Origin: Thermoanaerobaculia bacterium
GTDB taxonomy: Bacteria; Acidobacteriota; Thermoanaerobaculia; Thermoanaerobaculales; Sulfomarinibacteraceae
Direction: 5' to 3'
NCBI GenBank assembly: GCA_027061805.1
Contig: JAMOWA010000014.1
Coordinates: forward strand, 1 to 58,413
Length of the DNA: 58,413 bases
The first letter of the stretch is position 1; each line of letters begins with the position of its first letter. The translations under genes were made by a program, and so were the position numbers. Below are positions 1-58,413 of this stretch, one piece after another. The notes beneath the pieces were generated by a model. The model was not told the DNA's origin. It did not search any database and saw nothing but the letters and a program-made list of their open reading frames with translations.

Positions 1-780
<780 letters not shown>

Positions 781-919
781 GAACCTTCAACTGTGATCAC
801 CGAAGCGATCGCAGCGTTATTCAGTCAAGACTGTCCCCCGATCGAAATCGGTTGACAGAGGTCCGCTGGGTTCCTCTCGATCCAGTTTTCAAAGAGCCCC
901 GTCCCGTGTCGGGCATATC

Positions 920-948
920 AATGTAGGGCGATTCGCTCCGTCTGTCAA
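920..948 (-). promoter_or_regulatory. rRNA promoter, proximal
   Basis: On the minus strand a perfect TTGACA (943-948) is followed by a 17-bp spacer and TACATT (920-925). It lies about 140 bp upstream of the 16S 5' end, the normal distance for an rrn leader. Confidence 0.8.
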
Positions 949-998
949 CCCCCTTCCGCCACCCCGTCCTCGCCCGTCCCCATCTCATGGGGAGCGCA

Positions 999-1027
999 GT
1001 TATACGGAAACCGGGGGCGCCTGTCAA
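999..1027 (-). promoter_or_regulatory. rRNA promoter, distal
   Basis: A second minus-strand TTGACA (1022-1027), 17-bp spacer and TATAAC (999-1004) lies about 80 bp upstream of the proximal one. An A-rich tract is immediately upstream. Tandem promoters are usual for rrn operons. Confidence 0.78.
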
Positions 1028-1527
1028 CCCCCTGAAACGGGTTTTTTCGGCCCCCGACAACCTGCCGGGCCACCGGGACACCGTAAGGTACTGGCGTGGC
1101 GGAAACATACGGCATTCGGCAGAAATTGGCGGAGATCAGAATTCTTTTCCAGGTCCCCGCTCCGCGACCCGTGGTCATCCGGTCCGATTGAAGCTGGCCG
1201 GCCGTCCGACGTGTCCCGGATGCGTCTCGCCTCCGTGCCCGGCCACCCGCGTGCGGCCCGGGGGTCACATCTCATCCCACGGGTCCGACCCCCGAAGGCT
1301 CCCGGAAATTCAAGCGCATCCGGACACAGATCGGGTGATGCCCGGAGGCATCACCGTGAGGGAACCGGAGCTTTTCCACCTTGTGAATTGATTGTGCCGC
1401 CGATCCGGCCGTCCTGCAATCCCCCGTTCCGGGGGAAATCTCCAGAAAAGTACGAACAATTCTTAAGAAAGCCCATCTTCCCCGGGGAACCGGCCGGATG
1501 CCGCAGCCGCCGGACCGTTTCCGCGGA
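1028..1527. other. intergenic, nothing recognised
   Basis: Between the rRNA promoters and the end of purN I see no gene, RNA or repeat that I can support. Open frames here lack a start signal and any recognisable domain. Confidence 0.5.
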
Positions 1528-2148
1528 TCATCCGGGGTCGACGTCGAGACGGACCCTCCGCCCCTCCAGCCCCCAGCCGCCCCCCAGGAGCAGCGCAAGG
1601 GCCTCGGGGTAGGCCAGGTGCTCCTGCTCCAGGATCCTGGCCGAGAGCGTCACCACCGAATCGCCCTCGAGCACCGGTACCGGCCGCTGGACCACGATGG
1701 GGCCGTGGTCGAGCTCCGCGTCCACCAGGTGGACCGTGCAGCCCGAGACCTTCACACCGTACTCGAGGGCCTGCCGCTGGGCGTCCAGGCCCGGGAAGGC
1801 GGGAAGCAGCGAGGGATGGATGTTGAGGATCCTCCCGGGGTAGGCCTCCACGAAGTCCGCCGAGAGCAGGCGCATGTACCCTGCAAGGCAGACCCATTCC
1901 ACACCGTGCTCACGGAGCGCGGCCACCACCGCGGCGTCGTGCTCCTCCCGGCTCCCGTGACCCCTGTGGGGCAGCACCCGCGTGGGGATCCCCTGTTCCC
2001 TTGCCCACTCCAGTCCGGCCGCGGAGGCCTTGTTCGAGACCACCACGGCCACCGCGGCAGGCACCCGCCCCCCCCTGCACGCCTCCACGATGGCCCGCAT
2101 GTTCGAACCCCTGCCGGAGATGAGAACGCCCAGGCGTGTCGTTTCCAT
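1528..2148 (-). CDS. purN: phosphoribosylglycinamide formyltransferase (GART)
   Basis: This enzyme transfers the formyl group from 10-formyltetrahydrofolate to GAR, the third step of purine synthesis, in the cytoplasm. The 206-residue length is normal. The N-terminal glycine-rich segment SGRGSN (residues 11-16) and the NIHPSLLP block are present. The catalytic triad is intact as N109, H111 and D147 (E. coli N106/H108/D144 shifted by three). No Shine-Dalgarno precedes the ATG. Instead a TAGAAT hexamer ends exactly 6 nt upstream, which suggests a leaderless mRNA. No other purine genes are adjacent. Confidence 0.95.
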   Translation of the reverse strand: METTRLGVLISGRGSNMRAIVEACRGGRVPAAVAVVVSNKASAAGLEWAREQGIPTRVLPHRGHGSREEHDAAVVAALREHGVEWVCLAGYMRLLSADFVEAYPGRILNIHPSLLPAFPGLDAQRQALEYGVKVSGCTVHLVDAELDHGPIVVQRPVPVLEGDSVVTLSARILEQEHLAYPEALALLLGGGWGLEGRRVRLDVDPG

Positions 2149-2154
2149 GGGGGG

Positions 2155-2160
2155 ATTCTA
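2155..2160 (-). promoter_or_regulatory. -10 element for leaderless purN
   Basis: TAGAAT on the minus strand ends 6 nt before the purN ATG, with only C residues between, so transcription would start at or beside the start codon. No clear -35 is visible. The same spacing recurs at five other genes in the window. Confidence 0.55.
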
Positions 2161-2169
2161 CCCCGGCCG

Positions 2170-2206
2170 CCCGCCCACCCGCCCCGTGAAGACGTGAAGA
2201 GGTGAA
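2170..2206 (-). repeat. short CTTCACG-type tandem array
   Basis: On the minus strand the heptamer-like unit CTTCACG/CTTCACC repeats about three times, followed by a GGGCGGGTGGGCGGG tract just upstream of the purN -10. It resembles the TTTCACG arrays found upstream of several plus-strand genes. Confidence 0.5.
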
Positions 2207-2284
2207 GATGTCCCCCGCCCACCCGGGAGCAGGGGCGCAGGGGCGCGACGGCCACCCGCACGCCCGTGCCCCTGAAGCTGTCCG

Positions 2285-2425
2285 TATCCGGACCGGTGAC
2301 CCTGATCGTGTCTCTGATCCCGACCATGACCCCGTCCTCGTCCATGACCATGACCATGTTCCTGTTCTTGTCCCTGTTCTTGTCCCTGTCCCCGCCCATG
2401 ATCGTGTCCCTGTCGATGCTCCATG
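2285..2425 (-). repeat. degenerate GGNCAN hexamer array, minus orientation
   Basis: About 140 bp of imperfect 6-bp units appear as TGTCCC/TGACCC on the plus strand, which is GGGACA/GGGTCA on the minus strand. A similar array in the opposite orientation follows, making a large imperfect inverted repeat. Both strands stay open in several frames because the unit is a multiple of three, but the products are low-complexity and no gene is inferred. Confidence 0.7.
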
Positions 2426-2446
2426 GCGTCCTTCGGTCCTCCACCG

Positions 2447-2574
2447 GAACAGGGTCAGGGTCACGGTCAGGGCCAGGGCCAGGGTCGCGGTCAGGGCCAG
2501 GGCCAGGGTCGGGGTCAGGTTCACGATCAGAGTCAAGGGCACGGACACGGACAGGGTCACGGTCAGGAGCGCTC
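2447..2574 (+). repeat. degenerate GGNCAN hexamer array, plus orientation
   Basis: Imperfect tandem units such as GGGTCA, CGGTCA, GGGCCA and CGGACA run directly into the hairpin upstream of the four-helix-bundle gene. The array mirrors the 2285-2425 array. Confidence 0.75.
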
Positions 2575-2726
2575 GGTCATGGCCACCACCGGGTCGTTCG
2601 GAAGGGTACGTAGCCTCCGGGCGTCCCGGCGTCAAGGGCAGGCCTGCGGTCGCTTCGCGACCCTATGACTCCGGGACGCCCGGAGGCTGGGGGGATCGCA
2701 TGAACGACCCGGAGGTGACCATGACC
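2575..2726 (+). promoter_or_regulatory. large nested hairpin enclosing the RBS and start of the four-helix-bundle gene (copy 1)
   Basis: Three nested stems are visible. An outer stem pairs 2575-2599 with 2702-2726 (25 nt, two mismatches). A middle stem pairs 2612-2634 with 2666-2688 (23 nt, one mismatch). A terminal hairpin GGTCGC-TTC-GCGACC lies at 2648-2662. The Shine-Dalgarno (2711-2717) and ATG (2721) of the next gene lie inside the right outer arm, so folding would hide them. A second copy at 24193-24340 keeps the fold with compensatory changes. Confidence 0.75.
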
Positions 2727-3068
2727 CGCACGCGCTCCCACACCGTCGTCCTCGACCTGGCCCTCGAGGCCGCGTCCATCGCCCTGAAGCTGGCCCAGCG
2801 GGTTCCGGTGACGCTCAGGCCCGTGGCCGACCGGCTGGTCCGCTCGGCCTCGTCCGTTCCCTCGAACCTCGCAGAGGGCCTCGGACGACCCGGCCGGGCA
2901 GGAGCCAACCACTGGCGCATCGCCTACGGCTCGGCCCGGGAGGCCGACGTCCAGCTGAGGCTCCTCGCCGGGGCAGGTGCGGTGGATGCGCAGGCGGCCG
3001 CGAGGGCCCTCGACATCCTCGACCAGGTCCGCGCCATCGCATGGAGGCACCTGAACCCCCTCCGGTGA
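2721..3068 (+). CDS. four-helix-bundle protein (23S rRNA IVS / S23-like family), copy 1
   Basis: This small helical protein of 115 residues belongs to the family first seen encoded in 23S rRNA intervening sequences and related to diversity-generating-retroelement accessory proteins. The recognisable core has VRSASSVPSNLAEG (about residues 38-51) and WRIAYGSAREAD (about 65-76). The start is set at ATG 2721 because GGAGGTG precedes it by 3 nt. An in-frame ATG at 2700 lacks a ribosome-binding site. A paralogue lies at 24335-24694 behind the same hairpin. The cellular role of standalone members is unknown. No rRNA or reverse transcriptase is adjacent here. Confidence 0.82.
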   Translation: MTRTRSHTVVLDLALEAASIALKLAQRVPVTLRPVADRLVRSASSVPSNLAEGLGRPGRAGANHWRIAYGSAREADVQLRLLAGAGAVDAQAAARALDILDQVRAIAWRHLNPLR

Positions 3069-3081
3069 GGCGCTCCCCTCC

Positions 3082-3208
3082 CTGTCATCCCGAGCGGAGG
3101 CCCGCAGGGCCGGAGTCGAGGGATCTCCCGGACGAAGCCGGAGTCGTCCGGTTCCGGGGGTGCTCCACGGACGGGGAGATCCCTCCACTCGCTCGGTCGG
3201 GATGACAG
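3082..3208. repeat. palindromic CTGTCATCCCGAGCG-type dispersed element
   Basis: The left end CTGTCATCCCGAGCGGAG is mirrored at the right end as CTCGGTCGGGATGACAG. Internal GAGGGATCTCCC and GGGGAGATCCCTC also pair. This matches the widespread TGTCATCCCGAGCG dispersed repeats known from many bacterial genomes; its function is unknown. Confidence 0.6.
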
Positions 3209-3220
3209 TGTGGGAATCGG

Positions 3221-3302
3221 GGCCACGTTCACGGACACGGACACGGTCAGGGACGGGGTCAGGGTCAGGGTCACAGTCAGGGTCGGTGTCGGTGGCAGGG
3301 GT
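3221..3302 (+). repeat. degenerate GGNCAN hexamer array
   Basis: Tandem imperfect units (CGGACA, CGGTCA, GGGTCA) run for about 80 bp, about 240 bp upstream of cysS and 125 bp upstream of a TTTCACG array in the same orientation. Confidence 0.7.
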
Positions 3303-3427
3303 GAGGGCGAATACTCCCAGACACCGGGGGTTCTCTGTACGGACGGGAGGACGGGAGTCGCACCTCGCACGGCAAGGGGGGCAGAGGCTCCACCATCACG
3401 TGATGGACACTCTGGAAGTTCCTCATT

Positions 3428-3458
3428 CGTTTCACGTTTCACGTCTCACGCCTCACGA
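3428..3458 (+). repeat. TTTCACG heptamer array upstream of cysS
   Basis: About four units (TTTCACG, TTTCACG, TCTCACG, CCTCACG) end about 80 bp before the cysS start. Similar arrays sit 55-130 bp before three other plus-strand genes. Confidence 0.65.
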
Positions 3459-3514
3459 CCCCCAGGGCCCCACCATCCCATGGATCCGCCTCTTCCCGGC
3501 AACGTGGAGACGTG

Positions 3515-3520
3515 TACAAT
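3515..3520 (+). promoter_or_regulatory. candidate -10 for cysS
   Basis: TACAAT sits 18 nt before the cysS ATG with the Shine-Dalgarno between them. No convincing -35 is seen. Confidence 0.35.
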
Positions 3521-3538
3521 CGTCCGCCGGAGGTGGGC

Positions 3539-4951
3539 ATGGCGGGAAAGCTCCAGTTCTACAACACCCTGAGCCGGAAGCTGGAGGTCTTCGAGCCCCT
3601 CGAGGAGGGGCACGCCCGCATGTACACCTGCGGCCCCACCGTCTACGACTTCGTCCACATCGGCAACCTCCGCACCTTCCTCTTCGAGGATATCCTCCGC
3701 AGAACCCTGAAGCTCCACGGGTACCGCGTCACCCAGGTGATGAACCTGACCGACGTGGACGACAAGACCATCCGTGGCGCCCTGGCGGCCGGCGTGAGCC
3801 TCCGGGAGTACACCGACCGGTACATCGAGGCGTTCTTCGAGGACCTGGACACGCTCCGGGTGGAGCGGGCCGAGCACTACCCCCGGGCCACCGACTACAT
3901 CCCGCAGATGGTGGCGCTGATCCGGCGGCTGGAGGCCCGCGGCCACACCTACAGGTCCGGGGACTCGATCTACTACCGGATCAGCACCTTCCCGGAGTAC
4001 GGCAAGCTCTCCGGCGTCCGTCCCGAGGCCAACCTGGCGGGCGCCCGCGTGGACTCGGACGAGTACGAGAAGGAGGACGCCCGGGACTTCGTGCTCTGGA
4101 AGGCGGCGAAGCCCGGCGAGCCCGCCTGGGACACGGAGCTGGGCCGGGGACGGCCCGGCTGGCACCTGGAGTGCTCCGCCATGTCCATGGAGCTCCTCGG
4201 CGAGTCCTTCGACATCCACACGGGAGCCGTGGACAACATCTTCCCCCACCACGAGAACGAGATCGCACAGTCGGAGGGCGCCACCGGGAAGCCCTTCGTC
4301 CGGTACTGGCTCCACGCCGAGCACCTCATCGTGGAGGGCGAGAAGATGGCCAAGTCCAGGGGCAACTTCTTCACCCTCCGCGACCTCCTGGAAAGAGGGC
4401 ACGACCCGCTGGTCATCCGGTACCTGCTGGTCTCGGTCCCCTACCGCCAGAAGCTCAACTTCACCTTCGACGGCCTCCACGCCGCCGGCCAGGCCGTGGA
4501 ACGGATCGGCAACACGCTCCGGCGCCTGGCCAACACCCCGGCCGCCACGGGTGACGGCGACCTGCCGCCGGACACCGTCGGGGCCTTCCGGGAGGACTTC
4601 CGGGCCGCCCTCGGGGACGACCTCAACACCGCCCGCGCCCTGGGCGTGCTCCACACGCTGCTCCGCGCCGTGAACACGGCCCTCGACGGGGGAGGCATCA
4701 CGGAGCCGGTGAGGACGGAGCTGGACGCGGCCCTGGCCGAGGTCAACGGCGTCCTGGACGTGTTCCCTGCCGGGGAGAGCGGCGAGGACGGGAATGCGGA
4801 GATCGGCCGGCTCGTGGCGGAGCGCGAGGCCGCCCGGAAGTCGCGGGACTTCGCCCGGGCCGACGCCATCCGCGACGAGCTGGCCGCGCGGGGCATCGTC
4901 CTCGAGGACACCCCGCACGGGACCGTGTGGCACCGCAGGGCGCGGAGCTGA
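3539..4951 (+). CDS. cysS: cysteinyl-tRNA synthetase
   Basis: This class I synthetase charges tRNA-Cys in the cytoplasm. The 470-residue length is typical. The catalytic signatures are visible: HIGN at residues 40-43 (HIGH-type) and KMAKS at 269-273 (KMSKS-type). The zinc-site residues include C31 in CGPTVYD, the Cys of WHLECSAMS and the HHENE block. The C-terminal segment carries the anticodon-binding helical bundle. Start ATG 3539 is chosen because GGAGG lies just upstream; an in-frame ATG nine codons earlier has none. The LysE-type gene begins 9 bp after the stop, so the two are probably co-transcribed. Confidence 0.96.
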   Translation: MAGKLQFYNTLSRKLEVFEPLEEGHARMYTCGPTVYDFVHIGNLRTFLFEDILRRTLKLHGYRVTQVMNLTDVDDKTIRGALAAGVSLREYTDRYIEAFFEDLDTLRVERAEHYPRATDYIPQMVALIRRLEARGHTYRSGDSIYYRISTFPEYGKLSGVRPEANLAGARVDSDEYEKEDARDFVLWKAAKPGEPAWDTELGRGRPGWHLECSAMSMELLGESFDIHTGAVDNIFPHHENEIAQSEGATGKPFVRYWLHAEHLIVEGEKMAKSRGNFFTLRDLLERGHDPLVIRYLLVSVPYRQKLNFTFDGLHAAGQAVERIGNTLRRLANTPAATGDGDLPPDTVGAFREDFRAALGDDLNTARALGVLHTLLRAVNTALDGGGITEPVRTELDAALAEVNGVLDVFPAGESGEDGNAEIGRLVAEREAARKSRDFARADAIRDELAARGIVLEDTPHGTVWHRRARS

Positions 4952-4960
4952 GGCCGGCCC

Positions 4961-5623
4961 GTGGACCCCACATCCCTTCCCGCGGTCATCATCTCGGCCT
5001 TCTTCGTGACCTTCGCCACGGTGGTGGTCCCGAGCCCCAGCACGGTGGCCGCCAGCCGCTACGCGGTCACCCACGGCACCAGGGCGGCCGCGGCCTGCCT
5101 CTCGGCGGTGGTCCTCCTGGACATCGTCTTCTTCCTGGCGCTGGCGCTGGGGCTCCAGCCCATGCTGCACCGCATCGGCGGATCCCACTACATGCCGCCC
5201 ATCGCGGGCGTGCTCCTGGTCGGGGCAGGGCTCGTGATGATCGTGGTAGCCCCGAAGAACATCCACCGCCTGGTCTCGGACCGGGGGCGCCGCCAGGCCG
5301 ACCACCAGCAGGCGCTCCACGGTCCCTTCGTGGCCGGCCTCCTCATCCCACTGGCCAACCCCGGCTACTGGATCTGGTGGACCACCGTGGGTACGGCCTT
5401 CATCCACGCCGCCCGGCACTGGGGGCGCCTGGGCCTGACGCTCCTCCTGGTGAGCTTTCTGGCCGGGATCATCGGCTGGTACATCCCCCTGCTCTACGCC
5501 CTCCACAGGGGCCGCCAGGTGTTCAGCCTGGAAGCACAGAAGAGGATCGTGGTGATCCTCGGGGCGGCCATGGTGGTGTTCGGGACCTTCCTCCTCTGGA
5601 GGACCTTCGCCGGCGCGCTCTGA
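4961..5623 (+). CDS. LysE-family amino-acid exporter
   Basis: This is an inner-membrane protein of 220 residues, the usual LysE/RhtB length. Hydrophobic stretches at about residues 8-30, 44-66, 82-101, 125-150, 158-185 and 198-215 give five to six membrane helices. The N-terminal VVPSPSTVAASRYAVTHG replaces the usual PGP motif, and PLANPGYWIWW corresponds to the conserved NP segment of the second repeat. The start is GTG at 4961, 9 bp after the cysS stop. A link to cysteine export is tempting from the position but is only inference. Confidence 0.82.
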   Translation: MDPTSLPAVIISAFFVTFATVVVPSPSTVAASRYAVTHGTRAAAACLSAVVLLDIVFFLALALGLQPMLHRIGGSHYMPPIAGVLLVGAGLVMIVVAPKNIHRLVSDRGRRQADHQQALHGPFVAGLLIPLANPGYWIWWTTVGTAFIHAARHWGRLGLTLLLVSFLAGIIGWYIPLLYALHRGRQVFSLEAQKRIVVILGAAMVVFGTFLLWRTFAGAL

Positions 5624-5632
5624 CCCCACCGG

Positions 5633-5654
5633 CCGCCGGGCCCGCTCCCGGCGG
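5633..5654 (+). terminator. GC-only hairpin after the LysE gene
   Basis: A perfect 8-bp stem CCGCCGGG / CCCGGCGG with a 6-nt loop lies 10 bp after the stop codon. There is no T tract, so termination is only likely by position. Confidence 0.35.
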
Positions 5655-5767
5655 TCCCACCCACCCGCGCCACGCTCGTCCATGAGCACAGCTCCCGGAG
5701 TCGAGACCATGAAATCGGAGCCTCTTGCAAAAGTCCTGGATCGAGGAGGATTCCTGCGGCATCGGCC

Positions 5768-5904
5768 CCCACCCACCCGGGAGAATGAACCACGGATTCC
5801 ACGGAGATATTGGATCAAGAAGAAGATAGAAGAATTCTGGATCTTACGTTCGATTCCACGCCAGGCCGAAAGGCATGACCTTCAGAGAGTTTTTCAAGCG
5901 GCTC
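5768..5904 (+). repeat. AT-richer dispersed repeat R1, copy 1
   Basis: About 137 bp run from GGGAGAATGAACCACGGATT to the segment after AGGCCGAAAGGCATGACCTT. They recur in inverted orientation at 13029-13166. Composition is visibly less GC-rich than the surroundings. No coding capacity is evident. The CCACGGATTCCACGG core resembles dispersed repeats seen in other phyla. Confidence 0.75.
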
Positions 5905-6015
5905 ATCGTACAACAAGATCCGGGGTGACGTGATCAGGAACGCCACAGCAGGGAAGGTTCGTCGCGTGGACATGGAGTCCGGCATCTCCTCCCCCGCGTC
6001 CGGGTCCCGAGAGAC

Positions 6016-6158
6016 GGAGCGATGCGAAGGCCACGATACACCATGGCCTCCGCCGTTTCTCGCCGCCCGAGCGAACGAGGCGTAGCCCGGCTACGTCGCA
6101 GTGAGCGAGGGCAAGAAAACGGCGGAGGCCATGGTGTATCGTGGCCTGCAGCCGCTCC
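6016..6158. repeat. structured palindromic element P, copy A
   Basis: Perfect 31-bp arms at 6028-6058 and 6117-6147 flank a 58-bp loop. The loop contains a second hairpin, GTAGCC/GGCTAC, framed by GAGCGAA and GTGAGCGA. The element lies between convergent genes. Related copies are at 12001-12100, 41795-41905 and 45800-45955. Confidence 0.85.
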
Positions 6159-6182
6159 GGATCACGGGTCCCGGACGCGCTT

Positions 6183-8387
6183 CTACCAGCGCCAGGTCCA
6201 CCGCAGCTTCACCACGAAGCTGTCCGCCACCGGAACCAGGGACCACTCCGTGCGGTCCCCCACCGGGCGCATCCACCCGTGGTTCCAGACCACGAAGAGG
6301 TCCCGGCCCGGCCGTATGGTCCAGCGGAAGCGGTTGTTCATCCCGAAGTCCCGGGACCCGGAGTCGTACTGGGAGTAGCTGGAGAGGATCAGGTCCGGCG
6401 TGAACGCCCACACCAGCTTGAGCTGCCACAGCCGCTGGGCGAAGTTTCCCTGGGGAAGGTGACCGAAGTTGTTCTCGGCGGTGATCTCGGTCTGGAAGTG
6501 ACCCGTGGGCGTGGTCCACGTGAAGAACGTCTCGTACTGCTGGAGGTCGCCCGTGTAGAAATCGCCGAACCACACCGTGGCACCCACCCTCCAGGAACGG
6601 TGCCTGGAGGTCTGGGCCTCCACCCGGTACCGCGTGAAGTGATAGTCCCCCGGAGGGATCACGATTCCCTCGGCCACCTCGAAGGGCCCGGTGAGGCGCT
6701 CGAACTGGGGTACCCAGTTGGCCTCGATGTGCTCCCCCGTCTCCAGCTGCACGTTGAGCGGCGCCGTGAAGACTCGCCAGGACTCCACGTTCCCGTCCAG
6801 GTCCGTCACACAGGTATTGAAAAACTCGAAGTAGAACTGGCGTGCCCAGCCGAAGGTTCCGTCCTTCGAGGGCCGGGGCTGGTAGGCCCCACCACCCTGG
6901 TACCACCGTGTACCAGGGCGCGGCAGGAACCCCAGCGCGGGGTCCAGGGCGTCCCCGAACTCCCTGAAGGTGAGGAAGACATCCCACAGATCGTTGGGGT
7001 AGTCCACCTTGAGGCCCCAGCCACTCCGCCTCCCGTCGGAGACGTCACCCCGGCTGAACGCCGCCCACCCCCCCACCGAGAAGTTCTTGTCGCCCCTGAA
7101 GGTGGAGGTCCGCCACACGGCGTCCAGTCCCACCAGCGTGTTGTCCCGGACCCCCTGGGGGTCGCCGTCTGTGACGATGGTGCCCACGGTGAGGTGCTCG
7201 TCCACGTCGTAGGTCACCCGTCCGGCAAAGAGGTTGGTGCTCCTCGTCTTCGCCGTGCCGCCCATGGTGGTGTCAAGCAGGCCGATGCTCCACCGGCCCA
7301 CCCGTCCCAGGAGCTTCGCACCTGCCAGGATGGGAACCTGCCCCCCCTCGAAGAGCCCCACCCTGCGGGAGAAGAAGGGAATGAAGTCGCGGCTCAGGCC
7401 GGACCCGAAGGAGAACAGGTCCGAGCCCTCCAGGAAGAAGGAGCGTTTTTCGGGAAAGAACAGGGCGAAGCGCGTGAGGTTGATCTTCCGGGTATCCACC
7501 TCGGTCTCGGCGAAATCGGTGTTGATGGTGAGGTAGCCGGTGAGGTCGCGGGTGAGGTTCCACGTGGCGTCGCCCCCCGCATCGCCCTGGACCGTGTGGT
7601 GATGGCTCTCCAGGTCATTTTCCGACCGCACCAGCCCGAAGGGGCTCACGCTGAATCCCAGGCCCTGCCGCAGGCCGCCCACCCCCAGGAGAACCCCGGC
7701 TCGCTGGAGATCGGTGAGCCGTGAGTCCAGGGTCGGGCTCGCCCACCTGAGCGTGAGTCGTTTCCGGGCAACGTACCGCTCCATGTTGAAGCCCCAGCGG
7801 TCCAGCCCCCACCGGAAGCGAAGGGTCTGGGCCGGGACCCGGATCTCGGCCACCCACCCCTCCGGTGTCCGCCGGGCTCGCGCGTCCCAGATACCGTCCC
7901 AGTTGGTCGAGAAGTCCTCCGGACCAGCCACCAGGCCGTCGAGCCGCGCACCGGCTGCATTCACCTTGAACAGGTACCCCCGCCGTCCGTCGCCCGTGGT
8001 ATCCAGCACCACCGAGACCGTGTCGTCCCCCCGCATGTTGCCGTCCCGGAGCATGGTGTGGATGGCAACTCCGGAGGGATCGGGATCGTGGCAGACGAAA
8101 CCCAGGTACAGGGCCCGGCCATCCACCATGAGCCGCACCTCGGTGGTGAAGGGGGTGGACTCTCCGGGATGGGGGTCCTGCTGCGTCAGATCCCGGATCA
8201 CGGCGGCCCTGGACCACTCAGGCTCGTCGAGCCGCCCGTCGATCCGGATGGAGCCCTCGACCACAGGTGCCGTGACCACCCTGCCGGCCTCCTGGCACCG
8301 GGCCTGGGCAACGGGGAACAGGCCCATCACGGCCATGAAGACTCCAGCGACCCCTGCCGGAACGTGTGCTCTTCGGTGTCTCCGCAT
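6183..8387 (-). CDS. CBM9-like / DUF5916 outer-membrane protein
   Basis: The protein has 734 residues. An N-terminal signal peptide (about residues 1-30) is followed by a carbohydrate-binding family 9-like module: IRIDGRLDEPEW near residue 47, then SVVLDTTGDGRRGYLFKVNA and WVAEIRVPAQTLRF. The rest is rich in alternating beta segments of the DUF5916 barrel type, containing FALFFPEKRSFFLEGSDLF, and ends in aromatic strands (VVKLRWTWRW). It probably sits in the outer membrane. The substrate is unknown. Such proteins are frequent in Bacteroidota and Acidobacteriota. Its 3' end faces palindromic element P copy A. Confidence 0.82.
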   Translation of the reverse strand: MRRHRRAHVPAGVAGVFMAVMGLFPVAQARCQEAGRVVTAPVVEGSIRIDGRLDEPEWSRAAVIRDLTQQDPHPGESTPFTTEVRLMVDGRALYLGFVCHDPDPSGVAIHTMLRDGNMRGDDTVSVVLDTTGDGRRGYLFKVNAAGARLDGLVAGPEDFSTNWDGIWDARARRTPEGWVAEIRVPAQTLRFRWGLDRWGFNMERYVARKRLTLRWASPTLDSRLTDLQRAGVLLGVGGLRQGLGFSVSPFGLVRSENDLESHHHTVQGDAGGDATWNLTRDLTGYLTINTDFAETEVDTRKINLTRFALFFPEKRSFFLEGSDLFSFGSGLSRDFIPFFSRRVGLFEGGQVPILAGAKLLGRVGRWSIGLLDTTMGGTAKTRSTNLFAGRVTYDVDEHLTVGTIVTDGDPQGVRDNTLVGLDAVWRTSTFRGDKNFSVGGWAAFSRGDVSDGRRSGWGLKVDYPNDLWDVFLTFREFGDALDPALGFLPRPGTRWYQGGGAYQPRPSKDGTFGWARQFYFEFFNTCVTDLDGNVESWRVFTAPLNVQLETGEHIEANWVPQFERLTGPFEVAEGIVIPPGDYHFTRYRVEAQTSRHRSWRVGATVWFGDFYTGDLQQYETFFTWTTPTGHFQTEITAENNFGHLPQGNFAQRLWQLKLVWAFTPDLILSSYSQYDSGSRDFGMNNRFRWTIRPGRDLFVVWNHGWMRPVGDRTEWSLVPVADSFVVKLRWTWRW

Positions 8388-8594
8388 CGTTCTCGCCGGG
8401 CCGGCCCGGGAACGCCGCCGGCCCGTCCGTCAGAGGATACACTCTCCACTCCCCGGATGTGAAATGGTTCACGTGCACAGCCGCACCACCATCACCCCGT
8501 CCAGGGCTCCCCGACCACCCGCCGGGCGGACCCCTCGGCCGGACCGGGGCCGGTGCCTGCCGTCGTACTTCCCCGTGTGGCGGCGGGCGGGGGG

Positions 8595-8636
8595 TTGACA
8601 GTGTCCGGGTTCAGGTGTATTAGTGTAGTAATACAC
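8595..8636 (+). promoter_or_regulatory. promoter and operator of the YtrA-type regulator
   Basis: TTGACA (8595-8600), a 17-bp spacer and TATTAG (8618-8623) form the promoter. A perfect inverted repeat GTGTATTA-N6-TAATACAC (8615-8636) covers the -10. The GTGTA...TACAC type matches operators of YtrA-subfamily GntR regulators, so autorepression is likely. Confidence 0.75.
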
Positions 8637-8658
8637 TCGAACTGCATGGAGGCCCGAA

Positions 8659-9054
8659 CTGATCTTCACACCTCCCATCGAAGCCGCGGCGCCCCTCCCG
8701 ATCTGGCGACAGATCGAGGACGGCATCCGCCGGGGGATCGCCTCGGGCGAGCTGCGTCCCGGCGAGGCCGTACCCTCGGTGCGGGAGCTGGCCGTGGCGC
8801 TCAGGGTCAACCCCGCCACCGTGGCCAGGGCCTACCGCCACCTGGTGGAGGCGGGCATTCTCTCGGTCCGGCGGGGCGAGGGGACCTTCGTTCCCGAGGG
8901 CCTCTCCTCGGAGGCGGTGGCCACCATCCGGCGGGACGAGCTCGCCCGCGCGGCCACGGAGTATGCGCGGACCGCCGCCGAACTCGGTGTGGCCCTCGGG
9001 GAGGCGGAGGAGACGTTGCGGCAGGTCTGGAACGGGGAGCGGAAGCATGATTGA
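8659..9054 (+). CDS. GntR-family transcriptional regulator, YtrA subfamily
   Basis: This short DNA-binding regulator (131 residues) has a winged-helix domain: PIWRQIEDGIRRGIASGELR, then PSVRELAVALRVNPATVARA, then GILSVRRGEGTF. A short helical dimerisation tail follows, as in YtrA regulators that control ABC transporters. The domain needs residues upstream of the first ATG/GTG. The only in-frame candidate downstream of the stop at 8629 is CTG 8659, which sits 6 nt after GGAGG (8648-8652). A CTG start is therefore proposed. GTG 8779 would cut off half the DNA-binding domain. It overlaps the next gene by 8 bp. Confidence 0.85.
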   Translation: MIFTPPIEAAAPLPIWRQIEDGIRRGIASGELRPGEAVPSVRELAVALRVNPATVARAYRHLVEAGILSVRRGEGTFVPEGLSSEAVATIRRDELARAATEYARTAAELGVALGEAEETLRQVWNGERKHD

Positions 9055-9229
9055 AACGGGAACCGATGCCATCGTCGCCGAGAACCTGGTCTGTGGCTGG
9101 GGGTGGAGGCGAGTCCTCCGGGGGGTCTCCTTCCGGGTCCCCCGGGCCTCTGTCTTCGCCCTGCTCGGACAGAACGGGGAGGGCAAGACGACCCTGGTGC
9201 GCTGCCTGCTGGGCCAGCTGAGGCCCCGT
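9047..9229 (+). pseudogene. ABC transporter ATPase, N-terminal remnant only
   Basis: The reading frame from ATG 9047 encodes the first 61 residues of an ABC ATPase: the ENLVCGWGWRRVLRGVSF A-loop region and Walker A GQNGEGKTT. Right after LLGQLRPR the sequence jumps out of frame into a membrane protein. The Q-loop, signature motif, Walker B and H-loop are all missing. The remaining frame stays open by GC bias but shows no ABC motifs. An internal deletion has fused the ATPase start to the permease. It follows the YtrA gene with an overlap, as in intact ytr-type operons. Confidence 0.8.
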
Positions 9230-11108
9230 GCTGGCGGCGGCGTTGCTCCTGGGCATCCTGGCGCTCGCCGCACCCCTGCTCCCCCTCTCCGTTCACGCCT
9301 CGCCGGATACCGTCCGCCTCGCGGGGGCCCTGGCGGCAGGGGTCGCACTGTTCCTGTTCACCACCCTTGTGGTCGGCCCGGAGATCCTCGTGGAGAACCT
9401 CATCACAGGGCGGGAGGGCTTCCACCTGGCCCGCCCCGTGGGGGCACTCCAGCTCTGGGCGGGACGCATGGCCGCGGTCCTTGTGGTGTCGCTCGCCACG
9501 CCCCTCCTGGCCCTCCTGCCCGCCGGGCTGCTGGTGGGCGTGGGGGAGGTCGGAGATGCTGTGACCGACCCCTCGCTGTTGTACCCGGCGCTCCTGGTCC
9601 CGGCAGCCGTGACCGCGGCGGCCCTCGTCCGCCTCATGGTCCGGGTCCGGTCGCCCTGGGTGCTGGTTCTGCTCTCGGGGATCGTGGGGGCCGGGTGGGC
9701 CTGGTACGCCTGGATCCTGGTCCCGTCCATCCGCGTCACTTTCGCCGCCTTCCGGGTATGGCCCCTGCTGGCCTCTCCCGTTTCCTGGTCCCTGGCCCTG
9801 CTGGCCGGCAGTGCCGCCGCTGCGGTGCGGGGCAGGCTCGACCCCTCGAGGGCTTCCGCTGCCGGCGCCGTGACTTCGGTGGCACTCCTCGCCCTGTCCA
9901 CGGTCCTGTTCGTCGGTACCTTCCGCTGGGCCCTCGCCGCCGGACCCTCCCACATCCAGCGAATCACCCTCGCCACCAGCGCTCCGCGGGGGCCGTGGGT
10001 GACCGTCCTGGGGACTGTCCGCCGGGCCGGCCTGCGTTTCAGGACAACCTTCCTCACCGACGTACGGCGGGGACTGTGGGTGTCCCGCCAGGACATCATG
10101 GGAGGCGTATGGAACCTGGCCTTCAGCGGCGACGGCCACCGGGTCGCCATCTCCAGCCTGGGCTCCCCAGCGTCGCGCGAAGGCCCCGAACTGGTCAGTG
10201 TGCTGGAGCTGCCCTCGGGTCCGGACGGCCGCCCCTCGCCCCTGCTGAGCCTCGGGCTCCCGGAGAGGCCCCTGCAGCTGGCGCTCTCACCGCAGGGAAC
10301 CCGGCTCCTCGCCCTGTTCGGGGACCACCTCACCGTGTGGGACACGGACACGGGGGCCCCAGTGACCCGGGCCCGTGGGGCCACCACGGGCAACCTGCTG
10401 GCCCTGGTGGACGACGACGGAAGCGTCTGGCTCGTCCTGCCGTCCGAAGGCCACGGAAACTGGAGGGCCTCCGGGGTGAGGGTGGCGAGGATCGGGCCCG
10501 GTGACCGGTTCTCCTCGCCCGTGTGGCGGCTCGAGACCCGCTCCCCCAAGCTCCACATCCTCCACCCCGCCGGAGATCCCGGCGGGGAGGTGGTGGCACT
10601 CGCGGTGCGTGGCGCCGATGAAACCCGATGGATCACCATCCGCCGGCTCCGCACCGGCGAGGAGCTGTGGCGGAGCCCACTCCCGGACACGAACGCGCCG
10701 CTCCAGGTTCTACCGCTGGAGCCGGAGCGCGTGCTGGTCCTCGTGGCCAGCACGAAGCAGGGGGTCACCATGGTGCGGCTCGCCACCCCGGCCGGCACCG
10801 CCTGGTCCAGTGAGGTGGAGGGCAGGGACCGGGTCCACGCGGTGCCCGGCCCCCGGGAGGGAACGGCCCTGCTGTGCTGGGACCTCGAGCCCGGGCCGGC
10901 CTTCCGGAAGCCACGGACCGCGCTCCTGGACCTGTCCACCGGCGAGACGACCCCCCTGGGTGACGGCCTGCGGCCCGCCGCGATCCCGTGGCTCCACAGG
11001 ACCCTTCCCCAACCGGGCACCCCGGGTTCCCGGCTCCTGATCCGCGAGGAACGCGAGCTGGTCCTCCTGGGGGAGGGAGGCTCGCTCGTTCCCGTGCCCC
11101 TCCGTTGA
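9228..11108 (+). CDS. ABC-2-like permease with C-terminal propeller-like domain (N-terminus probably lost)
   Basis: The frame of 626 residues begins at GTG 9228. The first 230 residues hold about six hydrophobic segments, starting with LAAALLLGILALAAPLLPL. The C-terminal 370 residues form a soluble beta-rich region with repeated WD/propeller-like blades (FSGDGHRVAIS, LSPQGTRLLALFGDHLTVWD, VTMVRLATPAG). Such permeases normally follow an intact ATPase. Here the ATPase is deleted and the permease opens directly in its first helix, so it may lack its natural N-terminus. Whether it is expressed is uncertain. Confidence 0.6.
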   Translation: MLAAALLLGILALAAPLLPLSVHASPDTVRLAGALAAGVALFLFTTLVVGPEILVENLITGREGFHLARPVGALQLWAGRMAAVLVVSLATPLLALLPAGLLVGVGEVGDAVTDPSLLYPALLVPAAVTAAALVRLMVRVRSPWVLVLLSGIVGAGWAWYAWILVPSIRVTFAAFRVWPLLASPVSWSLALLAGSAAAAVRGRLDPSRASAAGAVTSVALLALSTVLFVGTFRWALAAGPSHIQRITLATSAPRGPWVTVLGTVRRAGLRFRTTFLTDVRRGLWVSRQDIMGGVWNLAFSGDGHRVAISSLGSPASREGPELVSVLELPSGPDGRPSPLLSLGLPERPLQLALSPQGTRLLALFGDHLTVWDTDTGAPVTRARGATTGNLLALVDDDGSVWLVLPSEGHGNWRASGVRVARIGPGDRFSSPVWRLETRSPKLHILHPAGDPGGEVVALAVRGADETRWITIRRLRTGEELWRSPLPDTNAPLQVLPLEPERVLVLVASTKQGVTMVRLATPAGTAWSSEVEGRDRVHAVPGPREGTALLCWDLEPGPAFRKPRTALLDLSTGETTPLGDGLRPAAIPWLHRTLPQPGTPGSRLLIREERELVLLGEGGSLVPVPLR

Positions 11109-11136
11109 GGGCAGGACACCCCGGGAAGACGGGAGC

Positions 11137-11721
11137 TCAGTCCCCGGACGGATCGAAGACGGGGCTGGCGGCGGGGGGCTCCTCCACGAAGAGGATCCGC
11201 CGGTTGGTCCAGTCCACGGCCACGAGGCTGCCGGTGGGGAGGAAGCGGTCGAGCCCCAGGCGCCGGGTCAGTGCCCGGATCACCCCGCCGTGGACGAAGA
11301 GGAGGTGCCTGCCCGGGGGCAGTCCCGAGAGAAAGGACTCCAGCCGGCGTTCCAGGTCCTCCAGCGACTCGCCCCCCGGAGCGGCGAACTCCCGGAACTG
11401 CAGCACGGCGTCCCGCGTGGCCTCGTCCACCTCGGCGAAGGGAAGCCCCTCCAGGTCACCGAAGTTGAGCTCCCGGAGACGCCGGTCCGGGACGGGTTCG
11501 CCCCAGGCGAGCCGTGCCGTCTCCAGCGCCCGCACCAGGTCCGAGGCCCAGACACCGTCGAAGTCCACGCTGGCGAGCCGGTCCGCCAGGGCCCCGGCCT
11601 CCCGCCGGCCCCGTTCTGTCAGCGGAGGATCCGACCACCCCGCCACCTCCCGGACCACGCTGCGGGTGGTCTCTCCGTGGCGGACGAGCCAGATCTCGAG
11701 GATCCCGGTGGACGTTTCCAT
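11137..11721 (-). CDS. histidine phosphatase (phosphoglycerate mutase / CobC-like)
   Basis: The protein has 194 residues. The catalytic RHGE is at residues 14-17 (WLVRHGETT), LRELNFGDLEG is conserved for the superfamily, and the second histidine lies in LLFVHGGVIRAL. Members dephosphorylate small phosphoesters. Alpha-ribazole phosphatase is one option, but no cobalamin genes are nearby. The ATG at 11721 is preceded by GGAAG and, 7 nt upstream, by a TACACT -10-like hexamer, so the leader would be very short. An HD-GYP remnant lies just upstream on the same strand. Confidence 0.87.
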   Translation of the reverse strand: METSTGILEIWLVRHGETTRSVVREVAGWSDPPLTERGRREAGALADRLASVDFDGVWASDLVRALETARLAWGEPVPDRRLRELNFGDLEGLPFAEVDEATRDAVLQFREFAAPGGESLEDLERRLESFLSGLPPGRHLLFVHGGVIRALTRRLGLDRFLPTGSLVAVDWTNRRILFVEEPPAASPVFDPSGD

Positions 11722-11728
11722 CTTCCGG

Positions 11729-11734
11729 AGTGTA
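11729..11734 (-). promoter_or_regulatory. -10 element for the histidine phosphatase
   Basis: TACACT on the minus strand ends 7 nt before the ATG, close to the N6 spacing seen at other leaderless genes. Confidence 0.4.
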
Positions 11735-11739
11735 CCCGA

Positions 11740-12000
11740 GCCACACGGGACCGCAGGTGGTGGAAGGTCTCCTCCACAGGCCAGGACTCCTTGCAGGGCC
11801 GGCGAGTCGTCAGCGCAGCGAACACGTCGGCCACGGTGGGTACCCGCGCCTCCATGGGGATCCCCCGGCCGGTGAGCCCGTCCGGGTCGCCTGAACCGTC
11901 CGCGGCCTCGTGGCGGTACCGCACGATGTTGAGGAGCATCTCCGCGTGCGGAAGCTCCACGAGCGACCCGTCCTCCAGCAGGGTCTCCACATGACCTCGA
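11740..12000 (-). pseudogene. HD-GYP domain remnant (cyclic-di-GMP phosphodiesterase type)
   Basis: The minus-strand frame encodes the C-terminal part of an HD-GYP domain: VRYRHEAADGSGDPDGLTGR, then IPMEARVPTVADVFAALTTR and the PCKESW helix. The GYP signature itself reads GDP. The HD half and any start codon are missing. At about 12000 the homology stops at palindromic element P copy B. The frame runs on into the phosphatase without a stop, so this is a decaying fragment. Confidence 0.7.
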
Positions 12001-12100
12001 GGCGCTGCGAGATGTGGTGATTTCGCCGCATGAGCGAACGAGGCGTGGCCCGGCCACGTCGCAGTGAGCGAATGCAAGAATGCACCGCAGATCGCGGTGC
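12001..12100. repeat. structured palindromic element P, copy B
   Basis: The core GAGCGAACGAGGCGTGGCCC is followed by CGGCCACGTCGCAGTGAGCG and matches copy A. The inner stem changes from GTAGCC/GGCTAC to GTGGCC/GGCCAC, a compensatory change. The outer arms have decayed. It truncates the HD-GYP remnant. Confidence 0.7.
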
Positions 12101-12297
12101 CTCGAAAGCCGCAGTGGATGTCCACGGACGGTGGCCGATGTCCTGGTGGGGCCGATGGGGTCGATTGTGACGAGAACCAGCGGCTCACGGACCTCGCCGA
12201 GGGGATTGGAGGCCCGGCACCGCCGGACCGGAAAGGGTGGGGGACGGCGTCAGGTCCGTCCGCTGGTTCCGTCACACGATCACCAGATTGGCAACGG

Positions 12298-12331
12298 GAA
12301 AACGCAGCGCGCTCCAACACAGCGGAGCGCG
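12298..12331 (-). terminator. terminator of tRNA-Ala
   Basis: Downstream of the tRNA on the minus strand, CGCGCTCC pairs with GGAGCGCG across an 8-nt loop. Six nucleotides later there is a TTTT run. Confidence 0.6.
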
Positions 12332-12349
12332 ATCGGAACATCAAGCGGA

Positions 12350-12425
12350 TGGTGGAGCCGATGGGGATCGAACCCACGACCTCAGCATTGCGAACGCTGC
12401 GCTCTCCCAGCTGAGCTACGGCCCC
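12350..12425 (-). tRNA. tRNA-Ala (anticodon CGC)
   Basis: The reverse complement folds into a cloverleaf with acceptor GGGGCCG/CGGCTCC, a D arm containing AGCTGGGAG, and the anticodon loop TTCGCAA giving CGC (codon GCG). The T arm is GTGGGTTCGATCCCC. The CCA end is encoded. The anticodon stem closes with one G-T pair. Confidence 0.95.
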
Positions 12426-12500
12426 GTACGGGGGCGTATCCTAGCGCGAAAGCTCCCGGGGCGCAAGGCTTGAGCGGCCCCGGACCGGGAGCGCCCCGGA

Positions 12501-12707
12501 TCAGTCCACCTTGAAGGCCACGTCCACCGTGACCTGCCACTCCACCACCCGGCCGTCGGACACCGCGCCACGATGCTCCGTCACCTCGAACCAGGCCAGG
12601 CCGTGCACGGACTCGGCCGCCTTGGCCACCGCAAGCTCCACCGCCTTCTCGAAGCTCTGGTCCGAGCAGCCCACCACGCGGATCTTCTTGAAGACCTTGT
12701 CTCCCAT
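12501..12707 (-). CDS. dodecin, flavin-binding storage protein
   Basis: This small protein of 68 residues matches the dodecin fold throughout: VFKKIRVVGCSDQSFEKAVE, then VAKAAESVHGLAWFEVTEHR and the terminal strand VVEWQVTVDVAFKVD. Dodecins assemble as dodecamers that bind riboflavin or FMN in the cytoplasm and buffer free flavin. The conserved tryptophan that stacks on the flavin is present. A strong AGGAGG ribosome-binding site lies 7 nt before the ATG. It stands alone between tRNA-Ala and a repeat-rich gap. Confidence 0.92.
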   Translation of the reverse strand: MGDKVFKKIRVVGCSDQSFEKAVELAVAKAAESVHGLAWFEVTEHRGAVSDGRVVEWQVTVDVAFKVD

Positions 12708-12870
12708 GGCTCACCTCCTGTGACAGTACCCGTCCAATGTACCACCGTCCGTACGGAAGCCGTCCGCCCGACCGCCGGCGAAGAGGCAAAGAGGTGAAGG
12801 GTGGAGCCCACCCGCCCGCCCGAGGACACGGGGGAGCGGGGGTGCATCGGTGCAGGGGAGCGGGGGTCGG

Positions 12871-12945
12871 GGGCACGGACGGGGTCAGGGTCGGGGCCAT
12901 CGACACGGACACGGACACGGACACGGACGGCATCACGATCGGGGC
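12871..12945 (+). repeat. degenerate GGNCAN hexamer array
   Basis: Units GGGTCA, then five near-perfect CGGACA copies, then CGATCG variants. It lies upstream of the TTTCACG array and the radical-SAM gene. Confidence 0.7.
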
Positions 12946-13028
12946 CGGGCTCGGGAGAGCAGGGGCGCAGGCCGCGAGGAGGACGGTGTGCCCGATCCAC
13001 CTCGGAAATTCCTCATTCGTTTCACCTC

Positions 13029-13166
13029 GGCCACTTGCAAAACGTTCTGAAGGTCATGCCTTTCGGCCTGGCTTGAAATCGAACGTACGTTCAGGGTTTT
13101 TCTCTCTTCTTCTCAATCCAATAAATCCGTGGAATCCGTGGTTCATTCTCCCGGGCGGGCGGGTGT
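13029..13166 (-). repeat. AT-richer dispersed repeat R1, copy 2 (inverted)
   Basis: The reverse complement matches 5768-5904 over about 137 bp, including GGGAGAATGAACCACGGATT and AGGCCGAAAGGCATGACCTT. The inverted pair is 7.1 kb apart. Confidence 0.75.
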
Positions 13167-13235
13167 CGCACCTCGCGCGGGCGGCCGGGCGGGCGGCGCA
13201 CCCATCCCCGACGAGTGGGCCGGAAGCGCCTCATT

Positions 13236-13266
13236 CGTTTCACCTTTCACGTTTCACGTTTCACGA
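13236..13266 (+). repeat. TTTCACG heptamer array upstream of the radical-SAM gene
   Basis: Four heptamers (TTTCACC, TTTCACG, TTTCACG, TTTCACG) end about 70 bp before the next start codon. The preceding CTCATTCG is shared with the cysS array. Confidence 0.65.
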
Positions 13267-13303
13267 CAGGGCGGGTGGGCGGCGCCGCCCCGGCTCCGGG
13301 TGG

Positions 13304-13309
13304 TAGAAT
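13304..13309 (+). promoter_or_regulatory. candidate -10 for the radical-SAM/TrpB2 operon
   Basis: TAGAAT preceded by GGTGG lies 23 nt before the ATG at 13333. No clear -35 is seen, as at the other TAGAAT promoters here. Confidence 0.4.
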
Positions 13310-13332
13310 CGTCGCCCGGCGAAGGGGGGACC

Positions 13333-14655
13333 ATGGCACGACTCAACCCGGGGGAGCTGGAGATCGACCTGTTCTGCAAGGGGATCAGGATCGATCCGTC
13401 CTGCCGCCTGGACCGGGACGCACGGCTGTTCTCCCGGACCCGGGCGGGGCTGGGCTCCGGCCTCGAGCTGGTGATCCCGGGCGACCTCAAGGACATCTGG
13501 ATGAACGTCCCCGTGGAGGAGGACTTCTGCGCCCTCTCCCCCTACGAGATGCGCTGGGACGAGACCCTGGGCTACCACGTGCTGGACACCCGCTCGGACG
13601 AGGCCTACCCCGTGCGCATCCCACCCACCCCCGGATGGTACGAGCGCACCACGTCCTCCGGCGTGCCCATGTCCAGGATCGGCGTGCTCCAGGGGACCTA
13701 CCTGGGCATCTACGTCTCCGAGGCCTGCATGTTCTGGACGCCCCAGGAGAACGCCAACTGCCGCTTCTGCACCTCCGGCGTCAACGTGGGGGTCAACGAG
13801 GTGACCCGCAAGCGGGTGGCCGACGTGGTGGAGGTGGCCCACGCGGCCCAGCAGGAGTCGGGTGTCACCTTCACCCACTTCAACGCCGGCTACCAGTGGG
13901 AGGACAAGCCCGAACACACCCGGGCCCACGGCCTCAACCGTGCGGCGCCCTTCGTGAAGGCGGTCCGGGAGCAGGTGGGCGGCTTCATCGGCGTGCAGGT
14001 GGCTCCCGTGCTGGAGCAGGACCTGTGGAAGTACGACTGGCTGGTGGAGCTGGGCGCCGACCACTTCTCATTCTGCTACGAGTTCCACAACCCCGAGTAC
14101 TTCCGGGAGTACTGCCCCGGCAAGTTCGGCCACCTGGGCCAGGACGCCTTCTTCCGGGCCATGGAGTACAGCTCGAAGCTCCTGGGCAAGGGCAAGGTTT
14201 CCGGCGAGATCATCGCGGGCATCGAGCCCATCGAGGACACCCTGGCCGCCATCGACCACATCACCTCGGTGGGCGCCTTCCCCACGGTGTGCATCTTCCG
14301 ACCCCTGATCGGCGCGGACATGGAGCACTTCCCCTCCCCCGCCTCCGAGGACATGCGCCGGGTCTACGAGCACCTCTGGCACGCCATGGTCCGCAACCGC
14401 ATCCCCTTCGAGATCATCCCCAACATCGAGGTGAGTCTGGTGGTCCAGCCGGGTGATGCGGCCTACCTGGCTCCGCGGGACCTGCGGTGGCGCTCCTACC
14501 GGGCCTGGAACTCCGTGCTGCGGACCCTGGCGAAACCCTATGTGGCCTGGAAGATGAAGCCGCGCCCGGTGAAGGCCTCGGCGAAGGACCACCCCAAGCT
14601 CCCGCCCAGGCTGCCGGCGGCACCGTCCACGGGGGGTTCGGAGGAGGCAGCATGA
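13333..14655 (+). CDS. radical-SAM-like protein with C-x10-C-x2-C cluster motif
   Basis: The protein has 440 residues. A cysteine triplet near residues 134-148 ([19 protein letters not shown]) has the spacing C-x10-C-x2-C instead of the common C-x3-C-x2-C. The region after it reads like a TIM barrel: [22 protein letters not shown], later [18 protein letters not shown]. This supports a radical SAM enzyme of unknown reaction. A hydrophilic proline/alanine tail ends the protein. The start ATG follows GAAGGGGGG. The stop overlaps the next ATG (ATGA), so the two are translationally coupled, and a TrpB2 enzyme follows. An aromatic amino-acid substrate is only a guess from this context. Confidence 0.72.
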
Positions 14656-15083
14656 TCGTCAACCTCTCCGAGGATGGCGTGATGGAGCGGCTGGAGGCGG
14701 CAGGTGGGCTTCCCGCAGGCCCGGAGATCCTCCAGCGCCTGAAGGAGAGCGAGGAGCCCTTCTTCGTTGTGGCCGGGGGCTCGGGCCTCGAGTGGGGGGT
14801 GGCCAACGAGGTGAAGGGCTCCCCCAACCGTGCCCGGCTGAAGCTGTTCGTCCCCGACGGGACAGACCAGATGGCGGTGGTGGTGGGGTACAAGCCCTCC
14901 CAGATCGCCTGGTCGCGGGACCGCTACGCCTACGGCGTCTGGGAGATCCCCGTCCGGGACGGCGAGGCCCGGGTGGATCCCGAGGTCCTGGAGGCCTGGC
15001 TGGCCTTCCAGGTCTCCGGCTTCCACCCCGAGAGGCGCCCCGCCAACCTCCTGCGCCAGATCGCCTACGACATCCCGTACTGA
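14652..15083 (+). CDS. conserved small protein, unknown function
   Basis: This protein of 143 residues has no motif I can name. It looks globular, mixed alpha/beta and soluble: [20 protein letters not shown], then [38 protein letters not shown] and a C-terminal [12 protein letters not shown]. Its ATG overlaps the stop of the radical-SAM gene by 4 nt. It is probably that enzyme's partner or a substrate-handling subunit. It ends 92 bp before the TrpB2 gene. Confidence 0.7.
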
Positions 15084-15103
15084 CCCCCACCTGCCGCGGG
15101 CTG

Positions 15104-15132
15104 TCGAGAACGATTCCGGGGAGTGCTATACT
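15104..15132 (+). promoter_or_regulatory. candidate promoter of the TrpB2 gene
   Basis: TCGAGA (4 of 6 to TTGACA), a 17-bp spacer and TATACT lie 43 nt before the start codon. Confidence 0.4.
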
Positions 15133-15175
15133 CCGCCGAACTTTCGGGTCCACGGACCTCTCTCGGAGTCACCCA

Positions 15176-16537
15176 ATGCGTCAGCCCAGAATCGTGCTTC
15201 CCCCGGACGAGATGCCCCGCCAGTGGTACAACCTTGCGGCCGACCTGCCCGCCGCCCCCCCGCTGGGCCCCGACGGCAAGCCCGTGGACCCTGCGGCGCT
15301 CACCGCCATCTTCCCGGAGTCCATCGTGGAGCAGGAGGTGAGCCCCGAGCGCTGGATCGACATCCCGGAGGAGGTTCTGGAGATCCTGCTCCGCTGGCGC
15401 CCCACGCCCCTGAGGCGGGCCTTCGCCCTGGAGCGGTATCTGGGCACACCGGCCCGCATCTACTACAAGGACGAGAGCGTCTCCCCCGCCGGCTCCCACA
15501 AGCCCAACACCGCCGTGCCCCAGGCCTGGTACAACAAGCAGGCGGGGGTGGAGCGGCTCACCACCGAGACCGGTGCGGGCCAGTGGGGCAGCGCCCTGTC
15601 CTTCGCCTGCTCCCAGGTGGGGCTGGGCTGCAAGGTCTACATGGTGCGGATCAGCTACGAGCAGAAGCCCTTCCGCAAGGCCATGATGGAGGTCTGGGGC
15701 GGCACCTGCGTGCCCTCGCCCAGCCCGGAGACCGCGGCGGGGCGGGCCATCCTGGAGCAGGATCCCGACTCCCCCGGCAGCCTGGGCATCGCCATCAGCG
15801 AGGCCGTGGAATCCGCCGTGGCGGACACCACCGGCACCACCAAGTACTCCCTGGGCAGCGTGCTCAACCACGTGCTGCTCCACCAGACGGTCATCGGCCT
15901 GGAGGCGAAGAAGCAGCTGGCCCTGGCCGGCGAGGGCGCCCCCGACGTGGTGATCGGCTGTGCGGGCGGCGGAAGCAACTTCGCGGGCCTCGCCAACCCC
16001 TTCATCGCCGACAGGATGGCCGGTGGGGAGATCGAGATCCTCCCCGTGGAGCCCGAGGCCTGCCCCACGCTGACCCGGGCGCCCTACGTCTACGACCACG
16101 GCGACGTGGCGGGCATGACCCCGCTGCTGGCCATGCACTCCCTGGGCCACACCTTCGTACCGCCCACCATCCACGCTGGGGGCCTCCGCTACCACGGCAT
16201 GGCGCCCCTGGTGAGCGCCGCCGTGAAGGAGGGACTCGCCACGCCCCGGGCCTACGGGCAGCTCGAGTGCTACGAGGCCGCGGTGACCTTCGCCCGGACC
16301 GAGGGGATCATCTGCGCCCCCGAGACCTCCCACGCCATCGCCGCCGCCATGGACGAGGCGGTGCGGGCGAAGGAGGAGGGTCGGGAGAAGGTGATCCTCT
16401 TCAGCTTCTCGGGCCACGGCCTCCTGGACCTCGCGGGCTACGAGGCCTTCTTCGCGGGCGAGCTCCACAACTACCCCCTGCCGGAGGAGGTGCTGGCCCG
16501 CTCCCTGGCCGTGCTGGAGGGGCTTCCCAGGCCCTGA
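15176..16537 (+). CDS. trpB2: TrpB2-type PLP-dependent tryptophan synthase beta-like enzyme
   Basis: The 453 residues match the longer TrpB2 branch, with N-terminal and internal insertions relative to TrpB1 (about 400). The PLP lysine is K109 in GSHKPNTA, and the phosphate-binding loop is [22 protein letters not shown] and the C-terminal [10 protein letters not shown] are typical. TrpB2 joins indole and serine, usually without a TrpA partner. No trpA or other trp gene is here, so a salvage role or a role linked to the upstream radical-SAM protein is possible. GGAG lies 7 nt before ATG 15176. Confidence 0.9.
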
Positions 16538-16615
16538 GCCGGCCCGGTGCTCAGTGCAGCGCCATGCCGCAGCCGGCCGCGGCGCCCCCGCTCCGGGCAG
16601 AACCCCTCTCTCCTG

Positions 16616-17035
16616 TCACAGGATGCTGGCCAGGTCGTTCACGGCAGAATCGGGAGATGCGCCGCGACCTGCAGCCTCCAGGAGCTTCTCGGCAATGGTC
16701 TTGACGATCGTGGGATCGAGGCCCATCTGGGCTGCAAGGGCCATGCAGAACTGGATCTCCCTGGAATCTGCATCCCCATCGATGATCATCATGGCCACCA
16801 CGTCGATCATCTGGCTGATCTTCTCCTGGTGATCTGTGGGAAGGACGAGCTTCACCTTCTCCGGCCTGGCAAGGAGGGCGTTGATCTCCTTCATGTCCAT
16901 GCCCATCCTGATGCCGATCCTTGCCAGGAGCTGCGCCTCGGCGTCGTCCAGCTTTCCGTCGGCCAGCGCCACAGCCACGAGGTTCTTGAAGTGGCTCTTC
17001 TTCTCCTTGGTCGACCGACTCTCAAACCATCCCAT
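16616..17035 (-). CDS. TerB-like domain protein
   Basis: This acidic, all-helical protein of 139 residues starts MGWFESRSTKEKKSHFKNLV and contains VAVALADGKLDDAEAQLLAR and MMIIDGDADSREIQFCMALA. These are the two acidic repeats of the TerB fold. TerB-family proteins often accompany stress or phage-defence ATPase systems, but their biochemical role is poorly known. AGGAGG precedes the ATG. It is the last gene of the minus-strand AAA/FtsH cluster, 148 bp after the YbjN gene. Confidence 0.75.
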   Translation of the reverse strand: MGWFESRSTKEKKSHFKNLVAVALADGKLDDAEAQLLARIGIRMGMDMKEINALLARPEKVKLVLPTDHQEKISQMIDVVAMMIIDGDADSREIQFCMALAAQMGLDPTIVKTIAEKLLEAAGRGASPDSAVNDLASIL

Positions 17036-17182
17036 CACCCGTCCTCCTTGCTCCACTGGTACTCCGCTCCGAACAGTAGGACCGTCCTGGCTCGCCACCG
17101 GAACACTGGCAGGACGGGAATGACAAGCCCCAGGTTCGCAGCCTCCGTAAGAACAGTATACCGTTCGCCTGCACCTCCCAGA

Positions 17183-17734
17183 TCACAGGGCATCGGGAGG
17201 TTCTCCTCCACCAGTGCCGTCTTCGTCCGCCCCCCCCCTCTGGCGAAGGAAATCCAGGAAGGCCCGGGTCAGCTCGTCACTCGGTGTGCCCTTGTCCTCC
17301 CGGCCGGGATCGGCACCGGACTCGATGACCTGCCTGATCCTGGGATGAAAGATCCGGACCAGGTTCACCAGACCTTCGAACGCCCTGAAGAACTGCTTTT
17401 CCGTGAGTATGGAGTCCTCGATGGGGAACTCGATGATGGCCCGGAGCTCTCCATCGGTCGGATCGTACTCCCACTGGAGCATCTTGCTCTCCCACGACGT
17501 CATGAGCAGCGTCTGCATGAGCGGCAGCTTGTGGGGACCATCGAGATAGATGAAGAGCTTGGGTGTGAAGATCTTCAGGAACTCCCCATTCTCCTCGAGG
17601 CGCACCACCACCAGGAGGTTCTCGATCTCCTCCAGCCGGAAGGGAACGAGGATGATGGATCTCTCGTCTTCCCTGCGGAACCTGAGCCCCCGGTTCTCCA
17701 GGAATGCAGCGATCTGATCGAGACTGGTGGCCAT
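17183..17734 (-). CDS. YbjN-domain protein
   Basis: This protein of 183 residues has the YbjN / type III secretion chaperone-like fold: MATSLDQIAAFLENRGLRFR, then ENLLVVVRLEENGEFLKIFT, LMQTLLMTSWESKMLQWEYD and GELRAIIEFPIEDSILTEKQ. The tail is disordered and acidic. The family is thought to bind partner proteins; no enzymatic residues are seen. It begins 3 nt after the stop of the AAA/FtsH fusion, so translation is coupled and a physical partnership is likely. Confidence 0.72.
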   Translation of the reverse strand: MATSLDQIAAFLENRGLRFRREDERSIILVPFRLEEIENLLVVVRLEENGEFLKIFTPKLFIYLDGPHKLPLMQTLLMTSWESKMLQWEYDPTDGELRAIIEFPIEDSILTEKQFFRAFEGLVNLVRIFHPRIRQVIESGADPGREDKGTPSDELTRAFLDFLRQRGGADEDGTGGGEPPDAL

Positions 17735-17737
17735 GAC

Positions 17738-20700
17738 TCACTCCGTCAGGGCGACGGCGTCCCCGCCGCCGGTATGTGGTGGCGTGTGCCCCCGGATGGC
17801 AGAAGAGATCTCCCGGCCCGTCACGGTCTCACGCTCGAGAAGCAACCGGGCAACCATGTCCAGAGCCGGCCGGTGGGCCTCCAGGAGCCTGGAGACGGTG
17901 GCCTCCTCCAACTTGAGCATCGCGTGGATCTCGGCCAGCGCCCCTTCGGAAGAGCGGGCCCTGGGAAGGAGTTGTTCCACGACGGGCAACGAGAGGGGAC
18001 CGATCTCTCTCGACATGCCGTAACGCGACACGGCAAGTGTTGCAATTCGGGTGGCCACCTCCAGATCCTGGCTGCACCCGGCGGAGACACCATCATCACC
18101 GTAGACAGCAAGCTCCGCCCCCCGACCGGCGAGAGCGACCCTGATCCTTGAGCGGATGTCTCCGATGGTGATGGAGGCATACTCGCTCTCCGGAAGCGAC
18201 TCCACGAACCCCAGGGCACGTCCCCGGGGAAGCACCGTGGCCTGATGGACGCTTCCCGGGCGCTCCAGCTCGGCCACAAGGGCATGGCCGGCCTCGTGGT
18301 AGGCGGTTCGCTCCATTTCGCCCTCCGAGGGCAGGGGCCCCTCCCTCTTGAGGCCGTACCGGACATTGGTCAGCGCTTCCCTGAAGACCCTCATGCTCAC
18401 GTGGACACCCTGCTCCCCTGCAGAATCCTCGGCCTCCCTGAGCGCCAGGATCGCAGCTTCCTTGACCATCTGGGCCAGCTGCGCCCCGGAGAGCCCCATG
18501 GCTCCCCTGGCCAGGGCCTTGAGGTCCACGTCCTCCGCCAGCGGAAGAGACGCTGTCTTGATCCGAAGGAGCTCATGCCGGGCCTCGACGTCCAGGTCAT
18601 CCACCGTGATGATGAGGTCGAAACGGCCCGGACGCTTGAGGGCGGGATCCAGCATGTCGGCCCTGTTGGTGGCCGCCAGGAAGAACACGGGACGGTCCTT
18701 CGAGGAGAAGCCGTCCATGGAAACCAGGAGCTGGTTCAACATGGAGTCGTGGATTCCGGCGTGCTCGCCGGACCTCCTGGCCCCTATGGCATCGATCTCA
18801 TCGATGAAGAGGATCGATGGCGCGTAGGTCGCGGCCCTCTCGAAGAGCTCCCGGATGTTCGCCTCGGATTCCCCGACCCACTTGGACGCAAAATCCGTGG
18901 CACTCACGGCAAAGAACGGCAGGCCCGCCTCCCCCGCAGTTGCCCTGGCAAGGAGGGTCTTGCCATTCCCGGGCGGCCCCTCCAGCAGAATTCCCTTTGG
19001 CAGGTCCACACCCAGGGTTCCAAGGAGCTCCGGAGCCCGCATCCAGCGAATCACCTCGCCCAGCCTTCTCTTGGCCTCCCGGGCCCCCGCCACGTCACCG
19101 AACCTCTCCCCCGGAATCCCCGTGAAGGTCAGGCGGGCCGTACGATCCCTGGAGGCCACCACGGTCTGGGTGTGGATGTCCCGGGGCCTGAGGACGATCG
19201 TTCCCTCCTTGTCCTCGAACTCGATGTCGATCTCCCAGTGGAACTGGACATTCTGGCGGGTCCGGAACATCTCGCGGAGATGTCGCTCCCTCAGAAGAAT
19301 CCGGCGCACATCCTCGAGGGGAGATCCCTCCCCCGCGGCCCACCTCTCGATGGGGCCCGCCAGGAACCCGCGGGCACCTCCCGAGTCCACGATCCTCTGG
19401 CTGAAATCGGGTTCGGTGTCCACCGTCAGATCCCTGTCGGAGTACAGGTACACAGGAAGATCCGGATGGGAGGTCCTGATCTTCCTGAGGGCCCTCAGCG
19501 CTCCTGTGCCCCGCTGCATGCCCTGGCTGATGTGGAGATCGAGGTCCAGGAGCACAAGATCGGCACCCTCGGCCCGGAGCATCTCGACAGCCTCGTCCCC
19601 ACCGGGGGCGAAACGCCACTGGAACGCGGGGAACAGATCGGGGCAGACGCGATCATGGGGGGCGTCGGTCACCATGACCACCCTCTCGCCACCCTGGTGC
19701 AGATCCTCGAAGAACTCCCGCTCGGGCCCGTCGGGGAGACGGAGGGCAAGGGTTCTCACGCGATCGAAGGTCCCGGCCTCCTCGAAAAGCTGATGCCGGT
19801 GTTCGGTGAGCACATCCCTGAACGCATCCTTGATCATCAGTGGGATACCCGCCGTCAGGCTCCGCGCATCCAGGTCGGGTCCCAGTCTCAGGACCATCAG
19901 GGTCAGAAGACGATCATCGGGGGGTACCAGGCGAATCCCCAGCTGCGCCTCGAACTCGAGGGCCAGCTCCCCGATCGAGAGCCGGGCGATCTCCTCGAGG
20001 TCCACCGGTGTCAGGTGATTGAAGAGGATGGGATAGCCCTTGGCGAGTCGGGAGACCAGCTCCGGGGTCAGCGCCGGCTGACCCGTCAGCGGGTTCCTGG
20101 CCTCCACGAGTGCCTCCAGGACAGCAGGCCTCGAGATCGGGAACTGGCTCAGGAACCCGGACTGGTTGGGGCTGGCGTAGAGCTCCCGCCCGAGGTTCGT
20201 CGTGAACACGATCGTCGTCTCTCCGAACGAGACGTTCTCACGGGTGTGCTTGTCTTCGAGGACGCCCCGATCCAGAATCTGGAGAAACAGGTTGTGGACC
20301 ACGGGATTGGCCTTCTCGACCTCATCCACCAGGATCAGGCTCTCGGGATGCTGCGCCACGAACTCCGTCAGGAGTCCCGGGCGGGCTCCCTGGTATGACG
20401 GCTCGAATCCCACCAGCATCCTGTATGAGTCTCTGTCCGCATACCCTGACATGTCGAGGCGAAGGAAATCCCCTGTCCCTCCGGAGCACAGGCTCTCCGC
20501 CATGAGCTGGGCGGTGTAGGTCTTGCCCACACCCGGAGGCCCGAGGAACAGGAGCACCGCCCTTGGAGCATCGTCCGAGGAGCGCCCGTAGATCTTGGCC
20601 TGGAAGAGGGCATCCGCGATCTGCTGGACAGCCTGCCGTTGCCCGATGACCCGCTGCGCCAGCATGTTCTGGAGCGCGTTCACGTCTTCCATCAGGCGGC

Positions 20701-21118
20701 CCAGGTTGGAGCTGGGCGCAGCCGGGAGGTCACCCCCCGCCTCGATGGCCTTCGGATTCGCCGCAAGGAAACTCCGGACCACCTCGTCGTCCTGCTGCAC
20801 CAGCCACTTCAGGAGGTGGCTCAACGGCGGCAGGCCGCCGAATTCGCGGTACAGGTTCTGGAACCCCTCCTTGAATCCGGGTGCCAGGGGAATCTTCCTC
20901 TCCACGGGAGATGCCGCTCCAGTGGCCGTCACGACAGCTTCCAGCTCCCTGGGAACCGCCACCGCCCCGTCGTCCAGCAGCAATGAGGACACAGCCTCCC
21001 TCAAGGTCGTGTCGGCGAGGACCGCAATGATGAAGTGACGGGCTGCGAGGCCCCCCGCCCCCTCGACGACAGCCGCCCGCTTGGCAAATTCGATGGCACG
21101 TCGGGTCACGTCACCCAT
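17738..21118 (-). CDS. Clp-type AAA+ / receiver-like / FtsH-type AAA+ / M41 protease fusion
   Basis: The protein has 1126 residues in five parts. A helical N-domain (1-130) is like Clp N-domains. A Clp/AAA_2 ATPase (about 150-450) has Walker A GPPGVGKT 193-200 and Walker B LILVDEVEK 261-269. A receiver-like domain (about 478-610) has VLLDLDL at 522-528. An FtsH-type AAA module (about 672-920) has Walker A GPPGNGKT 714-721 and Walker B FIDEIDAI 771-778. The M41 peptidase has zinc motif HEAGH 941-945 and third ligand D1018 in SAGCSQDLEVAT. No transmembrane helix is visible, unlike membrane FtsH, so it should be soluble. Both ATPase sites and the protease site look intact. Flanking YbjN and TerB genes suggest a regulated proteolysis system; substrates are unknown. 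Confidence 0.88.
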   Translation of the reverse strand: MGDVTRRAIEFAKRAAVVEGAGGLAARHFIIAVLADTTLREAVSSLLLDDGAVAVPRELEAVVTATGAASPVERKIPLAPGFKEGFQNLYREFGGLPPLSHLLKWLVQQDDEVVRSFLAANPKAIEAGGDLPAAPSSNLGRLMEDVNALQNMLAQRVIGQRQAVQQIADALFQAKIYGRSSDDAPRAVLLFLGPPGVGKTYTAQLMAESLCSGGTGDFLRLDMSGYADRDSYRMLVGFEPSYQGARPGLLTEFVAQHPESLILVDEVEKANPVVHNLFLQILDRGVLEDKHTRENVSFGETTIVFTTNLGRELYASPNQSGFLSQFPISRPAVLEALVEARNPLTGQPALTPELVSRLAKGYPILFNHLTPVDLEEIARLSIGELALEFEAQLGIRLVPPDDRLLTLMVLRLGPDLDARSLTAGIPLMIKDAFRDVLTEHRHQLFEEAGTFDRVRTLALRLPDGPEREFFEDLHQGGERVVMVTDAPHDRVCPDLFPAFQWRFAPGGDEAVEMLRAEGADLVLLDLDLHISQGMQRGTGALRALRKIRTSHPDLPVYLYSDRDLTVDTEPDFSQRIVDSGGARGFLAGPIERWAAGEGSPLEDVRRILLRERHLREMFRTRQNVQFHWEIDIEFEDKEGTIVLRPRDIHTQTVVASRDRTARLTFTGIPGERFGDVAGAREAKRRLGEVIRWMRAPELLGTLGVDLPKGILLEGPPGNGKTLLARATAGEAGLPFFAVSATDFASKWVGESEANIRELFERAATYAPSILFIDEIDAIGARRSGEHAGIHDSMLNQLLVSMDGFSSKDRPVFFLAATNRADMLDPALKRPGRFDLIITVDDLDVEARHELLRIKTASLPLAEDVDLKALARGAMGLSGAQLAQMVKEAAILALREAEDSAGEQGVHVSMRVFREALTNVRYGLKREGPLPSEGEMERTAYHEAGHALVAELERPGSVHQATVLPRGRALGFVESLPESEYASITIGDIRSRIRVALAGRGAELAVYGDDGVSAGCSQDLEVATRIATLAVSRYGMSREIGPLSLPVVEQLLPRARSSEGALAEIHAMLKLEEATVSRLLEAHRPALDMVARLLLERETVTGREISSAIRGHTPPHTGGGDAVALTE

Positions 21119-21205
21119 ACCTCACCCCTCTCCCGAACCTGGTGCGGCTCTCGTCACGGGAAACGCCTCCGGCTCGAATCCCGGCATGAAGAGCCGGAGT
21201 CCGGC

Positions 21206-21628
21206 TCAGAACACGTCAGCACCGGAACCGAGCTTCTTCTCCCACTCGTCACCGGTGGTGGCCAGTGCGGCCAGAATGAGGACCAGCTCGTCCGGTTCGA
21301 GGCGATCAAGGATCATGTTGTGGGAGAACATCAGGATCCGCTTCCCCCCCTGTTCCACGATCTCGAACGCACCGATCTTGAAGGTGGAGTTGGCCTTGAG
21401 CAGGCCCTCGGCCACCTCCGCAGGAAGCGCTCCGGGGGGGAGCTCGGTCACGGGGGTGGAGATGCGAACCACCTGGTGCCGGGCGAGATCACCCCCCTCC
21501 AGGAGGTGGATCATCTGGGTGCGCCCTCCTGGAAGTCCCATCACACATTGAACATAGCTCTCCGACTGGCGCACCACCTTCACGTTGGCACGAGAGGCCA
21601 GTCCCTGGATCGTGTCGGCAAATGCCAT
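21206..21628 (-). CDS. YbjN / type III chaperone-like small protein
   Basis: This protein of 140 residues starts MAFADTIQGLASRANVKVVR. Repeated beta segments (SYVQCVMGLPGGRTQMIHLL, VVRISTPVTELPPGALPAEV, ANSTFKIGAFEIVEQGGKRI) and a last helix VLILAALATTGDEWEKKLG match a small YbjN-like chaperone fold. It is the first gene of the minus-strand operon, 87 bp before the AAA/FtsH fusion. The start at 21628 has GGAG about 10 nt upstream. Assignment to the family is by pattern and moderately uncertain. Confidence 0.6.
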   Translation of the reverse strand: MAFADTIQGLASRANVKVVRQSESYVQCVMGLPGGRTQMIHLLEGGDLARHQVVRISTPVTELPPGALPAEVAEGLLKANSTFKIGAFEIVEQGGKRILMFSHNMILDRLEPDELVLILAALATTGDEWEKKLGSGADVF

Positions 21629-21689
21629 AGGCTTTCTCCGCCCTCCACAGGATTTGGCAGTTGCAAAGGAGGGAATTTTTCCCAGTCTA

Positions 21690-22850
21690 TCACAGGGGAT
21701 CGGCGGAGAAGGGAGAACCGCCGGGATCGCCTTCATCCGGCTCGCTCGCCAGCCCGCAGGTCTCGTTCCAGATCCCCTCCAGAGCGGGTCCAGGCCTGTC
21801 CCTGGAGAACCGCTCCGCCACCGCACGCCTGCCGGCCTCGCCCAGCTCCAGGGCGAGCCCGGGGTCCTCCGCGAGGCTCCGGATGGCTGCGGCCATGGCC
21901 TCCACGCTGCCCGGGTCCACGTGGAGGCACCCCGCCGCCGACCACTCCGCGGTGCCCCCGGCGTTCGCGACGATCACCGGAGTGCCGACGGCCAGGGCCT
22001 GGAGGCCCAGGATCCCGAAGGGCTCCTGCCACCGTGCGGGGAAGAGGAGGGTCCGGGCCGAGCGCAGCCGCCCCAGGAGGGCCTTCTGGTCGAGCCAGCC
22101 GAGCACCGTGCTCCCCTCGAGCTCCGCGCCCAGGGGGCCCTCCCCCGCCACCAGGAGGGGCAGTGGAGCTCCGGCGAGGCGCCAGGCCTCCCAGGCGTCC
22201 AGGGGCGCCTTGTGGGCCACCAGGCGCCCCCCCAGAAGGAGGAAGGAGCCCGCCTCCCGCCGGGGGGCGCCGGGCTCCACCCACGGCGGCACCACCCGGG
22301 CTCCCGGGAGTCCCGCGCGCTCCAGCTCGCAGGCCATGTAGCGCGAGAGCACCACCACGGCCCGGGCGCCGGCGAGCGTCCGGAGGCGGGACCGCGTGAG
22401 CTCCAGAAGGCGGGACCGGTAGGCTGTATCGGGGAGGCAGGTGCGGCAGGCGCTCTCCCCCATGGGTTCCGCGCAGGGTGTTCCATCGGGCAGCGTCCTT
22501 CCGGGCCCGGGGCAGAAGATCCGGTGGTCCTGCACGGTGACCACGGCCCGGCCCGTGGCCACGGCACGCTCCAGGGCCACGGGGTTCATGACGTTCTGGA
22601 TGTGGACGACGTCCGCCGTACCGAGGAGGCCGTCCAGACGGCCCAGGCGGGCCTCCGAGGCCACCGCGCTCCCCAGGCCCCGGACCACCACGGTCTCCAG
22701 GCCCGGGATCCCCCCACTCCCCGGGGCCACGCTCCCGGCGGCCAGCGTGACCCGGTGCCCCGCCTCCGCCGCAGCGCCCACCACCTGGCGGAGGTGCCAC
22801 CCCGCCCCGCCCGGGCCCGGCCAGCGGTCGGTGAGGAACAGCAGTTCCAT
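21690..22850 (-). CDS. glycosyltransferase family 4
   Basis: The protein has 386 residues with a GT-B fold. The N-terminal MELLFLTDRWPGPGGAGWHL is the acceptor domain start. A cysteine pair lies in ACRTC near residue 138. The C-terminal donor domain has VAGEGPLGAELEGS and PFGILGLQALAVGTPVIVAN, the GT4 E-x7-E region (EPFGILGLQ). It probably acts on a lipid-linked glycan or surface polymer. It stands apart from the glycan operon at 49-58 kb. There is no ribosome-binding site. A TACGAT hexamer lies exactly 6 nt before the ATG, so the mRNA is probably leaderless. Confidence 0.87.
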   Translation of the reverse strand: MELLFLTDRWPGPGGAGWHLRQVVGAAAEAGHRVTLAAGSVAPGSGGIPGLETVVVRGLGSAVASEARLGRLDGLLGTADVVHIQNVMNPVALERAVATGRAVVTVQDHRIFCPGPGRTLPDGTPCAEPMGESACRTCLPDTAYRSRLLELTRSRLRTLAGARAVVVLSRYMACELERAGLPGARVVPPWVEPGAPRREAGSFLLLGGRLVAHKAPLDAWEAWRLAGAPLPLLVAGEGPLGAELEGSTVLGWLDQKALLGRLRSARTLLFPARWQEPFGILGLQALAVGTPVIVANAGGTAEWSAAGCLHVDPGSVEAMAAAIRSLAEDPGLALELGEAGRRAVAERFSRDRPGPALEGIWNETCGLASEPDEGDPGGSPFSADPL

Positions 22851-22856
22851 GGGGGG

Positions 22857-22862
22857 ATCGTA
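22857..22862 (-). promoter_or_regulatory. -10 element for leaderless GT4 gene
   Basis: TACGAT on the minus strand ends 6 nt before the ATG at 22850, the intervening bases being C only. Confidence 0.5.
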
Positions 22863-22965
22863 GCAGCCGGAGGGGAACAGCTGGTGCCCCGCCCGTGTTG
22901 TGCCGGGCGCGGGAGTAACCGGCGCCCTCGCCCCGCCATACCTCCCGGTGGAAGGAGATCGCATC

Positions 22966-24054
22966 ATGCGGCGTTTCGATCTGGCGGCCGGCCTGGCCGC
23001 CGTGACGGTGGTGATCGCGGCCTGCGGAGGCCCGGCACTGGCCACCCAGGGGAGACCATCGTCCGGGGAGAAGGACACCATGACGAGAAACGAGAAACCG
23101 GATCCCGAGGACCTGAAACGGAAGCTCACCCCCGAGCAGTACCGGGTGACCCAGCAGTGCGGCACCGAGCCGCCCTTCCGGAACGCCTACTGGAACCACA
23201 AGGAGCCGGGCATCTACGTGGACGTGGTGACCGGCGAGCCCCTCTTCAGCTCCCTGGACAAGTACGATTCCGGCTCCGGCTGGCCCAGCTTCACACGGCC
23301 CATCGAGCCCGCCAACGTGAAGGAGCACCGGGACGCCAGCCTGGGCGTGGTACGGACCGAGGTCCGCTCGGCCCACGGCGACTCCCACCTGGGGCACGTC
23401 TTCCCCGACGGGCCGCGCCCCACGGGCGAGCGCTACTGCATCAACTCGGCCGCCCTCCGCTTCGTCCCCGTGGAGAGGATGGCCGAGGAGGGCTACGGCG
23501 ACCACCTCGGGCCCTTCGTGGAGGCCGGGCTCGTCACCGCTCCGGAGAGCACCGCCCGGACCGGTGAACGGACCGAGGTCGCAACCCTCGCGGGCGGCTG
23601 CTTCTGGGGGGTGGAGCACCTCATGCGCGAGCTCGACGGCGTCCTCGACACCGAGGTGGGCTATACCGGGGGCACCACCGAAAACCCCACCTACGGACAG
23701 GTCTGTACGGGCAGGACGGGCCACGCCGAGGCGGTGCGGGTGGTCTTCGATCCCGATCGGGTCTCCTACGAGGAGGTCCTGCGGTACTTCTTCCGGATCC
23801 ACGACCCCACCACGAAGAACCGCCAGCACAACGACGTGGGCACCCAGTACCGCTCCGCCATCTTCGTCCACTCCGAGGCGCAGCGAAGAATCGCCGAGAG
23901 GGTCCGGGCCGAGGTGGAGGCCTCCGGCGACTGGACGCGGCCCGTGGTCACCGAGATCGTCCCCGCCGGTCCCTTCTGGCCCGCCGAGGAGGAGCACCAG
24001 GACTACCTTGTCAAGCATCCCAACGGGTACAACTGCCACTTCCTGAGGGAGTAG
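22966..24054 (+). CDS. msrBA: MsrB-MsrA methionine sulfoxide reductase fusion, lipoprotein
   Basis: The protein has 362 residues. A signal peptide ends in a lipobox with C20 (VVIAAC), so export to the periplasm and lipid anchoring are likely. An MsrB domain (about 50-175) has the catalytic C158 in RYCINSAAL. An MsrA domain (about 200-360) has catalytic C212 in GGCFWG. Together they repair both methionine sulfoxide stereoisomers in envelope proteins. The usual MsrB zinc CxxC pairs are absent ([25 protein letters not shown]), so this is a zinc-free form. The order B-A is the reverse of the common A-B fusion. GGAGA precedes the ATG. Confidence 0.92.
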
Positions 24055-24076
24055 CCGTGGGTGTCGGCGGCGGAGG

Positions 24077-24190
24077 GCGGCGGCGGAAGACGGCGGCGGA
24101 AGACGGCGGCGGAAGACGGCGGCGGAAGACGGCGGCGGAAGACGGCGGCGGAAGACGGCGGCGGAAGACGGCGGCGGAAGACGGCGGCGG
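24077..24190 (+). repeat. 13-bp tandem repeat array
   Basis: About 8.7 copies of GGCGGCGGAAGAC, nearly identical, run directly up to the left arm of the second hairpin. Because 13 is not a multiple of three, any translation cycles through all frames; it is not taken as coding. There are no spacers, so it is not a CRISPR array. Confidence 0.9.
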
Positions 24191-24192
24191 TT

Positions 24193-24340
24193 GGTCACCT
24201 CCGGGTCGTTCTGTCATGAGAGGCCTAGCTTCCGGGCGCCCCGGCGTCAAGGGTGAACCTGCGGCCGCTGCGCGGCCCTTGACTCCGGGGCGCCCGGAAG
24301 CTGAGGGGCCTCCATGAACGACCCGGAGGTGACCATGACC
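24193..24340 (+). promoter_or_regulatory. large nested hairpin enclosing the RBS of the four-helix-bundle gene (copy 2)
   Basis: The outer stem pairs 24193-24211 with 24316-24334 (19 nt, perfect). The middle stem pairs 24227-24249 with 24280-24302 (23 nt, one mismatch). The terminal hairpin is GGCCGC-TGC-GCGGCC at 24263-24277. Relative to copy 1, three base pairs changed on both sides (C:G to T:A, T:A to C:G, T:A to C:G), which keeps pairing. The Shine-Dalgarno (24325-24331) lies inside the right outer arm and the ATG (24335) directly follows it. Confidence 0.78.
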
Positions 24341-24694
24341 CACGCCCTTCCAGCCAACCACCCCCTTGACGCCGTCAACCTCGCCATGGAGGCCGCTGCC
24401 ATCGCACTGGCTCTGGCACGCAGGGTGCCCGCGCCATTAAGGCCCGTGGCAGACCAGCTCATCCGGGCTGTGAGCTCCGTCCCCGCCAACCTCGCCGAGG
24501 GCCATGGGCGCACTGGCAGGGACCGCTACCACCACTGGCGCATCGCCTACGCCTCCGCAAAGGAGGCCGATATCCACCTCCGTCTGCTCCTCGGAGCTGG
24601 TGCTGTCGATCCCGAACGGGCCACCACCGCCCTCTCCCTCCTCGACCGCTCCCGCGGCGCCACCTGGAGGCTCCTCCACCCGCCCATTCCGTAA
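24335..24694 (+). CDS. four-helix-bundle protein (23S rRNA IVS / S23-like family), copy 2
   Basis: This protein of 119 residues is paralogous to the gene at 2721. It shares VSSVPANLAEGHGR, HHWRIAYASAKEADIHLRLL and LGAGAVDPERA. ATG 24335 follows GGAGGTGACC; an upstream in-frame ATG at 24314 has no ribosome-binding site. The proteins have diverged clearly, while the upstream hairpin and the start region are almost the same, which points to selection on the hairpin. It lies in an accessory patch with a restriction-enzyme remnant and transposase scraps. Function is unknown. Confidence 0.8.
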   Translation: MTHALPANHPLDAVNLAMEAAAIALALARRVPAPLRPVADQLIRAVSSVPANLAEGHGRTGRDRYHHWRIAYASAKEADIHLRLLLGAGAVDPERATTALSLLDRSRGATWRLLHPPIP

Positions 24695-24699
24695 GGGGG

Positions 24700-24765
24700 T
24701 GAACACCTCGGCCGGGTGTGCTTCAGCAACCGATTGGAGCCGGGGGCGCGCCCGGGACAACCTCC
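24700..24765 (+). repeat. about 60-bp repeat R2, copy 1
   Basis: The segment around CTTCAGCAACCGATTGGAGC and CGGGGGCGCGCCCGGGAC recurs at 26900-26965 with few changes. It begins right after the four-helix-bundle stop codon. The rest of 24766-25055 shows no gene I can support. Confidence 0.75.
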
Positions 24766-25055
24766 GCCCCCGCTCACCGTCGCTGCGTTCCGAAGAAGGA
24801 CGCGCCTGCACCCCGAGAAGAACCCCGTGGAAGCGGGTGCTTCAGCGCCCGCCCCCAGCTCCGTGACAGGGTCACGGCCACCGGCGCTGTCACGACCACG
24901 AACACCCTCACCGGCACGGCACGCGGCTATTCTGACCCCATGGAGCCCGGATACGAGACGCCCGCCGGGGAAAGGACCAGGGACGCACCATTCGATAACA
25001 CTCGCTACCTGCACACGGCACCTTTCCTTTCTGTCACGCTCTCCATCTCATCATG

Positions 25056-25186
25056 TTACTAAGGCGAAGGAAAGCATCCCGACACAGACGACTGGCAATC
25101 TCAAGATTGCCGGGGCGTTCTTGCACCGATGACTGGCCATCGGAGTCCTGGCGGCTCGGTCTGGTGCGTTTCGTTCCCCTTAGTAA
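25056..25186 (+). mobile_element. MITE with TTACTAAGG terminal inverted repeats, copy 1
   Basis: This 131-bp element starts TTACTAAGG and ends CCTTAGTAA. The termini pair over about 21 bp with a few mismatches (GAAGGAAA against GAACGAAA). Inside are the perfect hairpin GGCAATCT-CA-AGATTGCC and CCGATG/CATCGG. It has no coding capacity of its own but stays open in one frame that joins the following endonuclease fragment. A second copy in inverted orientation is at 58296. No clear target-site duplication is visible. Confidence 0.85.
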
Positions 25187-25748
25187 AAACTGGGACGTGC
25201 TGGTCATCCATCGCCACAGGCTCCTGGCGACCTTTGAGCTCAAGTCCCAGGTAGGTTCCTTCGGCAACAACTTCAACAACCGCTCCGAAGAGGTCATCGG
25301 CGCCGCGGCCGACCTCTGGGCTGCTCACCGGGAAGGTGCGTACTTCCCTGAGAACGCCAGCACCACCCGAAATGACTCAGTTTCCGAGCCCCGCGAACCG
25401 CTCCTCAACCCGAACGTTCAAGACGACCCGAGACCACCCTTCCTCGCCTGGCTCATGCTCCTGGAGGATTGCCCCACGTCACGTGGACCAGTCGGAGTTG
25501 ACGAACCCCACTACCGAACTTTCCCCGAATTCACCGGCGCGTCTTACGCCGAACGCTACCGCATCCTCTGCGAGCGCCTTATGACCCGCCGCCTTTATGG
25601 CGCCGCCGCCCTAATTCTCTCCGAAAGAAATGCCGGTGGCACTTCCGGTCATTTCAATACCCTCTCCGAGCCAACCAGCATCCGCTCCCTCTTCGCCGCC
25701 TTCGCCGCCAAGCTCCTGGCAGAGCTTCCCGAGGGTATACGGTACTGA
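25187..25748 (+). pseudogene. PaeR7I/XhoI-family type II restriction endonuclease, N-terminally truncated
   Basis: The frame from the MITE edge encodes about 187 residues matching PaeR7I/XhoI: NWDVLVIHRHRLLATFELKS with the D...ExK nuclease motif, VGSFGNNFNNRSEEVIGAAA, LAWLMLLEDCPTSRGPVGVD and FPEFTGASYAERYRILCERL. Intact members are about 245 residues. Some 60-70 N-terminal residues are missing, replaced by the MITE, and I see no matching code upstream of it. No cognate adenine methyltransferase is present. An open frame does run in from an ATG at 25053 through the MITE, but loss of the N-terminus makes activity unlikely. Confidence 0.82.
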
Positions 25749-25894
25749 GGAGAGGGGAACGGGCCAGAACGGGAACTGTGCCAAGGGTGCTATTGGGCAC
25801 TTGTGCCAGGCGGTACCAGCCACCGAGACGTGGTGTTTGGAGATCCAGCCTCGTAGGCGAACACGAGATCCGTCGCGCTATCCCGGGCCGGAGA

Positions 25895-25942
25895 GCACGG
25901 ACAGGTTCAGGGTCACGGACAGGGGCAGGGACAGGGACGGGC
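25895..25942 (+). repeat. degenerate GGNCAN hexamer array
   Basis: A short run of CGGACA, GGTTCA, GGGTCA and GGGACA units. The surrounding 25749-26080 shows nothing else I can name. Confidence 0.55.
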
Positions 25943-26080
25943 TCCGCGGCAGCGTCGGCGGACGGCGGCCGAGAACGGTGGCCGGGTTCCCTGCCCGGGT
26001 CCGTAACAGTGCCCGCGGCCGTGACCATGGCCGCGGCTCTGTCCGTGACCACGTCGTAAATCCTCGCCCTGGCCCGGGTT

Positions 26081-26524
26081 GTGGGGGGAGGGGTTGTGGT
26101 GCAGTGTTGGGGGATGGACGGTGAGGCACCGGATCGTGAGGCGGAGCGTCTGGCCGGGGAGCTGGCGGGGAGTGGGTTGGGGGAGATGGGGAGACTCTGG
26201 CGATGTCCCGAGGAGTTGAGGTCTCGGGTTGTGGCATACGCACGGGGGTGCCGTGTGGGCGGGGAGACGGTGGCGACCACGTCCACGGCCATGTCAGGGT
26301 TGCTGTCCGGGTCAGGGACGGGGTCACCGTCACCGGCACTGCGAACACCGCTCCGGCATCCCCCGAGGAAGGCCTGCTGCGTTGCGGGTGACGTCCGGAA
26401 GGAGGCCCTGGCCACCGCCATCCTCGACCGCCTGCTGCACCACTGCCACGTGGTCCAGATCGACGGTGAGAACGTCCGTCTCAAGGACCTCGAACGCCCC
26501 CTCGCTTCCGGAAACAACGGATGA
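26081..26524 (+). pseudogene. transposase remnants: HTH fragment plus IstB-like C-terminus
   Basis: One open frame holds two unrelated scraps. Residues about 16-55 resemble a transposase helix-turn-helix start (CPEELRSRVVAYARGCRVGG). The end, RKEALATAILDRLLHHCHVV followed by QIDGENVRLKDL, matches the C-terminus of IS21-type IstB ATPases. Between them lies a GGNCAN array (26281-26340). No terminal repeats or complete transposase are seen. The frame is probably a chance fusion kept open by high GC. Confidence 0.55.
26281..26340 (+). repeat. degenerate GGNCAN hexamer array
   Basis: Units such as TGTCAG, GGGTCA, GGGACG and CGTCAC lie within the transposase-scrap frame. Confidence 0.45.
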
Positions 26525-26611
26525 AACCCACACGGACACCACGACTCATTCGCGGCGGCCCTGCCCCCCTCGGGGGGCAGGGTGACCCCCCTGAAAGGAG
26601 GTGATCCCCTC

Positions 26612-26854
26612 ATGTCCCGCCCCAGGCCGATCGACACCCCCCTGGGATCCATGCGGGAATCCGGGTGTCCCCCAACTGCGGGATCCTGGGTGTCCCTTGA
26701 CACTTGGTCCGAGGCCGGGGTGGGTGGAGACGCGGAGCCGGCCGAGGATAAGCGGCCGAGCACGTCCCCTCCGGGGAGGCGATGCGGGTGCAGCACCGGG
26801 CCGCGAGGGGGCGGTTGTCACGGTCCCAGGAAAGATCAGAAAGTGAGAGGGTGA
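26612..26854 (+). CDS. small ORF with near-perfect Shine-Dalgarno, unknown
   Basis: The frame of 80 residues starts MSRPRPIDTPLGSMRESGCP and is rich in Gly, Pro, Arg and Cys. I recognise no domain. It is listed because AAAGGAGGTGATCC just upstream is complementary to the 16S 3' end over about 13 nt, the strongest ribosome-binding site in the window. It lies among transposase scraps, so it may be a leftover of a mobile element. Coding is doubtful. Confidence 0.25.
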   Translation: MSRPRPIDTPLGSMRESGCPPTAGSWVSLDTWSEAGVGGDAEPAEDKRPSTSPPGRRCGCSTGPRGGGCHGPRKDQKVRG

Positions 26855-26899
26855 GGGCGGCCCCCGCCCACCCGGCCGGGAGAGCAGGGGCGAGGGGGA

Positions 26900-26965
26900 G
26901 GACACCTCGACCCGGTGCGCTTCAGCAACCGATTGGAGCCGGGGGCGCGCCCGGGACGACCGCCG
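26900..26965 (+). repeat. about 60-bp repeat R2, copy 2
   Basis: The segment matches 24700-24765 over CACCTCG, CTTCAGCAACCGATTGGAGC and CGGGGGCGCGCCCGGGAC, in the same orientation. The two copies bracket the restriction and transposase remnants. Confidence 0.75.
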
Positions 26966-27096
26966 GACGCGGTCGCCGTTCACCGCCGCCGTCCCCGATC
27001 CCCGACGCCGCCCTCCGCCCCCGGACGGCCAGGCGAATCGGCCTCCGTACGCCCTGCTTCCTCACTTCCTCACGCCCTGACCTCCTCACCCTCCTT

Positions 27097-27126
27097 CGTT
27101 TCACGTTTCACCTTTCACGTTTCACG
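27097..27126 (+). repeat. TTTCACG heptamer array upstream of arsR
   Basis: Four heptamers (TTTCACG, TTTCACC, TTTCACG, TTTCACG) end 57 bp before the ArsR start and 20 bp before its -35. Confidence 0.65.
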
Positions 27127-27145
27127 AACGGGTGGACGACCCCGC

Positions 27146-27175
27146 TTGACAAGTATTAAGGCTATTCTAAAATAG
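27146..27175 (+). promoter_or_regulatory. promoter and operator of the ArsR gene
   Basis: TTGACA (27146-27151), a 16-bp spacer and TAAAAT (27168-27173) are followed 9 nt later by the ATG. CTATT-N4-AATAG (27062+100 to 27175) overlaps the -10 and is a plausible ArsR operator half-site pair. Confidence 0.65.
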
Positions 27176-27182
27176 TGATGCT

Positions 27183-27572
27183 ATGAAGGAGGCCGGCTCC
27201 GAACCCCTCGAGTGCGCGGCCCCGGACATGTCCCCGGAAACCCTCCGGCGGCTCCGGGAGGAGCTGGACCGGCGGGAGGGATTCTTCCGGAGCCTCGCGG
27301 AGCAGCACGCGCTGCTGGCCAGCGATTCGCGGCTCAGGATCCTGAGCCTGCTCCGCTGCGTGGGGGAGCTCTGCGTCTGCGACCTGGCCACCATCCTCCG
27401 CATGACGCCGGCCGCCGTCTCCCAGCACCTGAGCCGGCTCAGGGGCGGCGGGCTGGTGCGATCCCGGCGGGACGGGATGACCATCCACTACAGCCTGACC
27501 CGGGACACCTGGGTCCCCGTGGATCCCCCGCCCCTCCTCGAGTCCTCCGGGGACGCTCCGCCCGGCCCATGA
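27183..27572 (+). CDS. ArsR/SmtB-family metal-responsive repressor
   Basis: The protein has 129 residues. The winged helix spans about residues 40-105: SDSRLRILSLLRCVGELCVC, DLATILRMTPAAVSQHLSRL and VRSRRDGMTIHYSL. ELCVCDLA is the metal-site ELCVC motif of ArsR/SmtB sensors, with two cysteines. Metal identity cannot be told. There is no Shine-Dalgarno before ATG 27183. The -10 is only 9 nt away, so the message is probably leaderless. An AAGGAGG stretch lies within codons 2-4. Its stop overlaps the next ATG (ATGA), so the Smr protein is co-translated. Confidence 0.9.
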   Translation: MKEAGSEPLECAAPDMSPETLRRLREELDRREGFFRSLAEQHALLASDSRLRILSLLRCVGELCVCDLATILRMTPAAVSQHLSRLRGGGLVRSRRDGMTIHYSLTRDTWVPVDPPPLLESSGDAPPGP

Positions 27573-28102
27573 ACGATCCGGGTTTCCTGGGGCGGCCGGA
27601 GGAGCGCCGGGCCTACGTCGTCACGAAGCTGGCCGTGCTCGCCGGCGCCGCGGTGCTCACCGTCCCCCTGTCCCACTGGCTCGGAACCCGCGCCTGGCTC
27701 GGGTTCGCCGCCTTCGCTGCGTTCATCCTGCTGTCCACGGCCGGGGTGCTGGCCGCCACCCGGAAACGGTCCCCCTCCGCGGAGGGGCCGCCCCCGGCGA
27801 ACGGGACCGGTGCCGCGGACCCGGTGGATGGGGACCCCGTGGTCCTGCCGGTGGAGGACAGCCTGGACCTTCACCCCTTCGCCCCCGCCGAGATCCCCTC
27901 GGTGGTGGAGTCCTACCTGGAGGCGGCGTGGGCCGCGGGCTTCAGGGAGGTCCGCCTCATCCACGGCCGCGGGATCGGGGTGCAGCGGGAGCGGGTGCGC
28001 TCGGTCCTCTCCCGGAATCCCCTGGTCCGGGAGATCCACGATGCGCCACCGGGCCGCGGCGGCTGGGGTGCCACCATCGCCCACCTGGTGGACCGGAGGT
28101 AG
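27569..28102 (+). CDS. membrane-anchored Smr-domain protein
   Basis: The protein has 177 residues. Two hydrophobic helices (about residues 21-40 and 45-65) are followed by a linker and a C-terminal Smr domain (about 97-175): SLDLHPFAPAEIPSVVESYL, REVRLIHGRGIGVQRERVRS and a final GATIAHLV. The LDLH and HGRG motifs are those of the MutS2-type Smr nuclease or nucleic-acid-binding domain. A membrane-anchored Smr domain coupled to an ArsR regulator is unusual; a metal-stress role is inference only. Confidence 0.85.
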   Translation: MNDPGFLGRPEERRAYVVTKLAVLAGAAVLTVPLSHWLGTRAWLGFAAFAAFILLSTAGVLAATRKRSPSAEGPPPANGTGAADPVDGDPVVLPVEDSLDLHPFAPAEIPSVVESYLEAAWAAGFREVRLIHGRGIGVQRERVRSVLSRNPLVREIHDAPPGRGGWGATIAHLVDRR

Positions 28103-28106
28103 CGGA

Positions 28107-28250
28107 CTACCCCCTCTCCGGCCACCCCGGCGCCGGCACGCCCAGCACCGCCAGCCGCTCCCACACCGGCCAGGCGGAAAAGGTCCGGCCGCCGATGGAA
28201 CCCACCCTCCGCACCCCGGCCACCGATCCCGTGAGCCACACCCGTTCCAT
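28107..28250 (-). pseudogene. class IV aminotransferase C-terminal remnant (possible)
   Basis: The minus-strand frame of 47 residues reads MERVWLTGSVAGVRRVGSIG and GRTFSAWPVWERLAVLG. This resembles the end of class IV PLP aminotransferases (PabC/IlvE/Dat: xxWLTGSxxGVxPVxxIDGR). No upstream part exists on this strand, since the RmlC-like gene follows on the other strand. A decayed fragment is the likeliest reading; chance is possible. Confidence 0.4.
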
Positions 28251-28301
28251 GACGGCAAGGCTACCAGAGGCACTCTGCTATGCTCGCGCCGGAGGTGTGC
28301 C

Positions 28302-28871
28302 ATGGGCGAGCCGAAGCTGACACCCGGGGACATCCTGGAGGAGCACCGGGGCGACGCGAAGGTCTACGGGGGCGCCACGGCCCTGGAGGGTGTCCGGGTG
28401 CTCCGTCTCCAGCGCCACGTGGACGACCGGGGCCTGTTCCTGGAGATCTACCGGAGGAAGGCCACGCACCCCGGCTCGGAGCCGCTCGCCAGCTTCTTCG
28501 AGGGGCTCACCGTGGCCCAGATGAACTACTCGGTGGTGGACCACACCAGCACGGTGAAGGGCCTGCACTACCACCTCCACCAGACCGACGTGTGGTTCTG
28601 CCCCCCGGAGAGCAAGATGAAGATCGTCCTGTGGGACCTCCGGAAGGACTCCCCCACCAGTGGGAAGACCCAGGTGCTCGTGGCCGGGGGCGGCAGGGAC
28701 CTCTGGGTGCGGATCCCACCGGGCGTGGCCCACGGCTACCGGCCCCTCACCGCTCCGTGCGCGCTCCTCTACATCGTCACCCGGGAGTTCGACCTGGAGG
28801 ACCCGGACGAGTACCGGATCCCCTGGGACCACCCCGCCGTCCGGGACCTCTGGGAGGTCGAGAACGCCTGA
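28302..28871 (+). CDS. RmlC-like dTDP-4-dehydrorhamnose 3,5-epimerase-family protein
   Basis: This cupin-fold protein of 189 residues has the RmlC order: VLRLQRHVDDRGLFLEIYRR (DxRG), then VAQMNYSVVDHTSTVKGLHY with the GLHYH histidine, MKIVLWDLRKDSPTSGKT and VRIPPGVAHGYRPLT. Family members epimerise nucleotide-hexoses for surface glycans. The W-F-C-P-P-E-S-K-M-K segment departs from the usual (K)L-V-x-V-x-x-G, so substrate may differ. GGAGG precedes the ATG. No rmlA/B/D neighbours are present. Confidence 0.82.
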   Translation: MGEPKLTPGDILEEHRGDAKVYGGATALEGVRVLRLQRHVDDRGLFLEIYRRKATHPGSEPLASFFEGLTVAQMNYSVVDHTSTVKGLHYHLHQTDVWFCPPESKMKIVLWDLRKDSPTSGKTQVLVAGGGRDLWVRIPPGVAHGYRPLTAPCALLYIVTREFDLEDPDEYRIPWDHPAVRDLWEVENA

Positions 28872-28886
28872 TCCGCCGGACCCCGG

Positions 28887-30212
28887 TCAGGGCCGCCAGT
28901 CGTCCACGGGAACGGGATCCGCGAAGGAACCGTCCACGCTCCACCGGGCGACCCAGATGTCCTGATCCAGTTCGCCCGGCGTGTACCGGGGCCTGCAGAA
29001 GAAGACCCACTCTCCGTCCCGTGTGGGGTTGGCCTCGGTGAGGACCGTCCGGAACCGCCCGGGAAGCCTCGCAGCCCGGGCCACGCCCCCCACGAAGAGC
29101 AGCTGACGGTCGTTCCGGCAGAACAGGAGCTCGTTGGCCGGCCCCACGCGCGGCGACCACTCCGCCCCCGGGGTGTTGATCCGGGGATCCAAGGGGGTGG
29201 GCTGGTTGCCGGCCTTCGGGTTGAGGAGCAGGATGTCGGAGCTGCCGGTGCCCGTGCGTGTGGAGACGAAGGCCAGCATGGTGGAGCTTCCCGCCAGGTA
29301 CACGGCGTCCCAGGCATCGCCATCACCGAGGACCTCCAGCCGCTCCACATCGCTCCACGCCGCGCGGGTGTTCTTCCGGAACGCCACCCCGACCCAGGGC
29401 TCGCCTCCCGGTGACCGGACCGTCAGCAGGCACCGGGTCTCGCCCGGGTCCATCCAGCTGAGCTCCACGGAGTCGGCCTCCCCGAGCCCACCGAACACCA
29501 CCGGGGAGGGCGCGCTCCAGCCACCCTCTCCGAGCTCCGTCCGGTAGACCCGCTCCACGGCGGACCCGTCCTCCCCTGGGAAGGGAAGCCCGGGCCTCGG
29601 GGCGCCGATCCATCCCGTCCCGGCCTTCCACGGCCGCCTCGGGCGGGCCGTGAAGTACAGCACCCTGCCGCCCTGGAGCGGTACGGGAGCGTGTTCGATC
29701 CCCGGCGAGTTGATGCGTGCGGGATCGCTCTCCTCCCCGGCAGCCTCGCGACCCGCAAGCAGGGGCAGCTTCCACCGCCGAAACGTCTCGAAATCCATCA
29801 GGTAGCGGGCCTCCATCAGGATCTTCGTCGATCCCACCATGCGCGTGGTCCCCTCCACCGGGAGGGCCACCATCTCGGTGCCCGCCGGGACGTCCTCCAG
29901 GGCACGATCCCCGTCCAGGACCACCACCGTGTCCGGGCCGGCGGTCACCTCCGCCGTCAGTCCGCCCTCCACCGAGGGCGTGGGTTTCCCGTGCTCCGCC
30001 CGGTCCCGGACCAGCAGCCTGGGTGGCGCCACCCGCAGCCGGACCACCACCGACTCCGTTCCCTCGGGTCCCGGGCTCACCTGGAGCAGGTTTCCGTACA
30101 CGGTGGTGTCCGGCTGGGGCGTGGGCCGCTCGGGGTCCACCATCCGGCAGCCGGCTCCGGCCACCACCACGCCTGCCAGGGTTGCCCAGGTGAGAAGAAC
30201 GTTGATCCTCAT
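28887..30212 (-). CDS. lipoprotein with propeller-like (PD40/TolB-type) repeats
   Basis: The protein has 441 residues. A signal peptide ends in AGAGC with the lipidated C22. The mature part contains blade-like segments with DxxPxxSPDG-type patterns: RINSPGIEHAPVPLQGGRVL, DPRINTPGAEWSPRVGPANE and EANPTRDGEWVFFCRP. It ends in TPGELDQDIWVARWSVDG. It probably sits on the periplasmic face of a membrane and binds a partner. The role is unknown. GGGAGG precedes the ATG. Confidence 0.75.
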   Translation of the reverse strand: MRINVLLTWATLAGVVVAGAGCRMVDPERPTPQPDTTVYGNLLQVSPGPEGTESVVVRLRVAPPRLLVRDRAEHGKPTPSVEGGLTAEVTAGPDTVVVLDGDRALEDVPAGTEMVALPVEGTTRMVGSTKILMEARYLMDFETFRRWKLPLLAGREAAGEESDPARINSPGIEHAPVPLQGGRVLYFTARPRRPWKAGTGWIGAPRPGLPFPGEDGSAVERVYRTELGEGGWSAPSPVVFGGLGEADSVELSWMDPGETRCLLTVRSPGGEPWVGVAFRKNTRAAWSDVERLEVLGDGDAWDAVYLAGSSTMLAFVSTRTGTGSSDILLLNPKAGNQPTPLDPRINTPGAEWSPRVGPANELLFCRNDRQLLFVGGVARAARLPGRFRTVLTEANPTRDGEWVFFCRPRYTPGELDQDIWVARWSVDGSFADPVPVDDWRP

Positions 30213-30224
30213 GTCGACCTCCCG

Positions 30225-31853
30225 TCAGAGAAGGATACCAGCGATTGTGGCAGTGAGCCACGAGGCGAACGCACCCCCGAACATGGCCCTGAGCCCCAGC
30301 CTGGCCAGATCCTTCCGGCGGCTGGGGGCCAGCGCCGAGATCCCACCGATCTGGATCCCGATGGAGGCGAAGTTGGCGAAGCCGCACAGGGCGTAGGTGG
30401 AGATGATCACGGCCCGCTCGCCCAGGGCCCCCTCGTGGATGTAGGTGCCCAGCTGGCCGTAGGCCACGAACTCGTTGAGGGACAGCTTGATCCCCAGGAG
30501 GTTGCCCACGCGGGAGGCCTCGGCCCAGGGCACACCCATGAGCCAGGCCAGGGGGCGGAGCAGTGTCCCGAACAGCGTCTGGAGGGATCCAGGGAAGATC
30601 CCCTGGTACTCGCCGGTCACCGGTGACATCCCCCCGGAGCCGTAGGTCACCCACGCCCCGCCGAGCAGTGAGCCGTCGATCAGGCGGTCACCGAAGTTGA
30701 GGATCACGTCGATGACCGCGATCAGCGCGATGAAGCCGAGCAGCATGGCGCCCACGTTGACCGCGAGCTTCAGGCCGTCGGTGATCCCGGCCGTGGCGGC
30801 CTCGATCACGTTGTCGGAGGTCCCCAGGGGGGGCAGCTCGGTGTCGCCGGCCGTCCTCGAGTGCTCCAGCTCCGGGTAGATGATCTTGCCGATCACCAGG
30901 GCCGCCGGGGCCGACATGACGCTGGCCGCAATGAGGTGCCCCGCAGGAATGCCCATGGCGATGTACCCCGCCAGCACCCCCCCGGCGATGGTCGCGAACC
31001 CCCCGACCATCACGGTGAGCAGCTCCGAGGGGGTCATCTCCTCCAGGAAGGGACGGATGAGCAGGGGAGCCTCCGTCTGCCCCACGAAGATGTTGGCGGT
31101 GCACGAGAGGGTCTCGGCGCCGCTGGTCCCGATGGTCCAGCGCATGAAGCGGGCCACCGCCTCGATCACCTTCTGCATCACGCCGAGGTGGTAGAGGATT
31201 CCCATCACGGCACCGAAGAACACGATGGTGGGCAGAACCTTGAAGGCGAAGAGGAATCCGAAGCCGGGCCAGGCCGCGCCCTCGCCGGGGAAGAAGTACC
31301 TCGGATCCGCGAGGTTCCCGAAGAGGAACCGCGCCCCGTAGTCCGAGAGGTTCAGGAAGGCGGCGACCTTCGTGGAGAACAGTGAGAACAGCTCGCGGCC
31401 GTGGACGCCACGCGCCACCACGGTGGCCACGCCGAACACCACCAGAAGCGCCCCCGCCCAGCGCTGGGCCGTCTGGAACCGGCGCGTCCACCCGTTGAGC
31501 ATCATGAAGAGCACCAGACCCGCGAGCGCCCACGGCAGGAGCCCCGGGATGTATCGGGCCGCCAGCCCGCCCACCGCGCAGGCCACCACCGCTCCAACGA
31601 CCAGCGGCCCCCAGCCACCGCCGAACCGCCGGTGGTCCACCTGCAGCATGTAGACCACCACCAGCAGGCCGAGAACCCCCATGGCGATCCAGCTCCACAC
31701 GTCCTGGCGGAGGATCACGAGGGCGAAGAGGAACTGGAGGCCGATCCCCCACGCCACCGTCCGGACCTGGACGTGACGACGGTGGAAGGACAGGGCCCAC
31801 GCCATGCCCAGCAGCGCGATCATTCCCAGGACACTCACCGCGTTGGCAGCCAT
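30225..31853 (-). CDS. concentrative nucleoside transporter (CNT/NupC family)
   Basis: This inner-membrane symporter of 542 residues imports nucleosides with protons or sodium. About twelve hydrophobic segments are visible. The signature GQTEAPL lies at residues 258-264, and GTSGAETLSCTANIFVGQ and the GYIAMGIPAGHLIAASVMSA region are typical of the CNT core. It is longer than bacterial NupC (about 400) because of extra N-terminal helices and a loop near 155-195. AGGGGG precedes the start. The lipoprotein gene begins 12 bp after its stop. Confidence 0.92.
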   Translation of the reverse strand: MAANAVSVLGMIALLGMAWALSFHRRHVQVRTVAWGIGLQFLFALVILRQDVWSWIAMGVLGLLVVVYMLQVDHRRFGGGWGPLVVGAVVACAVGGLAARYIPGLLPWALAGLVLFMMLNGWTRRFQTAQRWAGALLVVFGVATVVARGVHGRELFSLFSTKVAAFLNLSDYGARFLFGNLADPRYFFPGEGAAWPGFGFLFAFKVLPTIVFFGAVMGILYHLGVMQKVIEAVARFMRWTIGTSGAETLSCTANIFVGQTEAPLLIRPFLEEMTPSELLTVMVGGFATIAGGVLAGYIAMGIPAGHLIAASVMSAPAALVIGKIIYPELEHSRTAGDTELPPLGTSDNVIEAATAGITDGLKLAVNVGAMLLGFIALIAVIDVILNFGDRLIDGSLLGGAWVTYGSGGMSPVTGEYQGIFPGSLQTLFGTLLRPLAWLMGVPWAEASRVGNLLGIKLSLNEFVAYGQLGTYIHEGALGERAVIISTYALCGFANFASIGIQIGGISALAPSRRKDLARLGLRAMFGGAFASWLTATIAGILL

Positions 31854-31961
31854 GGAATCCCCCTTCGGGCCGGGTGGCCTGCATCACTCTAGCAAGGCTC
31901 CCCCGTGAGGGGGGAGGTCGACCCCCGAGCTCCCGGCATGGCACCTCACGGGTCGCACCGG

Positions 31962-31967
31962 TAGGAT
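31962..31967 (+). promoter_or_regulatory. -10 element for leaderless zincin gene
   Basis: TAGGAT preceded by GG ends 6 nt before ATG 31974. There is no ribosome-binding site. Confidence 0.5.
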
Positions 31968-31973
31968 GCCACC

Positions 31974-32378
31974 ATGGAGGTGAGCCGTACCGAGTTCGAG
32001 GCCGTGGTGGCCGAGGCCATGGACCGTATCCCGTTGCCCTTCGCACAGGCACTGGAGAACCTGGTGGTCCAGGTCCACGAGACGCCCACCCGCGAGATGA
32101 TCGAGGCGGTCGGACTGGACCCGGCCCGGCACACGCTCTTCGGACTCTACACCGGGGTCGCACTCTCCCACCGGGGTGACGGGTACGGCAACGTCCTCCC
32201 CGACGTTGTTCTCATCTTCCGCCTGCCTCTCCTCGCGGCCTGCCCGACCCGTGCCGCCCTGCTCCGCCAGATCCAGCTCACCCTCCTCCACGAGGTCGGG
32301 CATCACCTGGGTCTGGACGATGCCCAGATGGCCGCCTGGGAACGGTCGTTCGAGGGGTTCGGGGACGGCAGGGCCTGA
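31974..32378 (+). CDS. metallopeptidase-family protein (minimal zincin)
   Basis: This protein of 134 residues matches the small bacterial zincin family with one central fold: FEAVVAEAMDRIPLPFAQAL, LFGLYTGVALSHRG, then the zinc motif HEVGHHLGLDD near residues 108-118 (HExxH plus downstream H and D). Family members are soluble and of unknown substrate. The start has no Shine-Dalgarno and a TAGGAT exactly 6 nt upstream. Confidence 0.85.
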   Translation: MEVSRTEFEAVVAEAMDRIPLPFAQALENLVVQVHETPTREMIEAVGLDPARHTLFGLYTGVALSHRGDGYGNVLPDVVLIFRLPLLAACPTRAALLRQIQLTLLHEVGHHLGLDDAQMAAWERSFEGFGDGRA

Positions 32379-32412
32379 GGGCGCGGGGAAATCCCCCCGT
32401 GATCGGCCCGCG

Positions 32413-33222
32413 TCACTCCGGACCGTGGCTCTCCGCAGGGGTCAGGAGCCGGGCGGGGTCCATGGCCAGGACGGTCACCGCCGCCCCCACGCCCCAGATG
32501 GACACCACGGCCCACAGCACACCGCCCACCACCGGCACGAGCCGGCCGAGGACCAGCACGAGGACCCCCAGGAACACCATGGTCGGCATGGGGGCCACCC
32601 GGTGTGCCGCACGCCGGAGCAACCACCGTCCCACGGTTCCACCGAGGATCGCCACCCCGAAGACCTTCAGACCCACATAGAGTCCCACCACCGCCAGCGT
32701 GCCGGGGACCGCGAACCCTCCGCCGAGACCCACCACGGCCACGAGCGCCACGAACAGTGTCACGGTCACCAGGACACCGAGCCCCAGCCCACCGACTCCG
32801 GTTCTCCGGACGAGCCACTCTCCCCTGATGATGCGTCTCGGAAGCGCCAGCGCCAGCAGGGTCGTCACCGTGAGCCAGCACCCGGCGATCAGCATCCGGA
32901 GGCCCCACACCGCCCGATGATCGGCCGCGCCGGCGCCGGTCTCGGCCGAAAGCCCCGCCAGAGAGTCCACCGCCAGGCTCCGGCCCTCGATCCGGGCACC
33001 GGGCTCCACCTCCACCCGGCCGAAGATGGAGAGGGCGTGTCCCGTCACGTGGGCCCCGGGACCGAGAACGATGTCGCCGCCGATGGTCACCACGTCACCC
33101 TTCACGGGACCGTCCACCCGGATGTCCTCCAGGATCGCCGCCCTCCCCGGTGGAGCCGCCCACGCGGGAGTCACCACCCACAACGCCAGGAAAGCCCGGG
33201 CAAGAACGCCCCACCCCTTCAC
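32413..33222 (-). CDS. membrane protein with bactofilin-like beta-helix segment
   Basis: The protein has 269 residues. A signal peptide or first helix (about 1-23) is followed by a short repetitive polymer-forming segment (VDGPVKGDVVTIGGDIVLGP, ALSIFGRVEVEPGARIEG). Four or five membrane helices then fill the C-terminal half, with a GVGGLGLGVLVTVTLFVALV stretch. The start is GTG 33222, overlapping the anti-sigma stop (GTGA). As the third gene of the sigma/anti-sigma operon it may be a sensor or an effector of envelope stress. Confidence 0.78.
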   Translation of the reverse strand: MKGWGVLARAFLALWVVTPAWAAPPGRAAILEDIRVDGPVKGDVVTIGGDIVLGPGAHVTGHALSIFGRVEVEPGARIEGRSLAVDSLAGLSAETGAGAADHRAVWGLRMLIAGCWLTVTTLLALALPRRIIRGEWLVRRTGVGGLGLGVLVTVTLFVALVAVVGLGGGFAVPGTLAVVGLYVGLKVFGVAILGGTVGRWLLRRAAHRVAPMPTMVFLGVLVLVLGRLVPVVGGVLWAVVSIWGVGAAVTVLAMDPARLLTPAESHGPE

Positions 33223-33737
33223 CGGGCCGCTCTCCTCGCGGCCCGCACGGCACGGGTGGTCACGAGCCCTCCGGCCACCGTGAACAGACCGGCCAGCACC
33301 ACCATGGAGGCGGGAATCGCCGGCCCGATGGTGCGAACCGCCGTCACCACCCCGAGCCACAGGTCACCCCAGCCGGCCACCACGGAGCTCCCGGCCTGCA
33401 CACCGGCGGCCGGCAGGACCCGGAGGAACCCGGCTCCCGGGATGCCGTGCAGGAGCGATGCACCGCCAGCGGCCAACCCCAGCGACATCACCACCGGGAT
33501 GACCGAACCCGCCCCCCTCCACCGCGGCGTCACGGCGGCCAGCATCCGCCCCTGCAGCTCACGATCCCGGGGTGGCAGACCGGCCTCGAACGCAGCGTGG
33601 AGGCGGCGCCACGCCAGAAGCTCCTCCCGGCACCTGCCACAGCACTCCAGGTGCCCCCTCACGGCTGCCACGAGCAGCCCGGGCTGGCCGGCCGCGGCGG
33701 CCAGCTCCCGTCGTGCAGTCTCGCAGGTCGGATCCAT
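33219..33737 (-). CDS. zinc-binding anti-sigma factor (ZAS type)
   Basis: The protein has 172 residues. The cytoplasmic N-terminus has the H-x3-C-x2-C motif HLECCGRC (about residues 29-36) that binds zinc and the ECF sigma factor. Membrane segments at about 85-105 and 140-160 anchor it. It starts 26 bp after the sigma stop with GAGGGG ahead of the ATG, and its stop overlaps the next GTG. Confidence 0.87.
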   Translation of the reverse strand: MDPTCETARRELAAAAGQPGLLVAAVRGHLECCGRCREELLAWRRLHAAFEAGLPPRDRELQGRMLAAVTPRWRGAGSVIPVVMSLGLAAGGASLLHGIPGAGFLRVLPAAGVQAGSSVVAGWGDLWLGVVTAVRTIGPAIPASMVVLAGLFTVAGGLVTTRAVRAARRAAR

Positions 33738-33763
33738 TCCGTTCCCCTCGTCCCGCCCCGGTC

Positions 33764-34345
33764 TCACCGGTACTCCTCCAGGGCACCTCGCATTACGGAG
33801 TGGGCACGAAAAAGTTTGTTCTTCACCGTGCCCAGGGGCATGGACTTCAGGTCGGCGATCTCCTGGTAGGTGAGTCCGGCCACATGCCTCAGGACGACGA
33901 GCTCCCTGTACTCGGGCCGGAGCGCCTGGATCGACTGCTGGAGCCGGAGGCCGAGCTCCACGTTCTCCAGGAGCTCCAGGGGACCCCTGGCACCGTCCCC
34001 CGGCTCCATGGTCACGGGCCGCCCCCCCGCATCCTCGCGATTGAACGAGGTGACGGGGACCCTGCGGCGCCGGAGGTGGTCCACCCCGAGGTTGTGGGCA
34101 ATGCGAAAGAGCCAGGTGGAGAACCGACAGGAGGGATCGAAGCGCGCCAGCGCCTTCCACACCCTGAGGAACACCTCCTGGGTCAGCTCCCGCGCCGTCT
34201 CGACGTCACCCACCAGCCGGATCAGGAAGCCGGTGACCCTTCGCTGGTACCGGGTCACGAGACGCCCGAAGGCCTCGTCGTCGCCCGCTGCGGCCCATTC
34301 GGCCAGCGTCTCGTCCGTCACGCCCCGGGTGTCGTGCTCCACCAC
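33764..34345 (-). CDS. ECF-family RNA polymerase sigma factor
   Basis: The protein has 193 residues from GTG 34345. Region 2 reads FGRLVTRYQRRVTGFLIRLV, then ELTQEVFLRVWKALARFD and FSTWLFRIAHNLGVDHLRRR. Region 4 reads LRPEYRELVVLRHVAGLTYQ, then EIADLKSMPLGTVKNKLFRA. It should be released by the zinc anti-sigma factor encoded next. The GTG start is preferred because a TATGAT hexamer ends exactly 6 nt before it. A longer reading from ATG 34387 begins only 5 nt after the terminator T tract of the upstream gene and adds 14 non-conserved residues. Confidence 0.88.
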   Translation of the reverse strand: MVEHDTRGVTDETLAEWAAAGDDEAFGRLVTRYQRRVTGFLIRLVGDVETARELTQEVFLRVWKALARFDPSCRFSTWLFRIAHNLGVDHLRRRRVPVTSFNREDAGGRPVTMEPGDGARGPLELLENVELGLRLQQSIQALRPEYRELVVLRHVAGLTYQEIADLKSMPLGTVKNKLFRAHSVMRGALEEYR

Positions 34346-34351
34346 GCGCGC

Positions 34352-34357
34352 ATCATA
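34352..34357 (-). promoter_or_regulatory. -10 element for leaderless sigma-factor gene
   Basis: TATGAT on the minus strand, then GCGCGC, then GTG. The N6 spacing is identical to that at purN, selA and others. It lies just after the TonB-receptor terminator, so the sigma operon has its own promoter. Confidence 0.55.
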
Positions 34358-34391
34358 CCCGCTCTCGCAGGCAATCCGGGCCCCCATAGAT

Positions 34392-34422
34392 AGAAAAAGG
34401 GGAGGCGCCGAAGCGCCTCCCC
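34392..34422 (-). terminator. rho-independent terminator of the TonB-receptor gene
   Basis: GGGGAGGCGC-TTCG-GCGCCTCCCC, a perfect 10-bp stem with a TTCG loop, is followed on the minus strand by TTTTT. It is about 20 bp after the stop codon. Confidence 0.92.
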
Positions 34423-34442
34423 GGATGTTGCAGCAGGTGCTG

Positions 34443-37400
34443 CTACCAGGAGAACTTCACGCCCACGCGGAAATTCCGGGGCGGCTGGTAGGCCGATGGA
34501 GTGTTCCAGTAGGGGTTGAGGAGGTCCTCCTCGTTGTCGTGTTCCGGATCTTCCGAGTAGGTGTAGGTCTCGTCCACCGCGGTCGCCTTCTGGGTGTTGA
34601 ACACGTTGAAGACGTCCAGGACGAAGGACAGATCGGTGCTGCCGAGGTTCATCGGGTACTCCAGGTGCAGGTCCAGCTGGTTGATGCTGGGCGTGCGGCC
34701 CCACTCACCACGGTTGCCGATGAAGCGCTCGTCGCCACCGTAGATCTCGTGGGAACCGAGCTTGGACACCGGGGCACCGGTCATGTAGTAGAAGTTGTAG
34801 CCCGCCACGAGGCCGAAGTTGAAGCGGTAGGAGCCGTACATCTTGAACTGCCACTTGTGGTCGTTGGGCAGCTTGCCGTAGGCGCCGTTGAGCAGGGAGG
34901 GCAGGTCGTACAGCGAGGTGATGTTCGGGTCCAGCTGGCCGTTGTCCTGCCGGAAGAGACCGCCGTAGTTACCCTTGCTCATGGACCACAGCAGCGAGGC
35001 GTACATCTGCCAGTTGTTGGAGAACCGCTTGTTGACGGCAAGCTCCAGGCCCCGGTAGATCCGGGAGGGATAGGGGAAGAACACGGGCTCTTCCAGCTCC
35101 TCGCCGGTCACGGGGTTCGTGTAGTACCAGCCGCCGGGGTTGGTGATGAAGTAGGTGTCGGCATCGTCCACCGAGATGTCCTCGATCACCCGGCCCAGGC
35201 GCCGGTAGATGCCCTTGAAGCTGACCGCCAGGTTGGTGGCCACCTCGTAGTCCACGCCGGCCACGTACTCCTCGGTGTACTGACCGTCGAGGCCCGCATC
35301 GGCCGCGGTGCCGCCGCCGAGGAGGAGGTGAAAGACCAGGCCGCCGGGATTGAAGGGCAGACCGGCCTGGCCGAGGGTGGGCAGGCCGTGGTTCTCGGGG
35401 TAGAGGTACAGGTAGAAGTCGTAGTTCTCGTTACCGAATGCGCGGACGTTGATGTCCAGCGGGATCGACTCGTAGAACTTGCCGTAGTGGGCGAACAGCT
35501 TGGAGCGCCCGTTGTGGGCGAAATCCCAGGTGAGGCCGATCCGGGGCTGGATCTGGTCCTGGAAGCTGAGCTTGATCTTCTGGGAGAGTCCGGGCCCCAG
35601 GGTCAGGTTGGAGCGGGGACCGGTGACCTTCGAGCTGTCGGCGCGCACGCCGAACTTCAGGGTGAAGTAGTCGGTGACCTTCCAGGAGTCCTGGATGAAG
35701 ATCCCGGCCTCGTCGGTCTTGCCCTTGGAGTTCTGCTTGTAGTTGGAGTCCAGGTAGTCATAGAAGGCTTCTCCCGGCTCGCTGGGCCACTTCATCCTGG
35801 CGTAGCGGGCACCCTGCTTGGCGATCATCACGCCGGGGCCGCCACCGGCCGCGGTGCAGGGCGGGAAGCGGTCGAAGAAGGCGGGGCCCATGTTGGAGCC
35901 GAAGAACCAGTCACCACCGGCAGCCAGCGGAACACAGACCGCGCCGTCGGTGGGACCGGCCACGCGGGCCACGTCCTCGTACTCGTTCCAGTTCCACTGC
36001 ACGCCCATCTTGAGCTCGTGAGCGTCACCGATGAACCAGGTGAACGCGGCGCGCGCCTGGTCGCGGCTCCGGAGGCCCTTGGACTGCACGAAGCCGGGGC
36101 CACCGAAGCGGACATAACCGCCAACGCCGCCGGTCCAGTAGCCGTCACGGTCGGCGAAGTACGGCGCGTCGTACTGCGGCTTGAAGGTCACGTCACGCTC
36201 GTGGTGACCGACCTTCATCTCGAGGATCATGTCCTCGGTGAGGATGCCGTTGTACGTCAGGCCGTAGTTGATGCCGCCCGACTTGTAGTCGTCGTAGTAC
36301 ATGTTGGTCTGCAGGCTGCTCGGGATATCCCCGGTCAGGTACTCGGGCGTCAGGAAGAACGAGGTGTAGTACCGGTTGTCGTGCGTGGCAGGGTCGCCGA
36401 TGACGGTGGCGGTCAGCGAGTTGTTCTCGTTGAGCTGCCAGGTCAGCTTGCCCGTGTAGTAGTTGGTCATCCGCTCGGGGCTCATCTTGTTGGTGGTGAT
36501 CAGCACTCTATTGTTGTTCTCATCTACCCTGAAGATGTCGCGCTCGAGCTCGTCCTTGCGGTAGTTGGGGTTGTAGGCCGCGAAGAACCACAGCTTGTCC
36601 CGGATGATCCGGCCACCGATGTCGAAGCCCACGTCCCAGTCCGTGTAGCCCTGGGTGGAGACACCGATGTTGGCGGGACGCTTGCCCTTGATGGCGAAGC
36701 CGTCGTCGGTGTAGTAGCCGAAGACCTCGCCGTGGAACTCGTTGGAACCGGACTTGGTGATCATGTTGACCACACCACCCAGCGCGCCACCGTACTCGGG
36801 CTCGTAACCACCGGTCTGGACCTGCATCTCCTGCACGAAGTTGATGGACATGCCGGTACCGGAGGTACCGAAGGCCGGGTCGGTGGTGTCCAGGTCGTCG
36901 ATCACGTACCGGTTCTCGGCCGAGGACGCACCCGAGATCGAGGGGTTCCCGCGGAGGCCGCCCGGCACCGCGCCCGTGGCCAGGAAGGTCAGGGCGTTGA
37001 AGGTACGGGCCGTGGGCAGGTCGACGATGGTCTCCTGCGACAGGTTGGCACCCACCGTGGTGGAGGTGACGTCAACCACCGGCGCCTCGGAGGTGACCAC
37101 CACCTCCTCGGTGAAGGCGGAGCGCAGGGTCACCTCGAGGGTGATGGTCTGGGCCACGCCGATCTTGATGTTCTCCTGCTCCACCCGCTGGAAGCTGGGG
37201 AGCGAGAAGACGGCCTTGTAGGTGCCGGGGGGCAGCAGGCTGAAACGGAACGTACCATCGGCGTCCGTCACGTCGCTCCGCGTGCCCTGCATGGCATCCG
37301 AGGACAGCACAACCGTCACGCCGGGAAGGGGCTGGTTGCCCTCATCCACCACGCGACCCTGGAGGCTGCCCTTTGTGGTCTGCGCCATGAGGCTGCCGGC

Positions 37401-37451
37401 GGCAAGCAGGCACACCAGCACGGCGATCACGAACTTTCCACGCATTTTCAT
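34443..37451 (-). CDS. Oar-like TonB-dependent receptor with carboxypeptidase-regulatory domain
   Basis: This outer-membrane protein has 1002 residues. A signal peptide (1-23) is followed by a CarboxypepD_reg-like beta sandwich (about 25-105: GSLQGRVVDEGNQPLPGVTV, DADGTFRFSLLPPGTYKAVF), a plug domain (about 115-240, EEVVVTSEAPVVDVTSTTVG) and a large barrel ending in an aromatic residue (VGVKFSW). No TonB box is obvious. Such receptors take up large ligands or move substrates in Acidobacteriota and myxobacteria. GGAGGG precedes the start at 37451. A long 5' leader with a hairpin lies upstream. Confidence 0.9.
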   Translation of the reverse strand: MKMRGKFVIAVLVCLLAAGSLMAQTTKGSLQGRVVDEGNQPLPGVTVVLSSDAMQGTRSDVTDADGTFRFSLLPPGTYKAVFSLPSFQRVEQENIKIGVAQTITLEVTLRSAFTEEVVVTSEAPVVDVTSTTVGANLSQETIVDLPTARTFNALTFLATGAVPGGLRGNPSISGASSAENRYVIDDLDTTDPAFGTSGTGMSINFVQEMQVQTGGYEPEYGGALGGVVNMITKSGSNEFHGEVFGYYTDDGFAIKGKRPANIGVSTQGYTDWDVGFDIGGRIIRDKLWFFAAYNPNYRKDELERDIFRVDENNNRVLITTNKMSPERMTNYYTGKLTWQLNENNSLTATVIGDPATHDNRYYTSFFLTPEYLTGDIPSSLQTNMYYDDYKSGGINYGLTYNGILTEDMILEMKVGHHERDVTFKPQYDAPYFADRDGYWTGGVGGYVRFGGPGFVQSKGLRSRDQARAAFTWFIGDAHELKMGVQWNWNEYEDVARVAGPTDGAVCVPLAAGGDWFFGSNMGPAFFDRFPPCTAAGGGPGVMIAKQGARYARMKWPSEPGEAFYDYLDSNYKQNSKGKTDEAGIFIQDSWKVTDYFTLKFGVRADSSKVTGPRSNLTLGPGLSQKIKLSFQDQIQPRIGLTWDFAHNGRSKLFAHYGKFYESIPLDINVRAFGNENYDFYLYLYPENHGLPTLGQAGLPFNPGGLVFHLLLGGGTAADAGLDGQYTEEYVAGVDYEVATNLAVSFKGIYRRLGRVIEDISVDDADTYFITNPGGWYYTNPVTGEELEEPVFFPYPSRIYRGLELAVNKRFSNNWQMYASLLWSMSKGNYGGLFRQDNGQLDPNITSLYDLPSLLNGAYGKLPNDHKWQFKMYGSYRFNFGLVAGYNFYYMTGAPVSKLGSHEIYGGDERFIGNRGEWGRTPSINQLDLHLEYPMNLGSTDLSFVLDVFNVFNTQKATAVDETYTYSEDPEHDNEEDLLNPYWNTPSAYQPPRNFRVGVKFSW

Positions 37452-37549
37452 ACTCTTCCCTCCTTGGATTCCGATATTGAACACAACAGAGCCAAGATGA
37501 CTTCCACGCATCCTGCTGTCGGATCCCTCCTTTCCCTTCAAAGACTCAA

Positions 37550-37565
37550 TGCACCGCAAGGTGCA
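37550..37565 (-). other. hairpin in the TonB-receptor leader
   Basis: A perfect TGCACC-TTGC-GGTGCA stem lies about 100 nt before the start codon and 15 nt after the presumed -10. It may stabilise the message. Confidence 0.4.
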
Positions 37566-37580
37566 GCGATAGGACGAGCA

Positions 37581-37611
37581 ATTCTACCGTCAGCACTCGC
37601 CGGCATGTCAA
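37581..37611 (-). promoter_or_regulatory. candidate promoter of the TonB-receptor gene
   Basis: TTGACA (37606-37611) and TAGAAT (37581-37586) on the minus strand are separated by 19 bp, two more than ideal. Confidence 0.5.
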
Positions 37612-37678
37612 GGGTAGAGAAGCGAGAAATCCGCCCCTCTGTCCGGATTGCCGTGCGAGATGTCCGGAAAACCGGACA

Positions 37679-38182
37679 TCATTCCAGTTCCACGAGAATC
37701 ATTCCTGCTTCCACTGTCATCCCTGGCTCCACGTGGACCCGCGACACGGTACCCTCCCTCTCGGCGGCCAGCTCGTTCTCCATCTTCATGGCCTCCAGGA
37801 CCACCAGCGGCTGGCCCGGCTCCACACGATCCCCCTCGGCCACCTTCACCGCCACCACTTTCCCCGGGATGGGCGCCTCGAGGCGCCCCGCCCCGGCCGC
37901 GGAGGCCTCCGCCCCGAGGCCGGTGGCCTCCACCGGCGTCATCACCTCCACGGTGAGGCTCGTTTCCAGGAGCGCCAGCCGCCACAGGGTCCTGCTCTCC
38001 CTCTGGCAGGCCACCGCATAGCTCGAGTTGTCGTCGAGGAACCGCAGGGAGGCCACGCTGCCGTCGAGCCGGAGGAGGTCCAGCTCCCTCGACTCGCCGT
38101 CCACCGTCACGTGCAGCCCCGCGGAGGTCCGTTCCACCTCCACCTCGTGATCGACACCGCCGTACCGCACCACCCACTTCAT
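37679..38182 (-). CDS. biotin carboxyl carrier protein of an acyl-CoA carboxylase
   Basis: The protein has 167 residues. An N-terminal beta-rich linker domain is followed by a biotinyl domain (about 98-167). The biotin attachment lysine is K133 in EAMKMEN, and IPGKVVAVKVAEGDRVEPGQ is typical. It carries the carboxyl group between the AccC-like and PccB-like subunits encoded upstream. Its ATG overlaps the AccC stop (ATGA). A perfect 9-bp inverted repeat (37659-37680) overlaps its stop codon. Confidence 0.9.
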   Translation of the reverse strand: MKWVVRYGGVDHEVEVERTSAGLHVTVDGESRELDLLRLDGSVASLRFLDDNSSYAVACQRESRTLWRLALLETSLTVEVMTPVEATGLGAEASAAGAGRLEAPIPGKVVAVKVAEGDRVEPGQPLVVLEAMKMENELAAEREGTVSRVHVEPGMTVEAGMILVELE

Positions 38183-39692
38183 CGCGGAAACCTCCCGTGG
38201 AGCACCCTGAGCCCCTCCTCCCACCACCCGCTCCCGCCGGCATGCTCGAAGGGATCGCCGGAGAGGCTCCCCGCCTCCAGGGTCGCGAGGCACGCCGCGG
38301 CGATGATGGCCACACGCTCCGCCTCCGGGTCCCCCGTGGCGGTCAGCTCGGCGATCCGGTCCGAGGCCAGGAGCTCGTCCAGGTACGAGGTGTGGAACTC
38401 GGCCCTCTCGAACTCCGGCAGGCGGGCCAGGACCCGGAAGAGGGGCAGTGTCGTGGCGATCCCCGCGATGCAGTACTCGCCCAGGGCCCGCCGCAGCCGC
38501 CGGACCGCAGCCTCGCGATCCGGACCCCACACCACCAGCTTGGAGAGCATGGGGTCGTAGTCCAGCGGCACCACCGAGCCATCGAGCACGCCCGAATCCA
38601 CCCGCACGCCCGGCCCACCCGGGCGCCTCAGGTAGGTGATCTTCCCGGGCGACGGGGCGAATCCCCTGAAGGGGTCCTCGGCGTAGACCCGGCACTCGAT
38701 GGCGTGGCCCCGGGGACGGAGCTCCTCCTGGGTCCACGACAGTGGCTCGCCCAGGGCGATGCGGATCTGCTCCCGGACGAGGTCCACGCCATAGACCTCC
38801 TCGGTGACGGGGTGCTCCACCTGGAGGCGTGTGTTCATCTCGAGGAAGTACACCTTCCCCTCGGGGTCCAGCAGGAACTCCACCGTCCCCACCGAGCGGT
38901 ACCCCGCCGCCCGCACCACGGCGAGCGCCGCGCGGAAGAGCTCCTCGCGGATCTCCGGGGTCACCACCGGCGAGGGGCATTCCTCCACCACCTTCTGGTG
39001 CCGCCGCTGGATGGAGCACTCGCGCTCCCCCACGGCCACGGCGTTGCCGTGGGTGTCGGCCGCCACCTGGACCTCCACGTGGCGGGGATGGATCACCAGG
39101 CGCTCCACGTAGACCCGGTCGTCACCGAAGTAGGCCGCGCCCTCCGACCGCGCGCGGTCGAAGGCGGCTTCCAGGTCCTCCATGCGGTCCACGCGGCGCA
39201 TGCCCTTGCCCCCGCCGCCCGCCACGGCCTTCAGGAGGACCGGGAAGCCGTGCTCCCGGGCGAAGGCCTCGAGCTCCCCCAGGCTCCCGAGGGGCTCCAG
39301 GAGCCCCGGGATGAGCGGGGCCCCGGCCTCGGCAGCCAGGCGCCGCGACTCGGTCTTGGAGCCCATGAGCCGGATGGCCTCCGGAGGCGGCCCCACCCAG
39401 GTGAGGCCCGCCGCCTCCACCCTGCGGGCGAACTCCGCATTCTCCGCCAGGAAGCCGTACCCGGGATGAACGAGGTCGGCCCCGCTGTCCACCGCCGCGG
39501 CGATGACCCGGTCCATGTCCAGGTAGCTCTCCGCCGCGGCCGCAGGCCCCACGGGGTGCGCCTCGTCCGCCATGAGCACGTGGGGCGCGAGCCGGTCCAC
39601 CTCGGAGTAGATGGCAACGGTGCCGATTCCCATCTCCCGGCACGCCCGGATGATCCGGACGGCGATCTCCCCCCGGTTGGCGATGAGCAGCT

Positions 39693-39696
<4 letters not shown>
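38179..39696 (-). CDS. accC: biotin carboxylase subunit of an acyl-CoA carboxylase
   Basis: The 505 residues form an ATP-grasp enzyme that carboxylates biotin using ATP and bicarbonate. The N-terminal [20 protein letters not shown] is diagnostic. The glycine-rich loop is AGGGGKGM (159-166), and [20 protein letters not shown] holds the catalytic Glu/Arg. The start at 39696 overlaps the PccB stop (ATGA), so the three subunits form one translationally coupled operon. The C-terminal extension of about 50 residues is longer than E. coli AccC (449), as in propionyl/methylcrotonyl carboxylases. Confidence 0.95.
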
Positions 39697-41240
<1,544 letters not shown>

Positions 41241-41390
41241 GCGTCACCCCCTCGCCAGAGACAGATTCATCCGGAATGGACGGCAGGGCATTGTAGCAGG
41301 AGAGGGCTGGGAGCAGGGGAGCAGGGGAACGATGGATTCACCTGGACCAGCCGCATCCACTTCTGGCATTCACACCAGAAGCGCCTCCTT

Positions 41391-41421
41391 CGTTTCACGT
41401 TTCACCTTTCACGTTTCACGA
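41391..41421 (+). repeat. TTTCACG heptamer array (41.4 kb, first)
   Basis: Units TTTCACG, TTTCACC, TTTCACG, nearly identical to the arsR-upstream array including the following AACGGGCGG. Confidence 0.6.
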
Positions 41422-41450
41422 ACGGGCGGGGGTGCAGGGGTGCAGGCCAT

Positions 41451-41556
41451 GGACAGGTCCACGGTCACGGTCAGGGTCACGATCACGGTCAGGGTCACGA
41501 TCACGGTCGGGGGCGGAGTCACGGTCAGGGGCGGGGACAGGGACGGGGACGGGATC
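41451..41556 (+). repeat. degenerate GGNCAN hexamer array
   Basis: About 100 bp of CGGTCA, GGGTCA, CGATCA and GGGACA units. The 41241-41913 gap holds only this array, two heptamer arrays and the palindromic element; no gene is seen. Confidence 0.75.
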
Positions 41557-41753
41557 ATGCCCCGGACCACGGGCGGACGGGTGGGTGTCGCACGAAACCG
41601 CCGGGGCGCGGGCCTCCCCCTCGCCTCTGCTCCCCTGCCCCTCCGCTCTACCGGGCGAGCGACTTCCTCACATTCCGACGTCCTAACCAGCCAGACAGTC
41701 AGACTTCACCCTTCACCTCTTCTCTTCTCTTCACCGGGTGGGCGGGGGCTCCT

Positions 41754-41784
41754 TCGTTTCCCGTTTCACGTTTCACGTTTCACG
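41754..41784 (+). repeat. TTTCACG heptamer array upstream of tldD-like gene
   Basis: Four units (TTTCCCG, TTTCACG, TTTCACG, TTTCACG) end 129 bp before the next start codon. Confidence 0.65.
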
Positions 41785-41794
41785 ATCCTGGGAG

Positions 41795-41905
41795 GCGCCA
41801 TCGCTGGTGGTGTTCTCGCACGCCAGGCGACCGAGCCGGGAAAACGCCGCCGGCGATGGTGGATCGCGCCGCGCAGTCGAAGCATCGTGGATATTCCGGG
41901 TTAGG
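41795..41905 (+). repeat. structured palindromic element P, copy D (inner hairpin lost)
   Basis: GGCGCCATCGCTGGTGGTGT pairs with GCCGCCGGCGATGG across a shortened loop. GATGGTGGATCGCGCCGC and the following CATCGTG match copy C. The inner hairpin seen in copies A-C is missing. Confidence 0.65.
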
Positions 41906-41907
41906 AT
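41902..41907 (+). promoter_or_regulatory. -10 element for leaderless tldD-like gene
   Basis: TAGGAT ends 6 nt before GTG 41914. There is no ribosome-binding site. It lies at the edge of palindromic element copy D. Confidence 0.5.
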
Positions 41908-41913
41908 GGCCGC

Positions 41914-43212
41914 GTGAGCCTGCCCACCCCTTCAGACCCTGCCTTCGACCCCCTCTGGCTGGAGGAGCTTGCCGGCCTCGTGCGTGAGCTCTCCCGGCGG
42001 ACGCCCCGCCTGGTGGACCTCTACCTCGAGCGCAGGCTGGAGGCGCGGATCTCGAGGGAGCACGCCGGGACGGTGGGCACCGAGGTTCGGACGGAGGGGC
42101 TTGCCGCCAGGTGGCGGTCGGGGGCCGGGACCGTGATCGCCGCCCGGAGCGGCGTCACGCACGCCGTGGTCCGGGAGGTCCTGGGCAGGGCGTTCCGCCG
42201 CCTTGCCGTCCCCCAGCAGCGCGGCCTCCCGACGGCAGAGCTGGACCCTCCGCTGCACTGGCGCAAGTGGGCTGCCCGGACACTGGAGGGAACCACCCGC
42301 CTGCCCGGGATCTGGCTTCTCTCCCGCCGGGCCGTGGTGGTGAACGCCGGCGGCTGGCACGAGCTGCGGTCCCCAGACCTCCTCAGGGTCCGCCTGGAGG
42401 GTACGGCCCCCGCCGCGCTGCTTGCCGTGTGGAGTCATCCGCAGCTCGACGGGTGGATGGAGGAGCTCCTGGCCCCGCCCCCCCCGAAGCCCTGGGCTCC
42501 ACCCTCCGGAACCCGCCTCCCGGTGATCCTCACCTCGGGCTCCGCCGGTGCCCTGGTCCACGAGCTGGCGGGTCACCTCCTGGAGTCGGACCTGGTGACC
42601 ACCGGCATCTCCCCCATGGGCAACCTGGAGGGGGCCACCGTGGCGTCCGAGACCCTGACCATCCTGGACGACCCCACCGCCGGGGACCTGCCGGGGAGCT
42701 TCTCCTGCGACGACGAGGGGGTCGCCGCGCGGCCGGTGACCCTGGTGGACGGCGGGGTGCTCCGCTCCTGGATCTGCGACAGCGAGGGGGCCCGGGTGCT
42801 GGGCGCGCCGGCCGGCCGGGGGCGGCGGGCCACGTGGCAGCATCCGCCGGCCTCGCGGATGTCGAACCTCGTGGTGGCCCCGGGCGGGGCCGACCCGGAG
42901 GCCATGGAGCGCGACCTGTCCCATGGCCTCGTGGTCACCCGGGCCGGGGGCGCCACGGTGGACCCCGCCACGGGCACCTTCGTCCTGCGCGTGGAACGCG
43001 GATGGGAGGTCCGCGGCGGGCGGCGGCGCCGGCCCCTCGCGCCCGTCCACCTGGTGGGCTCGGGACTGGGGGTCCTGGCCTCCATCGACCCGGTCCTGGG
43101 GAACGACGCCTGCCCCGACTGGCGCCTGGGGTGGTGCGTCAAGGACGGGCTCGCCCTGCCCACGGGCACGCTGACACCGACCCTGCGGCTCACCGGCGTG
43201 GAGGTCCTGTGA
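41914..43212 (+). CDS. tldD: TldD-family metalloprotease subunit
   Basis: The protein has 432 residues. The zinc motif HELAGHLLE lies at residues 216-224 (HExxxH), as in TldD catalytic subunits. SGTRLPVILTSGSAGALVHE precedes it, and GSFSCDDEGVAARPVTLVDG with VLRSWICDSEGA follows. TldD pairs with PmbA/TldE to cleave unfolded peptides, for example in modified-peptide maturation or toxin-antitoxin turnover. The pmbA-like gene follows 61 bp later. The start is GTG with a -10-like hexamer 6 nt upstream. Confidence 0.88.
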   Translation: MSLPTPSDPAFDPLWLEELAGLVRELSRRTPRLVDLYLERRLEARISREHAGTVGTEVRTEGLAARWRSGAGTVIAARSGVTHAVVREVLGRAFRRLAVPQQRGLPTAELDPPLHWRKWAARTLEGTTRLPGIWLLSRRAVVVNAGGWHELRSPDLLRVRLEGTAPAALLAVWSHPQLDGWMEELLAPPPPKPWAPPSGTRLPVILTSGSAGALVHELAGHLLESDLVTTGISPMGNLEGATVASETLTILDDPTAGDLPGSFSCDDEGVAARPVTLVDGGVLRSWICDSEGARVLGAPAGRGRRATWQHPPASRMSNLVVAPGGADPEAMERDLSHGLVVTRAGGATVDPATGTFVLRVERGWEVRGGRRRRPLAPVHLVGSGLGVLASIDPVLGNDACPDWRLGWCVKDGLALPTGTLTPTLRLTGVEVL

Positions 43213-43273
43213 GGCTCCCGCCCCGGAATCCCGTTCCGTTCCGCTCGGGACACGGTCCGGCCGGAGGCCCGTC

Positions 43274-44635
43274 GTGAGCCGTACCCCCTTCGACCTCCTG
43301 GACAGCCTCCAGTCGGGGGCCTCCGCGGCGCGGGAGCTGCTCCTCGGGTCCGGGGTGGCCCGCTGGGAGGTCTTCGCGAAGGCCTCGCTCACCACCACCT
43401 CCCTGGATCTCCGGGGCCGGCGCTCCGAGCTCTCCGCGGAGGAGATCGGCGTGGCCGTCCGGACCTGGGACGGCCGGCGGGCCGGCTTCGGTGCCGCGTC
43501 GGGCATGGAACCGGCCGCCGCCCGCCGGGCCGTGGACGGGTGCCTGGCGGCCCGGTGCGACGCCCCGAGGGACCCCCTGCCACCGCGCCGGCTCCTGGGC
43601 ACCGCCGACCCTCCCCAGGGCGCGGAGGCACCGCCCCGCGGCTGGGCGGCCCACGTGGCCGGGGAGGTGGCCGCTGCCATCCACCGGCGGTCGGAGGGCC
43701 GGCTGCGGCCCTGCCGGCTGGCCGTCCACCACGGCACCTGGGGGTGGCTCCTGCTCACCGCCGAGGGCTTCGTGGCGGGCCACCAGGCCTGCAGCTCCTT
43801 CCTCGAGGTCGAGGTCACCGGGGAGCCCGGGATCCACGGCACGTGGCGGAGCTGGCAGTGGATCCCCTCGCCGGGGGAGTTCTCCGCCGAACGCGCCGCC
43901 GCGGCCGCCGTGGACCGTGCGCTGCTGGCCGGGCGACCCGCTCCGGTCCGGAGCGGGCTGGCGGACCTCCTGCTCCACGGGGAGGTGACCGCCCACCTCC
44001 TGGCCGCCCTGGAGCCCCTCCTGCTGGCCTCGCCCGGGGACGACGACCCCGTGGACCGGCTGGTGGATCGCTCCGGCCAGCTGGCCTCGCCGGTGCTCAC
44101 CCTGGTGGACGACCGGTGCGGCACCTCCGGCCCGCTCCCGGCACCCTGCGACGGCGAGGGGCTGCCGGCCCGGCCCATCACCCTGCTGGACCACGGCGTT
44201 CCCCGGCATCGGGTGGCCTGCTACCGGGACGCCGTGGGCGCCGGCCTGAACCCCAACGGGGGCGCCCTCCGTCTCTCCTTCAGGGACCTTCCCGCCAGCG
44301 GTCTGGCCAACCTCTCGGTCGACACCTCGCTGGGGGTTCCCCCCTCCCGTTTGCTCGCCAGGGCCGGAAAGGCGTACTATCTGCTCCGCCTCGTGACGCC
44401 CGTGGAGGTCGACACGGGACGTGACGAGATCCGCCTGCTGGCCTCCGGGCTCTCCATGGACGGGGGCCGCCCCGGGGGCTGGCATCCGGTGGTGGAGGTC
44501 CGGGGGAGCCTCAGCCGGCTCCTCCGGGGCGTCGAGGCCGTGGGGACCGACCTGCACTGGTACCAGACGGCGGCGGGGTTCGTGGGAGCCCCCTCCCTGC
44601 TGGTCCTCCGGCAGCCGGTGACGGAAGGAGGCTGA
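43274..44635 (+). CDS. pmbA: PmbA/TldE-family protease subunit
   Basis: The protein has 453 residues, the non-zinc partner of TldD. Typical blocks are TSLDLRGRRSELSAEEIGVA near residue 40, SGQLASPVLTLVDDRC, GEGLPARPITLLDHGVPRHR and ASGLANLSV. There is no HExxxH, as expected. GTG 43274 follows GGAGG. It ends 4 nt before the YchF start, so tldD-pmbA-ychF form one operon. Confidence 0.85.
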   Translation: MSRTPFDLLDSLQSGASAARELLLGSGVARWEVFAKASLTTTSLDLRGRRSELSAEEIGVAVRTWDGRRAGFGAASGMEPAAARRAVDGCLAARCDAPRDPLPPRRLLGTADPPQGAEAPPRGWAAHVAGEVAAAIHRRSEGRLRPCRLAVHHGTWGWLLLTAEGFVAGHQACSSFLEVEVTGEPGIHGTWRSWQWIPSPGEFSAERAAAAAVDRALLAGRPAPVRSGLADLLLHGEVTAHLLAALEPLLLASPGDDDPVDRLVDRSGQLASPVLTLVDDRCGTSGPLPAPCDGEGLPARPITLLDHGVPRHRVACYRDAVGAGLNPNGGALRLSFRDLPASGLANLSVDTSLGVPPSRLLARAGKAYYLLRLVTPVEVDTGRDEIRLLASGLSMDGGRPGGWHPVVEVRGSLSRLLRGVEAVGTDLHWYQTAAGFVGAPSLLVLRQPVTEGG

Positions 44636-44639
44636 GACC

Positions 44640-45716
44640 ATGGAAGTCGGGATCCTGGGCCGCTCCATGAGCGGCAAGACCACACTGTTCAACCTGCTCA
44701 CCGGCAGCGAGGAGGTCACCGGCGCCGGTGGCCGCGGCCGCTCCCACATGGGCATGGCCCGCGTGCCCGACGAACGGCTGGAGAAGCTCGCCGCGCTCTA
44801 CTCCCCGAAGAAGACCACGCCCGCCACCGTCCGCTACGTGGACGTGCCGGCGCTGCCGGACGAGCACGGCCGCGAGGGCACCATGAACCTGGCGGAGCTC
44901 CGGACCATGGACGCCCTGATGGTGGTGCTGCGGGACTTCTCGAGCTCCGGCGTACCCCACCCCGACGGGTCGGTGGATCCCGTGCGGGACCTCGCGCACA
45001 TCGAGGAGGAGTTCCTGCTGCAGGACCAGATGGTGGTGGAGAAGCGGCTCGAGCGCCTGGCGAAGGACCTGGCCAGGCGCAGGGACCCGGGCCTTGCCGC
45101 CGAGCAGCAGGTGCTCCGGAAGTGCCTGGAGGCGCTCGAGGCCGGCACGCCCCTGCGCGCCGCCGGCCTCGACGGGTCCGAGGTCCGGCGGCTCCGTGGC
45201 TTCACCTTCCTCTCGCTGAAGCCCATGCTCGTGGTGGTGAACGTGGACGAGGACCGGGTGGGCGAGGACCCCTTCGGCGAGGACCGCTGGGGGGAGTGGG
45301 TGGGCCGGCCGGGCCTGGGCTTCACCGCGGTCTCCGCCACCCTGGAGGGCGAGCTCGCCCGGATGGACGGACCCGACGCCGAGGAGCTCATGGCGGACCT
45401 CGGCATCACGGACCGGGCCCTGGACCGGGTGATCCGCGAGTCCTACCGGCTGCTGGGGCTCATCTCGTTCTTCACCGTGGGCGAGGACGAGTGCCGGGCG
45501 TGGTCCATCCGGCAGGGGACTCCCGCCGTGGAGGCCGCGGGCGTGATCCACTCGGACATCCAGCGCGGGTTCATCCGCGCCGAGGTGGTCCGGTGGGACG
45601 AGCTGCTCGAGGCCGGCTCCATGGCCGCCTGCCGCCAGAAGGGAACCCTCCGCCTGGAGGGCAAGGCCTACGCCGTCCAGGACGGCGACGTGGTCCACTT
45701 CCGGTTCAACATCTGA
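44640..45716 (+). CDS. ychF: YchF-type Obg-like ATPase
   Basis: The protein has 358 residues. The P-loop is GRSMSGKTT (7-15). The guanine-specificity motif is changed to NVDED (YchF has NxxE), consistent with ATP preference. The C-terminal TGS-like domain has LISFFTVGEDECRAWSIRQG, GVIHSDIQRGFIRAEVVRWD and YAVQDGDVVHFRFNI, close to the YchF end. The N-terminal half diverges from typical YchF, with DVPALPDEHG in place of DIAGLVxGA, so it may be an outlying branch. YchF acts at the ribosome and in stress. GGAGG precedes the ATG. Confidence 0.85.
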   Translation: MEVGILGRSMSGKTTLFNLLTGSEEVTGAGGRGRSHMGMARVPDERLEKLAALYSPKKTTPATVRYVDVPALPDEHGREGTMNLAELRTMDALMVVLRDFSSSGVPHPDGSVDPVRDLAHIEEEFLLQDQMVVEKRLERLAKDLARRRDPGLAAEQQVLRKCLEALEAGTPLRAAGLDGSEVRRLRGFTFLSLKPMLVVVNVDEDRVGEDPFGEDRWGEWVGRPGLGFTAVSATLEGELARMDGPDAEELMADLGITDRALDRVIRESYRLLGLISFFTVGEDECRAWSIRQGTPAVEAAGVIHSDIQRGFIRAEVVRWDELLEAGSMAACRQKGTLRLEGKAYAVQDGDVVHFRFNI

Positions 45717-45799
45717 CCCCGGGCCCGGGACCCGGCCGGCGGGGATCGCACGCCACGGCACCCCCGGAAGGGGGCCGGCCCGGACTGTTCAGGAGGGTT

Positions 45800-45955
45800 C
45801 GCAGCGAGCGGCGCGAGGCGCCGTCGCCGGTGGCGTTCTCGCACGGCGAGGGAGCGAAGGCGTGCCTGCGGCACGTGGAGCAACCGGGTCGAGAAAACCC
45901 CGCCAGGAATGGTGGATCGCGCCGCACAGCCGAAACATCGTGAACGATCCGGGCT
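45800..45955 (+). repeat. structured palindromic element P, copy C
   Basis: GGCGCCGTCGCCGGTGGCGT and the right part AATGGTGGATCGCGCCGCAC match copy D. The loop holds an inner hairpin GCGTGCC-TGC-GGCACGT framed by GAGCGAAG and GGAGCAA, equivalent to the inner hairpin of copies A and B. It sits between convergent genes. Confidence 0.75.
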
Positions 45956-46979
45956 AGTGCTCGTCCTCCTTCGTGGTCCCCGCGGGCGTCGGCACCGGCG
46001 ATACCTTCGGGGGATGCTTCAGGGGCGGCGGCATGCTGGCGGCCGAGGAGCCCGGGGGGCTCGCAGTGGGGATCGGCGGTACCCGGGGCACACGGCGCAT
46101 GGGGGGCCGCGGCGTGGGTCGCGCCGACCCGGAGACTCCCGTGGCGGCCGGCTTCACGGGAGCGGGCGTGGCCCGGACCCCCGGCTGCACCGTCGTGTGG
46201 GAACCCGCCGTGGGCCGCGCCCCACCCCGGGGGGCGGCGGGGGCAGCGGCGTTCTTCTCGGCGGACACCGCGGACTCCGCCTGGAGCTTCCCGGGCTTCA
46301 GCAGCTCCATGGGAAGCGTGGTCTTGAAGCCCTCCGCCTCGCTCGTCCGGAGGAAGGCGCCCAGCTGGAGGCGAGACTGGAGCACGGCAGGGTTCACCTT
46401 CGGGTCGGCGAGGGCCGGTGCGTACTTGAAGGCCTTGCGGTAGTGGTGGAGCGCATCGGAGGTGGACCCGCTCTGCTCCTCCGCGAGGCCCAGGTAGAAG
46501 TTGCACCACCCGTGCCCCTTGAAGATCTTCAGGCACTTCCGGTAGGCCTTCTTCGCCTTCTTCAGCTCGCCGAGGGAATGGTGGACCATCCCGGCGCGGA
46601 ACCAGGCCTCGTAGAGTGCAGGATCCAGATCAATTGCAGCCTGGAACACTCGGAGAGCATCCCGTGGAAAATTCCGGTCAAACAGCAGTGTTCCAAGGTC
46701 GATCATTTCCTCGGAGGTCGCCTCGCATCCTACAACCTTGTCCCAATATTCCAGAACAAGCCTGTCCTCGGGACTGGCAGGATTCATGAAGTGAAGGAAA
46801 ACCAGCTGATGATTCTCACCACCAACGATATATGGACACGGTGTCGGTGTGGGCGACGGTATTTCCGTTGAGCCATGGTCTCCCAGAGTGGCACCGTGAA
46901 TCTCTCGAAAAGATAGTGGAAAGAATACCAGTACCAGCCCTGCGATCACCAGGATCCCCGTGGAAGCTCTCACGTTCAC
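45954..46979 (-). CDS. TPR-repeat protein with signal peptide and proline-rich tail
   Basis: The protein has 341 residues. A signal peptide or N-terminal anchor (about 1-29) precedes a TPR region (about 90-190): IDLGTLLFDRNFPRDALRVF, AIDLDPALYEAWFRAGMVHH and CNFYLGLAEEQSGSTSDALH. The C-terminal third (about 225-341) is low-complexity Ala/Pro/Thr and disordered. It probably acts in the periplasm as an assembly factor; no specific role can be named. The start is GTG 46979, overlapping the upstream stop (GTGA). Confidence 0.78.
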   Translation of the reverse strand: MNVRASTGILVIAGLVLVFFPLSFREIHGATLGDHGSTEIPSPTPTPCPYIVGGENHQLVFLHFMNPASPEDRLVLEYWDKVVGCEATSEEMIDLGTLLFDRNFPRDALRVFQAAIDLDPALYEAWFRAGMVHHSLGELKKAKKAYRKCLKIFKGHGWCNFYLGLAEEQSGSTSDALHHYRKAFKYAPALADPKVNPAVLQSRLQLGAFLRTSEAEGFKTTLPMELLKPGKLQAESAVSAEKNAAAPAAPRGGARPTAGSHTTVQPGVRATPAPVKPAATGVSGSARPTPRPPMRRVPRVPPIPTASPPGSSAASMPPPLKHPPKVSPVPTPAGTTKEDEH

Positions 46980-47518
46980 CTCGTCTCCCCTTTCCTCGCC
47001 CGGGCGGCAAGCCGCACCTTGTCACCGCTGACCACCACGTCCAGCTCCACGGGCCGCCCGAGCTGCTGCTCCACCCGCTCACGCTGCCGCTCCACACGCC
47101 GCTCGAACGCCTCGCGGCCCACCGTCACATCCCTCCCGAGGCGTCGCATCTCGGCCACGTACCGATCGTAGAGGGAGGCGCCGGTACCACCCCCTTGTAC
47201 GGAACGGCCCCGCGGGGCGTCGCCCCTCCGGGCACCCGGTCGCCGCCAGACCCCGCTGCGCCGCCCCTCCTCGCGCTCCCTGAGCTGCCGTTCCCAGAGC
47301 TGGTTGTAGGTGGCGAAGCGGTGCTGGAGCTGCTGGAGACGGAACTGGGCGGCACTGCCCTGGATGCCACGCTCGAAGAGCCGGCGGATGCGCCGGGAGA
47401 GCTCCAGGCGTTCGTTCTGGGGAGGGAGACGGCGGTCCCTGGAGAAGAACCGCTCCCACTCCAGGATCAGGACCTGGAGCTCCTTCTCGAGCTGGATCAC
47501 CACCGCCTCGCTGTCCAT
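46976..47518 (-). CDS. charged coiled-coil protein, unknown (possibly MXAN_5187 C-terminal-like)
   Basis: This protein of 180 residues is highly charged with long predicted helices (VIQLEKELQVLILEWERFFS, LQQLQHRFATYNQLWERQLR). A C-terminal segment ERRVERQRERVEQQLGRPVE then ends in short strands (LDVVVSGDKVRLAARA). It recalls the C-terminal domain of a myxobacterial protein family, but I am not sure. GGAGGG precedes the ATG. It is coupled to the TPR gene by a GTGA overlap. Confidence 0.6.
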   Translation of the reverse strand: MDSEAVVIQLEKELQVLILEWERFFSRDRRLPPQNERLELSRRIRRLFERGIQGSAAQFRLQQLQHRFATYNQLWERQLREREEGRRSGVWRRPGARRGDAPRGRSVQGGGTGASLYDRYVAEMRRLGRDVTVGREAFERRVERQRERVEQQLGRPVELDVVVSGDKVRLAARARKGETR

Positions 47519-47613
47519 CGGCCTCCCTCCACCCGGGCGCCGCACCGGGCAACCCCGGCCATCGCGCCGTGACCCGGCCGCCCTCGCGACCTCACGTGGC
47601 GGTTCTTCCGGGC

Positions 47614-47619
47614 TAGAAT
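47614..47619 (+). promoter_or_regulatory. -10 element for leaderless selA
   Basis: TAGAAT preceded by GGC ends 6 nt before ATG 47626. There is no ribosome-binding site. Confidence 0.5.
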
Positions 47620-47625
47620 GGCGCC

Positions 47626-49023
47626 ATGACGTCGCCATTGTACCGTCGGCTCCCCGCCATGCACCAGCTCCTGGAGGCGCCCTGGCTCCGGGAGGCCGCG
47701 GCACGGCACGGGCGCCGTGCCACCACGGCCGCCTGCCAGGAGGCCCTGACGGCCCTCCGCGCCCGGATCGCCTCCGGGGAGCTCCGTTCCGCCTCCGAGG
47801 TGGACGCCGCGTGCGCGGAGCTGCCCCGGGCGATCGCCGCGGAGCTCGACGCGCCCCACCGGCACCCCTACACGGGTGTCCTCAACGCCACGGGCGTGCT
47901 CCTCCACACGAACCTGGGCCGTGCGCCCCTCCCGTGGCCGCCCCCCGGGGAGCTCGAGGGCTACCTGGCGCTGGAGTACGAGCTGGTGGAGGGCCACAGG
48001 GGGCAGCGGCTGGACCCGATCCGGAGGCGCCTGGCCGAGGCCTTCGGCGCCGAGGCCGGCGTGATGGTCAACAACAACGCGTCCGCGGTGCTGCTGTTGC
48101 TCGCCGCCCATGCCGCCGGCCGCGAGGTGATCGTCTCCCGCGGGCAGCTCATCGAGATCGGCGGCTCCTTCCGGCTCCCCGACGTGATGGCCGCCTCCGG
48201 GGCCCGCATGGTGGAGGTGGGCTGCACCAACCGGACCCACCTGCGGGACTACGAGGCCGCGCTCGGGGAGGGGACCGCCGCCATCCTGGTGGCCCACCGC
48301 TCCAACTTCCGGATCGAGGGTTTCACCACCGAGCCGTCCCTGGAGGAGCTGGCCGCGCTCGCCCACGCCCATGACCTGCCCCTCTTCATGGACCAGGGCT
48401 CCGGCGCCATCCACGACCTCGGCCGCTGGGGCCTGCCCCACGAGCCCACCGTGCAGGAGATCCTCGCCGCCGGCGCCGACGTGGTGTGCTTCTCCGGCGA
48501 CAAGCTGCTGGGTGGCCCCCAGGCGGGGATCCTGGTGGGGGCGAGGCGCTGGGTGGAGCCCCTGGCCCGCCACCCCATGTTCCGGGCGCTCCGGCCCGAC
48601 AAGACGGCCCTGGTCTGGATGGAACGGGTGCTGGCGGACCACTGGGAGGGCCGCCTGGACGAGGTCCCCCTCTACCGGATGCTGTCCCTCTCCGTGGACG
48701 AGCTGAGACGCCGGGCCCGCCGCCTGGTCCGCAGGCTCCGCGCCGCCGGGCTCGACGCCCGTGCGGAGGCCACCACGGCGGCCCTGGGCGGGGGAACCAC
48801 GCCGGGTGCCGGGATCCCCTCCTTCGGTGTGGTCCTCCCCGGCGGGGAGCGGCTGGCCGCGGCCCTCCGGGCGGTGCGACCCCCCGTGGTGGCGCGGGTC
48901 GAGGAGCGGGGGGTGGTGCTGGACCTGCGCACCGTGCCGCCCGGCTCGGACCGGACCCTGGAGACCGCGGTCCTCGCCGCTCAGGGAAGCATGAACCAGG
49001 ACCAGAGCCAGGACGGCGCGTAG
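47626..49023 (+). CDS. selA: L-seryl-tRNA(Sec) selenium transferase
   Basis: The protein has 465 residues, normal for SelA, which converts seryl-tRNA(Sec) to selenocysteinyl-tRNA(Sec) with selenophosphate. The PLP lysine is K293 in FSGDKLLGG (E. coli K295). NATGVLLHTNLGRAPL and FMDQGSGAIHDLGRWGL are diagnostic. The organism should therefore make selenoproteins, although selB, selC and selD are not in the window and no in-frame TGA gene was recognised. Its last 43 bp overlap the convergent prepilin-peptidase gene. Confidence 0.95.
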   Translation: MTSPLYRRLPAMHQLLEAPWLREAAARHGRRATTAACQEALTALRARIASGELRSASEVDAACAELPRAIAAELDAPHRHPYTGVLNATGVLLHTNLGRAPLPWPPPGELEGYLALEYELVEGHRGQRLDPIRRRLAEAFGAEAGVMVNNNASAVLLLLAAHAAGREVIVSRGQLIEIGGSFRLPDVMAASGARMVEVGCTNRTHLRDYEAALGEGTAAILVAHRSNFRIEGFTTEPSLEELAALAHAHDLPLFMDQGSGAIHDLGRWGLPHEPTVQEILAAGADVVCFSGDKLLGGPQAGILVGARRWVEPLARHPMFRALRPDKTALVWMERVLADHWEGRLDEVPLYRMLSLSVDELRRRARRLVRRLRAAGLDARAEATTAALGGGTTPGAGIPSFGVVLPGGERLAAALRAVRPPVVARVEERGVVLDLRTVPPGSDRTLETAVLAAQGSMNQDQSQDGA

Positions 49024-49757
49024 AGCCAGACCAGGACCCCCATGCCAAGGAAGGTCCCGAAGGGCAGCGCCGTCCGGGCGTTCCCACGGCCCGCGGCCAC
49101 CAGGCCCAGGCCCACCAGCGCGCCGGCCACGGCCCCCAGGATGAGCACCATCAGCATCCCCTGGACGCCCACCACCGCGCCGATGGCCCCCAGGTACTTC
49201 ACGTCCCCCCAGCCCATGCCCTCGATGCCGCGGAGCTTCTTGTAGACCACGATGATGAGGGCCGGGATCGCCGCCCCCACCACCGCCCCGAGAATGGACT
49301 CCACCGGCGTGGCGAGGCCCCCGGCGAAGGAGAAGGCCAGCCCGGCGGCGAGGGAGGGCAGGGTCATGACATCCGGCAGGAGCTGGTGCTCCAGGTCGAT
49401 GAGCGCCAGCGCCACGGTGATCCAGCCGAAGAGCGCCGCCTCGAGACCCGCCACCCCCACGCCCCACCGGAGCACCGTGAGCACCCCCACCAGCCCCCCT
49501 GCCAGCTCCACCAGCGGGTAGCGGACGGGAATGGGCTCGCCGCAGTCCCGGCACCGGGCCCGGAGCAGGATCCAGGAGAGGATGGGGACGTTGTCGTACC
49601 ACCGGATGGGCGTGCCGCAGCGGGGGCAGCGGGAGCCGGGCTTCACGATGGACTCCCGCCGGGGGACCCGGTGGATGAGCACGTTGAGGAAGCTCCCCAC
49701 CACCGCCCCGAGGGCGAAGGCCACGGCGATCAGGAACGACTGCGGGACACCAGCCAC
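48981..49757 (-). CDS. pilD: type IV prepilin peptidase / methyltransferase
   Basis: This inner-membrane enzyme of 258 residues cleaves and N-methylates type IV pilins or pseudopilins. The N-terminal methylase part has the four-cysteine motif RCPRCG...RCRDCG. The two catalytic aspartates lie in ALIDLEHQLLPD and GWGDVKYLGA. Seven to eight membrane helices are evident. The start is GTG 49757, inside the end of the upstream glycosyltransferase (28-bp overlap). No pilus genes are in the window; the gene rides on the glycan operon. Confidence 0.93.
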   Translation of the reverse strand: MAGVPQSFLIAVAFALGAVVGSFLNVLIHRVPRRESIVKPGSRCPRCGTPIRWYDNVPILSWILLRARCRDCGEPIPVRYPLVELAGGLVGVLTVLRWGVGVAGLEAALFGWITVALALIDLEHQLLPDVMTLPSLAAGLAFSFAGGLATPVESILGAVVGAAIPALIIVVYKKLRGIEGMGWGDVKYLGAIGAVVGVQGMLMVLILGAVAGALVGLGLVAAGRGNARTALPFGTFLGMGVLVWLYAPSWLWSWFMLP

Positions 49758-50881
49758 CGGTAGAGCTCCTCCTGCCGCCGCACCATACCATCGATGTCGA
49801 ACTCGGCGAGGTCCCGCTCCGCCGAGGCCAGCCGCCCCCGGAGCCCCCCGTCCTCCAGCAGCCGCACCACCCGGTCGGCGAAGCCCTCCACGTCCCCAGG
49901 CGCCACCAGGAAGCCGTTGACGCCGTCCTCCAGCACCTCGGGGGTCCCGTCCACCGCGGAGGCCACCACGGGCACACCCGCGGCCACGGCCTCCACCACG
50001 GCCCGGGGCAGCCCCTCGTGCCGCGAGGTGAGCACGGCCACGTCGGTGGCGGCCAGCACGGCGGGAACGTCCTCCAGCCACCCGGGCAGGAGCAGGCGAT
50101 CCGCGATCCCCAGCCGGGCGGCGAGGGCCTCCACCTCCCCCCGGAGCGGGCCGTCCCCCGCCATGAGGAAACGCGCCGCCGGCACCCGCCGTCCCACCAC
50201 GCCCGCCATGCGCACGAAGTCCAGGGGCGCCTTCTGGGGCTTGAAGTTGCCCACCTGGGTCACCAGGAGCGCCTCCCGGGGCACCCCGAGCGCCTCCCGG
50301 AGCTCCGCCCCGCCGCCGGCCCCCCGGTAGCGTTCCAGGGCGATGCCCGAGCGGATCACCGTGCAGCGCTCCTCCCCGAAGAGGCCCAGCTCCACGCCCC
50401 GCCGGAGGTTGGCGCGGGAGACCGCGATGAAGTGGTGGGTCCAGCGGGAGGCCAGCCGCTCCAGGCCCAGGAAGAGGGCCCGAACGGGAGCCGGCTGCAA
50501 CGGCGTGAAGCCGAAACCGTGCACCGAGTGGACCACCACCGGCACCCCCTCGCGGCGGGCCGCCAGCCGGCCCAGGATGCCGGCCTTGGAGGAATGGGTG
50601 TGCACGATGTGGGGCCCTTCGGCCCGGATCACCCGCTGCAGGGCCCGCACCGCGCGGAGGTCCTCCCGGGGCCGGACGGGGCGGACCAGCTCCGGCACGG
50701 GGTGGAGGGCCACGCCCTCCAGCGCCTCCGCCTCGCCGTCCAGGAGGTCGCCGGGTCCCCAGGCCAGTGAGGGCGCGAAGGCCTCCCGGTCCAGGTGGCC
50801 CACCGTGTACAGGGTGTTCCGCTGGGCGCCCCCCAGCTCCAGCCGGGTGATCACGTGGAGCACCCGGATCGGGCCGCTCAT
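49730..50881 (-). CDS. glycosyltransferase family 4
   Basis: The protein has 383 residues and a GT-B fold. The N-terminus MSGPIRVLHVITRLELGGAQ is typical of GT4 enzymes, followed by HIVHTHSSKAGILGRLAARR. The donor domain has NFKPQKAPLDFVRMAGVVGR, RFLMAGDGPLRGEVEALAAR and SRHEGLPRAVVEAVAAGVPV (E-x7-E). It likely adds a sugar to an undecaprenyl-linked glycan built by this operon. The ATG overlaps the preceding stop (ATGA). Confidence 0.92.
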   Translation of the reverse strand: MSGPIRVLHVITRLELGGAQRNTLYTVGHLDREAFAPSLAWGPGDLLDGEAEALEGVALHPVPELVRPVRPREDLRAVRALQRVIRAEGPHIVHTHSSKAGILGRLAARREGVPVVVHSVHGFGFTPLQPAPVRALFLGLERLASRWTHHFIAVSRANLRRGVELGLFGEERCTVIRSGIALERYRGAGGGAELREALGVPREALLVTQVGNFKPQKAPLDFVRMAGVVGRRVPAARFLMAGDGPLRGEVEALAARLGIADRLLLPGWLEDVPAVLAATDVAVLTSRHEGLPRAVVEAVAAGVPVVASAVDGTPEVLEDGVNGFLVAPGDVEGFADRVVRLLEDGGLRGRLASAERDLAEFDIDGMVRRQEELYRWLVSRSRS

Positions 50882-52179
50882 GGCCCCGCGTCCCCGAACA
50901 CCCGCCGGGCGGCGCCGAGCCCGTCGAGGATGGCGTCCTCCATGGCCGAGTAGGTCCAGCGGGCCCAGCGCCCCGCCGTCACGACGCCCCGACCCGCGAG
51001 GTAGGGTTCGACGACGGCCAGGGCCCCGGCCCGGTGGTGGTCGAAGACCACGTAGGCCGGATCCAGCACGGCCAGCCGGCGCACCCGGACCCGGGCCGGC
51101 TCCAGGTACCCCGCCGCCGCCAGGGCCGCCTCCGCCGCCACGGCCGCCGCCTCCGGCTCGCCGCCCTCCGCGTCCAGGCTCAGCTCGATGGAGACCGTGT
51201 GGCAGCCCTCGGGGGCCACCCGCCCGTGGTTCGAGGGGAAGCCCACGCGGTAGAAGGGCAGCTCCGGATCGGGAAAGTACAGCCAGTGCTGGTCCGTGGG
51301 CGCGTCGCCCTGCACGCCCAGGGCCACGTTGAGCACCCGGACCCACCGCAGGGCGCGGCGGGCCGCCGCCACCTCCTCCGGGAGCCCGTCCACCACCAGG
51401 TCCAGCAGCCGCGGCAGGGGGATGGTGGCGACCAGCCGCTCCCAGTGGAAGCGCTCCCCGGAGGCCGTCTCCACCCAGTGCTCGCCCGTGTGGACGGCCA
51501 TCACCTCCGCCTCCAGCCGGAGGCCGCGCACCCGTCCCGCGACGGCGTCGGGCAGCAGGCGGATCCCGCCCTCCGCGGGGTAGCGGAAGGTGGCGTTGTA
51601 GCCCACGCGGCCGTGGTGCAGGCCCAGCGCCCCGTCCACCACGTCCTCCAGGGGGGGCTTCGGGACGTAGCGGCCCACCCAGTCCACGGAGAGCTCCTCG
51701 GGCTCCGCCCGGTAGAGCTTGGCGTTGTAGGGGAAGAAGAAGTGCCGTGCGAGGCCCTCCCCGAAGCGGTCGAGCACCCACTCCCGGAAGTCGGCCGGCT
51801 CTGCGTCGTCATGCCCGCACCAGGCCCGGACGAAGCCCAGCAGGCAGTCCCGCCGGACCTCGTCCGAGAGACCCCAGGTGTTGATCTGGACCGGGTAGGG
51901 GGTCACGTGGCCCCCGATCACCACCGCGGCCCGCCGCTCGTGCTCCACCAGGCCGTCCCAGACCCCCAGCCCGCGGAGCAGCTCCCGGGTCTCCTCCCGG
52001 GCCACGTGGAGCAGGTGGCCCGTCAGGTCGAAGGTGAACCCCCCCTCGCTGAAGGACCGGCAGGCCCCGCCCGCCTCCGCCTCGCGCTCCAGCACCACGG
52101 GCTCCCCGCCGGCCCGCTCCAGGGACCACGCGGCCGCGAGGCCCGCGAGCCCGCCGCCCAGGATCACGGTCCGGCTCAC
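50878..52179 (-). CDS. FAD-dependent amine-oxidase-like protein of a glycan cluster
   Basis: The protein has 433 residues. The N-terminal Rossmann motif GGGLAGLAAAWSLERAGG is followed by VVLEREAEAGGACRSFSEGG, the flavin-binding pattern of protoporphyrinogen-oxidase/UDP-galactopyranose-mutase-like enzymes. FFFPYNAKLYRAEPEELSVD is shared with FAD proteins of polysaccharide loci. The reaction is unknown; a sugar-nucleotide mutase or oxidase is a fair guess. GTG 52179 overlaps the WecA-like stop (GTGA). Confidence 0.82.
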   Translation of the reverse strand: MSRTVILGGGLAGLAAAWSLERAGGEPVVLEREAEAGGACRSFSEGGFTFDLTGHLLHVAREETRELLRGLGVWDGLVEHERRAAVVIGGHVTPYPVQINTWGLSDEVRRDCLLGFVRAWCGHDDAEPADFREWVLDRFGEGLARHFFFPYNAKLYRAEPEELSVDWVGRYVPKPPLEDVVDGALGLHHGRVGYNATFRYPAEGGIRLLPDAVAGRVRGLRLEAEVMAVHTGEHWVETASGERFHWERLVATIPLPRLLDLVVDGLPEEVAAARRALRWVRVLNVALGVQGDAPTDQHWLYFPDPELPFYRVGFPSNHGRVAPEGCHTVSIELSLDAEGGEPEAAAVAAEAALAAAGYLEPARVRVRRLAVLDPAYVVFDHHRAGALAVVEPYLAGRGVVTAGRWARWTYSAMEDAILDGLGAARRVFGDAGP

Positions 52180-53180
52180 GGGCGCTCCATGGGCACGCGG
52201 GCCAGCCAGGCCAGGAGGCCCAGGACCACCACGCCCGTGGCGGCGCTCACCCACAGCGTCGTCACCGGGTCCATCCACAGGATCGCGAACCCCACACCGC
52301 CCAGCACGATCGCCGCGGCGTACGTCACCAGCACGGTCCTGGCCGTGGAACCCCCCAGCCGCTTCCGGAGCCGCAGCGGGAAGTGGTCCGGGCTCCCGTG
52401 GTAGATCCGCCGTCCCGCCCTGAGCCGCAGCACGCTCACGTAGGCCGTGTCCACGATGGGCAGCGCCAGGATGTACAGGGGGGCGAGCCAGCCCAGGGGG
52501 TTGTGGCGGGTGTAGTCCATCACCATGGCCAGCGCCCCCAGGGTGAGCCCCACGAAGAGGCTCCCGCAGTCCCCCAGGTAGATGGAGGCCGGGGGGAAGT
52601 TGAACTTCAGGAAGCCCAGGAGCGCCCCGATGAGCACCACCGTGAAGGCCGCCACCGTCCAGCGCCCGTTGGTGGCCGCCACCGCCAGCAGGAAGATGCC
52701 CGCGATGATCCCCAGGCCGCCAGCCAGCCCGTCCATGATGTCCATCAGGTTGAAGGCGTTCGACATCCCCACGAGCCAGATGACGGTCAGCGCCAGGCGC
52801 GCCCACCAGGGCAGGATCACCACGTGGACCATCACCCCGGACTTGAGCAGCACGAAGACCGCCACCACCTGGCCCACCACCTTGGAAAAGGGCGTGAGCA
52901 CCCCGAAGTCGTCGATGAGCCCCAGCGTGGCGGCGATGGTCCCCGACAGGAGCAGCGCCAGCACCTCCACGTCGAAGTCCACCACCATGCCCAGGGCCAG
53001 GAGGAAGGCGACGAACACCGCGAGCCCCCCGAGGTAGGGCACCGGCTCCCGCTGGGTCTTGAGGTTGCCGTCGGGGGCGTCCACCACGCCGAAGGCCAGG
53101 GCGGCCCGCCGCGCCACCGGAACACCGGCGAGTGACAGCAGGTAGGCCAGGGCCAGACCGAGGACGAGGCGGATCAGCAT
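52176..53180 (-). CDS. WecA/MraY-family undecaprenyl-phosphate sugar-1-phosphate transferase
   Basis: The protein has 334 residues with about ten membrane helices. The catalytic loops are present: PVPYLGGLAVF, LGLIDDFGVL, NAFNLMDIMDGLAGGLG and FPPASIYLGDCGSLFVGL, and the basic loop SPDHFPLRLRKRLGG. It starts a lipid-linked glycan by moving a HexNAc-1-P to undecaprenyl phosphate in the inner membrane. WecA-type is favoured over MraY because no peptidoglycan genes are near. It overlaps the upstream GT2 gene by 7 bp. Confidence 0.92.
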   Translation of the reverse strand: MLIRLVLGLALAYLLSLAGVPVARRAALAFGVVDAPDGNLKTQREPVPYLGGLAVFVAFLLALGMVVDFDVEVLALLLSGTIAATLGLIDDFGVLTPFSKVVGQVVAVFVLLKSGVMVHVVILPWWARLALTVIWLVGMSNAFNLMDIMDGLAGGLGIIAGIFLLAVAATNGRWTVAAFTVVLIGALLGFLKFNFPPASIYLGDCGSLFVGLTLGALAMVMDYTRHNPLGWLAPLYILALPIVDTAYVSVLRLRAGRRIYHGSPDHFPLRLRKRLGGSTARTVLVTYAAAIVLGGVGFAILWMDPVTTLWVSAATGVVVLGLLAWLARVPMERP

Positions 53181-54121
53181 GGCAACTCCCGGAGGCGCCG
53201 CCGCGGCAGCCGTCCCCGGCGACACCACTCCCGGAGCACCAGCGGCTCCCGCCGTGCCAGGTACCACAGGAGCGCCGGCCGCCGGATCGCTCCCAGGCTC
53301 GTGGCGGCGAGCTCCCACCCCAAGAGTAGGGGCAGCCGCAGCAGGAGATCAAGGGCGTGGAGGTTGCGGGCCAGGGTCATCCAGCGGTTGGTGAGCACGC
53401 AGGCCTCGAGCTCCACCGGCCGCCGCCACCGGAGGGGCCCGCGCCCCGGCGCCGCTCCCGCGCCCCGTCCATGCACCGCCACGGACGACGGGCAGGCCCA
53501 CACCTCCCACCCCGCGTTGTTCAGCCGCCACCCGAGCTCCAGGTCCTCCCAGAAGCAGAAGAAGTGCTCCGCCCAGGCCCGCCCGTCCACCGCCACGGCC
53601 TCCAGCGCCTCGCGCCGGAACACCGCCAGCGCCCCGCAGGCCGCCAGCACCGGCCGCTCCTCCAGGAGCTCCGGTGCGAGCGGCTCCCCGTAGCCGCGGT
53701 CCCGCACCTCCAGGACCCACCGGCTCAGGCACTGACCCACGGAATCCACCGTCTCGCCGTCCGGGCGCATGAGGCGGGGCGCCACGCCGCCCGCCCGGGG
53801 ATGCCGGCCGAGACAGGCCACCGCCTCGGCGAGGCAGCCCGGCCCCACCACAACGTCCGGGTTCAGGAAGGCCACCACCTCCACCCCGCCCGCCGCCGCG
53901 AGACCCCGGTCGCAGCCCCCCGCGAAGCCCGTGTTCTCCTCCAGTGCCAGCAGCTCGACCCGGCCCCCGAAGCGCTCCCGGACCAGCGTGGCCGAGCCGT
54001 CGGAGGAGGCGTTGTCCACCACGATCACCCGGGGCCGGGGCTCCTGGGCCAGCAGCGCCTCCAGGCAGGCGGGAAGGTCACGCCGGGAGTCGAAGGAGAT
54101 CACGATCGCGGCGGTGCTCAT
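53174..54121 (-). CDS. glycosyltransferase family 2
   Basis: The protein has 315 residues and a GT-A fold: AAIVISFDSRRDLPACLEAL, VIVVDNASSDGSATLV, FLNPDVVV as the DxD-type metal site, and FFCFWEDLELGWRLNNAGW containing the ED catalytic base motif. It resembles rhamnosyltransferases of surface-glycan loci. The C-terminal tail is long and basic. It begins 3 nt inside the end of the membrane GT gene. Confidence 0.9.
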   Translation of the reverse strand: MSTAAIVISFDSRRDLPACLEALLAQEPRPRVIVVDNASSDGSATLVRERFGGRVELLALEENTGFAGGCDRGLAAAGGVEVVAFLNPDVVVGPGCLAEAVACLGRHPRAGGVAPRLMRPDGETVDSVGQCLSRWVLEVRDRGYGEPLAPELLEERPVLAACGALAVFRREALEAVAVDGRAWAEHFFCFWEDLELGWRLNNAGWEVWACPSSVAVHGRGAGAAPGRGPLRWRRPVELEACVLTNRWMTLARNLHALDLLLRLPLLLGWELAATSLGAIRRPALLWYLARREPLVLREWCRRGRLPRRRLRELPC

Positions 54122-55937
54122 CGGAGCCCTTCCAGAACAGGGGCAAAACGCTCCGGTAGGAGGCGGAGCCGGTCGTAGAAACCAGTCTCCGGTGGGTAAA
54201 AATACCTGAACCTGCGCACGAGAGCCGCCACGGCCTCCTCTTCAATGGGACCAGTCCGCTCGAACACGAGCACCTTCACCCCACCCTCGAGTACAAATGC
54301 GACGCGGTGCATGGAGAAAGCCCGGCCAATGTCCCGTCCTTCCAGCAGGCTGTCCCTCGGAAAGAGAATGACCCTCTGGTCCTCTGGCCGGAGGTGGATC
54401 AGGGGTGGCACGGTGACCAGAATGTACCGGGACATCAGAAGCAAGACGGGAAACCCATCCCTGAGGTCCACGTTGGCTGTGGGTAGGATCTTTCCGGGCG
54501 AGTAGTAACTCCAGTGGCGCGATCGGTTCGCCCACCGGAGGACGTCGTCACAGAGCACCCCGGAACTCGAGAGCACGGAGATCTGGCCCGGTGCCCGGCG
54601 CTCCAAGGCGTCGAGAAACGCAAGGAGACGAGCAAACTCGCCCAGATCGTCCCGCACCTCCGGCAGGTACCGTGTGTCCGAGGTCAAGGGGCCGAGTGCC
54701 ATTGCCAGCCCCTGGAGAGGTGGCAGGATCACCATCGCCGCGAAGAGACCAGCCAAGGCCAGTGCAGTGCAGTGGCCCCCAAGGCGACCTTTCGGAATCC
54801 GGGCAAAGAGCGCATCCACCGAGCCATCGGAACCGCGACAAGAAGGGCCCCACCCGGGAGGCACAGGAGCCAGTGGTGTGCATCAGGATTCTGAAGGACC
54901 CGAAGTAGGGTCACCGGTAACACCGTCATCACTGTCACAAGGATCATCGGACGCCGTGGCCCCTTCCAATGCCACGCGACGGCGCCAGTCACTGCGGTAA
55001 CGAGGGGAAGCGCACCCCAGAATGCGAGGTTCTCCCGAAGGAAGTGGTACAGCCCACCACCCTCGCGGTACGGTGTGAACTCCTCTAGAAAATGGACATT
55101 CGCGATCCCAATCAAGCGGGGACCTGCAAGCGCCATCAACACGATCCCCAGAGAGGCACTGGCAAGGGCTGTATGCCGAGCGGCCCGACGGCCAATCCAG
55201 GGCTGATTCTCGCGCCAGCTCCGGAGAAGCTTCCACCCCAGTTCCACCACAATGAAGAGTGCCAGCGCCAGGCTCCAGAAGCCCCACCAGCGCCTGAAGA
55301 GAAACACCAAAGCACAGGCCGCCCCGACAGCCGCAGCCTCCCACGGCTTCCACTTCTCCTCTGGCCTCCGGCCCGCCAGGTACAAGGGCCCCAACGCCAG
55401 CACCACGCCTCCCACGCCCGGATAGCCCTTCAGGACGGTCCCCACAGCCGGCAAGGCCAACAGGATGGCGACTGCGGCCCCAGTCGACGCATCCGGCCAG
55501 CCGCTCCCGCTCCACTCCCGGGTCACGATTACAAGGAAGATGACGGCAGGAACGAGGTAGAAACCTACCAGTGCAGCAATGTAGGCGAGGCGGCTTTCCC
55601 CAGCGACGATCATCCACGCGCCCACAGGTGCTGCCGGCAAGAGGTTGAGCTCCTCCGAAGCTACCGACCGCGCGAGCTCCCGCCAGGCCTTCATGGGGTC
55701 CTCTTTCAACATCTCCGAGAACGTGATGGACCTCTCCCAGTACCCGATCTGGTCCCAGTAGTAAAGGGTGCGCTCAGAGCGGACCCACAGTGCGGCCCCT
55801 CCTTCGAGGAGGCCCCACAGGAGAAGCACGGCCACAAGCCCACCAGCACTGCGCCAGTGGGTTGTATTCCGAAGACCCGAAGGCTGTGGAGGGCGCCCCT
55901 CCCTGGCCACTGACAGGCATCCGACAGGCGAATCCAT
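54118..55937 (-). pseudogene. polytopic membrane protein (GT39/ArnT-like), frameshifted
   Basis: The 5' frame (55937 down to 54729) encodes about eight membrane helices plus a luminal N-terminal region with ERTLYYWDQIGYWERSITFS, the W-D-x-x-x-Y-W type start of membrane glycosyltransferases. From about 54780 the homologous continuation lies in another frame, ending at 54118: CTALALAGLFAAMVILPPLQ, a helix, then a soluble C-terminal domain. A single missing base in the C5/G5 run at 54776-54780 would explain it. It is either a real mutation or a sequencing error. The rebuilt protein would be about 606 residues. AT content is a little higher than in the neighbours. Confidence 0.75.
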
Positions 55938-56052
55938 CGTTCGAGCATACCGCGCTCCCCCGGACCCCGCACGGTGCCCCGGAGATCTCCCTCACAGACG
56001 GTGTCCACCCGGGTGAAGTGACGCACCGGAACAGACCCTGTCGAACCCAGGC

Positions 56053-57090
56053 TCAGCCGCTGATTTCCCGCCACAGCGCGAGGTGGGCCCGGGCCGAGCG
56101 CTCCCAGGTGAAGGCCGCCGCGTGTTCCACCGCCCGCCGCCGCAGCTCCTCCCGGTGGGCGGAGTCCCCGAGCACCCGCTCCAGCGCCCCGGCCAGCGCC
56201 TCGCGGTCCCCGGACGCGAAGAGTTCCACCGCGGGCGCGAAGTGCTCCACGTGCACCGGGATGTCCGAGGCCACCACCGCGGCCCCCGAGGCCAGCGCCT
56301 CCAGCAGCGGCAGGTCGAAGCCCTCGCCCCGGGAGGGGCTCAGCACGGCCTCGGCCCCCGCGTGGAGCGCCGGCAGCTCACCGTCGGACACGAATCCGGG
56401 GCGGACCACCCACGCCGGGGGGTCCTCGAGAGCCGCCACGCGCGCTCTGTCCGGCCCCACCAGCAGCAGCACCAGCTCCGGCCACCGCTCCCTCAGGGCC
56501 TCCACCGCCCACAGCACCAGGTCGATCCCGCGCCGCGGCTCCACCGCCCCCACCTGGAGCAGGTACGGCCGCCCCCCCGCCCACCGCTCGCGGGCCGCCA
56601 TGGTGGCGGCGCCGTCCACCGGGTGGAACACCGCGTGATCCACCGCGTGGGGGATCACCCTGATCCGGTCCCGGGGAACACCGCAGAGGGCCTCGATCCG
56701 CTCCCGGACCGCCTCCGCGTCCGTGACCACCGCCGCCGCCTTCCGGGCCGTCACGGGTGTCAGCCACCGGATCGGGCTCGCCCACGAACGGGGAAACCAC
56801 TCGGGATGTTCGAGGATCAGCACGTCGTGGATGGCCACCGTCACGGCACACCGCGGCATGAGCGGCCCGTAATAGAAGGGGCAGTGGAGCACGTCATAGC
56901 CTCTTCCCGAGGCTCGCTGGAGACTCCACAGGGTCCAGAATAGTGTGCTTCCGATGTCCCCCCGGGGCCGGAGTAACTCCACGTTCTCAGCACCCTCCCC
57001 CAAGCCATCAAGCCCTCCGAGGAGTCCCCCCACATACCGGCCCACTCCTCCCTGAGGACCAACGACCCTGCCATCCACCGCGATTCTCAC
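56053..57090 (-). CDS. glycosyltransferase family 4
   Basis: The protein has 345 residues. The N-terminus VRIAVDGRVVGPQGGVGRYV has the GGxGRY acceptor-loop motif of mannosyltransferase-like GT4 enzymes. The donor domain has QVGAVEPRRGIDLVLWAVEA, LLLVGPDRARVAALED and SPSRGEGFDLPLLEALASGA (E-x7-E). It is part of the surface-glycan operon. GTG 57090 overlaps the stop of the upstream GT4 (GTGA). Confidence 0.92.
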   Translation of the reverse strand: MRIAVDGRVVGPQGGVGRYVGGLLGGLDGLGEGAENVELLRPRGDIGSTLFWTLWSLQRASGRGYDVLHCPFYYGPLMPRCAVTVAIHDVLILEHPEWFPRSWASPIRWLTPVTARKAAAVVTDAEAVRERIEALCGVPRDRIRVIPHAVDHAVFHPVDGAATMAARERWAGGRPYLLQVGAVEPRRGIDLVLWAVEALRERWPELVLLLVGPDRARVAALEDPPAWVVRPGFVSDGELPALHAGAEAVLSPSRGEGFDLPLLEALASGAAVVASDIPVHVEHFAPAVELFASGDREALAGALERVLGDSAHREELRRRAVEHAAAFTWERSARAHLALWREISG

Positions 57091-58157
57091 CCGCGTCCCC
57101 TCTTCCGATGGGCCGCCATCGCTTCCCGGAGCAACGCTGTGATCCGCCGGACCATGGCGGTAGCCGTGAACTCCCGCACCCATCGTTCCCTCGCAGCCTT
57201 CCCCATGGTCTCGCGCCGGACGGGATCGGCCGACAGGCTTGCCACGGCTCCGACCCACCGGTCCACGTCGTCCGTGGGCAAGAGTAGCCCCTCGAAACCT
57301 TCCGTGATGGCTTCCGGAATCCCCCCCACCGGGCTGGCGATCACCGGGACGCCGCAGGCCATTGCCTCAAGAACCACAAGGGGAAGGCCTTCTGCGAGCG
57401 AGGGTACGAGAAGCATGTCGGCCCGATGCAGCCAGCCACCGACATGGGATGTCCACGGCCACACCTCCACGTACCCCCGCCGTTCCCGCCGTGGGCCACC
57501 GACCCACACGAAGCGAGCGGACGTTTTCCACATCCGCTCCGCGAGCTCGCAGAAGAGAGGGAAGCCCTTTCTTTCCTCCGGGGAGCCCAGTCCAAGGATC
57601 AGAGCCCTACCACTTTTCTCCTCCAGAAACATGATTTCCTCGTCCGGCAAGTATGGTGAGGGCTCCTCGACACCCATGTGGAGATGGCCGATCGTGCCAC
57701 TTGCAAGACCCCAACGTGCCTCAAGGGCCCGGGCACCGGCCCGGCTCACCGCGAGCCAGCAGCTGGCCTTCCGGTCGAGCCAGGCGTAAAGGCGGTTTCT
57801 CGTGGGTGTTCCCAGGGGCTGGTATTCAGGGAGGTGCTCGAGCACCACGGTCGGCCACCGCCTGGACGCCAGGGCCGCCAGAATTGCCAACTCGCCAGGC
57901 GCACAGGCATGGATGACGAGGGCATCCGGTTCGAATCGTCCCAGGGTCCGGTACAGCCCACCGAGAACCAGGGGGGCAAGGTTGCCTCGAACTGCCCGCT
58001 CCTCCCAGAGCACTCCTCCGATGGAAATGGATGGCCGCGTCCCCGGCCCGGAAATCACCAGGAACTCGTCGCCGGGTTCCCGGTGCCTTGCCAGGGTCTC
58101 CAGCACCCTGATGACCCCGCCCCGGACCCGGGCCATGGTGACGTGGGCAATTCTCAT
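57087..58157 (-). CDS. glycosyltransferase family 4
   Basis: The protein has 356 residues. MRIAHVTMARVRGGVIRVLE opens the acceptor domain. The donor domain has GLGSPEERKGFPLFCELAER, LVPSLAEGLPLVVLEAMACG (E-x7-E) and VIASPVGGIPEAITEGFEGL. It is the first gene of the minus-strand glycan operon seen here, and a 138-bp gap separates it from the MITE at the window end. The start has a weak ribosome-binding site (GGTGGAC). Confidence 0.9.
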   Translation of the reverse strand: MRIAHVTMARVRGGVIRVLETLARHREPGDEFLVISGPGTRPSISIGGVLWEERAVRGNLAPLVLGGLYRTLGRFEPDALVIHACAPGELAILAALASRRWPTVVLEHLPEYQPLGTPTRNRLYAWLDRKASCWLAVSRAGARALEARWGLASGTIGHLHMGVEEPSPYLPDEEIMFLEEKSGRALILGLGSPEERKGFPLFCELAERMWKTSARFVWVGGPRRERRGYVEVWPWTSHVGGWLHRADMLLVPSLAEGLPLVVLEAMACGVPVIASPVGGIPEAITEGFEGLLLPTDDVDRWVGAVASLSADPVRRETMGKAARERWVREFTATAMVRRITALLREAMAAHRKRGRG

Positions 58158-58295
58158 AGGTACCGTCCACCGGCCCCCTCTAGCCTGCTGCTCCCCAAGA
58201 TATCCATCACAGATCTTTCAGCTAGTGCATTCCAACTATCGAGTTGGGCATCCGTACGATGCCGAGGCACATCATGAACCAGTGATCAGTGTACG

Positions 58296-58413
58296 TTACT
58301 AAGGCAGACGAAACCCACCAGACCGAGTCGCCAAGGCTCCGATGGCCAGTCATCGGTGCAAGAACGCCCCGGCAATCTTGAGATTGCCAGTCGTCCGTGT
58401 CGGGATGCTTTCC
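58296..58413 (-). mobile_element. MITE with TTACTAAGG termini, copy 2 (cut by window end)
   Basis: From TTACTAAGG at 58296 the sequence matches the reverse complement of the 25056-25186 element over all 118 visible bases with about 10 differences, including the AGATTGCC hairpin. About 13 bp of the far end lie outside the window. It is an intergenic insertion upstream of the glycan operon. Confidence 0.85.

Follow-up and report, generated by a model that had tools for sequence, protein, structure and literature searches.

The hairpin and the IVP gene at two places of the window

The window, a stretch of 58,413 nucleotides, is contig C14 of the 3.1 Mb draft genome G000 (Thermoanaerobaculales, Acidobacteriota), which is 96.9% complete. 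It carries two copies of a unit of approximately 500 bp, here called the element, that reaches from the left arm of a long nested hairpin to the stop codon of a gene for a four-helix-bundle protein of the IVP (S23) family (Table 1). The outer stem of copy 1 is an inverted repeat of 25 nt (2575-2599/2702-2726, 92%) that encloses an inner one of 23 nt (2612-2634/2666-2688, 96%). The corresponding repeats of copy 2 measure 20 nt (24192-24211/24316-24335, 100%) and 27 nt (24227-24253/24276-24302, 96%). Folded as RNA, copy 1 reached -104.3 kcal/mol (z -9.5) and copy 2 -124.7 kcal/mol (z -14.4), and no shuffled sequence folded as well in either case. With DNA parameters the z values were -9.3 and -14.1, close to those obtained for RNA. 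The nested hairpin and the second copy reported in a preliminary description of this DNA are thus both present as inverted repeats that fold far beyond shuffled sequences. Rfam contained no family covering the hairpin at gathering score, the only match being a sub-threshold one to a miRNA.

Table 1. Features of the two element copies and adjoining repeats (positions in the window)
Feature	Position	Strand	Basis
Copy 1, outer stem left arm (left end of the element)	2578..2599	+	inverted repeat; alignment columns 1-22
Copy 1, GTAG foot and inner stem left arm	2610..2634	+	inverted repeat; NTAG in 37/42 copies
Copy 1, core GTCAAGGG ... terminal hairpin GGTCGCTTCGCGACC ... TGAC	2631..2669	+	near-invariant columns, 42-copy alignment
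Copy 1, inner stem right arm	2666..2688	+	inverted repeat
Copy 1, outer stem right arm, last base of codon 1 to codon 8	2702..2723	+	inverted repeat; alignment
Copy 1, GGAGG within outer right arm	2711-2715	+	GGAG invariant in 42 copies
Copy 1, IVP four-helix-bundle gene, 122 aa from ATG 2700	2700..3068	+	PF05635 6.5e-11, TIGR02436 4.3e-11
Copy 1, stop codon of the gene (right end of the element)	3066-3068	+	copy-to-copy homology ends there
Copy 2, outer stem left arm	24193..24211	+	inverted repeat
Copy 2, inner stem left arm	24227..24253	+	inverted repeat
Copy 2, inner stem right arm	24276..24302	+	inverted repeat
Copy 2, outer stem right arm, with GGAGG and second ATG (24335)	24316..24337	+	inverted repeat
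Copy 2, IVP gene, 126 aa from ATG 24314	24314..24694	+	PF05635 2.8e-12; homologues in own genome
Hexamer array (CAGGGT)n near left end of copy 1, possibly part of the element	2450..2567		repeat search
13-base array (CGGCGGCGGAAGA)x9.7, abuts left end of copy 2	24065..24190		repeat search

Alignment of the two copies confirmed all three base pairs that had been described as changed on both sides, namely C-G to T-A in GCCTCC/GGAGGC, T-A to C-G in GCGTCCC/GGGACGC and T-A to C-G in the terminal hairpin. It also agreed with the earlier statement that the gene diverged more than the hairpin, as 119 of 145 bases are identical in the hairpin compared with 239 of 339 in the coding sequence behind it. 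Both proteins passed the curated cut-offs of PF05635 (42.8 and 47.3 bits, cut-off 33.8) and TIGR02436 (43 and 45.7 bits, cut-off 24). A structure model of the window protein (pLDDT 92) was predicted to resemble the IVP structures 2GSC and 2RLD, with a weaker match to Avd of diversity-generating retroelements (4DWL and 8UB7). Within sequence groups dN/dS amounted to 0.15-0.22, indicating purifying selection on the IVP protein. We know of no catalytic site in IVP proteins. Going by the copies inspected, the flag '1 TGA' attached to several relatives is their regular stop codon.

The start of the copy 1 gene had been placed at 2721, where an ATG is indeed found, but an in-frame ATG further upstream at 2700, conserved in all copies, had been missed; in copy 2 the conserved ATG at 24314 is likewise in frame with that at 24335. 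Due to the conservation of this upstream start, the right arm of the outer stem is at the same time N-terminal coding sequence (codons 2-8; MNDPEVTM). Among 42 aligned copies both GGAG and the second ATG, which lie inside the outer stem, were invariant. Codons 3, 4, 6 and 7 varied despite the invariant GGAG, with P, T, Q or R encoded by codon 4 and V, E, K or N at position 6. As GGAG stays constant while the codons that it touches differ, the Shine-Dalgarno sequence of the second start is itself selected, within the stem.

Copies, ends and flanking repeats

A covariance model search detected 29 distinct hairpin places in the window's genome, which also contains 23 strong homologues of the gene (E up to 1e-12) and weaker ones besides. 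Dozens of further copies were found in related genomes. The element copies split into four sequence groups, A to D. In a scan of 84,980 species, close relatives were mostly from metagenome-assembled genomes of Thermoanaerobaculales or Holophagae (Acidobacteriota), with 0 to 18 gene copies per related genome. Hairpin or gene occurred in 16 of the 19 other genomes of the family and in one genome of a neighbouring family; the hairpin was present in 16 family genomes, the window's own included, and one neighbouring-family genome, and in G004 it was found without the gene. The rest of the order had neither hairpin nor gene, and a sample of 149 genomes from the whole phylum contained no hairpin in any other family. 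Many of the copies lie at the ends of draft-assembly contigs, and additional gene-less hairpins at contig ends in G015, G014 and G006 were left out of the gene-less count. Plasmid and viral sequences yielded one and four weak matches, respectively, none of the element's clade, and PADLOC and PHROGs gave no matches.

The copies are located at unrelated intergenic places, and two of them form a tandem pair on contig C57. Flanking DNA is common to different species in few copies only. In a tree of 61 proteins, the nearest neighbour belonged to the same genome for 47. Between copies within subfamilies dS was approximately 0.3-0.5; thus, no very recent movement is seen in the window's genome.

Homologues without a hairpin, which would speak against a fixed pairing of hairpin and gene, do exist as ordinary PF05635 genes, yet they form a different clade. 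Upstream inverted-repeat scores of 30 such genes from the phylum ranged from 6 to 12, compared with 15 to 38 for 35 element copies, one scoring 10. By these scores the ordinary IVP genes lack the hairpin, including the tested gene L248 on contig C56 of the same genome. Intact members of the element's IVP clade with readable upstream sequence carry it. Contig C56 harbours three ordinary IVP genes within 10 kb (1196-1507, 7667-7984 and 10227-10535).

Homology within groups starts at the outer left arm and runs to the stop codon, ending sharply at both. What follows past the ends is mostly unrelated sequence, low-complexity repeats or a dispersed repeat of another kind. Of 45 copies, 18 had a tandem array with a unit of their own in the 100 bp left of the element, and 9 of 54 had one to the right, compared with 0 of 120 control stretches. 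The neighbours of the window copies are protein genes (a PF00551 formyl transferase and the XhoI family), and no rRNA gene matched in the flanks of 20 copies.

Several further repeats were observed. The strongest arrays of the window lie left of the two element copies. Intergenic arrays of hexamer type (GGTCAG/GGACAC) occur at 2298-2567, 3224-3284, 12902-12928, 25896-25938 and 41460-41530; the hexamer arrays of relatives have other units, e.g. GGCAGC. Short intergenic CGTTTCA arrays are located at 13236-13265, 27097-27126, 41391-41420 and 41755-41784. A palindromic dispersed repeat (TGTCATCCCGAGCGGAGG...GGGATGACAGTG) follows copy 1 directly (3071-3219) and is also found after copies L014 and L017. 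In G010/Prado016, another repeat (GAGCACCGCTGCTCACC...) takes the place of the 5' half of the element in L110, L112, L113, L114 and L116. The junction is similar at several of these loci, which looks like a spread of the chimera as a whole. Next to copy 2 lies a gene for an XhoI-family restriction endonuclease (25053-25748; PF04555, 1.1e-46), which contains a 40-nt imperfect inverted repeat (25056-25186).

Covariation of the stems

A total of 42 hairpins were aligned (alignment A4), with 22 pairs in the outer and 28 in the inner stem. Across the copies 91.7% of the cells pair, compared with a mean of 77.7% after shuffling. Thirty of the 50 pairs, 10 in the outer and 20 in the inner stem, have changed on both sides (shuffled mean 19.6), and 276 cells show double changes (shuffled mean 88). 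None of 500 shuffled alignments reached the observed values, and sliding the partners against each other left 31 to 71 double-change cells. One-sided changes are rare relative to two-sided ones. Conserved primary sequence is restricted to the TAG foot, GTCAAGG/CCTTGAC, GGAG and the two starts. Pairing is therefore kept when more copies are compared, and the conserved module of hairpin and gene with covarying stems, which the preliminary description had based on two copies, is strongly supported by 42.

A structured RNA usually accepts G·U pairs but not A·C mismatches. Among rows with well-aligned arms we counted 18 G·T and 53 A·C cells; as the A·C count is raised by a few columns that many copies have inherited, our statement is limited to the lack of a G·U excess. 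A tRNA control for this comparison yielded four tRNAs only and was set aside. Judged from the alignment, the lack of a G·U excess and the small number of one-sided changes would suit a DNA palindrome, its arms changing in step, better than a plus-strand RNA device.

Probable mobility of the element and alternative explanations

Copy L078 of G014 sits after the terminator of a gene. In the congener G002 its flanks lie approximately 90 bp apart, without hairpin or gene. This is the one empty site that was resolved. The insert also includes repeat tracts on both sides, one of hexamers and one of another repeat, so that neither the precise ends nor a target duplication can be read there. Upstream of cysS in relatives no unit was found, which is a weak test as gene order differs there. 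At three loci of the window's own genome (C26, C65 and C59) the hairpin runs directly into the 3' end of the gene, the middle being deleted; C26 and C65 have an identical junction, and similar internal deletions were seen in L216 and L221 of other genomes. Block duplication of such gene-less copies is possible, as they share approximately 150 bp or more past the element. Taken together, the unrelated intergenic sites, the empty site and the hairpin-only derivatives at three loci resemble the behaviour of a mobile element, and the same unit at unrelated sites together with an empty site is what is generally asked of a transposable element. The element presumably moves by transposition. Between control of translation and a transposable module, the two functions considered previously, the latter fits best the 29 hairpin sites, the patchy distribution, the empty site and the gene-less derivatives.

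On balance, the element probably is a compact selfish mobile element of approximately 500 bp with a palindromic left end and a single IVP (S23/Avd-like) gene. On the left it ends in a DNA palindrome that is long, nested and near-perfect, on the right with the gene. Extruded or single-stranded, the palindrome could be the end that the IVP protein recognises, and the protein may bring it to a strand-transfer enzyme that the host or a different element provides in trans; copies of the hairpin alone could be mobilised as passengers. As the outer stem covers the Shine-Dalgarno sequence and the second start, read-through transcripts would be translated poorly and expression kept low. Most likely, the buried ribosome-binding site damps expression from read-through transcripts. 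Expression is likewise kept low in several insertion sequences. In ISPpu9, a leader structure is reported to bury the ribosome-binding site of the transposase (PMC8450116). Insertion sequences of this type share with the element the structured 5' leader over the ribosome-binding site; in contrast to them, the element has no transposase, and no terminal inverted repeats at both ends were found. MITEs resemble it as internal-deletion derivatives that keep the ends, but in the element the hairpin lies at one end only and the parent has no recognisable transposase.

Within the element there is no nuclease, recombinase or reverse transcriptase. Avd of diversity-generating retroelements has the same fold (4DWL, 8UB7), but no reverse transcriptase (PF00078) was found in G000, a 96.9% complete draft. 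Y1 transposases of the RAYT type occur in most family genomes. By their distribution, both reverse transcriptase and Y1 transposase were ruled out as consistent partners. A tentative and bolder form of the mobile-element reading, possible but with the odds against it, is an autonomous new class in which the IVP/Avd-like bundle, in place of a classical transposase or reverse transcriptase, would be the sole mobility protein encoded by the element, acting on a one-ended DNA palindrome.

Four other explanations were weighed. The hairpin might be the 5' leader of the IVP mRNA and act as an RNA operator at which IVP represses its own translation by keeping the Shine-Dalgarno sequence and the starts within the stem, the gene family having spread by ordinary duplication and transfer. 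Conservation of GGAGG and the second ATG in the stem at the nucleotide level, the very strong fold and the action of protein relatives such as Avd in ribonucleoproteins (8UB7) are consistent with this idea. The conserved GGAG and second ATG lend partial support to the earlier suggestion of translational control. Against it are the lack of a G·U excess over A·C, the few one-sided compared with 276 two-sided changes, the persistence of gene-less hairpins at several loci and the upstream start that had been missed. Furthermore, L007 and L009 of group C and the copies of G022 keep a stem without the GGAGG Shine-Dalgarno sequence and the second ATG, and a promoter scan detected no sigma-70-like promoter near the hairpin. 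An antisense promoter candidate in the inner stem (minus strand; TTGAC, 17 bases, TA), assessed by eye, was rejected, its second box not being promoter-like and the scan being empty. We consider such an operator unlikely. Still less probable is a large REP-type element moved by Y1/RAYT, with IVP hitchhiking or auxiliary. The element does resemble REP/REPtron (RAYT) sequences in being palindromic and intergenic with a GTAG-like foot; of the 42 copies, 37 have NTAG at the inner-stem foot and 21 have GTAG, and REPs carry GTAG at one end, where RAYT cleaves (PMC3733652). However, it is a nested palindrome of approximately 145 nt with its own gene and no RAYT attached, and its stems are far longer than the 5-13 bp of REP stems. 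Neither of the two Y1 loci of G000 has the element's palindrome, three carriers (G006, G009 and G018) gave no Y1 match at the threshold used, and copy number does not track Y1 number.

An old, non-mobile host gene family with a conserved leader could also have been dispersed as repeat-rich intergenic DNA was rearranged and segmentally duplicated. The sharp stop of homology at the left arm and the stop codon, the patchy copy number (0-23) and the empty site make this quite improbable, despite the tandem pair on C57, the sites common to different species and the deep divergence among copies. The lowest probability is given to a stand-alone derivative of a 23S rRNA intervening sequence (IVS), whose hairpin RNase III would excise from any transcript, so that insertion would be nearly neutral. 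The 23S rRNA IVSs of Coxiella and Leptospira with their S23p/IVP ORF do combine a PF05635 protein with a long stem-loop, and IVSs are stem-loops with an IVP ORF that are cut by RNase III (PMC4990558). On the other hand, the terminal stem of an IVS encloses the ORF, whereas the stem of the element lies ahead of the gene, whose first codons form part of the pairing. In addition, the element lies outside rRNA (none of 20 copies) in many dispersed copies, and its protein is under purifying selection and has a strong conserved Shine-Dalgarno sequence.

IVP/S23 proteins are widespread and, to our knowledge, have no known function. How intervening sequences spread is a long-standing question. The IVS of Coxiella (428 nt) is regarded as selfish (PMC4990558), and an old proposal, as quoted there, sees in IVSs either leftovers of transposition or mobile elements with an ORF that helps them move. 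Our literature search covered open-licence papers, so that the lack of an earlier description is no proof of novelty. If mobile, the element would be unusually small for its kind and, in addition, lack a recognisable transposase. In this family, dozens of natural copies share fixed ends, a candidate binding site is defined, hairpins occur with and without an intact gene, and the protein is under selection, which makes the question of IVP and IVS mobility directly testable in a free-standing element. If an autonomous IVP-only element is indeed at work, this would explain the IVP genes inside rRNA intervening sequences.
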